Positions 1-43,091 of a stretch of DNA of 43,091 nucleotides are shown here, one piece after another; position 1 is the stretch's first letter, and each line of letters begins with the position of its first letter. The notes below the pieces were generated by a model. The model did no database searches. It saw only the letters and a list, made by a program, of their open reading frames with translations, and was not told the origin of the DNA. The DNA lies in contig JAFSJN010000020.1 in NCBI GenBank assembly GCA_017439235.1, positions 1-43,091 on the forward strand, given 5' to 3'. This DNA is from Paludibacteraceae bacterium (GTDB lineage: Bacteria; Bacteroidota; Bacteroidia; Bacteroidales; Paludibacteraceae). Position numbers and translations under genes: made by a program.

Positions 1-77
1 TATGATTTATGATTTATGATTTATGATTTAGGATTTAGGATTTAGGATTTAGGATTTAGGATTTAAGATTTTTGATT
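1..77. repeat. Heptanucleotide tandem array
   Basis: Eleven 7-base units sit in register: four TATGATT (1-28), five TAGGATT (29-63), one TAAGATT (64-70) and one TTTGATT (71-77). The array probably continues left of the window. It ends five bases before the ATG of the Wzz-like gene and takes the place of a normal promoter or leader. The block structure, runs of one variant followed by runs of another, is what slippage or unequal exchange leaves behind. Related 7-base tracts lie inside rlmN and the O-methyltransferase gene. Confidence 0.95.
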
Positions 78-81
78 TGAT

Positions 82-1044
82 ATGGAAAAAGAGACAAATT
101 TTTTTGATTTATGCAAGGCTTGTGCACAGGCCATATACCGCGGTGTACAATGGATACTGCACATAGTTGCCGAAGCGCTACGATTGACTTTCCGTCAATG
201 GTGGGTAGTGTTCTTTATTATTGCCGGTATAGTAGCCGGGTTCCTGTATTCTCGTCCGGCCAACCGCTGGTATCCGGTCAATGCGGTAGCTATTCTGAAC
301 GGTCCGACCGTAGAAGCAGCTAAAGAGCACTTCTTAGCTTTAGAGCATTTTATCCCCGGTTCACGTTTGCAAAACCGCAGTACGATGCTGCATATCAGCG
401 ACAGTCTGGCTATGCGCATGACTGCTTTCCGTTGCTTCTACGTCATCGACTCCAAACACGATGGAACAGCCGACTTTGTAGACTATGCGGAACGTGTTCC
501 CGCAACAGACACGTTAGACGTACGTATGCCCAACATGATCGGGTTGCGCTTCTACACACGCGCGGTAGATGCTTTGCCCGAGTTGGAGGAGCATATTATG
601 GCTTATATGAACAGCAATAGAATGTTCCGTGAAGCCTATGAGGTAGTGAAGCCGTCTATCGACCGTCAGTATCGTTATGAGCAGGAACAGTTTGAGAAAT
701 TAGATAGTCTGACAACTGCTTTCTATTTCGACCAAGCTCCTGCACCTACGGGACAGAAGAGCAATAATCCGTGGTCATCAGCCTTTGTAGTAGGCGATCG
801 TCGAATCAAGTTATTCACGGAAGACATCGATGAGTTTGCCGAGCGAAAGACGCTGCACGAACAAATGTATGCCTATTCGCAAGCCCCCGTCGTATTACGC
901 AACCATTTTGTAGCTGACCACAAACCCATCAACTCGCGTACTAAGAGTTGCGCGATAGGACTGCTTTTAGGTTGGTTGTTGGGATGCTGCATAGCAGCAT
1001 TAGTAGAGAAACGCAAACAGATTAGCGCTTTCTTAAAGCAATAA
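82..1044 (+). CDS. Wzz-like chain-length determinant / polysaccharide co-polymerase
   Basis: The protein has 320 residues with the two-membrane-segment layout of Wzz proteins. There is a cytoplasmic start, a first membrane helix at about 40-56, a long periplasmic part (about 60-285) and a second helix at about 290-308 followed by a short basic tail. Wzz proteins control polymer length in surface polysaccharide synthesis. The periplasmic part has little recognisable sequence, so the assignment rests on topology and on the polysaccharide genes nearby. No tyrosine-kinase domain is attached. The start is the ATG directly after the heptad array. No promoter of the local type is visible in the 81 bases shown. 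The 3' end overlaps the convergent dedA gene by 23 bases. Confidence 0.7.
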   Translation: MEKETNFFDLCKACAQAIYRGVQWILHIVAEALRLTFRQWWVVFFIIAGIVAGFLYSRPANRWYPVNAVAILNGPTVEAAKEHFLALEHFIPGSRLQNRSTMLHISDSLAMRMTAFRCFYVIDSKHDGTADFVDYAERVPATDTLDVRMPNMIGLRFYTRAVDALPELEEHIMAYMNSNRMFREAYEVVKPSIDRQYRYEQEQFEKLDSLTTAFYFDQAPAPTGQKSNNPWSSAFVVGDRRIKLFTEDIDEFAERKTLHEQMYAYSQAPVVLRNHFVADHKPINSRTKSCAIGLLLGWLLGCCIAALVEKRKQISAFLKQ

Positions 1045-1672
1045 GTTTACGAACGACAAAATACAGGACAGCGATTCCTGCCACCACCAGTATAGCCACG
1101 CTCAGTTCGTGGCTATATTGTTTGATGCGATCCATCTGACCGGCAGCCACATACCCCACGGCAGCCAAGATACAATTCCAGCAGAAAGCGCCTATGAAGG
1201 TCCACCACAGGAATGCACCGAAGTGCATACGCGCCAAACCGGCAGGGATAGAGATAAGTTGACGGATACCGGGAATAAAACGTCCGATAAACGTAGATAT
1301 ATTTCCCCGCTCACGGAAATAGGCCTCGGCACGCTGAAGTTTCTCGGAAGAGAGCAAGCACAGATGTCCCAGACGTGAATCGGCAAACTTATAGATAATC
1401 AATCGTCCGAGCCATACAGAGAGGCCATAATTGACAATCGCGCCTATCATAGCACCTAAGGTACCAAAGAGCACGATAATAGACACATCCAACAAATAAT
1501 TTCCGCTCACACAGAGCGTACTCTCCGGTTGCGATGCCACAAAAGCTGCAGGAGGAATAACCACTTCACTCGGGAAGGGGATAAACGAACTCTCCACAGC
1601 CATGAACGCGGTAATCGACGCATAGTTCATATGCGCCGAATACCACGATATTATTTGGTCCAGGAATGACAT
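1022..1672 (-). CDS. DedA family membrane protein
   Basis: A 216-residue polytopic inner-membrane protein. It carries DedA/SNARE-associated (VTT) hallmarks: an E..FIPFPSEVVIPPA re-entrant segment at about 27-42, a small-residue-rich G..GA..NYGLS.WLG segment near 75-90, and FIGRFIPGIRQ..S.PAGLARM at about 128-150 with the conserved arginines. DedA proteins are implicated in moving lipid carriers such as undecaprenyl phosphate or phosphatidylethanolamine and in membrane-potential homeostasis. Its ATG overlaps the stop codon of the upstream antiporter by one base (TAATG), so the pair is probably translationally coupled. The 3' end overlaps the Wzz-like gene tail to tail. Confidence 0.88.
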   Translation of the reverse strand: MSFLDQIISWYSAHMNYASITAFMAVESSFIPFPSEVVIPPAAFVASQPESTLCVSGNYLLDVSIIVLFGTLGAMIGAIVNYGLSVWLGRLIIYKFADSRLGHLCLLSSEKLQRAEAYFRERGNISTFIGRFIPGIRQLISIPAGLARMHFGAFLWWTFIGAFCWNCILAAVGYVAAGQMDRIKQYSHELSVAILVVAGIAVLYFVVRKLIALRKR

Positions 1673-2976
1673 TAGATGAGAAGCATCTGAACAATCACAT
1701 AAACAGGCAACAGGATGACCAAGCTGAACTTAATCATATAGCCGAAGAACGAGGGCATCTCTATGCCTTCCTGCTCGGCAATCGCCTTAACCATGAAGTT
1801 AGGTCCATTACCAATATAGGTCAACGCTCCAAAGAAGACGGCACCCATCGAGATAGCCTTCATAAATTCGGGCGCGATACCGGCTACCAGTTCTACACCG
1901 GGTACATCAATAGTAGTAGCTGTAGCATGGAAGACCATAGCTGTAGGCGCATTGTCCAAGAAGGCGGACAAGGCACCTGTGCAATAAACAAATTCCCAAG
2001 CCTTATGAATAGGAAGCGGATGCTGCTGGAGGAACATCAGCGCAGGTGTCATCGTAGCAAAGATACCCAAGAACACACATGCAACCTCCAGAATAGGCGT
2101 CCATGAATAGTTGTTATTGACACGCACCTGTTTCTTAGTCGTCAGCCATGAAGCTGCGATAATAAGGATAAAGCACCATTCACGCAGCAACTTTAAGTAC
2201 CACGGAGCATCGTGTGCACCCATAGCCGGGATATAGGTAGAGTTGATGAACATCGTAGAGGCTATGACACATAGCAGCCAGAAGATATTGATAAGTCCGC
2301 TGAATTGCAGTTTTGTCGTCTCGCGGGCATCAGCCTCTCTGTGCTCTAACGGCTCTTTGCGGTAGTAATAAGTATCGATTAAGAAATAGATAATGAGCAA
2401 CAAGGCTCCCGTCAAAGCCCATTCGGGCAACATATTCTGCATCCACCACATGAAGGGTGTACCCTTTTGGAAGAGCAGGAACAATGGAGGATCGCCTAAG
2501 GGAGAGAGCAAACCTCCGCAGTTAGCTACAATAGCGATGAAGAACATCACCGTGTGCACCTTGTATTTGCGTTGTGAGATAGTACTCAGCAGCAAACGAA
2601 TCAACAACATTGCGGCACCGGTCGTTCCCATAAATGAAGCCAAGACCCAGCCAAGTCCCATAATAAGGGTGTTCGTCGTAGGCGTTGCCATCAGGTCACC
2701 ACGGATACAAATACCTCCGGTAGTTACGAATAACGCCATCAACAGAAGGATAAAGGGCACATAGTCGTAAATCATCTGATGCTCCAGTTCATGCCCCATA
2801 CCATGGAAGCAGAGCCATAGACCGACCGGCACCCCTAAGATAAGCGACACATACAACTTGTGAAGATTGTGCTCCCACCATTCGCCTACATGCGGAATGA
2901 GCGGCAACACGGCAATGCATAACAACATCACCACAAATGGGATTAACATCCACGAAGGAATCAAATGCTCAATCAT
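1672..2976 (-). CDS. nhaD: NhaD-type Na+/H+ antiporter
   Basis: A 434-residue inner-membrane protein with about eleven hydrophobic segments, of the ion transporter (ArsB/NhaD) superfamily. Two motifs typical of NhaD carriers are visible: NCGGLLSPLGDPP at about 152-164, and FLDNAPTA at about 339-346 in the second half, as expected of an inverted-repeat transporter. NhaD exchanges cytoplasmic Na+ or Li+ for H+. The gene has its own promoter (3006-3037) and heads a two-gene unit with dedA. Specificity within the superfamily cannot be proven from sequence. Confidence 0.85.
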   Translation of the reverse strand: MIEHLIPSWMLIPFVVMLLCIAVLPLIPHVGEWWEHNLHKLYVSLILGVPVGLWLCFHGMGHELEHQMIYDYVPFILLLMALFVTTGGICIRGDLMATPTTNTLIMGLGWVLASFMGTTGAAMLLIRLLLSTISQRKYKVHTVMFFIAIVANCGGLLSPLGDPPLFLLFQKGTPFMWWMQNMLPEWALTGALLLIIYFLIDTYYYRKEPLEHREADARETTKLQFSGLINIFWLLCVIASTMFINSTYIPAMGAHDAPWYLKLLREWCFILIIAASWLTTKKQVRVNNNYSWTPILEVACVFLGIFATMTPALMFLQQHPLPIHKAWEFVYCTGALSAFLDNAPTAMVFHATATTIDVPGVELVAGIAPEFMKAISMGAVFFGALTYIGNGPNFMVKAIAEQEGIEMPSFFGYMIKFSLVILLPVYVIVQMLLI

Positions 2977-3005
2977 ATTTACTTAAGGTTAACAAATTTT
3001 GTGTG

Positions 3006-3037
3006 CAAAATTACAAAATATTTTTGATACGTCCAAA
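3006..3037 (-). promoter_or_regulatory. Promoter of nhaD-dedA
   Basis: On the minus strand the -7 box TAATTTTG is at 3006-3013 and a TTTG -33 box at 3034-3037, 20 bases apart (19 to the overlapping TTGG). This matches the Bacteroidota housekeeping consensus. TTTG and CAAA arms flank a 7-base GACGTAT centre, an imperfect inverted repeat starting at the -33 box. The rest of 2977-3060 is AT-rich. No strong terminator for the upstream sugar transferase is visible, only a weak AAC/GTT stem before a T-run. Confidence 0.8.
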
Positions 3038-3060
3038 AAAAACTTCTTTAGGTTGCTATT

Positions 3061-4584
3061 TTATGCCGAGTGCATCCGATGGAAGAGGATACTATTAAGC
3101 GTAAGGAAGAAATACTTGGTATCCGTCCATATAGGATGACGGAAATACTCGTCCAAGTATTTATTCTCCGATGCATACAACTCCTCGAAATTCTTAGGAT
3201 GGTCGATATAGAACGGAGGAATAAGTCCCGGTTTGCAACGGGTACGTTTATCCTGTAGTTCCGGAGGATAGGTATTAAACATAGTGCGAGAGAGAGGACG
3301 TATGCCCACCAATTTAAGGTCTCCTCGCAATAAGTTAATGAGCATTGGCAATTCGTCAAGCCAGTAGCGACGCATAAAGCGTCCCCAAGAAGTAATACGC
3401 CAATCGTTATCGGATTTGTCAGCAATATTCATACCTCCGCGGTTGTCAAAGACATATTGCTGAATATACTCGGCATAGGGATGCATGGTACGGAATTTAT
3501 AGAAATAGACTATCTCGCGATTCTTGCATACACGCGGGAGTTTGATAAGGGGGCCATAGACCTTCATCTGTTCCTGCTCGTAGGGTTGCGATTGGCGATG
3601 AGCAAAGACATATTCTATATGTCCCATGGGCACAATCTCGTCTACGGCAAAGCCGCAGTAGTAGAGTCGCCCTAAGACTTCTGTCTTAGAGAGCATACGT
3701 TTACGTCCCTTCGTCAAATCATAATGGAGACGCGAAGTGAGAACCAAACGCGGCACGATACGACGCCATATAAACCAGAAGAAATAAACGATATAGTTCA
3801 ATCCCCAGGGATAGGAGGCCAGCACTTTATTCTTAACATACTCCTGGGGACGATAACAGCAGACATAACGACCGTCATCCGGGAGTTTTTGATTGACGAT
3901 ACAGAAACGTTTATTGATACCACGTGCATCGTTCAGTAACATCAAATCGACCAAGGTGCGATACTGATAATCCGGAATCTGCATAAACGAGAAACGATCG
4001 CGGTTGGCAACTACTTTCGTTTGTTTGGATTCCAGATTCGCCTTATCACATAGCATTTGATAATCCTCTTCCGTAGTGAGAGACAAAACAGCCTGATGAA
4101 TAGTCTCAACAGACGCCTGAGAACGCGGTTCGTCAGGACGTGCCACTACCGCATTCTCTCGAGGCTCAATCTCCATAACAGGAACGGTCATCGAGACGGC
4201 GAACTTCCAATAGTGGAGAGCCAATATCCATAAGTCATCAACAATCATGACGTTACCAATCATCCACAACGCTACCGTCATAGAGAAATCCGGCATATCG
4301 TACCCCAAGAGCCTTTCCAACTGAGGCAACGTGTACCAGGTGATTAGCATCAGGGAGCCTCCGGTTAGAAGCAACGAGAGTAACTCTTGCCAATACCAAG
4401 CTTCACGATAACTGCGATAATACTTATAGAAGATTAATCCTAAGATGACCCACACCACAGCCATAGCGCCAAAGAGCGCCACATAGGCCAAGATGGTTGA
4501 CTTATCAGCCACCAATCGCCACAAGATACAAATGACAGCCGAGAAAATCCAGATAAATATGTCACTAACTATTCTTTTACCCAT
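3061..4584 (-). CDS. Polyprenyl-phosphate sugar-1-phosphate transferase
   Basis: A 507-residue protein ending in a bacterial sugar transferase domain (WcaJ/PglC superfamily). This enzyme type moves a sugar-1-phosphate from a nucleotide sugar to undecaprenyl phosphate, the first step of surface glycan assembly. Visible motifs are KFRTMHPY at 363-370 and the block LDELPMLINLLRGD at 409-422, followed by LKLVGIRP. The N-terminal third has about four membrane helices (about 5-55, 70-90, 100-125). Residues 140-320 are a soluble region of unrecognised type between the helices and the catalytic part, where a CoA-binding-like domain would normally sit. It lacks that domain's usual signature. The start overlaps the deacetylase gene by 16 bases. 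It is the last gene of the long operon. Confidence 0.85.
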   Translation of the reverse strand: MGKRIVSDIFIWIFSAVICILWRLVADKSTILAYVALFGAMAVVWVILGLIFYKYYRSYREAWYWQELLSLLLTGGSLMLITWYTLPQLERLLGYDMPDFSMTVALWMIGNVMIVDDLWILALHYWKFAVSMTVPVMEIEPRENAVVARPDEPRSQASVETIHQAVLSLTTEEDYQMLCDKANLESKQTKVVANRDRFSFMQIPDYQYRTLVDLMLLNDARGINKRFCIVNQKLPDDGRYVCCYRPQEYVKNKVLASYPWGLNYIVYFFWFIWRRIVPRLVLTSRLHYDLTKGRKRMLSKTEVLGRLYYCGFAVDEIVPMGHIEYVFAHRQSQPYEQEQMKVYGPLIKLPRVCKNREIVYFYKFRTMHPYAEYIQQYVFDNRGGMNIADKSDNDWRITSWGRFMRRYWLDELPMLINLLRGDLKLVGIRPLSRTMFNTYPPELQDKRTRCKPGLIPPFYIDHPKNFEELYASENKYLDEYFRHPIWTDTKYFFLTLNSILFHRMHSA

Positions 4585-5336
4585 ATGAGGAGACGTTTAA
4601 TCCAGTTTTTGATGTTTTGCATTACATATTCACGTTCCCATAGTAAAGGTTTATCTGTCCATCGTTGCGGATGGGTTGTCATCATCATCTGCGCAGGTAA
4701 GTCGGCTGAGATGAGGTCGAAGGTAGAGTGATATACTCTACCCTGACGTATCCATTCATCCTGCATAGGCACCTTATCGCGTACCGAGTAGCGGAAACCA
4801 TCCCAGCAACGTCCGGTATCGGTAAGATAGAAGAGATTAGAGAAGTCGATATCGAAATAAGGTTCGCCGATAATCCCCTCGTCACGATAGCTATACTTCT
4901 GCCACAAATCACGTCCGTCATAGCGACTGGTAGGGGCTCCGTGCATACAAATAGTCCGCACAGGATAGAACTGACGAAAATAGGCCAGCCACTGACGGAA
5001 ATGGGCGATAGCCTTATCCGCATCTCCGCGTGTGATGGCCATATCCTCGTAATGATACCCTATCTCGTGTCCCAATGCAGCAATAGAGCGAATAATATCC
5101 GGTCGGTTGCTGGCCGGTACCACACGGAAATAGTAGGAGGCACGTATCCCCAATTCGGCCTCTACCTGTGCTACCGTCAGACTATGGTCTGCCCTTAGGT
5201 CCACATCGTGACGCAGAATAACGAAACGTCCCGAGGGATGTTGGCCGCAATAGTCCCCGAAGGTAACGAAGGAATAACCCTTGCTGAGCAGGGATTCCAA
5301 CAGTTGACGATATGCTACGACCGTAAAATCTCTCAT
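4569..5336 (-). CDS. Polysaccharide deacetylase-like (CE4 fold) protein
   Basis: A 255-residue cytosolic-looking protein with no signal peptide. The NodB/CE4 motifs are recognisable: RHDVD at 42-46 (metal-binding Asp pair region), EIGYHYE at 91-97 (H..E in place of the classic H.xx.H) and HGAP at 132-135. Members of this group act on N-acetylated sugars or are catalytically altered relatives found in polysaccharide loci. Overlap with the sugar-phosphate transferase gene suggests a role on the same glycan or its lipid-linked intermediate. Deacetylase activity is inferred from the fold only, because the second motif is atypical. Confidence 0.72.
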   Translation of the reverse strand: MRDFTVVAYRQLLESLLSKGYSFVTFGDYCGQHPSGRFVILRHDVDLRADHSLTVAQVEAELGIRASYYFRVVPASNRPDIIRSIAALGHEIGYHYEDMAITRGDADKAIAHFRQWLAYFRQFYPVRTICMHGAPTSRYDGRDLWQKYSYRDEGIIGEPYFDIDFSNLFYLTDTGRCWDGFRYSVRDKVPMQDEWIRQGRVYHSTFDLISADLPAQMMMTTHPQRWTDKPLLWEREYVMQNIKNWIKRLLIWVKE

Positions 5337-5340
5337 CTTC

Positions 5341-6114
5341 TTATCTATACATCTCGTTCAGCACGCGAGCGAGCCATATCCCGGCACGATAGAGTTGGCG
5401 CTCGAGTGGAGTCTTCCAATGCCAAATATAATGGTAAGTATTACCATCAAAGTGCTGTTGGTAAGTGTAGATGTCGCTCGTCATATGATAGGTACCTAAA
5501 ACAACATCCTGCCATGACTCGTTGAGGATATCTTTCGTCTCGGCTCCATATGTATCGGTCAGCATGGTCGCAAACTCGGTATAGGAGAAGCCGCGACTCT
5601 CAATCAAGTTCTCGTCCCACACACGATGCAGATTGGTCGGCTGTCCGAACCAAGTCATAGCCACCAGATTGCCACCTTTATCCTCCACATGTGCCATGTG
5701 CATCGGGCAGAACATATCGCCCATGATATGCGCTAAGAAAATCAACGCATCGCGGTTGGAGCGCTGCTTACCCAACTCTTCCTGTAAATCGCCTACAGCC
5801 TTAGACATACGACCATCAGCATTCAAATCGCTCATCCACAACGCCCAAACAGCAGAATCTGAAAGATTAGCCGGCATATCCTGATAATGCCAATCGTAAC
5901 GATCCGGATAAATAGTATCCGAGCGTATCTCATCCGGCCATGCAGCCCAATAAACCAGACCATGCTGCCCCAATATAGCATCGACATACTTAGTAGCACG
6001 AGGCGTCATATGGTCATACGCCACTTGTGCGATAATACGGTGTCCCTTGGGTCCCCAAGCCAACAGAGGCAGGGAACAGAACAAGAGCGCGAAAAGAATC
6101 CATTTTTTATTCAT
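5341..6114 (-). CDS. Secreted S1/P1-type nuclease
   Basis: A 257-residue zinc-dependent nuclease of the S1/P1 family. The signal peptide spans 1-19 and cleavage after Ala19 would expose Trp20 as the N-terminal metal ligand, as in P1. The other ligands line up: His25 (GHR), Asp61 (WPDE), His76, the H-x3-D-x5-H cluster His129/Asp133/His139, and His163/Asp167 (NLHRVWD). The full trinuclear zinc site therefore appears intact. The expected role is periplasmic or secreted degradation of single-stranded nucleic acid, perhaps for nutrient recovery. The gene start overlaps the preceding secreted-protein gene by 8 bases, so it is co-transcribed. Confidence 0.92.
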   Translation of the reverse strand: MNKKWILFALLFCSLPLLAWGPKGHRIIAQVAYDHMTPRATKYVDAILGQHGLVYWAAWPDEIRSDTIYPDRYDWHYQDMPANLSDSAVWALWMSDLNADGRMSKAVGDLQEELGKQRSNRDALIFLAHIMGDMFCPMHMAHVEDKGGNLVAMTWFGQPTNLHRVWDENLIESRGFSYTEFATMLTDTYGAETKDILNESWQDVVLGTYHMTSDIYTYQQHFDGNTYHYIWHWKTPLERQLYRAGIWLARVLNEMYR

Positions 6115-7495
6115 AACGATTAGTATTAATATGTCCGACTATATCGTACTCCATTCCACAAGAGCGAATCCATATGTGTCCGTTACGGAATATACGGGTA
6201 GCTTCCTTATCGGCTTTAGGCTGTACTACCGGCGTACACCAGTCCGGATGTGTAGTATACACGATATACGGCTGGTAATCAGGTACATTATCCACACGGA
6301 AGAACAGCAGACCCTCTGCATCGGCATTAAACAAGACCGCACGATCCGTAAAGAAAAAGTTCTTATTGGCATCTATATCCAAGTAAAGCATACGGGCTTC
6401 GGTAGCCGTAGGATGATGGTAAAGGAAATACGAATGATGAGCGGCAGGAAAGCACAGCCATGGTTTTTGCAGAGTCGATAAGGCTTTAGTAGTATAGCCT
6501 ATCCATGTCTGTGACTGAGAGTGATACATCATGACGCTATCGTGCGCAATCGTCAACCGATACCGATACTCCTCCGGCCAATATGGGACACTCAGTACAT
6601 AACCCTGCTCATCCTTATGGATAGGTAGCGAAACAGCAGCTATCCGCGTTCCTTCTATTGGGCCTGCCAGACAATAAAAATCGTCACCACCTGCTATTGC
6701 TATCGCATACTCTCCGGATTGCATCAGCGTATCTTGCGGTATATATTCTGTTTTTGACTCTTGGAAGAGAGCATATAAGGTATTCGGCGCTGAAGGATAA
6801 TATCGCGTACCGGCAGGAAGATAGTCCGGTGCGCTCAGGTCCTCATAAGGCTTTGCCACCCAGCCCAAGAAAGCCCACGAGTCGGTGTCATATGCTATAT
6901 CGGGCAGCACGTCTAATAAATCCGGCAAGAGAATACCATCTGCCGAAGCCTCTTCGCAATACGTATAGGCCGACTGAATATCTCCGCAGCGGAACGATAC
7001 ACATTGTGCCATAGGATCCGCCGCAAGATAGGTAATGGTAATACTCTCCAGGTAAAGTGAGTTCTCTGTAGCAGACACAGTCACTTCAAGGCTATTCTCG
7101 CATATGCACCAGGGAATAGTACACGTAACCGGGACGGAGGACGACGAATAGGCTCCCGCTATCTGCTTAAACGTACCCGAGAGGGAGGCGACAGATTGTC
7201 CGTCTATACTCACTTGTATAGAGCCGGCTCCTGCCGATTGGTTAGAATGCATCGTCATCGTCACCAGCTTGATCACTTCCGCTGACCACCCGGATAGGGT
7301 AAGTGTAGCCGTATGACCATTGGTGATACGCGTGCCGCTATGTGAAGTATTCTCAAACGCCACTTGCATCGTCGGCACCACATCGCCCGACAACGAAGCC
7401 TTATGCCACGAATCAATAGTAGCTGTTACTGCGGCTGCTTGCGTAGTGGACGTCAGCCATAGCAAGGAAAATATGACAACAATTAGTTTACGCAT
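6107..7495 (-). CDS. Secreted protein with Bacteroidales-type C-terminal tail
   Basis: A 462-residue protein that I cannot assign to a family. Residues 1-20 form a signal peptide ending TQA. Residues about 25-155 are rich in Ser/Thr and beta-forming residues, resembling a jelly-roll-like module. The middle has a FLGWVAKPYED segment like repeat modules of secreted Bacteroidota proteins. The last 25 residues (IFRNGHIWIRSCG, then YDIVGHIN) closely match the tail of the secreted protein at 11712-12881, which suggests a shared sorting or anchoring signal. It is tightly packed between the FAD dehydrogenase (8-base overlap) and the nuclease. Confidence 0.75.
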   Translation of the reverse strand: MRKLIVVIFSLLWLTSTTQAAAVTATIDSWHKASLSGDVVPTMQVAFENTSHSGTRITNGHTATLTLSGWSAEVIKLVTMTMHSNQSAGAGSIQVSIDGQSVASLSGTFKQIAGAYSSSSVPVTCTIPWCICENSLEVTVSATENSLYLESITITYLAADPMAQCVSFRCGDIQSAYTYCEEASADGILLPDLLDVLPDIAYDTDSWAFLGWVAKPYEDLSAPDYLPAGTRYYPSAPNTLYALFQESKTEYIPQDTLMQSGEYAIAIAGGDDFYCLAGPIEGTRIAAVSLPIHKDEQGYVLSVPYWPEEYRYRLTIAHDSVMMYHSQSQTWIGYTTKALSTLQKPWLCFPAAHHSYFLYHHPTATEARMLYLDIDANKNFFFTDRAVLFNADAEGLLFFRVDNVPDYQPYIVYTTHPDWCTPVVQPKADKEATRIFRNGHIWIRSCGMEYDIVGHINTNRYE

Positions 7496-10322
7496 AAGCT
7501 TGGTATAACACTTCTATCGGATGTAAGGCACGAATACCTGTGCCATCCCAAATCTGCTGTCTGCAACTGGTACCGGGAGCACACACGATAACGGCACTCC
7601 CCTGCTCCGCTTGTGCGGCAGCCTGACGGACAGCCGGGAATAGCACCATTTCTCCGATAGCCATCGAAGTAGCATAATGTTCACGTTCATAACCATAACT
7701 ACCTGCCATTCCGCAACAGCCAGAAGGGATAACATGTACTTTCGATTGAGGAATCAATCGTAGGGCGGATGCCGTTGCTTCAACGCCCACCAAGGCTTTT
7801 TGATGACAATGGCCATGCAGCCAAATATCTACTTCTCCTCCTAAAGCATGGAAGTCGGATGCCGATATATGTCCACGCTCCACCTCACGCATCAGCCATT
7901 CGTCATACAACAAACTATTCTTACCCAATCGTTTAGCCGCGCGTACCTCTTCCTCTTTAGCTCCAAATTGACGCAACAGCACAGGATACTCGTCGCGGAA
8001 AGAGAGGATGCAAGAGGGTTCGATACCCACTAATGGTGTCTCATCCGATATCAGCGGAGCCAGCAAACGCACATTACGACGCGCATCACGCGTAGCAATA
8101 TCCAGACAACCCTTAGAAATAGCAGCTCGCCCACTCTCCCCATGACGCGGTACCACAACCTCATAGCCTAAGGCTATAATCAAACGGGCAAAAGTAAGCC
8201 CCAGTTCAGCCTCCTGATAATTGGTAAACTCATCAGCAAAGAGGTACACCCGTCCTTTGGAAGGTTTCGTTGCGGTAGTATGGCGTAATTCCTCACGCAC
8301 AAGCCGACGCATCGTATAACGCGACAACGAAGGTATATTTCGTTCTGCTGCAAAATGCACCAGTCGCTTGAGAACAGAAGCACTCCAACGAGCTCGTGCT
8401 AACATATTGTAGATAGTCGGGACGATACTTCCCAAACGCTCAAACATGGCCATATTGGCCACCATCCATGCTCGTAGTGGCCTGCCGGTCTTCTTATACT
8501 TATAATATAGAATTTCGCCGCGAAGGCGAGCCATATCAACATTGCTCGGGCATTCGCTTTTGCAACCCTTACAAACCAAACAAGAATCGAGAACGGCTTG
8601 CACCTCATCTGAGGTTAGTGCATCGTCGTGACGAGTAAGCATTTCACGCAACACATTAGCCCGTGCACGAGTGGTCCACAACTCATCTCCGCTGACCTGA
8701 AAAGCAGGACACATAGTGCCGCCAATATGAGACGATTTGCGGCAATCGCCGGAACCGTTACAACGTTCAATACGACGCATGAGTTCGATGGTATCAGGTA
8801 CGTGAATAGCATAAGTCTGCTGCGGTTCGTAACGCAAAGATGAATCCATCGGAGGAGTATCTACTATCTTCCCCATATTGAGTAATCCATCCGGGTCCCA
8901 AGTGCGCTTTAAGGTGCGGAAGAGTTCGTACACCTGTTGCCCATACATGAGCGGAATGAACTCGCCTCTCAGACGTCCGTCACCATGTTCGCCGGACAGA
9001 CTGCCACGATGTTTACGCACTAACAGAGCCGTTTGCTCGGCCACACGACGGAAAAGGGTTCGATCATTCTCTTGTTTAAGATCCAGTACAGGACGCAAAT
9101 GCAATTCGCCGGTAGAGATATGTCCGTAATAGATACAATTCAAGCCCTGTTGCTGCATCATCGCCTGGAAATCGTGCATATAATCTGCCAATCGCTCCGG
9201 AGCAACGGCCGTATCTTCTACTACGCCGACAGGCTTGGCATCGCCCGGCATTCCGTTCAATATACCTAATCCGGCCTTACGCAAAGCCCAGACACGCTGC
9301 ACATCTGCGCCGTACACACGCGTGCACGCACACGCAGTAGATATAAGGTCACGACAGCAAGCATCAGCTATTGCATCCAGTTGTGCCCTCGTATCGGCTC
9401 TAAACTCCACGATAACCAATGCTTGAGGATCGCCCTCTACAAAGAAACGATTGCGCTGAGCCTCTATATTTCCTCTACTCAATTCCAACAACCGGCCATC
9501 CATCAATTCGACGGCCGCAGGATGATGTTTGAGAGCGATAAGATTAGTCTCCCAAGCCTTATTCAGATCATCCAAATGAGCGCACACCACCATCACTTCT
9601 TTAGGAGGAAGCGGGTCTAAGGACAAGGTTATTTCGGTAACAAAGCATAGCGTTCCTTCGCTACCGGCAATCAGTTTCGGCAAACATATATCCCCATCAA
9701 GGCATTCGTCCAAAGCATATCCGCAACTGCGTCTACGCAGGGTCTGATCTGGGAACGAGTCACGGAGCAGTTGTCGAATTGATGCATCCTCTTGCCATGT
9801 GCGCAACTGCTGCATAATAGCTCGATTACGTTCTCCGTCCTCCCCCAGCCATTCGCCATTAGCTAAAAGGGCCTTGACCGACAAGACATGATGACGCGTA
9901 CTACCGTAGATAAGCGAATGCGTGCCGCACGAGTTATTACCCAACATGCCTCCTATACAACAGCGATTACTCGTACTGGTCTCAGGCGAGAAGAATAGCC
10001 CATAAGGTTTGAGTGCCATATTCAATTCGTCACGCACTACACCCGGCTGCACTCTTACCCAACGCTCCTCAGCATTAATCTCGAGGATGCGATTCATATA
10101 ACGGCTCACATCCACTACAATACCGCTGCCTACTACCTGACCGGCTATACTGGTTCCTCCGGCGCGAGGGATAAGATGCGTATGACGCCGTTTCGCCTCC
10201 TGCAAGAGCCAGCGTATATCCTCCTCATCTTTGGGATAGGCAACGCCCATAGGCATCTCACGGTATGCTGAAGCATCCGTTGCATAAGCTATTCTATGTA
10301 AAGCATCCGTGAGAATCTGCAT
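7488..10322 (-). CDS. FAD-linked oxidase fused to Fe-S/CCG reductase (D-2-hydroxyacid dehydrogenase type)
   Basis: A 944-residue three-part protein. The N-terminal FAD-binding PCMH domain has PRAGGTSIAGQVVGSG at about 52-67 and NNSCG at 129-133. The C-terminal oxidase domain shows SGEHGDGR at 443-450. Next come ferredoxin-like cysteines: Cys521/527/538, then CLVCKGCKSEC at 581-591. The C-terminal part carries heterodisulfide-reductase-type CCG segments, GHCHQK (837-842) and SGCCGMAG (867-874). This layout matches YdiJ-type D-2-hydroxyglutarate dehydrogenases and related D-lactate dehydrogenases, which pass electrons to a membrane or soluble carrier. The substrate cannot be fixed. It starts two bases from the ugd stop. 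Confidence 0.85.
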   Translation of the reverse strand: MQILTDALHRIAYATDASAYREMPMGVAYPKDEEDIRWLLQEAKRRHTHLIPRAGGTSIAGQVVGSGIVVDVSRYMNRILEINAEERWVRVQPGVVRDELNMALKPYGLFFSPETSTSNRCCIGGMLGNNSCGTHSLIYGSTRHHVLSVKALLANGEWLGEDGERNRAIMQQLRTWQEDASIRQLLRDSFPDQTLRRRSCGYALDECLDGDICLPKLIAGSEGTLCFVTEITLSLDPLPPKEVMVVCAHLDDLNKAWETNLIALKHHPAAVELMDGRLLELSRGNIEAQRNRFFVEGDPQALVIVEFRADTRAQLDAIADACCRDLISTACACTRVYGADVQRVWALRKAGLGILNGMPGDAKPVGVVEDTAVAPERLADYMHDFQAMMQQQGLNCIYYGHISTGELHLRPVLDLKQENDRTLFRRVAEQTALLVRKHRGSLSGEHGDGRLRGEFIPLMYGQQVYELFRTLKRTWDPDGLLNMGKIVDTPPMDSSLRYEPQQTYAIHVPDTIELMRRIERCNGSGDCRKSSHIGGTMCPAFQVSGDELWTTRARANVLREMLTRHDDALTSDEVQAVLDSCLVCKGCKSECPSNVDMARLRGEILYYKYKKTGRPLRAWMVANMAMFERLGSIVPTIYNMLARARWSASVLKRLVHFAAERNIPSLSRYTMRRLVREELRHTTATKPSKGRVYLFADEFTNYQEAELGLTFARLIIALGYEVVVPRHGESGRAAISKGCLDIATRDARRNVRLLAPLISDETPLVGIEPSCILSFRDEYPVLLRQFGAKEEEVRAAKRLGKNSLLYDEWLMREVERGHISASDFHALGGEVDIWLHGHCHQKALVGVEATASALRLIPQSKVHVIPSGCCGMAGSYGYEREHYATSMAIGEMVLFPAVRQAAAQAEQGSAVIVCAPGTSCRQQIWDGTGIRALHPIEVLYQAYA

Positions 10323-10323
10323 A

Positions 10324-11571
10324 TCAGTCGCGTCGGAATAAATCGCGGGTATATACTTTATCGACTACATCATCTAAGGCACTATCGTAACGGTTGGCAA
10401 TAATAGCCCGGCTGAGTTGTTTGAACGCAGCCAAGTCGTTCACTACCTCACTACCGAAGAAGAGCGTACCATTCTCCAGCGTAGGTTCATAGATTATGAC
10501 GCGCGCACCTTTAGCCTTGACGCGTTTCATGATACCCTGTATACTGGATTGGCGGAAGTTATCCGAGTTGCTCTTCATCGTCAGACGATAGACTCCTATT
10601 GTACATTGTCCCGCATGGTCATCGGTCCACTGGTTACGCGACGAATAAGCATACCAACCGGCCTTCTTGAGCACTTGGTCGGCAATAAAGTCCTTGCGGG
10701 TACGATTGCTATCCACTATAGCTCCGATTAGATTTTCGGGAACATCTTCGTAGTTGGCCAACAGTTGTTTGGTATCCTTAGGCAAACAATAGCCTCCGTA
10801 CCCAAAACTGGGATTATTATAATGATTACCGATACGCGGGTCAAGGCACACACCATCAATAATATCCTTAGTATCAAGACCTTTCATCTCGGCATAAGTG
10901 TCCAACTCGTTAAAATAGGACACGCGAAGAGCCAGGTACGTATTGGCAAACAGTTTGACTGCCTCGGCTTCCGTTGTGCCCATAAAGAGCGTCGGTATAT
11001 CTTGCTTAACAGCGCCCTCTTGCAGGAGCGAAGCAAAGGTATGAGCAGCTTTCTCGGCTCCGGCTACCGACTTATCAAAGCCCACGATAATACGACTGGG
11101 ATAGAGGTTGTCGTACAACGCTTTCGATTCGCGTAAGAACTCTGGGGCGAACAAGACTACAGGCTGGCCATACTCTGCCAACTGAGTCTGCAATTGAGAG
11201 GTATAACCTACGGGAACCGTCGATTTGATGACCAATACAGCTTTCGGATTTACCTTCATCACTTGTTTAGCCACCGACTCAACAGCAGAGGTATCAAAAT
11301 AGTTACGCTGCGGATCGTAGTTGGTAGGCGCCGCAATAACCACCATCTCGGCATCACGATAGGCAGCATCACCATCCGTCGTGGCATGCAACATCAAGTC
11401 ACGCTCGGCAAAATACTGCTCTATATACTCGTCCTGGATAGGCGAGATACGATGATTGATCTTTTCCACTTTCTCGGGAACGATATCTACAGCTTCCACG
11501 CGATGGTGTTGCGCCAATAATGTGGCCATACTCAGACCAACATATCCGGTTCCTGCTACTGCTATTTTCAT
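10324..11571 (-). CDS. ugd: UDP-glucose 6-dehydrogenase
   Basis: A 415-residue enzyme that oxidises UDP-glucose to UDP-glucuronate with two NAD+. The Rossmann motif GTGYVG is at 7-12, the KSTVPVGYT block at 116-124, and the catalytic cysteine Cys262 sits in [10 protein letters not shown] (257-266). Its sequence follows the short bacterial Ugd type. UDP-glucuronate is a precursor for acidic capsule sugars, which fits the neighbouring fucose and transferase genes. UDP-GlcNAc or UDP-ManNAc dehydrogenase activity is less likely but cannot be excluded. Confidence 0.9.
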
Positions 11572-11583
11572 GATCTTTTTATT

Positions 11584-11715
11584 TTAGTCAATTGTTGCTC
11601 CATATAATGTTGCACTCGTATTCACAGAGACGGTACGTTTCTGTCCGCTGGACGACAAGAGTGCGTGCTTACATTCTAATGTCCATGTTTGAGGATGTGC
11701 ATAACTTCGTCTCAT
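11584..11715 (-). CDS. Probable small ORF, 43 residues
   Basis: This fills almost all of the only gap over 100 bases in the operon. An ATG at 11713-11715 overlaps the stop of the upstream secreted-protein gene as ATGA. The frame then stays open for 43 codons to a TAA at 11584-11586, just before ugd. The predicted peptide begins MRRSYAHPQTWTLE and ends TSATLYGATID. It is mixed polar and hydrophobic, with one Cys, no signal peptide and no membrane helix. I do not recognise it. Stop-start overlap and the exact fill favour a gene; short length and no visible homologue are against it. Confidence 0.4.
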   Translation of the reverse strand: MRRSYAHPQTWTLECKHALLSSSGQKRTVSVNTSATLYGATID

Positions 11716-12881
11716 CGTTGCCCAGCATTAATACGGCCCATCACATCATACACTTGTCCGTTGTGCCGGATGAGTAAGCGTCCGTTATACAAGTATTTCG
11801 TATTCTCCGGCATCTCGGTCGGGTGAGACAACTCTGTCCCCACTCCACCTTGCTGGGCCTTAGAAACCGACATCTGTTGGCGTCCCGGAACAGGCATAGC
11901 CTGAGCTTGTGTCGGCACTTCATCCATCACCAGGTACGCCCTATTAGCAGACATATTGCACGATGCGCCACAGCGCCAAAACTCGTTATTATAAATCACC
12001 CAGTTATGTTCCAGTTTATTACCTACAGCACCGGCTTCACCATCCGTAATAGCCGTCAGCGTGCCATACAAGCCATTCTCATTACCGGCAGAAGTAGCCT
12101 CTCCGGAATAGTAACATTCCAATCTATCTGCAGTCGGCACAACGATATATGGTTTACCGGCCGCTAACGCAGGCACTTGCTCCAATACAATATCCGTGAC
12201 GGGACTGCCCTCTTTATATAGCACGCGATAAAACTCCGCTCCCGTAAAATCTCCTGATGCTACAGCACGCGGCAGGCATATCGTTGTTAAATCCGTTGTT
12301 GCAAAATCCCGCGTATAGTCCGGTGTCGGATCCGGAATAACCGTTACCGTCTTGCGAACAAGGTAGATAGGAGTTTTTGCTGTTGAACTGGCTGTAGCGT
12401 CAAAATATGAGCCATGAAAACACAAAGAAGCACTATTAGCATTCCAACGCCAATAAGTTCCGTTCCATGACCAATTATTATTCCCAGACGTAGCAGCTCC
12501 CCATCCAAGTTTCCAATCTACAGATCCCGTTAATGCAGACAAATATAATCCACCAGCCTTGTTTTCCTTAATAGAATATCTATTCGGAATGACTTCTGTA
12601 TTAATGTTGGTAATCTCAAATTCCATTACTCCAGCCGGCACAGATGTAGCTTCGTTATTGGCATCAAATACAAACGCATTATCGGTAGGTATCCCATATC
12701 CAATTGTACCAGAAACTGTTATGGAACTTAAAGCCTTATATTGTTGATTTACTATCGCATACGTCCCATCCGGCAAGTTATTCATATTCGTCACCAATGT
12801 CCACGTCACTTCTTCCGTTGCGTTCAAGCCCATTGCCACGACACTCGCCACAACAAGTAATATGTATTTCATCCTTCTCAT
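11712..12881 (-). CDS. Secreted protein with Bacteroidales-type C-terminal tail
   Basis: A 389-residue protein of unknown function. It has an N-terminal signal peptide (MRRMKYILLVVASVVAMGLNA, written here as positions 1-21). Residues 25-180 hold aromatic- and Asn-rich text resembling carbohydrate-associated beta modules. Residues about 185-310 resemble repeat modules of secreted Bacteroidota proteins (FYRVLYKEGSPVTDIVLEQV, then AGKPYIV). The C-terminus, YLYNGRLLIRHNGQVYDVMG at about 364-383 and then RINAGQR, matches the tail of the protein at 6107-7495. A start at 12872 (MKYIL) is also possible. The ATG is three bases from the fcl stop. Confidence 0.75.
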   Translation of the reverse strand: MRRMKYILLVVASVVAMGLNATEEVTWTLVTNMNNLPDGTYAIVNQQYKALSSITVSGTIGYGIPTDNAFVFDANNEATSVPAGVMEFEITNINTEVIPNRYSIKENKAGGLYLSALTGSVDWKLGWGAATSGNNNWSWNGTYWRWNANSASLCFHGSYFDATASSTAKTPIYLVRKTVTVIPDPTPDYTRDFATTDLTTICLPRAVASGDFTGAEFYRVLYKEGSPVTDIVLEQVPALAAGKPYIVVPTADRLECYYSGEATSAGNENGLYGTLTAITDGEAGAVGNKLEHNWVIYNNEFWRCGASCNMSANRAYLVMDEVPTQAQAMPVPGRQQMSVSKAQQGGVGTELSHPTEMPENTKYLYNGRLLIRHNGQVYDVMGRINAGQR

Positions 12882-12884
12882 AAC

Positions 12885-13826
12885 TTATCTCTCTGCTCTC
12901 ATCGGGTTAGTCAAAAAATCTTGATAAGCCAAACGGATACCGTCTTCCAACTCGGTCATATAGGTCCATCCTAAAGCAGTAGCTTTGCTGACATCCAACA
13001 GTTTACGCGGCGTACCATTCGGACGCGATGTATCCCATAGGATGCGTCCCTTATAGCCGACAACCTTAGCCACCAACTCGGTCAGTTGTTTGATAGTCAG
13101 TTCCTTGCCGGTCCCTGCATTCACAGTCTCATTACCCGAATAGTTATTCATCAGGAACACACAGAGGTTGGCCAAATCGTCCACATACAAGAACTCACGC
13201 AAGGGCGAGCCGTCTCCCCAACAGGTAACACTCTCTGCTCCACTCTCTTTCGCCTCATGAAAACGACGGATAAGAGCCGGCAGCACATGGCTATGTTCTG
13301 GATGGTAGTTATCATTCGGGCCGTATAAGTTGGTCGGCATCACAGAGATATAATCGGTTCCATATTGGCGATTGAGGAACTCGCAATATTTGAGTCCGCT
13401 GATCTTCGCCAAAGCATATGCCTCGTTTGTCTTCTCCAATTCGCCTGTCAACAAACACGATTCGGTCATCGGTTGCGGAGCCAAACGAGGGTAGATACAA
13501 CTGGAGCCTAAGAATTCCAATTTCTTGCATCCGTTCTTCCATGCCGCATGAATGACATTCATCTCTAGAATCATATTGTCGTACATAAAGTCCGCAAGCG
13601 CATTCTGGTTAGCGACAATACCTCCTACCTTAGCAGCAGCCAAGAATACATATTCCGGTTTCTCAGCCTCAAAGAATGCCTCTACGGCCTCTTGGCGCGT
13701 AAGATCCAACTCCTTGTGCGTGCGGGTAACAATATTCGTATAGCCTTGTCGTTCCAACTCACGCACGATGGCAGAGCCTACCATGCCTTTGTGGCCGGCA
13801 ACGTATATCTTACTATTCTTTTCCAT
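12885..13826 (-). CDS. fcl: GDP-L-fucose synthase
   Basis: A 313-residue short-chain dehydrogenase/reductase that epimerises and reduces GDP-4-keto-6-deoxymannose to GDP-L-fucose using NADPH. The nucleotide motif GHKGMVG is at 11-17. The catalytic set is visible as Ser108/Ser109 with Cys110 (GSSCIYP), Tyr137 and Lys141 (YALAK), and His180. Spacing matches E. coli Fcl/WcaG nearly residue for residue. It overlaps gmd by 14 bases, so the two steps of GDP-fucose synthesis are co-translated. Confidence 0.96.
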
Positions 13827-14868
13827 ATGCCTTCAAATCGCTTTGTACCATTATCTTTACCAACTGTTCAAACGAGGTCTTGCGAGGATTCCACCCCAAA
13901 AGCGTCTTAGCTTTAGTGGGGTCGCCGCACAGTTGTTCCACTTCGGTAGGACGGAAAAACTTAGGATCCACTTCTATCAACACACGCCCTGTAGCCTTAT
14001 CCACACCTTTCTCATCTACTCCTTCACCTTGCCATTCTAATTCTATACCAGCCTCGTGGAAAGCCAAAGTACAGAACTCACGTACGGTATGCATCTCCCC
14101 GGTAGCGATAACAAAATCTTCCGGCGTCGGGTGTTGCAAGATAAGCCACATACACTCGACATAGTCTTTGGCATATCCCCAGTCGCGTCGGGCAGAGAGG
14201 TTTCCTAAATATAGTTTGTCTTGCTTACCATTCGCAATAGCCGCGGCTGCCAGTGTGATTTTACGCGTCACAAAAGTCTCGCCGCGACGCTCTGATTCGT
14301 GGTTGAACAATATCCCGTTTACTGCATACATTCCGTACGCTTCGCGGTAGTTCTTAGTAATCCAGAATCCATATTGCTTGGCCACTCCATAGGGCGAACG
14401 AGGATAGAAAGGTGTTGTCTCTTTCTGAGGCACTTCTTGTACCAATCCAAAGAGTTCACTCGTAGAAGCCTGATAGATACGTGTTTTCTTCTCCAGTCCC
14501 AACATACGTACAGCCTCCAACAAACGAAGAGTACCGATAGCATCGGCTTCAGCTGTATATTCCGGCACATCAAACGACACCTTAACATGACTCTGCGCAG
14601 CCAAGTTGTATATCTCGTCCGGCTGTATTTCGGCAATAATACGGATGAGCGACGACGAGTCGGTCATATCGCCATAATGCAGATTGATAGCACGCGGACG
14701 ACGTTGGTCGCGAACCCATTCGTTCAAATACAGGTGTTCAATACGACCGGTATTAAAAGTAGAACTACGACGAATGATGCCGTGTACTTCATATCCCTTG
14801 GTCAGCAAAAACTCTGCCAAGAAACTTCCGTCCTGTCCGGTAATACCGGTAATTAATGCTTTTTTCAT
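13813..14868 (-). CDS. gmd: GDP-mannose 4,6-dehydratase
   Basis: A 351-residue SDR enzyme converting GDP-mannose to GDP-4-keto-6-deoxymannose. The motif [10 protein letters not shown] starts at 8 (GxxGxxG). The STSELFG block at 135-141 and Y160-x3-K164 supply the active site. I place the start at the ATG at 14868 ([11 protein letters not shown]), the usual family start. An in-frame extension of eight codons upstream is possible but is not typical of the family. With manA at 23.3-24.2 kb and fcl next door, most of the fructose-6-phosphate to GDP-fucose route is in the window. Phosphomannomutase and GDP-mannose pyrophosphorylase are not. Confidence 0.96.
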
Positions 14869-14882
14869 ATCGTAATGTATTA

Positions 14883-15989
14883 TTATTCCCAATGTCTGTC
14901 TTTTGCAAATAACCTACTTGCTCCGTGCAGGAACGTTGTCCACTTCAAATGTCTGGCATACGCCGGGCTATAAGGTCTCATCCTATCGGCCTCTTTCAGG
15001 CGCTCGCGCATGGTGTGTAGTTTACGAGCTATCTTGTTCTTAGGTGCCTTACCTGATGGTTTGGGTTGTACCAACTTCCCATCCAATAAATCCTTCAGCA
15101 ATCGCTCGGCTCGTGCACCACACTCCTCCGAGGAAACAAGGACACAGGAAGGAGACAATCCTAGACCATTGACCAGTATTTGTATGAACACCTGCCATAC
15201 CTCCAACAGGTGAAGAGACTCCAGATAAGACTTCAAACGCGGGACATCAATCCTATCGGCATAATGATGCAGGAGTAAGGCCAAGTCGCATAACTGACGC
15301 ATATTGGCACCGGAAGTCATCATATGCTCCCAGGCGTGCATGAAGACAAATAACGCGTTAAATGTAGGTTCCGGCACACGCACCTGTAACCCATTTATTT
15401 CCAGCACCTCAGTATCGGTCATGCCCTTGCTTTCTATCTGAGCATAACGTCTCTCGTCCATAGGATGCTGCAGACCTATTGTCACTCTATGCACCTCAAT
15501 GGATATACCATCTGCAATTAGGTTATAATGCTTATAGTGGTCCAATTCTTCATCAAACTTCAAGGCGCCCGGGAATGTCTCGCGCATCACAGCACATGCA
15601 GGGTGATACTGTTGTGGTCCAACATATACATCTATATCGCCCCACGGACGCATCTGCGCTTGCGGATAGAGAGCTGCCAAACCGGCTCCTTTCATCAATA
15701 CGGCACGTATCTTCGCCTTTTCAAAAGCAGTCCACACCCGCGTAAGAGTAGCAGACAACTTAGCCTGCGACAACATCGTCTGCCCGCAGATTTGTTTCAT
15801 CTGCACGCGTTGTATATCGGTAAAAGCCTCTGACTTAAGTAAGCGTGGGAAGACCAACGGACCTGTTCCCTGTAACGCACATAGGCGCAACACCTCATCG
15901 GGATGCATCACCTCTATCGGCTGCTCTTCCTGCCACAGGGCTTGACGAACGAGGGTCAAATAAGTAGTATGTATCTCAGATAGATTCAT
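14883..15989 (-). CDS. Nucleotidyltransferase family protein (NTP_transf_5-like)
   Basis: A 368-residue protein of the group annotated as uncharacterised nucleotidyltransferases found in polysaccharide loci. The signature is [10 protein letters not shown] at 100-109 followed by MRPWGDID at 113-120, whose aspartates would bind metal, and EVH at 165-167. No signal peptide or membrane segment is seen. Members usually sit in capsule or O-antigen clusters but their substrate is unknown. Here it lies between rlmN (6-base gap) and gmd (14-base gap). Confidence 0.75.
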
Positions 15990-15995
15990 GTCGTA

Positions 15996-17084
15996 TTATC
16001 TATTTTCTTCTTGTCGTTTAGCAATCAACATACCGCAAGCAGCCAAGATATCCTCTCCGCGACTGCGACGAATAGTGGTGGTCAAACCGTGCGTAGTCAG
16101 ATAATCGCGGAAAGCAATCATACGCTTCTCATCGGAGGATTTCAAATTTAGGGTTTCTGATTTATGATTTTCTTCGCCTTCGTGGAAGCGGATGAGGTTG
16201 ATACGGCATTCGAGACCGCGGAGCAGAGAGACTAAGGCTTCGGCATGACGGGGAGTATCGTTAACTCCGCTCCAACAGATATATTCAAAGCTCACACGAC
16301 GTTGTCCCGTAAAGTCATACTGACGCAATAGTTCCACTACCTTTTCTATCGACCAAGCTTTCTCAGCCGGCATGATCTCCTTGCGTTCTTCCGGGAAAGG
16401 ATTATGCAACGAGATAGCTAGATGACAATCGCTTTCGTCCAAGAAACGCTTCAGTCCCGGGATAACGCCTACCGATGATACCGTGATACGTTTCGGGCTC
16501 CATGCCGGTCCATACGAAGCCGTCATAATCTCCAGCGCTCGTAAGACTTGGTCTATATTATCCATCGGTTCGCCTTCGCCCATCAATACCACATTGGATA
16601 TCGGCAATCGGTTATTGGCAATTTGTAATTGGTCTATGGCAAAAATCTGATTCAGTATCTCTGTAGCCGATAGTTGGCCGTGAAAACCTAACGTACCGGT
16701 CATACAAAACTTACACCCCATCTTACATCCTATCTGTGTCGACACGCACAAGGTTGCTCTGTCCTCCTCGGGGATATAGACACTCTCAACGTAGTTGAGA
16801 GATTTTAGATTTTCGATTTTAGATTTTTGATTTTCAATTTGGAACAAATACTTCCTTGTGCCATCATTGCTGACAACTTCGTGGACCGGAGCATGACGAC
16901 CGACGGTATAGTGTTGACTGAGGTAAGCGCGAGCTTTGAGCGAGAGGTTGGTCATGTGGTCGATGTCCGAGACACGCTTCCCGTATAGCCAGTCTGCTAT
17001 CTGACGGGCTACGAAACGCGGCCAACCGGCATTAGCGGTAATAGCCTGCAAATCGGGCAATGTCTTTCCGAGTAAGTTCTCCAT
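15996..17084 (-). CDS. rlmN: 23S rRNA (adenine-C2)-methyltransferase RlmN
   Basis: A 362-residue radical-SAM enzyme methylating A2503 of 23S rRNA and A37 of some tRNAs. The cluster cysteines are Cys120, Cys124 and Cys127 (CKMGCKFC). The two mechanism cysteines are probably Cys113 (TLCVS) and Cys350 (AACGM). The MGEGEPMDN motif is at 168-176. Three segments look foreign to the family: residues about 81-95, about 150-163 and about 305-316. Each is encoded by a heptanucleotide repeat tract and lies in a surface-loop position between conserved blocks. All catalytic residues remain, so activity is expected. The stop and the next start are six bases apart. Confidence 0.95.
   Translation of the reverse strand: MENLLGKTLPDLQAITANAGWPRFVARQIADWLYGKRVSDIDHMTNLSLKARAYLSQHYTVGRHAPVHEVVSNDGTRKYLFQIENQKSKIENLKSLNYVESVYIPEEDRATLCVSTQIGCKMGCKFCMTGTLGFHGQLSATEILNQIFAIDQLQIANNRLPISNVVLMGEGEPMDNIDQVLRALEIMTASYGPAWSPKRITVSSVGVIPGLKRFLDESDCHLAISLHNPFPEERKEIMPAEKAWSIEKVVELLRQYDFTGQRRVSFEYICWSGVNDTPRHAEALVSLLRGLECRINLIRFHEGEENHKSETLNLKSSDEKRMIAFRDYLTTHGLTTTIRRSRGEDILAACGMLIAKRQEENR
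16139..16172. repeat. Heptad repeat tract inside rlmN (C-terminal loop)
   Basis: Nearly five 7-base units in register (plus strand): ATTTCAA, ATTTAGG, GTTTCTG, ATTTATG and ATTTTC. They encode a polar Asn/Lys/Ser/Glu-rich stretch at residues about 305-316 of RlmN, between the conserved RFHEG and FRDYL blocks. Confidence 0.8.
16596..16637. repeat. Heptad repeat tract inside rlmN (middle loop)
   Basis: Six 7-base units on the plus strand: GGATATC, GGCAATC, GGTTATT, GGCAATT, TGTAATT, GGTCTAT (42 bases). They encode residues about 150-163 (DQLQIANNRLPISN), just before the conserved MGEGEP segment. The unit differs from the other rlmN tracts (GGnAATT rather than GATTTTn). Confidence 0.7.
16801..16842. 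repeat. Heptad repeat tract inside rlmN (N-terminal loop)
   Basis: Six 7-base units: GATTTTA, GATTTTC, GATTTTA, GATTTTT, GATTTTC, AATTTGG. The 42 bases are a multiple of both 7 and 3, so the frame is kept. They encode IENQKSKIENLKS at residues about 83-95, where RlmN homologues have only a short loop between KYLF and VESVYIP. Confidence 0.9.
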
Positions 17085-17581
17085 TAACGAATACGATCGG
17101 CGGCACGTACCAGAGCCTCATCCTTCAATATCAGTCGTGTAGCTCCGGCTGTAAAAATCAAGCATACCAACGGTATACATGCCCCAAAGCAGATATCCCA
17201 ATCCACATCTATCAAGTGTCTTACAACCCACGCGTACATTAGCAATATGCCATAATAGCCGACACACAACATCGCCAAAAAGATATTCAGACGAGCCTGC
17301 AGGATACGACGCTTATACAGAAAAATATCTATCAAAGCCAATAAAGGAATCAATATTGTTGTAACAGCCAACCCCCACCATCCGTTCAGAATAATGGGAT
17401 CCAGAGGAGCCAGATAATCGACATCCAGAGGCTCTTCCTCTAAACCGAAAGCACCCAAATAAAAGATGCGTTGTACACCAGCTTCAGCCGGTGTTGTAAA
17501 CTGCAGCACAGCAGTAAAGCACAAGACTATACCCAAAATGACTATAGCCAGTAAATAAAGTGTTTGGCGACGTTGAATCAT
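17084..17581 (-). CDS. DUF4293 family membrane protein
   Basis: A 165-residue protein with four predicted membrane helices (about 6-25, 64-86, 97-115, 130-150). The N-terminus MIQRRQTLYLLA is characteristic of DUF4293, a family I know only from Bacteroidota. Its function is unknown. Its stop overlaps the rlmN start by one base (TAATG). Confidence 0.85.
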   Translation of the reverse strand: MIQRRQTLYLLAIVILGIVLCFTAVLQFTTPAEAGVQRIFYLGAFGLEEEPLDVDYLAPLDPIILNGWWGLAVTTILIPLLALIDIFLYKRRILQARLNIFLAMLCVGYYGILLMYAWVVRHLIDVDWDICFGACIPLVCLIFTAGATRLILKDEALVRAADRIR

Positions 17582-17608
17582 ATTTTTACCATTTAGTCGT
17601 TTTACTAT

Positions 17609-18184
17609 TTATTCATTATCAAGGCGAACAGTTCCGTTGCGGAGCACATATTTCTCACCCGTAGCGGGACACGTTGCGCACCCGGAAGCATCAAACACCA
17701 ATTTTTCACCATGTCTACTCACCCATCCTATTCGACGAGCCGGATTGCCAACCATAAGGGCAAAAGCAGGCACATCTTTGGTTACTACCGACCCGGCTCC
17801 GATAAGGCAATACTCGCCCAATTCATGACCGCAAACGATAGTAGCATTAGCTCCTACCGACGCTCCACGATGAAGGATAGTCGGTTTATATTCATCCTTA
17901 CGAGACACAGCCGAACGAGGATTGATAACATTCGTGAAGACCATCGACGGCCCTAAAAAGACATCGTCTTCACATTGTACACCGGTATACACGCTCACGT
18001 TGTTTTGGATCTTGCAATTACGACCCAAAACGACCTGAGGCGAGACAACCACATTTTGCCCTATGTTACAATCTTCGCCTATCGTGCAACCGGACATGAT
18101 ATGACTGAAATGCCAAATCTTCGTGCCACGACCTATTTGACACCCTTCGTCTATATATGCACTCTCGTGTTTGAAATAATCCAT
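17609..18184 (-). CDS. Hexapeptide-repeat N-acetyltransferase (WbpD/WlbB type)
   Basis: A 191-residue left-handed beta-helix acyltransferase. Hexapeptide repeats run from about residue 9 to 150 (IDEGCQIGRGTKIW, CTIGEDCNIGQNVVV, ASVGANATIVCG). The family-typical end GSVVTKDVPAFALMVGNPAR leads to a tail with Cys-x2-Cys (GCATCPATGEKY). The closest recognised group acetylates the 3-amino group of UDP-2-acetamido-3-amino-2,3-dideoxyglucuronate. The other enzymes of that pathway are not in the window, so the substrate is uncertain. I use the ATG at 18184, two bases past the rseP stop; a start 11 codons upstream would overlap rseP by 32 bases. Confidence 0.85.
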   Translation of the reverse strand: MDYFKHESAYIDEGCQIGRGTKIWHFSHIMSGCTIGEDCNIGQNVVVSPQVVLGRNCKIQNNVSVYTGVQCEDDVFLGPSMVFTNVINPRSAVSRKDEYKPTILHRGASVGANATIVCGHELGEYCLIGAGSVVTKDVPAFALMVGNPARRIGWVSRHGEKLVFDASGCATCPATGEKYVLRNGTVRLDNE

Positions 18185-18185
18185 A

Positions 18186-19628
18186 TTAGAAGAAGAATCT
18201 AAAAACATCATTACCATTTGCCAATACCAGCAAGGCCAACAATAACCAAAAACCGATATTGTTTGCCCGCTCCAGGAACTTATCGCTGGGTTGTTTGCCG
18301 GTAAATATCTCCACCAGCAGGAACAAGATATACCCTCCGTCCAAAGCCGGGATGGGCAGGAAATTCATAAAGGCCAGTATGAGACTCAAGAAAGCCGTCA
18401 TATACCAGAACAGATACCAATTCCACATCTTGGGGAACATCGACCCGATAGCTCCGAATCCGCCTACCGATTGCGCACCCTCTTTGGTGAAGACCAACTT
18501 CATCTGCTTAACGTAGTTAACCAATATATCCCATCCGTATGCTATGCCCGCAGGAATCGATTCCCAGAAGCCGTAGTCACGATGTTCCGTCTCAAAATAG
18601 TCGTATTTGCTACGCGGTATCACGCCTATACGGCATTGGTCGCCCAAGAAACACTCGGCTGTAAACAATGTCGTATCGCGCCATACGCTAAGTGTAATCG
18701 TCTCGCACGGATGCTTGCGCAACTCTTCGGTTACCATTACGGCACAAGGAGTCGCTTTGCCACAAACGGCCACTATACTGTCGCCACGTTGCAAACCGGC
18801 CATCTCGGCTGCCGTTCCCGGGAAAACCGAATCGATAACAAACGGGATATATTCGCTAATAAAGATATAGCGCGACTTGACATACGACTTATCACTATGC
18901 TGTTTTTGACGCTCCACGCGGTCGTATTCATTTTGCAAGGCCAGATAACGCTTGCCTAAGTCTTCCGACAAAGTAAGCGCCACAGTATCCTGACCACGCA
19001 ACACAACTACGTCACGACGTCCTTCTACCACCAGCCAACTCATCACATCTGACAAGTCTTCCGGTTCCTCGCCATTGATAGTCAGGATGCGGTCTTGCTG
19101 CACAAACCCTTCCTCCGTCAGGAGCTGAGAATAATACAAACCTCTGTCCACATTACGCAACGGCAGGGTGTCTGTACCCCAAATATATAGCAGTTGTCCA
19201 AAGATAAGCAGGGCCGCGATAAAGTTAACCAATATACCTCCTATTATAATGCACAAACGTTGCCATACATTCTTGGCGCGGAACTCCCATGGCTGAGGAG
19301 GTGTTTTGGCTATATCGTCCGACGAGTGTGTCTCGTCAACCATACCGCAGATAGCACAATACCCTCCAAACGGTATCCAGCCTATTCCCCACTCTGTCGA
19401 TTCTGGATGCTTACTCCATTCATCTTCCTCGGTAGTATTGGGGGCAAAGAAACGGAAATGCCATCGTCCGTCAAACTTCTTAGCCCGCATCAACGAGAAA
19501 CGCCAATTGAAGAACATATAAAACTTCTCCACACGTACGCCAAAGATACGCGCAAAGGTAAAATGCCCCAACTCGTGGATAACCACCAGAAAACTAAGGG
19601 CTAATAATAATTGTATTGCTTGAATCAT
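18186..19628 (-). CDS. rseP: RIP zinc metalloprotease RseP (site-2 protease)
   Basis: A 480-residue inner-membrane protease that cleaves anti-sigma factors or leftover signal peptides within the membrane. The zinc motif HELGH is at 18-22 in the first helix, and the second metal-ligand motif NFLPIPALDGG is at about 422-432. A GYCAICGMVDE loop follows the GIGWIPFGG segment near 85-100. One or two PDZ-like regions lie between about 190 and 330 (TAAEMAGLQRGDSIVAV is clear). Its 4-base overlap with dxr recalls the common dxr-rseP pairing in bacteria. Confidence 0.95.
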   Translation of the reverse strand: MIQAIQLLLALSFLVVIHELGHFTFARIFGVRVEKFYMFFNWRFSLMRAKKFDGRWHFRFFAPNTTEEDEWSKHPESTEWGIGWIPFGGYCAICGMVDETHSSDDIAKTPPQPWEFRAKNVWQRLCIIIGGILVNFIAALLIFGQLLYIWGTDTLPLRNVDRGLYYSQLLTEEGFVQQDRILTINGEEPEDLSDVMSWLVVEGRRDVVVLRGQDTVALTLSEDLGKRYLALQNEYDRVERQKQHSDKSYVKSRYIFISEYIPFVIDSVFPGTAAEMAGLQRGDSIVAVCGKATPCAVMVTEELRKHPCETITLSVWRDTTLFTAECFLGDQCRIGVIPRSKYDYFETEHRDYGFWESIPAGIAYGWDILVNYVKQMKLVFTKEGAQSVGGFGAIGSMFPKMWNWYLFWYMTAFLSLILAFMNFLPIPALDGGYILFLLVEIFTGKQPSDKFLERANNIGFWLLLALLVLANGNDVFRFFF

Positions 19629-20776
19629 AATAAACTCTCTGCTATTGTTCTTGCTTCCTTATCGGTCAAAACATAATCTTCGTACGTAGGTTTAGCTACA
19701 AAAGCGGCCCGGCTCATCGTGCGAGCTATAATATCGCTCATCTGCAGGAAACCGCACCGGCCTTCTCTAAACGCCAGGTTCACCACCTCGTTAGCGGCAT
19801 TCAGCACACAAGGCATATTACCTCCGCGACGGATCGCCTCGTAGGCCAATCCTAAATTGGGGAAACGTTGCATATCCGGTCGTTCAAAGGTCAACTGTCC
19901 TAAAGCCAACAAATCCGCACGCGGGAAATCGCTCTTCAGCCGTTCGGGATAAGAGAGCGCATACTGTATCGGCAAACGCATATCGGGTGCACCCAACTGG
20001 GCTTTGATGGCGCCATCGGTATATTGTACGGCCGAATGGACTATCGATTGCGGATGAACGACCACCTCTATCTTCTCTTCCGACACACCGAACAACCATT
20101 TGGCTTCGATAACCTCAAACCCCTTATTCATCATCGAGGCCGAGTCGATAGTTATCTTTGCGCCCATTGTCCAATTGGGATGTTTCAGAGCATCAGCAGC
20201 CGTTACGCTTTGCATCTGCTCAAGTGAGAAGGTACGGAATGGTCCTCCGCTGGCAGTCAACAATATCTTCTCTATCTCATTTGTATCCTCGCCCACAAGA
20301 CTCTGAAAGATAGCACTATGCTCGCTATCGACCGGCAGAATGGGAGTATGATGCTTGACGGACAGTTCGCAGATAATTTCTCCGGCCACGACCAAGGTCT
20401 CTTTATTGGCCAAGGCTATCGTCTTGCCGGCTTTGATGGCCTCTATCGTCGGCCTCAAACCTGCGTACCCCACCATCGCCGCTACTACCACATCTATCGA
20501 CGGCATCGTCACCATCTGTGCGATAGCATCTGCACCGGCCCAAACCTTACAATCGATATCCGATAGAGCATCCCGCAACGACTCATAATACGATTCGTCG
20601 GCTATACATACCACCTCCGGATGAAACTCGCGAGCCTGCTCAATCAACTTATCCACACTTTGGTGAGCCGAGATAGCATACACGCTATACCGTTCCGGAT
20701 AGGCGCGCACCACCTCTAAGGTCTGCGTTCCTATACTACCCGTCGAGCCTAATATACAAATTTGCTTACTTTTCAC
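19625..20776 (-). CDS. dxr: 1-deoxy-D-xylulose 5-phosphate reductoisomerase
   Basis: A 383-residue NADPH enzyme for the second step of the MEP isoprenoid pathway, which feeds undecaprenyl phosphate and menaquinone synthesis. Visible motifs are GSTGSIG at 10-16, ANKET at 123-127, the metal-binding DSEHSA at 150-155, TASGGPF near 174-180 and the SMMNKGFEVIEA block. The start codon is GTG (MKSKQICILG). It is 13 bases from the stop of the LytM-like gene. Confidence 0.97.
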   Translation of the reverse strand: MKSKQICILGSTGSIGTQTLEVVRAYPERYSVYAISAHQSVDKLIEQAREFHPEVVCIADESYYESLRDALSDIDCKVWAGADAIAQMVTMPSIDVVVAAMVGYAGLRPTIEAIKAGKTIALANKETLVVAGEIICELSVKHHTPILPVDSEHSAIFQSLVGEDTNEIEKILLTASGGPFRTFSLEQMQSVTAADALKHPNWTMGAKITIDSASMMNKGFEVIEAKWLFGVSEEKIEVVVHPQSIVHSAVQYTDGAIKAQLGAPDMRLPIQYALSYPERLKSDFPRADLLALGQLTFERPDMQRFPNLGLAYEAIRRGGNMPCVLNAANEVVNLAFREGRCGFLQMSDIIARTMSRAAFVAKPTYEDYVLTDKEARTIAESLL

Positions 20777-20789
20777 TTTTTATTCTTCA

Positions 20790-21608
20790 CTACCAAACAA
20801 TCACTTCTTCCGGATTGACAGGCTCTCCGTCTTTCCATAACTCGAATCCCAGAGGCATACCATTATTCACCATCGCTATACTCTCACCCGCTTGAACGAC
20901 ATCTCCTACGCGCTTGAGTACGCGACCGGCATTACGATAGATACTCATATAGTTGGCATGCTGAACGATAAGTGTATACGTGTCATTCAATTCGTGATTG
21001 ACATATACCAATGTCCCTGCCAATACCGATGATACATTTTCCTTGTCCGGCGTAGCCACCAAGATATGGTATTGTCCTTCTTGGGCCGCATAATGCTCTG
21101 TTACTACGCCATGAACAGGACGGAAAAGCGTTACCACAGGGATGGTATTTTGAATATCAAACAACTGCAGGTTATCCTTTTCTTTCTGCTCATACTGCGC
21201 CACAAACTCCTCGGTTGCCTCACTCTTAGCGATAAGCAGTTGCTCGCGCATAATCAGTTGCAACGAGTCGAGCGTCTGTACGGTATCCGACTGTACTTGA
21301 CCGGCTGTTACCTCACGAATGATATCCAGATAGCGTCTCTGCACCTCCAACGAGGAACCCAAAGAATCAATACGCGAGGTCTGAACCACAAGTTGCTGAC
21401 GCATATCGGCCGAATAGCCCGGCAGGATATTACGAACCGGCGTATATACTATCAACAACGACAACAATCCCAACGCTAACACAAACAGCAGCACCAGTAA
21501 CGACACAGCCCCCAAGGGACTGAGTCGTACATGCCACAACTCGCGAAGCGTTTGCTCGTCGACGATGCTGATACGTCTTTTTATGCGATGATGGTGCAAC
21601 CCTGACAC
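20790..21608 (-). CDS. LytM/M23-like protein, apparently degenerate
   Basis: A 272-residue membrane-anchored periplasmic protein. A cytoplasmic tail of about 30 residues precedes a helix at about 35-57. A region of coiled-coil character follows (about 65-140), then a LytM/M23-like domain at about 160-270. The domain shape is recognisable ([38 protein letters not shown], then [17 protein letters not shown]). However, the catalytic HxH is replaced by GFE and the HxGxD site by a Gln/His-containing segment. It is therefore probably an inactive activator or scaffold, as in EnvC/NlpD-type proteins. The GTG start lies 28 bases inside the fumarase gene. Confidence 0.78.
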
Positions 21609-23221
21609 GGCTTCAACTGTTTAAAGAAATCATTCCCCTTATCGTCTACCAGTATGAAGGCCGGGAAGTTCTCCACTTCAATCTTCCAGATGGCTTCCAT
21701 ACCCAACTCCGGATACTCTACGCATTCGATACTCTTGATATTGTTCTGCGCCAGAATAGCGGCAGGACCACCTATCGAACCCAGATAGAAGCCGCCATGT
21801 TTCTGGCATGCATTCGTCACATCTATCGAACGGTTACCCTTAGCCAGCATGATCATACTGCCTCCATGGTCTTGGAACTCATCTACGTAAGGATCCATAC
21901 GACCGGCTGTCGTCGGGCCCATCGAACCGCATGCCATACCTGCAGGAGTCTTAGCAGGACCAGCATAGTAGATAGGATGATTCTTCAGATATTCCGGCAT
22001 CGCCTCACCTGCATCCAGACGGGCTTTAATCTTAGCATGCGCGATATCGCGACCAACGATAATCGTACCATTCAGACTCAGACGCGTACCGATGGGGTAT
22101 TTCGTCAGAATCTTGCACACATCCGCCATCGGCTGGTTCAGGTCGATTCGAACGGCATCCCCTTCACCGGCTTGACGCAACTCATCGGGAATCAGACTGG
22201 CCGGATTGTTGTCCAACTTCTCAATCCATATACCGTCCTTATTGATCTTACATTTGATATTTCTGTCGGCCGAGCAACTAACGCCCAGACCTATCGGGCA
22301 ACTGGCTCCGTGACGCGGCAGACGAACGACACGCACGTCGTGTGCCATATATTTTCCACCAAATTGAGCACCCAGACCAATCTTGTAAGCCTCTTGCAGC
22401 AGTTGTTTCTCCAACTCGATGTCGCGGAACGCACGACCGGTCTCGTCACCTGTCGTAGGCAGGCTATCGTAGTAATGTGTCGAAGCCAACTTAACCGTCA
22501 GCAAGTTCTTCTCTGCACTCGTACCGCCAATCACTATAGCGATATGATACGGAGGACAAGCAGCCGTACCCAGACTCTTCATCTTCTCTACCAAGAAAGG
22601 AATCAACGTTCCCGGATTCTGAATACGCGCCTTCGTTTCCTGATACAGATAGGTCTTATTGGCGCTACCGCCACCTTTGGTCACACAGAGGAAACGATAT
22701 TCTGCTCCTTCCGTAGCCTCCAAATCAATCTGCGCCGGCAAGTTACATTTCGTATTCACCTCATCGTACATATTGAGCGGAGCATTCTGACTGTATCGCA
22801 GGTTGCACTCGGTATAGGTATTATAGACACCCTTACTCAGAGCCTCCTCATCGCAGAAACCGGTCCAAACCTCTTGGCCTTTCTCGCCATGGATAATAGC
22901 CGTACCTGTATCCTGGCATAGCGGCAATTGACCCTTGCAAGCCACTTCGGCATTTCGCAAGAATGTCAAAGCCACATATTTATCGTTCGCCGAAGCCTCC
23001 GGGTCACGCAGAATCTTAGCCACTTGTTCGTTATGACTGCGACGCAACATAAAGCTCACGTCATGAAAAGCCTGCTGAGCCATCATGGTCAACGCTTCCG
23101 GCTGAACTTTTAAGATTTCATGTCCTTCAAAATTGCTCACGCTTACATAGTCTTTGGTGAGCAGATAGTATTCCGTCTCGTCCTTGCCGAGTTGGAACAT
23201 AGGTGCATACTTAAATTCCAT
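21581..23221 (-). CDS. fumA: Fumarate hydratase, class I (iron-sulfur)
   Basis: A 546-residue two-domain class I fumarase converting fumarate and malate. The expected [4Fe-4S] ligands are Cys102 (LPLCQDTGT), Cys222 (AACPPYH) and Cys316 (GVSCSADR), at E. coli FumA/FumB-like spacing. The C-terminal domain shows [20 protein letters not shown] set the start at the ATG at 23221 (MEFKYAP), since an upstream extension would run almost to the -7 box. It is the first gene of the long operon. Oxygen sensitivity is expected of this class and fits an anaerobe. Confidence 0.95.
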
Positions 23222-23247
23222 AATTACACAATTTAGCAATTTGGGTG

Positions 23248-23278
23248 CAAATTTACAAAAAATATTTGATATGTCAAA
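23248..23278 (-). promoter_or_regulatory. Promoter of the fumarase-led operon
   Basis: The -7 box TAAATTTG (23248-23255) lies exactly 19 bases from the -33 box TTTG (23275-23278). The -33 box begins an imperfect inverted repeat TTTGACATATCAAA. It touches the T-run of the terminator for the upstream manA operon. Confidence 0.9.
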
Positions 23279-23304
23279 AAAAAAGCGACCTTTGGTCGCA
23301 TTTT
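23275..23304 (-). terminator. Rho-independent terminator after manA
   Basis: The stem GCGACC/GGTCGC (23285-23290 and 23294-23299) has a three-base loop. It is flanked by an A-run and, on the minus strand, a 9-base T-run. It lies right after the manA stop codon and ends the 29.7-23.3 kb operon. The T-run directly joins the -33 box of the next promoter. Confidence 0.93.
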
Positions 23305-24236
23305 TATTGATTTTTCGGAAGTATATACACTTCCAAGAGGCGTGTCGGGGATTTAGGAGCCAACCGTATGTCGTTTAATACAGCAGGTAGCAAGAGTACC
23401 TCTCCTGCTCGTATCGTCTCCTTGCCTTCCTCCGTTATTACTTCCGTTTCGCCTTGCGTAATCAGATAGACGACAAACGAATCCAAGGCTGCATAGTTGC
23501 GTCCGACAGGTTTATCAAAAGCCAAGAGATTGGACGTAAAATGGACATCATTTATTAAGTTAACAGCAGCATTTTGAGGTTGCTCATATTGCACCAAAGG
23601 CTGCTTAACGGCCGCATAATCCAACACTTCCAAGGACTGTTCCACATGTAGCGGACGCAACTGTCCGTCTAATCCGGGACGCTGGTAATCGTATAACCTG
23701 AAGGTTATATCGCTCGTCTCCTGTATCTCCAATACCTGTACACCCTTGCACAAAGCGTGTACACGTCCGGCAGGGATAAAGGCTACATCTCCCTCGGTCA
23801 CTTCAGTCCGTTGCAACACATCTGCTATACGATTGATTGCCAGCAGGCTGCGCACCTCTTCCCGATTTGTATTCTTATTAAATCCCGAGATGATTGCTGC
23901 CTTATTTTCAGCATGGGTAACATACCACATCTCGGTCTTGCCCAACTCGTCATCTTCGGCCGCAAAATCGTCATCCGGATGCACTTGTACGGACAAGTCA
24001 TCCTGAGCATCTATCGACTTGAATAACAATGGGAAAAGGTAGCCAAAACGGTCATATACCGCTCCTCCCACCAATTCGTCCATGTATATCTCCAATACCT
24101 CCGACAGACTGTTATTGCGCAACATCCCGTTAGCTACTATTGACTGGTCTTCACCATAGCCTGACAATAGCCACGACTCGCTACCCCACACTTTGGGTTT
24201 GACGATAGGTTTGAATTTTAACGGATACAAAGCCAT
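23304..24236 (-). CDS. manA: Mannose-6-phosphate isomerase, class I
   Basis: A 310-residue zinc cupin enzyme interconverting fructose-6-phosphate and mannose-6-phosphate. Zinc-site motifs are visible: QVHPDD at 84-89, KTEMWYV at 100-106 and [11 protein letters not shown] in the second cupin half. It is the short bacterial form. It supplies the first mannose step for GDP-fucose made by gmd and fcl in the adjoining operon. The start is two bases from the galE stop; a strong terminator follows. Confidence 0.93.
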
Positions 24237-24237
24237 C

Positions 24238-25266
24238 TTACAAGTTTCTCAGTTTTTTCTCCCAATTCCAGGCACTCATCAGCACCTCTTCCATAGGCGT
24301 ATCGGCTGACCATCCCAACACCTTATTGGCCCTTGTCGGATTGGCCCATACCTGCTCTATATCGCCTTCACGACGACCTACTATCTCGTAGGGTACACGC
24401 ACACCTGTTGCATCCATAAAGGCTTTCACGATTTCCATCACGCTCCATCCTCGTCCTGTTCCCAGGTTGAATACCTCTACCTGTGCTCTGCCCTTTCCGG
24501 CCAACATACGATCTACAGCCTTGACATGCGCTTTAGCCAGGTCCATGACATAGATATAGTCACGGATACAGGTGCCATCGGGCGTATTATAGTCGTTACC
24601 GAATATTTTCAGGCATTTACGCACACCTGCAGCCGTCTGCGTAACAAAAGGCAACAGATTAGCCGGTACGCCATTAGGCAACTCACCTATCATAGCCGAC
24701 GGATGAGCACCTATAGGATTGAAATAGCGTAAGATAGCTGCATGCAGATTGGAGTCTGCATAACAGGTATCCCGAATAATCTGTTCGTTGATTTGTTTGG
24801 TATGCCCATAGGGTGACAAAGCCGGTTGTAACGGAGCCGTCTCGTCTACAGGAAGATGAGCAGTATCGGGTTGACCGTATACCGTACACGAGGACGAGAA
24901 GACCAGACTATTCACACCATGTGCCTGCATCAACTTCAACAAAGTGAGCAACGAACCCACATTGTTGCTATAGTATTTGAGCGGCTGTTCGACCGACTCG
25001 CCGATGGCCTTACTGGCCGCAAAATGGATGATAGCCTCTATGTCCGGATAACGGGCAAAGAGACGATCCATGTGGATGTAATTGGCGCAGTCAAGGTTCT
25101 CGAAATCGGGACGACGCCCCGTGATAGCTTCTATACCGTCTAAGACCTCAATATTCGAGTTGCTGAGATTATCGACAATAACGACATCGTAGCCCTGTTC
25201 TTGCAGACAGACCACGGTATGTGAGCCTATATAGCCGGTGCCTCCGGTAACTAAAATTCTTGCCAT
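24238..25266 (-). CDS. galE: UDP-glucose 4-epimerase
   Basis: A 342-residue extended SDR that interconverts UDP-glucose and UDP-galactose. GGTGYIGSH is at 8-16, SSSCTVYG supplies the catalytic Ser/Thr, and SPYGHTK gives Y-x3-K. The MIGELPNGVPANLLPF substrate loop is typical of GalE. Activity on N-acetylated sugars is possible, since loop residues decide this. It lies in an operon with a sugar nucleotidyltransferase and manA. Confidence 0.94.
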   Translation of the reverse strand: MARILVTGGTGYIGSHTVVCLQEQGYDVVIVDNLSNSNIEVLDGIEAITGRRPDFENLDCANYIHMDRLFARYPDIEAIIHFAASKAIGESVEQPLKYYSNNVGSLLTLLKLMQAHGVNSLVFSSSCTVYGQPDTAHLPVDETAPLQPALSPYGHTKQINEQIIRDTCYADSNLHAAILRYFNPIGAHPSAMIGELPNGVPANLLPFVTQTAAGVRKCLKIFGNDYNTPDGTCIRDYIYVMDLAKAHVKAVDRMLAGKGRAQVEVFNLGTGRGWSVMEIVKAFMDATGVRVPYEIVGRREGDIEQVWANPTRANKVLGWSADTPMEEVLMSAWNWEKKLRNL

Positions 25267-25278
25267 AGACGTATGGTA

Positions 25279-26178
25279 TTAAAATAATTTCTCAGGATAT
25301 ATTCCATTATGGATCAATTCGTTGATACGCATTACCACCTGGGGTCTATCTTCTGCATACGTTACTCCGAACCATTTACTCGGCGTATCCAATACGCGGC
25401 AGGTAGCCTTACCCGATTGAATCAAATCGTTCACTAAAGTGGGGATATAAAACTCTTTCTTAAACTCCTGTCCGTTCTCCTTGAGGAACACACGGAAAGC
25501 CTCTTCGGCATACTCAAAATATTCCGGTGTGAAGCCCCACATATTCATCGATACAGGAGCATGAGGATCCAGAGGAGTATCTATGTTGTTCTCGGTATAG
25601 ACGATAACGCCATCCTTTTCCTCTATCTTGGTGCGCTCTGTGACATCGGTCAAAAAGCCCTTCTCATCCGTAGCACACACGCCACGCGAAACACTTCCAT
25701 TCTCGCTCAAAGTGTTGCATACGCGATAACCTACCATGCAATATTGTCCTTTTGTACCTTCAGCCTGACGCAGATAGTCAGCCAATACCTCGAACGACTC
25801 CTTACCATAGAAATCGTCAGCATTAATAACGGCAAAGGGTTCGTGAATCAAATCCTTACCCATCAGTACTGCATGATTGGTTCCCCAGGGCTTTTGGCGT
25901 TCCGTATTGTACGTGCATCCTGCCGGCACTTTATCCAGCGATTGGAAGCATATCTCACAGGGCACTTTGTCCTCGTACTTACTCAAGACGGCCTTGCGGA
26001 AATCGTCCTCAAAATCGTGACGGATTACAAAGACTATCTTTCCGAATCCGGCCCTTAAGGCATCGAATACGCTATAGTCCATAATCGTCTCTCCGTGAGG
26101 ACCTAAACCGTCTATCTGTTTCAATCCTCCGTAACGACTGCCCATGCCGGCAGCTAAAATAAACAATGTAGGTTTCAT
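25279..26178 (-). CDS. Sugar-phosphate nucleotidyltransferase
   Basis: A 299-residue protein of the NTP_transferase (GT-A-like) family. The nucleotide loop LAAGMGSRYGGLKQ is at 8-21, KPWGTNHAVL follows, and AVINADDFYG provides the metal-binding Asp. The family includes UTP-glucose-1-phosphate and mannose-1-phosphate transferases; this subgroup is common in Bacteroidota and of unproven specificity. Position beside galE favours a UDP-hexose product. No C-terminal hexapeptide domain is present. Confidence 0.85.
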   Translation of the reverse strand: MKPTLFILAAGMGSRYGGLKQIDGLGPHGETIMDYSVFDALRAGFGKIVFVIRHDFEDDFRKAVLSKYEDKVPCEICFQSLDKVPAGCTYNTERQKPWGTNHAVLMGKDLIHEPFAVINADDFYGKESFEVLADYLRQAEGTKGQYCMVGYRVCNTLSENGSVSRGVCATDEKGFLTDVTERTKIEEKDGVIVYTENNIDTPLDPHAPVSMNMWGFTPEYFEYAEEAFRVFLKENGQEFKKEFYIPTLVNDLIQSGKATCRVLDTPSKWFGVTYAEDRPQVVMRINELIHNGIYPEKLF

Positions 26179-26196
26179 ATCTTGTATTTTAGTCTC

Positions 26197-27303
26197 TTAT
26201 TCATTCACAATAATCGTCTTACCATCCTTCTTCTTATGTTTGAACCACAGTCCGTATACTTCCGAACAGTTGCCCGCAGTAATAAAGGCTTTGATATGGC
26301 AGTCGCGGATAAACGCCATCAGACCGGAGAACTCGTCTTGCGTCAACAACGTCTGTATCTCAGTATGTTCTTCGCCGCTATATCCGCCTTCGATTTTGTA
26401 TAGCGAACAACCACGAACTAACGTGGCTACAATGTATTCGCGCACTTTTTCCGGCTCATTAGAGATAACGCACACGCGTTTTCGTTTGTTAAACGAAGCT
26501 GTGAAATAGTCGATTACCAAGCCGTTGATCCATGTGCCGATAAGTCCGATAACGACCATGCGGAAGTCGTTAATCAGGAGAGCCGAACAGCAGATAATAG
26601 CACCGCCGATGGATACCGATACGCCGATATCGAAGTGGAGATATTTATTGATAATCTTAGCTAAGATATCCAGGCCTCCGGTAGAAGCATTAATACGAAA
26701 TTCGAAAGCCTGACACGCGCTCAACAGGAACACGAAACATACCAAGTCGAACCACACATCTCCCATACCTAATCCGGACGACATGACCGAGTCTTTGACC
26801 TGCATCAATACCTCGCCGGCCCTGCTGAGCAGATAGGGATTACCGTTCGCATCCAATACTGTCTGACCGGCTTGCAATTGTGCCAATACCTCCGGATTTT
26901 GAATGACCTGGTGCGTGAAGTTGGTATATGGATAAATACGGTCCCATACCTGGATTAGCGGACCTAAGATCATAGCCGTATAGACGGTCTTAGCGCCAAA
27001 CTCGTTACCGATAAGCACAAAGGCCAATACCAGCAGGAACGCGTTGATACCCATGATCCAATACGACAAGGTGTCGGCTGTGCCGCCTAAGACGGTATTG
27101 ATGATAATACTCAAACCCGATATCGTACCTACGATCAGGTGACTGGGCGAGAGGAAATAGTAGACGGCAGCTGCTCCGAATACCATGCCGATGGTCATCA
27201 GTACCAGCTCCTTCCAGAATTTCTTCGTCTTCATGGCGTGTACAAATTCCGTGAGTAAGTCACGCCAGTAGGGCCATGAAAAGATTACTTGCAAATGCTT
27301 CAT
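26197..27303 (-). CDS. YitT family membrane protein (DUF161 + DUF2179)
   Basis: A 368-residue protein with five to six membrane helices between about 30 and 275. The signatures are YYFLSPSHLIVGTISGLSII near 68 and the NASTGGLDILAKIINKY motif near 207. A C-terminal DUF2179 domain follows (RKRVCVISNEPEKVREYIV, then RGCSLYKIEGGYSG). Function is unknown; members are sometimes annotated as permeases. It is the most divergent of three paralogues in this window, with an insert (about 135-170) absent from the other two. Its ATG overlaps the aspartate kinase stop by one base. Confidence 0.9.
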   Translation of the reverse strand: MKHLQVIFSWPYWRDLLTEFVHAMKTKKFWKELVLMTIGMVFGAAAVYYFLSPSHLIVGTISGLSIIINTVLGGTADTLSYWIMGINAFLLVLAFVLIGNEFGAKTVYTAMILGPLIQVWDRIYPYTNFTHQVIQNPEVLAQLQAGQTVLDANGNPYLLSRAGEVLMQVKDSVMSSGLGMGDVWFDLVCFVFLLSACQAFEFRINASTGGLDILAKIINKYLHFDIGVSVSIGGAIICCSALLINDFRMVVIGLIGTWINGLVIDYFTASFNKRKRVCVISNEPEKVREYIVATLVRGCSLYKIEGGYSGEEHTEIQTLLTQDEFSGLMAFIRDCHIKAFITAGNCSEVYGLWFKHKKKDGKTIIVNE

Positions 27304-28559
27304 TATGGTTGTTTTTCTATGGTTTCGTTTTCTTTTACCACCAATCGTGCCGTGCGTCGTGTCGTCTGACTGAGCATGATGGTGCGTCCGGCTTTGGCGC
27401 GTTCCAATATCTCGGGTGTCGTGCCGCGAATGGTGAGAAGCGACAGGTGGTCGTTGTAGGACACATTAAAATGTTCTTTTAGTGCCTCTATGGCCTGTGG
27501 CACGAAGCGCGTAGCATCTACGCATACCGAGATAGTGACGGCGGACGATTGGATAAGCGATACTTTCAATCGGTTACGATGGATAATATCGAATATCTCA
27601 CTCAGACTCTCTTCCAGTACGAACGAGAAATCTTTCGCCCGCATGGTAATCAGCATCTGGTTCTTGCGCCAGATATATACCGGCACATCTATAGGTCCTG
27701 TTCCCTCAAGCGATATACACGATCCGCTGGCAGTAGGGTCATTAAACGGCCTCACATATAGCGGGATATGTTTATTCTCGAGTGGTCGGATAGTCTTGGG
27801 GTGGATAATCTGGGCACCCGAATAGCTCAGTTCTACGGCATCTTGATAGCGAAGCGAAGGTATCAATACTGTCTGCGGTTCTATACGCGGGTCGGCATTC
27901 AATACGCCCGGCACATCTTTCCATATCGTGACGCTCTCGGCATCCAGGTAATTGCCCAACAGGGCCGCTGTATAGTCCGAGCCCTCGCGTCCGAGTGTAG
28001 TCCTTCTGCCATCGGCTGTTCCGCCTATAAATCCTTGTGCCACCACTATCTGCGGACGATTGGTTCTCTCCCATCCTGCCCGAATCGTTTCCTTACTCGT
28101 CTCGTCATCCACGCGTGCTTCACGCCAGGTGTCGTCGGTACGGAGTAACTTAGGCATATTCCACCATTCTACTGCCAAGCCCTGTTTAAGCAGATAGACG
28201 GCTATTATTTGTGTAGAGAGCAGTTCGCCCATGGATACTACTTGGTCGTAGTTCTCATCATAGGGACGCGTAGGATCGTAGGGTATCTCGCCATCTATGC
28301 GGACATCTGTACCGGGACGCAGCCCCAGGTCCTTCATGATAGCTACGTGGAAATCGATAATATCTACCCATTGGGCTAAGGCTCTGTCTTCCTGTCCGGC
28401 GTACAGAGCATCTACGACGCGTTCCAAGGCATTGGTTGTCTTGCCCATGGCAGATATGACTACCATCAGCTCATCCTTCGCCATACGAACGATTTTCTCC
28501 AGGTTCCGAACGCCATTAGCGTCCTTTACCGATGCCCCACCGAACTTATAGACTTTCAC
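27303..28559 (-). CDS. lysC: Aspartate kinase
   Basis: A 418-residue monofunctional aspartokinase phosphorylating aspartate for Lys, Met, Thr and diaminopimelate synthesis. KFGGASV is at 5-11, VVISAMGKTTNALE follows, and TTLGREGSDYTAALLG and WKDVPGVLNADPR mark the catalytic domain. The C-terminal part after about 300 holds two ACT-like units, so feedback control is likely. The start codon is GTG. It is in an operon with ribH. Confidence 0.95.
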   Translation of the reverse strand: MKVYKFGGASVKDANGVRNLEKIVRMAKDELMVVISAMGKTTNALERVVDALYAGQEDRALAQWVDIIDFHVAIMKDLGLRPGTDVRIDGEIPYDPTRPYDENYDQVVSMGELLSTQIIAVYLLKQGLAVEWWNMPKLLRTDDTWREARVDDETSKETIRAGWERTNRPQIVVAQGFIGGTADGRRTTLGREGSDYTAALLGNYLDAESVTIWKDVPGVLNADPRIEPQTVLIPSLRYQDAVELSYSGAQIIHPKTIRPLENKHIPLYVRPFNDPTASGSCISLEGTGPIDVPVYIWRKNQMLITMRAKDFSFVLEESLSEIFDIIHRNRLKVSLIQSSAVTISVCVDATRFVPQAIEALKEHFNVSYNDHLSLLTIRGTTPEILERAKAGRTIMLSQTTRRTARLVVKENETIEKQP

Positions 28560-28575
28560 AAGATATCAATAGCGA

Positions 28576-29052
28576 TTACAGATTAGCCATCTTAATGGCC
28601 GTCACAGCACCTTCTATACCTTTATTGCCCAGTTTGCCTCCACAGCGGTCCAGGGCCTGTTGGCGGTTGAGTGTAGTTAAGACGGAGAAGATAACAGGTG
28701 TATCGCCTTTGGCGTTCAGCATAGCTACGCCTTGCGTTACCGACTGGCATACATAGTCGAAGTGAGGTGTGTCGCCTTGGATGACGCATCCAATCACCAC
28801 GATAGCGGCAAAATCGTACCGTTCCATGTAGCGTGCGGCTGCGTAGGTCAACTCTACCGTACCCGGTACATGTACTATCGTTATATTCTCCTCGTCTACA
28901 CCATGTTGCAGGAATGTATCGCGTGCTCCTTGCGCCATAGCGTAGGTTATCTCCGCATTCCAATCCGCTACAATAATAGCATAGCGCTGACGTCTAAGAA
29001 CGTCAGCGCCAGGCAATTGTGTAGGATCATATTTACTCAGATCCGTTGTCAT
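28576..29052 (-). CDS. ribH: 6,7-dimethyl-8-ribityllumazine synthase
   Basis: A 158-residue enzyme for the penultimate step of riboflavin synthesis. Motifs are WNAEIT near 31, VPGTVELTYAA near 63-73, and GCVIQGDTPHFDYVC near 86-100 containing the catalytic His. The length is normal. No FMN riboswitch is seen upstream. It lies six bases downstream of the TPR gene. Confidence 0.97.
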   Translation of the reverse strand: MTTDLSKYDPTQLPGADVLRRQRYAIIVADWNAEITYAMAQGARDTFLQHGVDEENITIVHVPGTVELTYAAARYMERYDFAAIVVIGCVIQGDTPHFDYVCQSVTQGVAMLNAKGDTPVIFSVLTTLNRQQALDRCGGKLGNKGIEGAVTAIKMANL

Positions 29053-29058
29053 ACTTGT

Positions 29059-29736
29059 TTACTCAGCCAAAGCGATAAACTTCTCGATATCTTGCGCTTC
29101 CTGCGACTGAGGATAGAGATCTTTGATTTTCTCAAAGGCCTTACGAGCGGCTTTCTTATTACCCATCTCGAGGTATACCAGACCGGCTTTCTTAAGGCTC
29201 ATGGGAGCAATCAGTTCGTTACCCGATTGAGCAGCACCTGCGTATGCGTTAACGGCTTTGTTGTACTCTTCCAGCTGCACGTATGCATCACCTAAGAGCT
29301 GTTTGGTAGCCGGGTCAATCATTACGTCGTCGGCCGAGAATTTCTTCAGGTGTTTGGCAGCCTCTTCGTATTCGCCTTTCTGATAGTAGCAGATACCAGC
29401 ATACAGGTGTGCCAATTCGCCCTGCTGATACAGAGCATACTTCTCGGCAATAGCCTCAAAGCCTATGCACTCGGCATCGTCGCCATTCAAAGCTGTATCC
29501 CAGTTGCCCTGCATGAAATAAACCACAGCCTTGGCATTCTCGTTGCTGGCTTCTACTTTCTTAGGAGCGATAACATAGTTCTTAACGGCCATGAAGCCCA
29601 CTACGATAATTACGATAGCCAATACGATGGACGAGAGCAACATCTGGTGCTCCTCCACCCATTGACTGGTAGTACTCAGAGCCTCGCCCACGTTCTCGAG
29701 CTGCTCTTCTTCTTTCTTAACAATTTTCTTTGCCAT
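29059..29736 (-). CDS. YfgM-like membrane-anchored TPR protein
   Basis: A 225-residue protein. The acidic/basic cytoplasmic start (KKIVKKEEEQ) leads to one membrane helix at about 33-52 and a periplasmic stretch of TPR-like helices (about 70-225). Examples are ALYQQGELAHLYAGICYYQKGEYEEAA and QLEEYNKAVNAYAGAAQSGN, given here in part as YYQKGEYEEAAKHLKKF. Topology and repeats match YfgM/TPR_21 proteins, which associate with the Sec translocon and chaperones in other bacteria. It is the first gene of the operon with ribH and the aspartate kinase. Confidence 0.8.
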   Translation of the reverse strand: MAKKIVKKEEEQLENVGEALSTTSQWVEEHQMLLSSIVLAIVIIVVGFMAVKNYVIAPKKVEASNENAKAVVYFMQGNWDTALNGDDAECIGFEAIAEKYALYQQGELAHLYAGICYYQKGEYEEAAKHLKKFSADDVMIDPATKQLLGDAYVQLEEYNKAVNAYAGAAQSGNELIAPMSLKKAGLVYLEMGNKKAARKAFEKIKDLYPQSQEAQDIEKFIALAE

Positions 29737-29772
29737 ATACTAATAATTTTAATCTTCTTCTCGAAAAGCGTG

Positions 29773-29803
29773 CAAAGTTACACTTTTTTTTTGATATACC
29801 AAA
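29773..29803 (-). promoter_or_regulatory. Promoter of the TPR-ribH-lysC-yitT-galE-manA operon
   Basis: The -7 box TAACTTTG (29773-29780) and -33 box TTTG (29800-29803) are exactly 19 bases apart. The -33 box opens an imperfect palindrome TTTTGGTATATCAAAA. No other clear promoter is seen before manA. Confidence 0.9.
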
Positions 29804-29824
29804 ATTTTTCTTCATTATTCGCAT

Positions 29825-30030
29825 AAAAAAAGCGCTGTATTGCTTTTTTACTCGAGAAAACTCCTAAAAGTAGGATTTGAGGTCTACCAGTCCTTTGTAA
29901 TCCGACTACCTCATCGCTATTTCCCTTTTGGGAAGGTCTCGGCGTAGAGTATCGGCACGCCATTGGAAAGCCATTTACCTCCGTTATAATAATCTGTTGA
30001 GTTTTCCGGTCTCTATTGCAATACAACGCT
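29825..30030 (-). ncRNA. ssrS: 6S RNA (Bacteroidales-1 type)
   Basis: About 206 bases with 6S architecture on the minus strand. A 13-bp closing stem joins the 5' end (30018-30030) to the 3' end (29831-29843) with only one G-U pair. A second stem GAAAACTC/GAGTTTTC pairs 29999-30006 with 29856-29863. A large AT-rich central bubble (about 17 and 15 bases) follows, like an open promoter. GAGGT/ACCTC (29977-29981 with 29879-29883) then opens the terminal arm, which is capped by TTCCC-tttt-GGGAA at 29921-29934. A run of about seven T ends it. 6S RNA binds RNA polymerase holoenzyme in stationary phase. No consensus promoter lies just upstream, so it may be processed from the preceding mRNA. RNase P, SRP and tmRNA signatures are absent. 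Confidence 0.82.
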
Positions 30031-30034
30031 ATGC

Positions 30035-31480
30035 TTAGTCTCTCGTTCCGTGCCAGGCTAAGGTGAAGACGATACGATGGGTCATAGCCTGCATATCGTA
30101 CGCGCCGTACTGACTGGCATGGGCGTACAGGTGATACTGTTGCCAACGGAACTGATAGGCCAACTGTGTAACCAGGTATTTGCCTCTATATCCTATTCCG
30201 CAACTGGCATAATGCGAGAGTTTGAAGTTTCTAAAGTCAGGATCGGTACGAACCGAACCGGGAGCCAGAGGATAGATTTTATCCTTATGGAACGGACTCT
30301 CGCAGGCGTACCCTAAGTTGATAAACAGATTGTGGATGAACACCATCTCGCCGCCTATCTTAATCGTATGCACGTCCATCAAATCACGGTCGTGCCGGTA
30401 ATCGTACTCAAAGCTAAGCAAACCACTCTGACGGAACTGTAGGGCTAAGCCTGTCGTCATGCGGAAGGGCATACGATAAGTGTTGCGAGCCGTGTAGGGC
30501 GAGAAAGGCACTTCAGCCGCTACCGAGTCCACGAGTATCTTCGAGGTCACCGTACCGCTTGTACGGGTAGTGATACTCATCGCCACAGGCGTATGGATAG
30601 AGCATCCCAGACGCAGCATACGCAACGGACGCCAGATGACGCCAAAAGCACCACTCACGCCTACTCCGTTCTGCGATACCGACGAATAGAGGTCCGACTG
30701 AGCTGCAGTATTCTTATAGCGGTAATATTCCCAGTATTGTGCCCGTTTGGAATAGGCAATACTTCCAACCGTCAGGCCTACGCCCATATACCATCTGTTA
30801 CGGACATTACCGCCCCAATGGAAAGCAAACTCGTCGACGTAGCCCGTCTCGCTGATGCGCATATTGCTCTCGACGGATTGGTAAGCCAAGCGTTCCCATG
30901 CGCCTACTTGTGCCCCCGGATCGACCAGAAAGGCGTTGTAGCCCATCAATCCTAATATGCCAACATCCTTATTGTTCCACGGGTCGTAGTTGTCGCCATA
31001 TTGCAGAGCCGACTCGGGCAGGCCGTCCAACTGATTGGCCATCTCTTGCGCATACGATGAACCGAGGCCTCCGGCTACCCAAGTGCGATTGAGGCTCTTC
31101 ACCCTGTTGAACGATATCATGAATGAGAAGCCGTCCAATCCGCGATCGTAAGCCTCGTCATTACGTTGGAACGACAGGATGACCGATGCTTGTGGCGCAG
31201 AGAAATGGTTTCTGAACTCTCTTCCATACCCTTTCTGCCGCATATAATCCATTTGGTCACCCAAGGTGAGCGATATCTCCATACGGCGATAGATACCCAG
31301 TCCTGCAGGGTTGTCCAATACCGATGACGGGTCTCCGCCCACAGCCGTCATTGCTCCGCACATACCCACATAGCGCGCCGTTCCGTTGATGTCGCGTTCC
31401 GAGAAGTTCTGCAAGTCCTGCGCCCACAGAGTGGTCGTCAGCATCAGAACCGCTATCGTATGTATGAGTCGCCATTTCAT
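30035..31480 (-). CDS. FadL/PorV-like outer-membrane beta-barrel protein
   Basis: A 481-residue protein with a signal peptide (1-20, cleavage after WAQ). Its N-terminus, NGTARYVGMCGAMTAVGGDP and then SSVLDNPAGLG at about 32-63, is characteristic of OMPP1/FadL and PorV-like proteins. The rest is amphipathic beta-strands ending in aromatic residues (final strand IVFTLAWHGTRD). Possible roles are hydrophobic-substrate uptake or assistance in type IX secretion; the sequence does not decide. It follows the small secreted protein by one base, and its stop is five bases before the 6S RNA. Confidence 0.82.
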   Translation of the reverse strand: MKWRLIHTIAVLMLTTTLWAQDLQNFSERDINGTARYVGMCGAMTAVGGDPSSVLDNPAGLGIYRRMEISLTLGDQMDYMRQKGYGREFRNHFSAPQASVILSFQRNDEAYDRGLDGFSFMISFNRVKSLNRTWVAGGLGSSYAQEMANQLDGLPESALQYGDNYDPWNNKDVGILGLMGYNAFLVDPGAQVGAWERLAYQSVESNMRISETGYVDEFAFHWGGNVRNRWYMGVGLTVGSIAYSKRAQYWEYYRYKNTAAQSDLYSSVSQNGVGVSGAFGVIWRPLRMLRLGCSIHTPVAMSITTRTSGTVTSKILVDSVAAEVPFSPYTARNTYRMPFRMTTGLALQFRQSGLLSFEYDYRHDRDLMDVHTIKIGGEMVFIHNLFINLGYACESPFHKDKIYPLAPGSVRTDPDFRNFKLSHYASCGIGYRGKYLVTQLAYQFRWQQYHLYAHASQYGAYDMQAMTHRIVFTLAWHGTRD

Positions 31481-31481
31481 A

Positions 31482-31811
31482 TCAGTATCCGAAGTCGTAG
31501 TTACGCTTAATCACAGCCTTCACCACGGTATCTGTACGTTGGGCTTCGGGCGTCAGTATAACCACCTGCGATTGTTTTTTCGCAGGCTGCTGAGATGCGG
31601 CTTGTGAGGCCATCTCCTTGCGCACTATGGTTACCGTATTGGCTCGTTTCTCAGCTTCCTCTTTTTGCTTCTGCTGAGCCTGCTGTAGCGCTAACTTGCG
31701 GTCCACCTTAGTCTGCCAATAGTACACATCGTCTATATAGTTGTCCGCCACGATGGGCAGCCATACCATCAGACTGATTAATAGGGAAATATGTCTTACT
31801 CTAATACTCAT
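31482..31811 (-). CDS. Small secreted protein of unknown function (DDVYYW)
   Basis: A 109-residue protein with a signal peptide at about 1-22 (cleavage near IVA-DNY). A YIDDVYYW motif at 25-32 is followed by a Gln/Lys/Glu-rich helical stretch at about 38-80. The C-terminus is basic and aromatic (IKRNYDFGY). I do not recognise a family, although DDVYY motifs occur in other secreted Bacteroidota proteins. I choose the ATG at 31811 over a TTG at 31829, which would overlap trpS. It is sandwiched between trpS (1-base gap) and the barrel protein (1-base gap). Confidence 0.75.
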   Translation of the reverse strand: MSIRVRHISLLISLMVWLPIVADNYIDDVYYWQTKVDRKLALQQAQQKQKEEAEKRANTVTIVRKEMASQAASQQPAKKQSQVVILTPEAQRTDTVVKAVIKRNYDFGY

Positions 31812-31812
31812 A

Positions 31813-32799
31813 CTATGCACGGAAACCAATTATTTCTCTTACTTCCTTCAGCGTCTTGGCGGCACTCTCGCGGGCACGTTCTGCACCCATCTGAGCCACC
31901 TGGAGCAGGTAGGCGTCATCTGACTGATATTGCCATATACGCTCACGGATAGGAGCGCAGAAAGCGTTAATATCGGCCGCTAATTGTTTCTTCATATCGC
32001 CATAGCGAATGGCCATATTGTTATATTGGTCGTTGAAATAGTCGTAGGTCTGCTTATCCGACACCAACTCCATTATCGTGAAGAGGTTACGTATCGGTTC
32101 GGGCTTCTCCTGATTGAGCATCGTCGGCCCTGCATCGGTCACGGCACGCATGACTTTTTTCTTAATCGTAGCCTCATCGTCGCACAGGTAGATAGCGTTA
32201 CCTTCACTCTTACCCATCTTGCCGCTACCGTCCAATCCGGGCACCTTAACGGCCTCTTTAGTAAAGTGATACGATTGCGGTTCCTTGAAATACTCCACGC
32301 CGTAGATACGATTAAAACGACGGGCAAACAGACGCGCCATCTCCATATTCTGCTCCTGGTCCTTACCCACGGGTACTTTATCGGCTTTGTGCACCAATAT
32401 ATCGGCAGCCATGAGCGTCGGATAGGTCAGCAAGCCGGCGTTTACATTATCGGGCTGGGTGCGGGCTTTCTCCTTAAACGAAGTCACGCGCTCCAACTCA
32501 CCCAGGTACGCATTCATATTCAGGTACAGATACAACTCCAGCACCTCTTTAACATCGCTCTGCACATAGATAGGTGCCTTCTCCGGGTCGATACCGCAAG
32601 CCAGGTACTCACTCATGATAGTACGGGCAGAACGGCGGATATTCTCCGGCGTAGGATGTGTCGTCAGACTATGCCAATCAGCTATAAAGAACATGCAGTT
32701 GTATTCCTCCTGCATCTTAACGAAACTCTTGACTGCACCAAAGTAGTTGCCTAAATGTAAATTACCGGTCGGACGGATGCCGCTAATAACTTTTTCCAT
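31813..32799 (-). CDS. trpS: Tryptophanyl-tRNA synthetase
   Basis: A 328-residue class I synthetase charging tRNA-Trp. The HIGH-like motif is NLHLGN at 13-18 and the KMSKS-like motif is KMGKSEG at 194-200. The PVGKDQEQNMEMAR block lies between. Length and order are normal for bacterial TrpRS. It has its own promoter, divergent from the O-methyltransferase promoter. No T-box or attenuator is visible in the short leader. Confidence 0.97.
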   Translation of the reverse strand: MEKVISGIRPTGNLHLGNYFGAVKSFVKMQEEYNCMFFIADWHSLTTHPTPENIRRSARTIMSEYLACGIDPEKAPIYVQSDVKEVLELYLYLNMNAYLGELERVTSFKEKARTQPDNVNAGLLTYPTLMAADILVHKADKVPVGKDQEQNMEMARLFARRFNRIYGVEYFKEPQSYHFTKEAVKVPGLDGSGKMGKSEGNAIYLCDDEATIKKKVMRAVTDAGPTMLNQEKPEPIRNLFTIMELVSDKQTYDYFNDQYNNMAIRYGDMKKQLAADINAFCAPIRERIWQYQSDDAYLLQVAQMGAERARESAAKTLKEVREIIGFRA

Positions 32800-32821
32800 G
32801 CTTTTTTATCCTAAAACGTTG

Positions 32822-32852
32822 CAAAGTTACAAACTTTTTTGCACATATGCAA
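32822..32852 (-). promoter_or_regulatory. trpS promoter
   Basis: The -7 box TAACTTTG (32822-32829) and -33 box TTGC (32849-32852) are 19 bases apart. The -33 box is one arm of TTGCATATGTGCAA. It interlocks with the opposite-facing promoter at 32839-32869, so polymerase binding at one should exclude the other. Confidence 0.87.
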
Positions 32853-32869
32853 GTTTTTTTGTACTTTTG
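32839..32869 (+). promoter_or_regulatory. O-methyltransferase promoter
   Basis: TTGC (32839-32842), 19 bases, TACTTTTG (32862-32869). The -33 element lies in the same inverted repeat (TTGCACATATGCAA) that serves the divergent trpS promoter. The start codon of the gene is 31 bases past the -7 box. Confidence 0.87.
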
Positions 32870-32899
32870 CGCCAAAATAATGCAAAATATGTCGTTTCT

Positions 32900-33544
32900 A
32901 TGACTCTCGAAGACTATATCGAACGCTATTCGTCTCCCGAACCGGAATGGTTAAGTCGCATCACTCGGGACACCTATCAGCATGTCCTCAATCCGCATAT
33001 GTTGTCCGGTCAGGTACAGGGACGCTTGCTCAGCATGCTCTCGCACATGTTGCAGCCTAAGTACATCCTCGAATTGGGCACCTATACCGGTTATTCGGCG
33101 CTCTCATTGGCGGAAGGATTAGCCGAAGGCGGACAGGTATACACTATCGAGCATAACGACGAATTGGAAGACACTATCCGCCGTAATATAGCCTCTTCGC
33201 CCTATGCCGACCGCATCACCCTACTCCTCGGCGATGCGAAAACCATCATCGGAAATCGAGAATCGGAGATCGAGAATCGAAACTTTGATTTGGTCTTTAT
33301 CGATGCCGACAAACGCGAATACTGCGCCTATTACGACCTTATTTATTCTCGTGTGCGCGTAGGTGGATATATCTTGGCGGACAATACGCTCTGGGACGGA
33401 CATGTAGTGGATAGTGCCTACGACCGCGATGCCCAGACGCTCGGTCTACGCGCCTTCAACGAACGCATAGCCACCGACGAACGTGTCGAGCAGGTCATCC
33501 TGCCCGTACGAGACGGTCTGACGTTAATTCGTAAACTCTGTTAA
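32900..33544 (+). CDS. SAM-dependent O-methyltransferase
   Basis: A 214-residue enzyme of the catechol/caffeoyl-CoA O-methyltransferase-like family. The SAM motif ILELGTYTGYSALSLAEGL is at about 56-74. The acidic residue of YTIEHND at 81-87 binds ribose, and metal-binding Asp residues are seen in VFIDADKREY (132-141) and LADNTLWDG (159-167). Substrate is unknown. Residues 118-128 (GNRESEIENRN) are encoded by heptad repeats and lengthen a loop before the metal site. The start follows the mapped promoter; a longer upstream frame would include the promoter itself. The stop interlocks with the stop of the opposing yitT gene. Confidence 0.9.
   Translation: MTLEDYIERYSSPEPEWLSRITRDTYQHVLNPHMLSGQVQGRLLSMLSHMLQPKYILELGTYTGYSALSLAEGLAEGGQVYTIEHNDELEDTIRRNIASSPYADRITLLLGDAKTIIGNRESEIENRNFDLVFIDADKREYCAYYDLIYSRVRVGGYILADNTLWDGHVVDSAYDRDAQTLGLRAFNERIATDERVEQVILPVRDGLTLIRKLC
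33251..33285. repeat. Heptad repeat tract inside the O-methyltransferase gene
   Basis: 7-base units in register: GGAAATC, GAGAATC, GGAGATC, GAGAATC, GAAACTT. On the minus strand these resemble the GATTTTC-type units of rlmN (GATTCTC). They encode a Glu/Asn/Arg-rich loop at residues about 118-128, between GDAKTII and FDLVFIDADK. Confidence 0.8.
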
Positions 33545-34503
33545 TACGCCTTAATGGCATCAAAACCCTTGCCAAATACGCCAGCCACGTTGGCTTGGCT
33601 GACAAAGGCGTTGGGGTCTATGGACTTGATGATATGGTAGATAAGCGGGCTCTCCTGCTTGTGTGCCAGTACGGTCAGCACTTTGACAGGTTGCTGACTG
33701 AACCAGCCTGTACCTTCCAATACGGTCACGCCACGATGAGCCTGCAGATTGATGGCGGAAGCTATCTCGGCATAGTGCTCCGAGAAAATCATAAACTGTA
33801 CCGACTGGCGCATGCGGGCCATAAGCCAATCCAAGGAGGCGGTATACGAGACCGTCATACATAGACCGCACAAGATACGTTGTATCTTATATTCCGTTAT
33901 ATTGGCAGGCACAGCGGCCACACTATCGGGAACGGGCAGGAAATAACTGCTCATGATGATGACCAGGTCGCACAGCACCATGACCATGCCCAGCGACACA
34001 TTCGAATGCTTATTCACTATCATAGCAATGATATCCGTGCCGCCACTCGAGCCGTTGTTGAGCATCACCACGCCCAGACTCATACCGAACAGCATACCGC
34101 CAACTATACAGGCCAGGATAGGATCTTCTATGAGCGGTATCTCACGAATCGGGATAACGCGATACCAGAAAGCCAACACGAAGGTACCGAAGATAGTGCG
34201 CACGCAGAACTTCCATCCTACCGTGATGATAGCTACAATGAGGAGCAGTATATTGATGGTCAGCGAACTGAGCCATATAGGCAACGCACCACCATATTCC
34301 GGGAACAAACCGGGCATCAATCCTTGCGTGGCATAGTAGAGAATAGAACATATACCCGTCAATCCGCCACCTACTACACCCTGGGGCACAAACACCCAGT
34401 TGACCATAAGCGCGAATGGGCACAGTGCTAAAAATATCAATATATATTCGCCAACTGTGCCCCAGCAAGGATATCTTCGTCTATATTGCTGATAATCTAC
34501 CAT
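33541..34503 (-). CDS. YitT family membrane protein
   Basis: A 320-residue paralogue of the next gene upstream. Membrane helices occupy about 18-215, with NWVFVPQGVVGGGLTGICSI near 34 and NNGSSGGTDIIAMIVNKH near 150-167. A C-terminal DUF2179 domain follows (FMIFSEHYAEIASAI, then HRGVTVLEGTGWFSQQPVKV). Function is unknown. Its ATG follows the stop of the upstream paralogue directly (TAAATG). The stop shares four bases with the convergent O-methyltransferase stop. Confidence 0.92.
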   Translation of the reverse strand: MVDYQQYRRRYPCWGTVGEYILIFLALCPFALMVNWVFVPQGVVGGGLTGICSILYYATQGLMPGLFPEYGGALPIWLSSLTINILLLIVAIITVGWKFCVRTIFGTFVLAFWYRVIPIREIPLIEDPILACIVGGMLFGMSLGVVMLNNGSSGGTDIIAMIVNKHSNVSLGMVMVLCDLVIIMSSYFLPVPDSVAAVPANITEYKIQRILCGLCMTVSYTASLDWLMARMRQSVQFMIFSEHYAEIASAINLQAHRGVTVLEGTGWFSQQPVKVLTVLAHKQESPLIYHIIKSIDPNAFVSQANVAGVFGKGFDAIKAY

Positions 34504-35409
34504 TTATCCTTGCGATTTGATGGGTTCAAATCCTTGTCCGAATACGCCTTCTGTCTGACTCTCGCTCACGAAGGCATTGGGGTCTATTTGGCGCACGAGA
34601 CGGAAGATTTTGACGGCTTCATTCTTACGAGCCAGTACGGTGATGACCTTGATTTTCTCTTTGGTATATCCGCCTTTTCCGTCCAGGATGGTCACACCTC
34701 TATGCACCTCGTTCATGATGGCGTCCGCTATCTCTTCCCACTGCTGCGAGAAGATGAAGAACTGAACCGACTGGCGCATACGGGTCATCACCCAGTCGAC
34801 AGCTATGGACGACATAAAGGTGTAGCACAGACCGAACAGCACTTTCTCTATCGACCTCACTTCGGGCAGGAAATAAGCGCCGGCTATGATAATCAGGTTG
34901 CTAACCAATAAGGCGCGTCCCATGGGCAGATGAGCGAACTTAGTGAGTATCATAGCTATGATATCCGTGCCTCCCGTAGAGCCGTTGTTGAGCAATACCA
35001 AGCCAAGTCCTACGCCAGCAAATAAACCGCCTAAGATAACCGCCATAAACGGATCGGTAATGTCGGCCACGGCAGGGATGGGTATGAGTTTCATCCATAG
35101 CGTCATGGCTAACACGCCGTAGCCGGTACGCAGGCAGAACTTCCATCCTATCGTCTTAACGGCTATGATGAGCAATAGGGCATTGATAACCAACTGCGTC
35201 CACCATATCTCGAGCAAGCCGTGGGAAGCGAAGTACAGTATCTCGCAGAAACCGGCCAAGCCGCCGCCTACGATAGCGTGAGGCACCAGAATGCGGTTGA
35301 CGGCTATCGAGAACGGGATAGCGCCGATAGCTATCACCACCAACTCTTTAATCTCGCGCAGGAGTTTGTATTTATCCGGCCGGCGGAAGGACAGTTTTTG
35401 TTTGGTCAT
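34504..35409 (-). CDS. YitT family membrane protein
   Basis: A 301-residue protein with the same layout as its downstream neighbour: NRILVPHAIVGGGLAGFCEI near 44, NNGSTGGTDIIAMILTK near 146-162 and a DUF2179 domain (FFIFSQQWEEIADAI, then HRGVTILDGKGGYTKEKIKV). The two are clearly a tandem duplication. It begins 13 bases after gcvP, so both yitT genes should be co-transcribed with glycine cleavage. Why these functions are linked is not evident. Confidence 0.92.
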   Translation of the reverse strand: MTKQKLSFRRPDKYKLLREIKELVVIAIGAIPFSIAVNRILVPHAIVGGGLAGFCEILYFASHGLLEIWWTQLVINALLLIIAVKTIGWKFCLRTGYGVLAMTLWMKLIPIPAVADITDPFMAVILGGLFAGVGLGLVLLNNGSTGGTDIIAMILTKFAHLPMGRALLVSNLIIIAGAYFLPEVRSIEKVLFGLCYTFMSSIAVDWVMTRMRQSVQFFIFSQQWEEIADAIMNEVHRGVTILDGKGGYTKEKIKVITVLARKNEAVKIFRLVRQIDPNAFVSESQTEGVFGQGFEPIKSQG

Positions 35410-35422
35410 TGTGTATAAAGGC

Positions 35423-38239
35423 TTAATATTTAGCTACTAAGTTGCGGTCGCCCCATCCGTTATCTACGCGGCAGACGGGTATCCAGAACTTATTCTCGCG
35501 TACCCAGGGAGTAGGATAAGCGGCTTTCTCGCGCGAATAGGCGTGATGCCATTCATCGGCCACTATCTCATATTCCGCGTGGGGAGCGTTGAGCAATACA
35601 TTATCGGTCTTGTCGGAGCGTCCATCTTCTATCTCGCGTATCTCTTCGCGGATAGTCAGCAGGGCGTCAATAAACTGGTCTAACTCATACTTCGACTCAC
35701 TCTCCGTAGGCTCGACCATCAGCGTGCCGTGCACGGGGAAGGAGAGTGTAGGAGCATGGTACCCGAAGTCCATCAGTCGTTTAGCTATGTCGGTCTCCGT
35801 GATGCCGATAGCGTGGAACTGTCGGCAGTCGAGGATGAGTTCGTGCCCTACCCGACCTGTCTCGCCGGTATAGACGATGCCATAGGCATCTTTGAGTTTG
35901 GCAGCCATGTAGTTGGCTCCTAAGATAGCGGCAGCCGTAGCCTCACGCAGTCCTTCTTCGCCCATCATGCGTATATAGCCGTACGAGATAAGCGCCATGT
36001 TAGCGTTGCCGTACAGAGCCGACGATACGCGGTTCTTATCCTCGCTCGGCATAAAGGGTTTGAGCGCCTCTGTGCAGCATATAGCGCCCACACCGGGACC
36101 ACCACCGCCGTGAGGCGAAGCGAACGACTTATGCAGGTTCAGATGGCATACATCGGCTCCAATGAGTCCGGGACTGGTATAGCCTATCTGCGCATTCATA
36201 TTGGCACCGTCCATGTATACCAATCCGCCGTTATCGTGGATAATGTGGCACATCTCGCGGATAGCCATCTCGAAGATTCCGTGCGTCGAAGGATAGGTAA
36301 TCATACATCCGGCCAAGACCTCTTTATTCGCCTCGGCTTTCTCACGCCAGTCGTTGAGGTCGGTATTGCCTTTCTCGTCGCAGTTGACGATGACGGGTGT
36401 GAAGCCTGCTTGCACGCAACTGGCAGGGTTAGTGCCGTGTGCTGAAGCGGGGATGAGGAGCACAGTACGGTTCGTCTGTTTCTTGCTGCGCAGATACTCG
36501 CGGATAGTCACCAGTCCAGTATACTCGCCTGCGGCCCCCGAAGTAGGTTGCAGATTGCAGCCGGCAAAGCCCGTGATGGTAGCTAACTGCTGCTGCAACT
36601 CGTCCAGCATCTCCTGATAACCTTTTACCTGTGCGGCGGGAGCCAGAGGATGAACGGCCGCCCAACCGGGTTGGGTGATAGGTATCATGGCGGCGGCAGG
36701 GTTGAGTTTCATCGTGCAACTGCCGAGAGGTATCATCGTGTGCGTCAGGCTGATATCTTTTCTATCCAGACGCTTGATATAGCGCATCATCTCGGTCTCA
36801 GTATGGTAGCGTTGGAACACTTCTGCCTGCATATAATCCACGTCGCGCACCCTACTCTCGTCGATGGCCCACAAACCCTCAAAGGCGGCCTCGTCGTCCT
36901 CATATTGCGGCAGACTGTCCGCCAACTCGGCGAACAACTCGATAAGGTCGTTCATGTCGTCCATGGTCACCGTCTCGTCGATGCTGATACTGAAGTAGTC
37001 CTTGCCGTAAAAGAAGTTGAAGCCTTTGGCTTCGGCAGCTTTCTTGAATTCCTTCAACGAGCATTGAGAATCGCTCATCCGAATCTTGAGCGTATCAAAG
37101 AACTCCGCGTTATCCTGCTCAAAGCCATAGGCTTGCAGCATCTCGTTGAGGTAGACGGCTTTGGAATGGATGCCTTCGGCTATCTCGCGTACGCCTTCAG
37201 CTCCGTGGTAGACGCCGTACAGGCCTGCCATCATAGCGCACAGGGCTTCGGCGGTACAGATATTGGAAGTGGCCTTCTCGCGTTTGATATGTTGTTCGCG
37301 TGTCTGCAGAGCCAGACGGTAAGCGGGATGTTCGTGGGTATCCTTACTCAGTCCGATGATACGTCCCGGCATGTCGCGTTTGTATTCGTCACGCGTAGCC
37401 ATATAGCCGGCCGTAGGACCGCCAAAGCCCATCGGTAGACCGAAGCGTTGCGCCGTGCCGCATACGATATCGGCGTCCAGGGGTTTGAGTAATGCCAACG
37501 CCATCAAGTCGGCCACGACGGTCACTTTCATTCCGGCCGCATGACATTGGTCGATAAAATATCCGTAGTCCTCTATAGAGCCGTCGGCATTGGGCCATTG
37601 GACGAGAGCACCAAAGTATTCAGCTGTCGGCACGAAGTTAGCGTACGAACCGATGACCAACTCTATCTCTTGCCCCTTGGCACGTGTACGCATGACGCTG
37701 AGGGTGTTAGGCCAAATCTTCTCGTCCACAAACACTTTCTTGACGCCGTTCTTCACCTGTTCTCGGCTGCGCAAGTTACGCATCATCGTTACCGCCTCGG
37801 CGGCAGCTGTAGCCTCGTCCAGAAGCGAGCAGTTAGCTAAGGGCAGACCCGTCAGGTCGCTCACCATAGTCTGAAAGACGAATAATGCCTCCAGGCGGCC
37901 TTGACTCACCTCGGCCTGGTAAGGAGTATAGGAAGTATACCACACGGGATTCTCCAACACATTACGTTGGATGACGGCGGGCATGATAGTGCCGTACCAT
38001 CCGCGACCGATAAGACTCTTGTAGGGCAAGTTCTTAGCGGCCATGTCGGCCATGCTGTCCAGGTGTTCCTGTTCGCTCAGGGGCTCGTCCAAGTCCAGCG
38101 GTTCGGAGGCCAATATATCCTCCGGCATCGTCTGACGGATCAGAGCGTCCATACTCTCCACGCCTATGGCGCGCAGCATCTCTTCGCGGTCCGACTCACT
38201 CAGACCAATGTGCCTGTTTTTCAAATAGTTGACTTTCAC
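35423..38239 (-). CDS. gcvP: Glycine dehydrogenase (aminomethyl-transferring), P-protein
   Basis: A 938-residue single-chain P-protein, the PLP enzyme that decarboxylates glycine and passes the aminomethyl group to lipoyl GcvH. N- and C-terminal halves are both present (not split as GcvPA/PB). The PLP lysine is Lys704 in LHKSF, followed by the SPHGGGGPGVG glycine loop. N-terminal marks include RHIGLSESDREEML and TPYQAEVSQGRLEAL. Start is GTG. gcvT and gcvH are not in this window. It has its own promoter and is followed by two yitT genes. Confidence 0.97.
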   Translation of the reverse strand: MKVNYLKNRHIGLSESDREEMLRAIGVESMDALIRQTMPEDILASEPLDLDEPLSEQEHLDSMADMAAKNLPYKSLIGRGWYGTIMPAVIQRNVLENPVWYTSYTPYQAEVSQGRLEALFVFQTMVSDLTGLPLANCSLLDEATAAAEAVTMMRNLRSREQVKNGVKKVFVDEKIWPNTLSVMRTRAKGQEIELVIGSYANFVPTAEYFGALVQWPNADGSIEDYGYFIDQCHAAGMKVTVVADLMALALLKPLDADIVCGTAQRFGLPMGFGGPTAGYMATRDEYKRDMPGRIIGLSKDTHEHPAYRLALQTREQHIKREKATSNICTAEALCAMMAGLYGVYHGAEGVREIAEGIHSKAVYLNEMLQAYGFEQDNAEFFDTLKIRMSDSQCSLKEFKKAAEAKGFNFFYGKDYFSISIDETVTMDDMNDLIELFAELADSLPQYEDDEAAFEGLWAIDESRVRDVDYMQAEVFQRYHTETEMMRYIKRLDRKDISLTHTMIPLGSCTMKLNPAAAMIPITQPGWAAVHPLAPAAQVKGYQEMLDELQQQLATITGFAGCNLQPTSGAAGEYTGLVTIREYLRSKKQTNRTVLLIPASAHGTNPASCVQAGFTPVIVNCDEKGNTDLNDWREKAEANKEVLAGCMITYPSTHGIFEMAIREMCHIIHDNGGLVYMDGANMNAQIGYTSPGLIGADVCHLNLHKSFASPHGGGGPGVGAICCTEALKPFMPSEDKNRVSSALYGNANMALISYGYIRMMGEEGLREATAAAILGANYMAAKLKDAYGIVYTGETGRVGHELILDCRQFHAIGITETDIAKRLMDFGYHAPTLSFPVHGTLMVEPTESESKYELDQFIDALLTIREEIREIEDGRSDKTDNVLLNAPHAEYEIVADEWHHAYSREKAAYPTPWVRENKFWIPVCRVDNGWGDRNLVAKY

Positions 38240-38278
38240 GGTATATATCTATTAATATTGATTACACAATTCAGGGTG

Positions 38279-38310
38279 CAAAAGTACAAAATATTTTGCA
38301 AGTATGCAAA
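38279..38310 (-). promoter_or_regulatory. gcvP promoter
   Basis: A TTGC -33 box (38307-38310) lies 19 bases from TACTTTTT, whose next base is G, so the -7 box is slightly off the TAnnTTTG consensus. The -33 box opens TTGCATACTTGCAA, an inverted repeat like those at the trpS and DUF4491 promoters. The 5' leader is about 40 bases. No glycine riboswitch is visible. Confidence 0.75.
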
Positions 38311-38418
38311 TAATTAAATTAAAATTTATAAAGTTCGCGCAAAATTGTGGGTACAAGAACGAAAGTCCCGCATATATGTCTTAGCCGCAAGGGCACGATT
38401 ATTTTTTTGCAAAAAAAC
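38311..38418. other. Intergenic region between gcvP and DUF4491 promoters
   Basis: About 110 bases between two divergent promoters. The first part is very AT-rich. The second (about 38340-38395) is less so and holds a GTGGG/CCCGC pair 15 bases apart. No ORF, tRNA or known RNA motif is recognised. Confidence 0.5.
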
Positions 38419-38449
38419 TTGCATATGTGCAATTTTTGTTGTATCTTTG
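38419..38449 (+). promoter_or_regulatory. DUF4491-ydeI promoter
   Basis: TTGC (38419-38422), 19 bases, TATCTTTG (38442-38449). The -33 box is the left arm of TTGCATATGTGCAA, identical to the element at the trpS promoter. It fixes the downstream start codon at 38467. Confidence 0.9.
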
Positions 38450-38466
38450 CACAAAATTACTCAAAG

Positions 38467-38790
38467 ATGAATTATGAAGGAATACTTTTAGGCGCAGGTG
38501 CGTTCTTGTGTATCGGACTTTTTCACCCGCTGGTGATTAAGGCGGAGTATTATTGGAGTGTGAAGTCCTGGTGGATGTTTCTGATTGTAGGGTTGCTGGC
38601 TGCTGCAGGCTCGTTATTCGTAGAAAATACATATGCTTCAGTCTTCCTCGGCATCTTTGCTTTCTCGGCTCTTTGGGGTATCGGCGAAGTGTTTCACCAA
38701 GAGAAACGTGTACTCAAAGGCTGGTTTCCCGAGAATCCCAAACGCCACGAATACTATGAGCAGAAACGTAAAGAATTAGAGTTCAAATAA
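38467..38790 (+). CDS. DUF4491 family membrane protein
   Basis: A 107-residue protein with three membrane helices (about 5-24, 34-52, 55-74). The cytoplasmic tail carries the family motif GEVFHQEKRVLKGWFPENP at about 73-91, followed by R. Function is unknown; the family is common in Bacteroidota and Clostridia. The start is the ATG after the promoter, since a frame beginning 40 codons earlier would read through the promoter. The stop overlaps the next ATG by one base (TAATG). Confidence 0.9.
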   Translation: MNYEGILLGAGAFLCIGLFHPLVIKAEYYWSVKSWWMFLIVGLLAAAGSLFVENTYASVFLGIFAFSALWGIGEVFHQEKRVLKGWFPENPKRHEYYEQKRKELEFK

Positions 38791-39131
38791 TGGAAATAGT
38801 TGACCTGTTGGAATATAGCGAACGGGCACAACTGAGGGCGTGGTTCGAGCGCAATGCGGCATCGCAAAAATGCTGCTGGATAGCCATGTACCGCGGAAAA
38901 AAGAAACCGGAAGGGGTGTGTTTGCCGTATATAGATGTGGTGGAAGAATCGCTCTGTTTCGGATGGATCGACTCGACGCTCAAACGCCTGCCAGACGGAC
39001 GATTAGCACAACGCCTCTCGCCCCGGCAGAAACGAAGCCATTGGACGGAACTGAATAAACAACGCTGTGACGACTTGGAAGCGCGCGGTCTGATGACCGA
39101 CCTCGGCCGCGCAGCCTTACAAAGAGCATAG
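38790..39131 (+). CDS. YdeI/OmpD-associated family protein, short form
   Basis: A 113-residue protein matching the N-terminal and central part of the YdeI family: CCWIAMYRGKKKPEG at about 28-42, VVEESLCFGWIDSTLKRLPD near 51-70 and QRLSPRQKRSHWTELNKQR near 74-92. Members are usually near 190 residues, so the C-terminal helical part of about 70-80 residues is missing. The next gene is 11 bases away on the other strand, so the gene may be truncated or a natural short form. It is probably co-translated with DUF4491. Function is uncertain. Confidence 0.8.
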   Translation: MEIVDLLEYSERAQLRAWFERNAASQKCCWIAMYRGKKKPEGVCLPYIDVVEESLCFGWIDSTLKRLPDGRLAQRLSPRQKRSHWTELNKQRCDDLEARGLMTDLGRAALQRA

Positions 39132-39142
39132 AAGTATATCTT

Positions 39143-39832
39143 TCATTTTCGAGCGCGACAAATAGTGGTGATGCCGCAACTCAGAGGCTCTATCCGCTCG
39201 TCGCGGAAACCCGCCTCATGCATATGCTGCACGAACGTCTCACCATAACAGAATGTCTGCACGCTTCGGTTGAGATAGGTATATGCCGTCTTATCGCGGC
39301 TCACCATACGTCCTACCAACGGCAAGATATGGTTAAAATAGAGCTTATACACAGTGCGGACAAGCCTATTCTTAGGGTACGAGAACTCCAATATCGTCAC
39401 TTCGCCACCCGCCTTGAGCACACGCCGCATCTCCCTAAGACCTGCATCGAGATTGCTGAAGTTACGGCACCCATATGCGCAGGTCACAGCATCGAAAGAG
39501 TCATCCGCAAACGGCATCTCTTGTGCATTCCCATAGACAAAGTCTATCCTCCCTGTCTGTTTTAACTTTTCCGTTTTCCCCTTCCCTATCTCCATCATCT
39601 CCACCGACAGGTCCAAACCCGTCACCCGCTTCGCCTTACCTTGGCGCAGCATCTCAATAGCGAGATCGGCGGTACCGATAGCCACGTCCAGTACATGCTC
39701 CGCCGACTCCATGCCATGCACCGTCTTCCGCCGCCAGTACTTATCGATGTCCAGCGACAGCAGATGGTTCAACCGGTCGTACGTCCCTGCGATGCGGTCA
39801 AAGAGCTGTCCTATGTGTTGCTTTTCTTCCAT
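39143..39832 (-). CDS. menG: Demethylmenaquinone methyltransferase (UbiE/MenG)
   Basis: A 229-residue class I SAM methyltransferase for the last step of menaquinone synthesis. SAM motif VLDVAIGTADLAIEML is near 48-63, GLDLSVEMM near 71-79, and the UbiE signatures YGCRNFSNLDAGLREMRRVL (near 120-139) and ILEFSYP follow. Menaquinone fits an anaerobe using fumarate. The start is the ATG at 39832, 16 bases after the stop of the dipeptidase gene; an upstream TTG would overlap that gene. Confidence 0.94.
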   Translation of the reverse strand: MEEKQHIGQLFDRIAGTYDRLNHLLSLDIDKYWRRKTVHGMESAEHVLDVAIGTADLAIEMLRQGKAKRVTGLDLSVEMMEIGKGKTEKLKQTGRIDFVYGNAQEMPFADDSFDAVTCAYGCRNFSNLDAGLREMRRVLKAGGEVTILEFSYPKNRLVRTVYKLYFNHILPLVGRMVSRDKTAYTYLNRSVQTFCYGETFVQHMHEAGFRDERIEPLSCGITTICRARK

Positions 39833-39848
39833 AAAACTAATGACCGAG

Positions 39849-40526
39849 TTAGTGCCCAATAAGGGTTATCGGGAAATCAAAATACGTATCGGGATAAAGT
39901 TCGTTGGCAAGGGTGAAATGCCACCACTCGCTATCAATCATCGTGAAACCATGCCGTAACATGGCATCCCAGAGAATCTGACGGTTAGGGGTGACATAAG
40001 CCGGATGACTCTCCATGCCGAACCAATCGAACGGGCTGCCCATATCTAGTTCCTTGCCTGTAGCCTCGTCGACAAGCGTCAAGTCGACCGTTGAACCACG
40101 TGAATGACCGGAACGAGCCATGATGTACTGCTGCTCAAAGAGCAGACTCTTGTCCACCATCGGATAGAATATACTCTTCATCGCCGTATCTTGCAGGTTC
40201 TCCGCCCAACGAACGAAATGGTTCACAGCCCGCTGAGGACGGTAGGCATCCCATATCTTGAGGCGGTAGCCTTGTGCCTTCAGTTCGTCACTCACCACCT
40301 TCAGCGAGTCGGCTGCCTGCCGCGTCATCAGGGCAACAGGGGCCTCGTAGCCGTCAATCCGCTCGCCCACGAAGTTATACGTACTATAATACCTAATCTC
40401 CAATATCGCATCCGGTATGACATCGGTGATGACCACAAAATCCGACCGATCCATCGTCGGGTCTTTCTGTTTCGCGCAGCCGACCAGAACAAGTGCTGCG
40501 CATACAATGGCAAGAAGTTGTCTCAT
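39849..40526 (-). CDS. ddpX: D-alanyl-D-alanine dipeptidase lipoprotein (M15 family)
   Basis: A 225-residue zinc peptidase of the VanX/DdpX group. Zinc and catalytic residues are visible: His141 and Asp148 in SGHSRGSTVDL, Glu200 and His203 in SEWWHF. The DAYRPQRA motif at 93-100 is typical. The N-terminus is a lipoprotein signal with lipobox LVGC (Cys17), so it is anchored in the envelope, unlike cytosolic VanX, and is more likely used in peptidoglycan recycling than in glycopeptide resistance. I start at the ATG at 40526, because the in-frame TTG at 40553 lies inside the -7 box. Confidence 0.92.
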   Translation of the reverse strand: MRQLLAIVCAALVLVGCAKQKDPTMDRSDFVVITDVIPDAILEIRYYSTYNFVGERIDGYEAPVALMTRQAADSLKVVSDELKAQGYRLKIWDAYRPQRAVNHFVRWAENLQDTAMKSIFYPMVDKSLLFEQQYIMARSGHSRGSTVDLTLVDEATGKELDMGSPFDWFGMESHPAYVTPNRQILWDAMLRHGFTMIDSEWWHFTLANELYPDTYFDFPITLIGH

Positions 40527-40550
40527 ATTTGTTATGGTAAAAAACCGATG

Positions 40551-40581
40551 CAAAGGTAGTAAAAATAAATGATATATGCAA
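40551..40581 (-). promoter_or_regulatory. ddpX-menG promoter
   Basis: The -7 box TACCTTTG (40551-40558) and -33 box TTGC (40578-40581) are 19 bases apart. The -33 box begins TTGCATATATCA, a partial version of the repeat seen at other promoters. Confidence 0.88.
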
Positions 40582-40679
40582 ATATTTTTGAAAGTTTTTT
40601 CACTTTGTTATGAAAAATTGATGTTTTTTATTATGAAGATTTGATGTGTTTTGTTACGAAACTTTGAGATATTTGAGAT

Positions 40680-40817
40680 TTGGCGCAATTTCAATCACCG
40701 AGTTGGCGCATTTTTAATCACCGAGTTGGCTGTGTTTTGTTCGGTCATTTGGCGGAAAACCATTTGGGAAGATGGCGGAATTCTGTTTTGGAACTTGACG
40801 ATAAATATCTAAATATT
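40680..40817. repeat. Six-unit 23-bp periodic array
   Basis: TTGGC or a near match recurs every 23 bases: 40680, 40703, 40726, 40749, 40772 (ATGGC) and 40795 (TTGAC). Units 1 and 2 differ at only three of 23 positions and both end AATCACCGAG; later units keep mainly the first six to eight bases. There are no spacers. The rest of 40582-40859 is AT-rich with no ORF recognised. An 11-base word, TGTGTTTTGTT, occurs at 40645 and again at 40731. Confidence 0.75.
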
Positions 40818-40859
40818 TTATACAAATTCGTACAATTTGACGCAAAAAGAAAGAAAAAT

Positions 40860-40890
40860 TTGCGTGTCTCAAAAAAATGCAGTACCTTTG
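40860..40890 (+). promoter_or_regulatory. Promoter of the DUF4153 gene
   Basis: TTGC (40860-40863), 19 bases, TACCTTTG (40883-40890). It lies 42 bases past the last unit of the 23-bp array. An in-frame ATG at 40877 falls inside the promoter and cannot be the start; the ATG at 40910 is 19 bases after the -7 box. Confidence 0.9.
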
Positions 40891-40909
40891 CGAACAAATA
40901 ATAGCAAAT

Positions 40910-42619
40910 ATGAATCTTAAGAATCTCAAACAGCGTTTGTTCATGCAAAATCTCTGGCAATCGCTACAGCATGTAGTGCTACGTTTCCCCGTGGCTGTCA
41001 GTTTCCTAACAGGTTTGACCATTCTGCTATCATATATTATGATTGCGGAGCCCGGAGAGGTTAACACCGGAATACAATGCCTACTTGTATTTCTTTCGGT
41101 GGGAATCCTGATCAGTCTCGCCGCATCGCTATGGGGCGAAGAGCTGCCCGGCAAACGGATGCGATGGATAATGGAAGGCGTGGCGTTGGCGTTATGGGGA
41201 GGATATACTGTGCTGCTATTCTATACGGAGGTATTCCCCAACAAGGGCCTTCCTGCATTCATGATTGGCAACGTGGCATGGATTGCCGCAGTAATTATAC
41301 TTATTCCTTTTGGCTCGTTTTTGCGCGAGAAAGACGACTTGAAATCTTGGCATTTCATGCTATCGCTATTTGCCTCACTTATTGTCAGCGGACTGGTAAC
41401 GTGGGTTATGACCGGAGGCTTGGAAGGACTCTTGTATGGCACAGCGGCACTCTTTGATTTCAAGACGGATGAAAGATTCAATACTATTATCATGATTTTC
41501 TGCGCCGTACTGTTGTGGGGATTGCTGTTTCTGGCATTGATACCGCAGGCAGAGCGTAAACATAACAATTCGGCTGAGATGCCTTCGTTCTTGCTCAAAA
41601 GCGTCTCATGGCTGCTGATTCCGCTCTTGTGGTGTTATATCGTGGTACTCTATGCTTATGGCATCAATATCTTAGTACATTGGGAACTGCCTAAAGGAAT
41701 GATCTCCTGGTTGGTATCTGCTGTTATGGCGGGATATATTTTCTGTTATATCCTACTTTATCCGCAGGTGACAAACAAACAGTCGTGGCAAAGCAAAATG
41801 CTGATATGTTGGCTACCAATAGCCATTCTTCCGCTGTTATTACTGATGAGTGTTGGTGTAACACGCCGTTTCATGGACTACGGTATTACTGCACCACGTC
41901 TCTATTTGCTTACCTTATTGCTATGGTTCTATGCCATATGCATCGCCATGCTCGTTATGCCGCGCAAACGTTTCCGTTGGATATTTCTTTCGTTGGGAGC
42001 GTTGTTATTGTTGACATCGGGTCATCCGTTTAACTACTACCGTATATGCAGGCCTATCCTTGCTGCAAAAATAGACCGGACTATTTCTGATAAAGGCATA
42101 GAAGTACCATTCGAACTCAATTCATTGGATGACAATCCGTCTTTGACGAGCGAAGAAGCTGATGACTTGTTCCGTGAAATAACTCACATGAGATCAGATT
42201 ATGGGGATGATTTCGTCAGCCGTTGGATAAGAGATGATGTTCCAGCAGACACCTCTGAACTGACTGATGATGACTCAGGAATCTGGCTAATTTATTATGA
42301 AAACAATCAGAAGGAATATCCTTGTCCGCAGGGATATCTTCGTTATCAACCCATTCATGATTCTTTCACATACTCAACGGATACTTTCCCTGAGAAAAGA
42401 ATAAGTAATGGTATTCTACCGGTTGTATGTAAAAAAGACATTGTTTTGCAGTTTGATACCGCTGCTATTCGCCATGCCTCGAACCATGCAGAATCGATAA
42501 TCATCTATTCAGCAGATAATCATGCCGCCTTTGTACCAACATCCGTTAAAATACATGCTTTTAACAACCATACAATAGACTTGTATTATTCCGGCTTTCT
42601 GTTCTGGAAAGACAAATAA
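40910..42619 (+). CDS. DUF4153 domain membrane protein
   Basis: A 569-residue protein with about ten to eleven membrane helices from residue 25 to 385. A C-terminal soluble region of about 180 residues follows, rich in Asp, Tyr and aromatic residues. DUF4153 features are visible: LRFPVAVSFLTGLTILLSY at the first helix, and LYAYGINILVHWELPKGMIS near 247-266. The C-terminal part has no recognised domain (SGIWLIYYENN, then YLRYQPIHDSF) and would lie outside the membrane. Function is unknown. No partner gene follows; a hairpin and a terminator lie downstream. Confidence 0.85.
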   Translation: MNLKNLKQRLFMQNLWQSLQHVVLRFPVAVSFLTGLTILLSYIMIAEPGEVNTGIQCLLVFLSVGILISLAASLWGEELPGKRMRWIMEGVALALWGGYTVLLFYTEVFPNKGLPAFMIGNVAWIAAVIILIPFGSFLREKDDLKSWHFMLSLFASLIVSGLVTWVMTGGLEGLLYGTAALFDFKTDERFNTIIMIFCAVLLWGLLFLALIPQAERKHNNSAEMPSFLLKSVSWLLIPLLWCYIVVLYAYGINILVHWELPKGMISWLVSAVMAGYIFCYILLYPQVTNKQSWQSKMLICWLPIAILPLLLLMSVGVTRRFMDYGITAPRLYLLTLLLWFYAICIAMLVMPRKRFRWIFLSLGALLLLTSGHPFNYYRICRPILAAKIDRTISDKGIEVPFELNSLDDNPSLTSEEADDLFREITHMRSDYGDDFVSRWIRDDVPADTSELTDDDSGIWLIYYENNQKEYPCPQGYLRYQPIHDSFTYSTDTFPEKRISNGILPVVCKKDIVLQFDTAAIRHASNHAESIIIYSADNHAAFVPTSVKIHAFNNHTIDLYYSGFLFWKDK

Positions 42620-42647
42620 AAAACATATTCGCCTTGCGCTGCGCTCT

Positions 42648-42671
42648 CCCCTAGAATTAAAATTCTCGGGG
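42648..42671. terminator. Hairpin downstream of the DUF4153 gene
   Basis: The stem CCCC/GGGG encloses AGAAT/ATTCT with a TAAA loop and one T-C mismatch. It sits 29 bases after the stop codon. There is no clean T-run on the plus strand (it is followed by ACCCCGG), so a role in termination or mRNA 3'-end protection is only probable. Confidence 0.45.
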
Positions 42672-42705
42672 ACCCCGGAGGATTGGCTTCTCGCCCGTAC
42701 ATCCA

Positions 42706-42747
42706 CACAAAAAACAGCGGCTATACCAAAAGGTATTTCCGCTGTTT
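42706..42747 (-). terminator. Strong bidirectional hairpin / terminator
   Basis: The nine-base stem AAACAGCGG/CCGCTGTTT (42712-42720 and 42739-42747) continues, after a two-base mismatch, into ATACC/GGTAT with an AAAA loop. On the minus strand it follows the tRNA-like 3' end by three bases and runs into six T residues, as expected of a tRNA-gene terminator. It can also stop transcripts coming from the DUF4153 gene. Confidence 0.85.
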
Positions 42748-42750
42748 CGG

Positions 42751-42782
42751 GTGGAATGTGGGGCTCGAACCCACGACACTCG
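42751..42782 (-). tRNA. tRNA 3'-end remnant, probable attachment site
   Basis: Read on the minus strand it holds a perfect T arm (GTGGG, loop TTCGAGC, CCCAC; plus-strand 42758-42774) followed by a 3' acceptor strand ATTCCAC and discriminator C, then the terminator. The 5' acceptor strand (GTGGAAT expected), D arm and a proper anticodon arm are not found upstream. This is what remains when an integrase recombines into a tRNA gene, with the 3' end duplicated. Amino acid identity cannot be given. Confidence 0.7.
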
Positions 42783-42930
42783 TAACCTCTGAGTCAATTT
42801 CTTAAAGTGCTGATTTTCAGCGGTTTATAAATTCAATTTACTATCATTTTTGCCATTTTTTAGCACTTGCTGGCTTAAATCTGGCTGAGTTTTGCTTCTT
42901 CAATTTAGTACTATATAATATATAAATATA
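42783..42930. other. AT-rich junction with inverted repeats
   Basis: No gene is seen in this stretch of about 150 bases. It holds GCTGA-ttt-TCAGC (42809-42821), an AAGTGCT/AGCACTT inverted pair (42805-42811 and 42862-42868) and two TGGCT direct repeats near 42871-42887. Short repeats beside a tRNA end are typical of integrase arm or core sites; this reading is inference. Confidence 0.4.
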
Positions 42931-43091
42931 TTATAAAAATTCACTCTTATCAAAAAGTTGTGAAACCAGTTCCGCGTGCTCAGGCCACTCGGAACCTCCG
43001 GCTTCAAAACCTTATAGTTTAGCGATCAATTCTTTCTCTCTCCGGTAGGTATCGTTAAGGCTTTCGAGCGCCTTAATTCTATCCTCCAAAA
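42931..43091 (-). pseudogene. 3' part of an unidentified gene with an in-frame stop
   Basis: Entering from the right edge, the minus-strand frame reads 25 residues of charged helix (LEDRIKALESLNDTYRREKE, then LIAKL) to a TAA at 43012-43014. The same frame then continues without break as GFEAGGSEWPEHAELVSQLF and DKSEFL to a TAA at 42931-42933. The second part looks like protein, not random sequence, so a nonsense mutation (for example GAA to TAA) or a readthrough stop is likely. Alternatively the gene simply ends at 43012. I do not recognise the family; position beside the tRNA remnant suggests cargo of an integrated element. Confidence 0.55.

Follow-up and report, generated by a model that had tools for sequence, protein, structure and literature searches.

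The window, i.e., the whole stretch of 43,091 nucleotides that was analysed, is contig C15 of genome G000 (1.486 Mb, rated 77% complete). It carries an rlmN gene, the product of which matched TIGR00048 with 325 bits (cutoff 290). Tandem copies of 7-nt units (heptads) were found in three loops of this gene and at two further places in the window:

15996..17084, minus strand: rlmN, coding for an RNA methyltransferase of 362 aa with three repeat-bearing loops (open reading frame and TIGR00048).
16800..16842, minus strand: loop 1, GATTTTN heptad array, clean part at 16800-16834, peptide ENQKSKIENLKS.
16596..16637, minus strand: loop 2, degenerate heptads, GGNAATT = ATTGGYN.
16138..16172, minus strand: loop 3, degenerate heptads RATTTNN, weak taken alone.
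1..78: GATTTAN array at the edge of the window, with a unit of the family found in rlmN loop 1 and no open reading frame (ORF) of at least 90 aa over the array.
33248..33282: AATCGRN period-7 tract, 19 of 28 lag-7 matches.

All three rlmN tracts, already noticed in a preliminary description of this DNA, do exist. Loop 1 contains a strict period-7 array of 35 nt with 25 of 28 lag-7 matches; across 38 kb, no 28-position window at any of eight other lags had more than 19. None of 303,710 windows at these lags reached the strength of loop 1, two reached that of loop 2 (19 of 28) and 82 that of loop 3 (17 of 28). Loop 1 is far beyond chance and loop 2 clearly so; loop 3 is marginal by itself, resembles the RATTTNN unit of G000 and is of variable length. 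Loops 2 and 3 fell below the threshold of the tract finder (score of at least 9) used for the other counts, and part of loop 2 was called by TRF as a 14-nt period. The earlier impression of tracts of exactly 42 bases, a common multiple of 7 and 3, did not survive, as this length depends on the choice of ends and the clean array of loop 1 spans 35 nt, in a loop 33 nt longer than that of the relative L006. The tracts do avoid conserved residues, as proposed: Cys 119, 123, 126 and 349 were invariant across 32 aligned RlmN sequences and all lie outside of them. No benefit to RlmN is implied by the tracts, and the arrays are probably neutral.

RlmN was found in 36 of the 37 genomes of the genus, and 30 of these sequences were included in the alignment. 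Their length variation resides mainly in the three loops. Loop 1 of the RlmN encoded in the window is 11 aa longer than in L006; many members of the genus are free of repeats in these loops (L006, L009 and L017 for loop 1), and RlmN proteins without heptads have other residues at these positions. Other heptads occupy loop 1 elsewhere, namely TCTCCAA (L032), GATTGGA (L003) and ATTGGTN (L004), and L029 carries AGTCGAA in loop 3 plus an array at a fourth place. Arrays of ATTGGTN, the unit type of loop 2, were observed in 6 of 10 sister genomes searched. Compared to the RlmN of the window, the E. coli protein (3rf9) lacks 11 residues in loop 1 and 6 in loop 3. Its loop 2 is 3 residues longer without any heptads, so the length of loop 2 by itself is unremarkable. 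Using a score of at least 12, 36 period-7 arrays were found in 48 rlmN loci of the clade versus none in 32 loci of other Bacteroidales, a contrast in which some loci are close kin to one another and in which one tract appeared outside the clade at the looser score of 11. For periods 8, 9 and 11 the numbers were 14, 9 and 13 inside the clade versus 0, 0 and 1 outside; arrays of these periods are also almost confined to the clade (rlmN loci L031-L110 and sampled genomes). Loop 3 of L029 contains near 2464 a segment of 39 nt with GGGGTCCCC-like inverted stretches by eye, for which L058 provides a clean empty site. Other insert types in rlmN loops of other species include CTCCCCCTC...GAGGGGG and the peptides SERGQGG and SVSESGLSGEAG (L034 near 3451; L010, L019).

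The repeats are genome-wide, as the preliminary description had suspected. At a score cutoff of 12, a 400-kb sample of G000 (20 stretches that make up 27% of the genome) contained 26 arrays of period 7 and none of periods 3, 4, 5, 6 and 8, and three order-4 Markov shuffles gave no tracts at any of eight periods tested. Heptads also exceeded their reversed-word control elsewhere in the genome (63 versus 16 matches). Of 39 tracts with a score of at least 9 in the G000 sample plus window, 22 lie outside ORFs of at least 90 aa; 9 are in the interior of an ORF, 6 at an edge and 2 at the N-terminus. A peak at period 7 was present in all 7 genomes sampled, being weakest in G014, with lesser peaks at 8 or 11 in most. 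Across the DNA examined, arrays occur at about 300 places, between genes, in housekeeping genes and in RNase P RNA. A total of 95 were assigned to long open frames, 105 to intergenic DNA and 12 remained ambiguous, a count with perhaps one or two duplicates, since L038 and L141 share sequence on opposite strands. Relative to the available sequence, arrays are nevertheless less frequent in genes: a greedy, generous count assigns about 94% of the G000 sample to ORFs. The array-bearing genomes, mostly metagenome bins, are labelled Paludibacteraceae, uncultured Bacteroidales or Candidatus Colicola, with stated sources mostly in ruminants and horses. Signal-like N-terminal peptides (by eye) seemingly made of heptad arrays were seen in L126 (13802-13830) and L117 (1725-1755).

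Heptads inside RNase P RNA were found in G019 and G023, i.e., in 2 of the 7 genus loci in which the RNA was covered; of the 8 loci taken, L275 is cut at a contig end with the RNA uncovered, and some loci of other families are partly covered. About 9.5 units of TAATGCT were observed in the RNA of G019 (loci L279/L282, with G023). Among known cases in other bacteria, the tRNA-Leu intron of Nostoc contains heptads. Short tandem repeats of the STRR type are reportedly also present in the RNase P RNA of heterocystous cyanobacteria, as Vioque is said to have described in 1997.

Hosts identified by Pfam and NCBIfam included class I fumarase, Mfd, DNA ligase LigA, a 5'-3' exonuclease as in PolA, AlaRS, an aromatic amino acid lyase, RlmL-like and RNA methyltransferases, pullulanase, glycosyltransferases and a nucleotidyltransferase; 2 of 16 proteins gave no match, and some NCBIfam matches were below cutoff. 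For 94 coding arrays orthologues were compared: 37 had a spanning match in the rest of the DNA examined, 29 of these at an identity of at least 45%, and 27 remained after removal of two matches to the own genome. A gap of at least half of the tract was found in 7 of the 27 pairs (RlmN, fumarase, pullulanase, two glycosyltransferases, the PolA region and an RNA methyltransferase), a smaller gap in 8 and zero net gap in 12. Simple insertion is therefore no description of these 12 cases; arrays often replace a segment instead of lengthening it, or both relatives bear repeats. G003 and G032 carry different heptads in one gene at two sites, in a nucleotidyltransferase and in Mfd. Array lengths of 30-33 nt were found for 35 of 95 coding versus 17 of 105 intergenic arrays (p-value of 0.001), lengths of 38-50 nt for fewer coding (5) than intergenic arrays (17; p-value of 0.02). 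This length bias matches the prediction of frame selection. An enrichment of stop-free units in coding arrays was considered and dropped: stops on both strands were counted in 21 of the 140 units from coding arrays and in 62 of the 146 from intergenic ones, but an open frame had itself been the criterion for "coding", which makes the comparison partly circular.

The two unit types of the preliminary description, GATTTTN and GGNAATT, turned out to be merely two among many heptads, including AATTAAN, ATTGGTN, AAAGTCR, TAACCCN and others, in sets that differ by species. The pattern AAAGTCNAAAGTCNAAAGTC was found in 21 of 37 genus genomes (1 to 39 matches each; G000 had none) and, of 24 other genomes, in one, giving a total of 212 matches versus 18 for the reversed word. 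A longer AAAGTCR pattern gave 159 matches in 6 of 393 Bacteroidales genomes: 75 in G292 (same genus), 75 in G332 (another family; overlapping matches in long arrays), then 5, 2, 1 and 1. Both inspected long AAAGTCR arrays of G332 (L329, contig C12; L330, contig C26) lie in non-coding DNA. The reversed word of this search was found 51 times in 17 of the 393 genomes, with up to 10 matches each and none in the genus; heptad arrays per se are therefore not restricted to the clade. ATTGGTN gave 36 matches versus 12 for its reversed word, AATTAAN 77 versus 39, the latter control being nearly a rotation of the unit and so not independent. Exact unit matches were observed for 6.1% of array pairs within one genome versus 1.2% between genomes, and with one mismatch allowed, sharing within genomes was 0.166 versus a maximum of 0.120 in 1000 label permutations. 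Genomes thus re-use their own units at different sites above expectation. In AATTAAN arrays of G000 an identical order of variant units recurs at unrelated sites. The 34 tracts of G035 consist mostly of different units. An apparent concentration of unit variation in two neighbouring positions was discarded; the permutation was biased because one mutated unit gives two mismatches in one column.

The AAAGTCR family was analyzed for its ends and length. From 134 matches in six genomes, loci were taken for 60 (several overlapping) and complemented by two genomes from sampled stretches, resulting in 50 rows from 8 genomes, or 49 sites, as L248 was entered twice. Exactly 30 nt, about 4 1/3 heptads, was the modal length (27 of 50 rows), and 5 rows had 31 nt. 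Of the 30 arrays in long ORFs, 18 were of 30 nt and 5 of 31 nt, and 6 of 15 intergenic arrays were of 30 nt. Under a looser definition including the 50 rows, 38 of 59 arrays start with AGTC and 47 of 59 end with AAAG, where about 1 in 7 was expected; these end statistics refer to AAAGTCR alone and still include orthologous copies across species. In 120 kb of G292, 9 of 14 arrays start at AGTC and 14 of 14 end at AAAG. The bases just outside are biased, too: 23 of the 38 arrays starting with AGTC are preceded by T and 30 of the 47 ending with AAAG are followed by C, and the true ends may sit a base or more further out. The copies occur in several reading frames and both orientations, in coding and intergenic DNA, and their flanks look unrelated by eye. 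As ends are preferred and the length is modal at 30 nt, AAAGTCR copies were probably dispersed as blocks, and random slippage in situ is disfavoured for this family, because slippage would not set the phase of both ends.

Closely related copies document how arrays change. L032 and L034 share 92% identity over 4 kb, and loop 1 of their rlmN genes differs by 21 nt, i.e., by three units, so that the frame is kept, in line with the preliminary description. Two arrays differ by 7 nt each between G063 and G064 (93%). Other indels in the five genome pairs were in many cases not multiples of 7, and two pairs were nearly without array change. A gene pair of G000 exists in three near-identical copies, one of which has an array one unit shorter; a second array downstream differs more. 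The repeated pair (L210, L214 and L217 on contigs C2, C3 and C4; second ORF MNANSKSAILRFVLGLIELIL...) carries variable heptad arrays between and after the genes. Pairs of filled and empty sites came from genomes that were 87-93% identical. In a gene matching the fumarase peptide, an array in G070 faces about 10 other bases in G069 (87% identical overall) between matching flanks, and in G022 another heptad lies at this site. G065 and G066 (91%) bear different array types at one position.

Overall, the interpretation of the preliminary description was partly supported. It had offered a single element or slippage; block-like dispersal and unit-wise change were both seen, and neither alone fits. 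We favor, with a probability of about 55%, the reading that the rlmN tracts are local instances of clade-wide dispersed heptanucleotide arrays, shaped by block copying and 7-nt slippage. New copies would arise by short templated insertion or replacement, possibly through template switching or conversion-like copying out of another array, and after arrival the arrays would lengthen or shorten by 7-nt slippage. As 7 and 3 are coprime, a heptad array encodes one 7-residue cycle in all three frames, and a stop-free unit is therefore tolerated in any frame as long as the overall length change is divisible by 3. Selection would spare arrays between genes and wherever proteins or RNAs tolerate them. 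No copying machinery for the arrays was found, and the mostly different units of G035, which fit independent local events, speak against this explanation, as do the 12 orthologue pairs with zero net gap, the differing array types of G065 and G066, the heptad arrays outside the clade and the predominance of metagenome bins among the genomes. Tentatively, the arrays may even constitute a self-spreading class of heptad-built sequences of about 30 nt with fixed ends, inserted by templated copying into coding and non-coding DNA, that is, a coding-compatible selfish repeat readable in three frames, whose unit is rewritten as species diverge.

The units of G035, together with the differences of 7 and 21 nt between relatives, can also be explained by pure slippage in situ, where each site starts from a chance seed, replication in the clade favors 7-nt slips and frame selection keeps +21 nt. 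Two publications propose for such repeats that 7 nt is the length in contact with the polymerase (PMC4679880, PMC4692102). We consider this explanation doubtful, however, in view of the non-random sharing of units inside genomes, the variant order common to separate AATTAAN arrays, and the preferred ends and 30-nt length of AAAGTCR. Slippage through lost mismatch repair is contradicted by mutS1, which was over cutoff in 34 of 37 genus genomes; the three others, G000, G018 and G031, are rated 77, 54 and 84% complete. Loss of MutS as a clade-wide cause was rejected, mutS1 being over cutoff in 56 of 61 genomes. The arrays might also be passengers of a conventional mobile element or MITE, which would account for dispersed copies with preferred ends in both orientations, intergenic and coding, yet the flanks of inspected copies look by eye unrelated and free of inverted repeats, and the few filled/empty pairs that were read showed no target duplication; we consider such an element quite unlikely. 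Adaptive loops, under selection for their peptide sequence, are very unlikely, since the peptide at one loop differs among species and is absent in many, and intergenic DNA and RNase P RNA contain arrays as well; the reading strand in G007, mostly the hydrophilic one, is in line with adaptation. Finally, most source genomes are MAGs, and an artefact of assembly or binning has to be considered, but the pattern recurs with intact frames across many separately deposited assemblies, including G292 (rated 100% complete), and we regard an artefact as scarcely credible.

If the favored reading is true, block-copied heptad arrays provide housekeeping enzymes with new protein segments in bacteria for which no transposase is known, and they allow the colonisation of coding DNA by non-triplet repeats to be tested. 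When segments of this kind turn up in predicted proteins of these bacteria, caution is advised, as they may be lineage-specific repeat DNA and not conserved features. Heptanucleotide repeats are already known as an abundant bacterial class; in the open-licence PMC literature searched, neither an invasion of protein genes at this scale nor heptads in protein loops of Bacteroidales were found.

According to the literature, heptanucleotide repeats are over-represented in many bacteria and are described for Xanthomonas, Nostoc, Beggiatoaceae and a few Bacteroidetes (PMC4679880, PMC4692102), TAACTGA being the repeat of Beggiatoaceae (PMC4679880). Our arrays resemble the cyanobacterial STRR and TAACTGA in the unit length of 7, the head-to-tail copies in excess of chance, the many intergenic arrays, the arrays in RNase P RNA and the differences among relatives, in a few examples by whole units. 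The mainly intergenic placement of such repeats, rare in mid-gene, was not observed here: unlike STRR and TAACTGA, arrays in long open frames are about as many as those outside, many units occur in sets specific to the species, and a modal form of 30 nt exists in one family. Length differences by whole units are also known from the simple sequence repeats of phase variation (contingency loci), but the named hosts here are mostly housekeeping enzymes, and the loop change in rlmN keeps the frame. With the Rickettsia palindromic elements, described as elements of about 150 bp that invade protein genes in frame (PMC10969869), the arrays share dispersal and in-frame presence within unrelated genes. 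They differ from these elements in being tandem heptads of about 30 nt and in not being palindromic, the AAAGTCR and GATTTTN arrays showing no self-complementarity as judged by reading the sequence.
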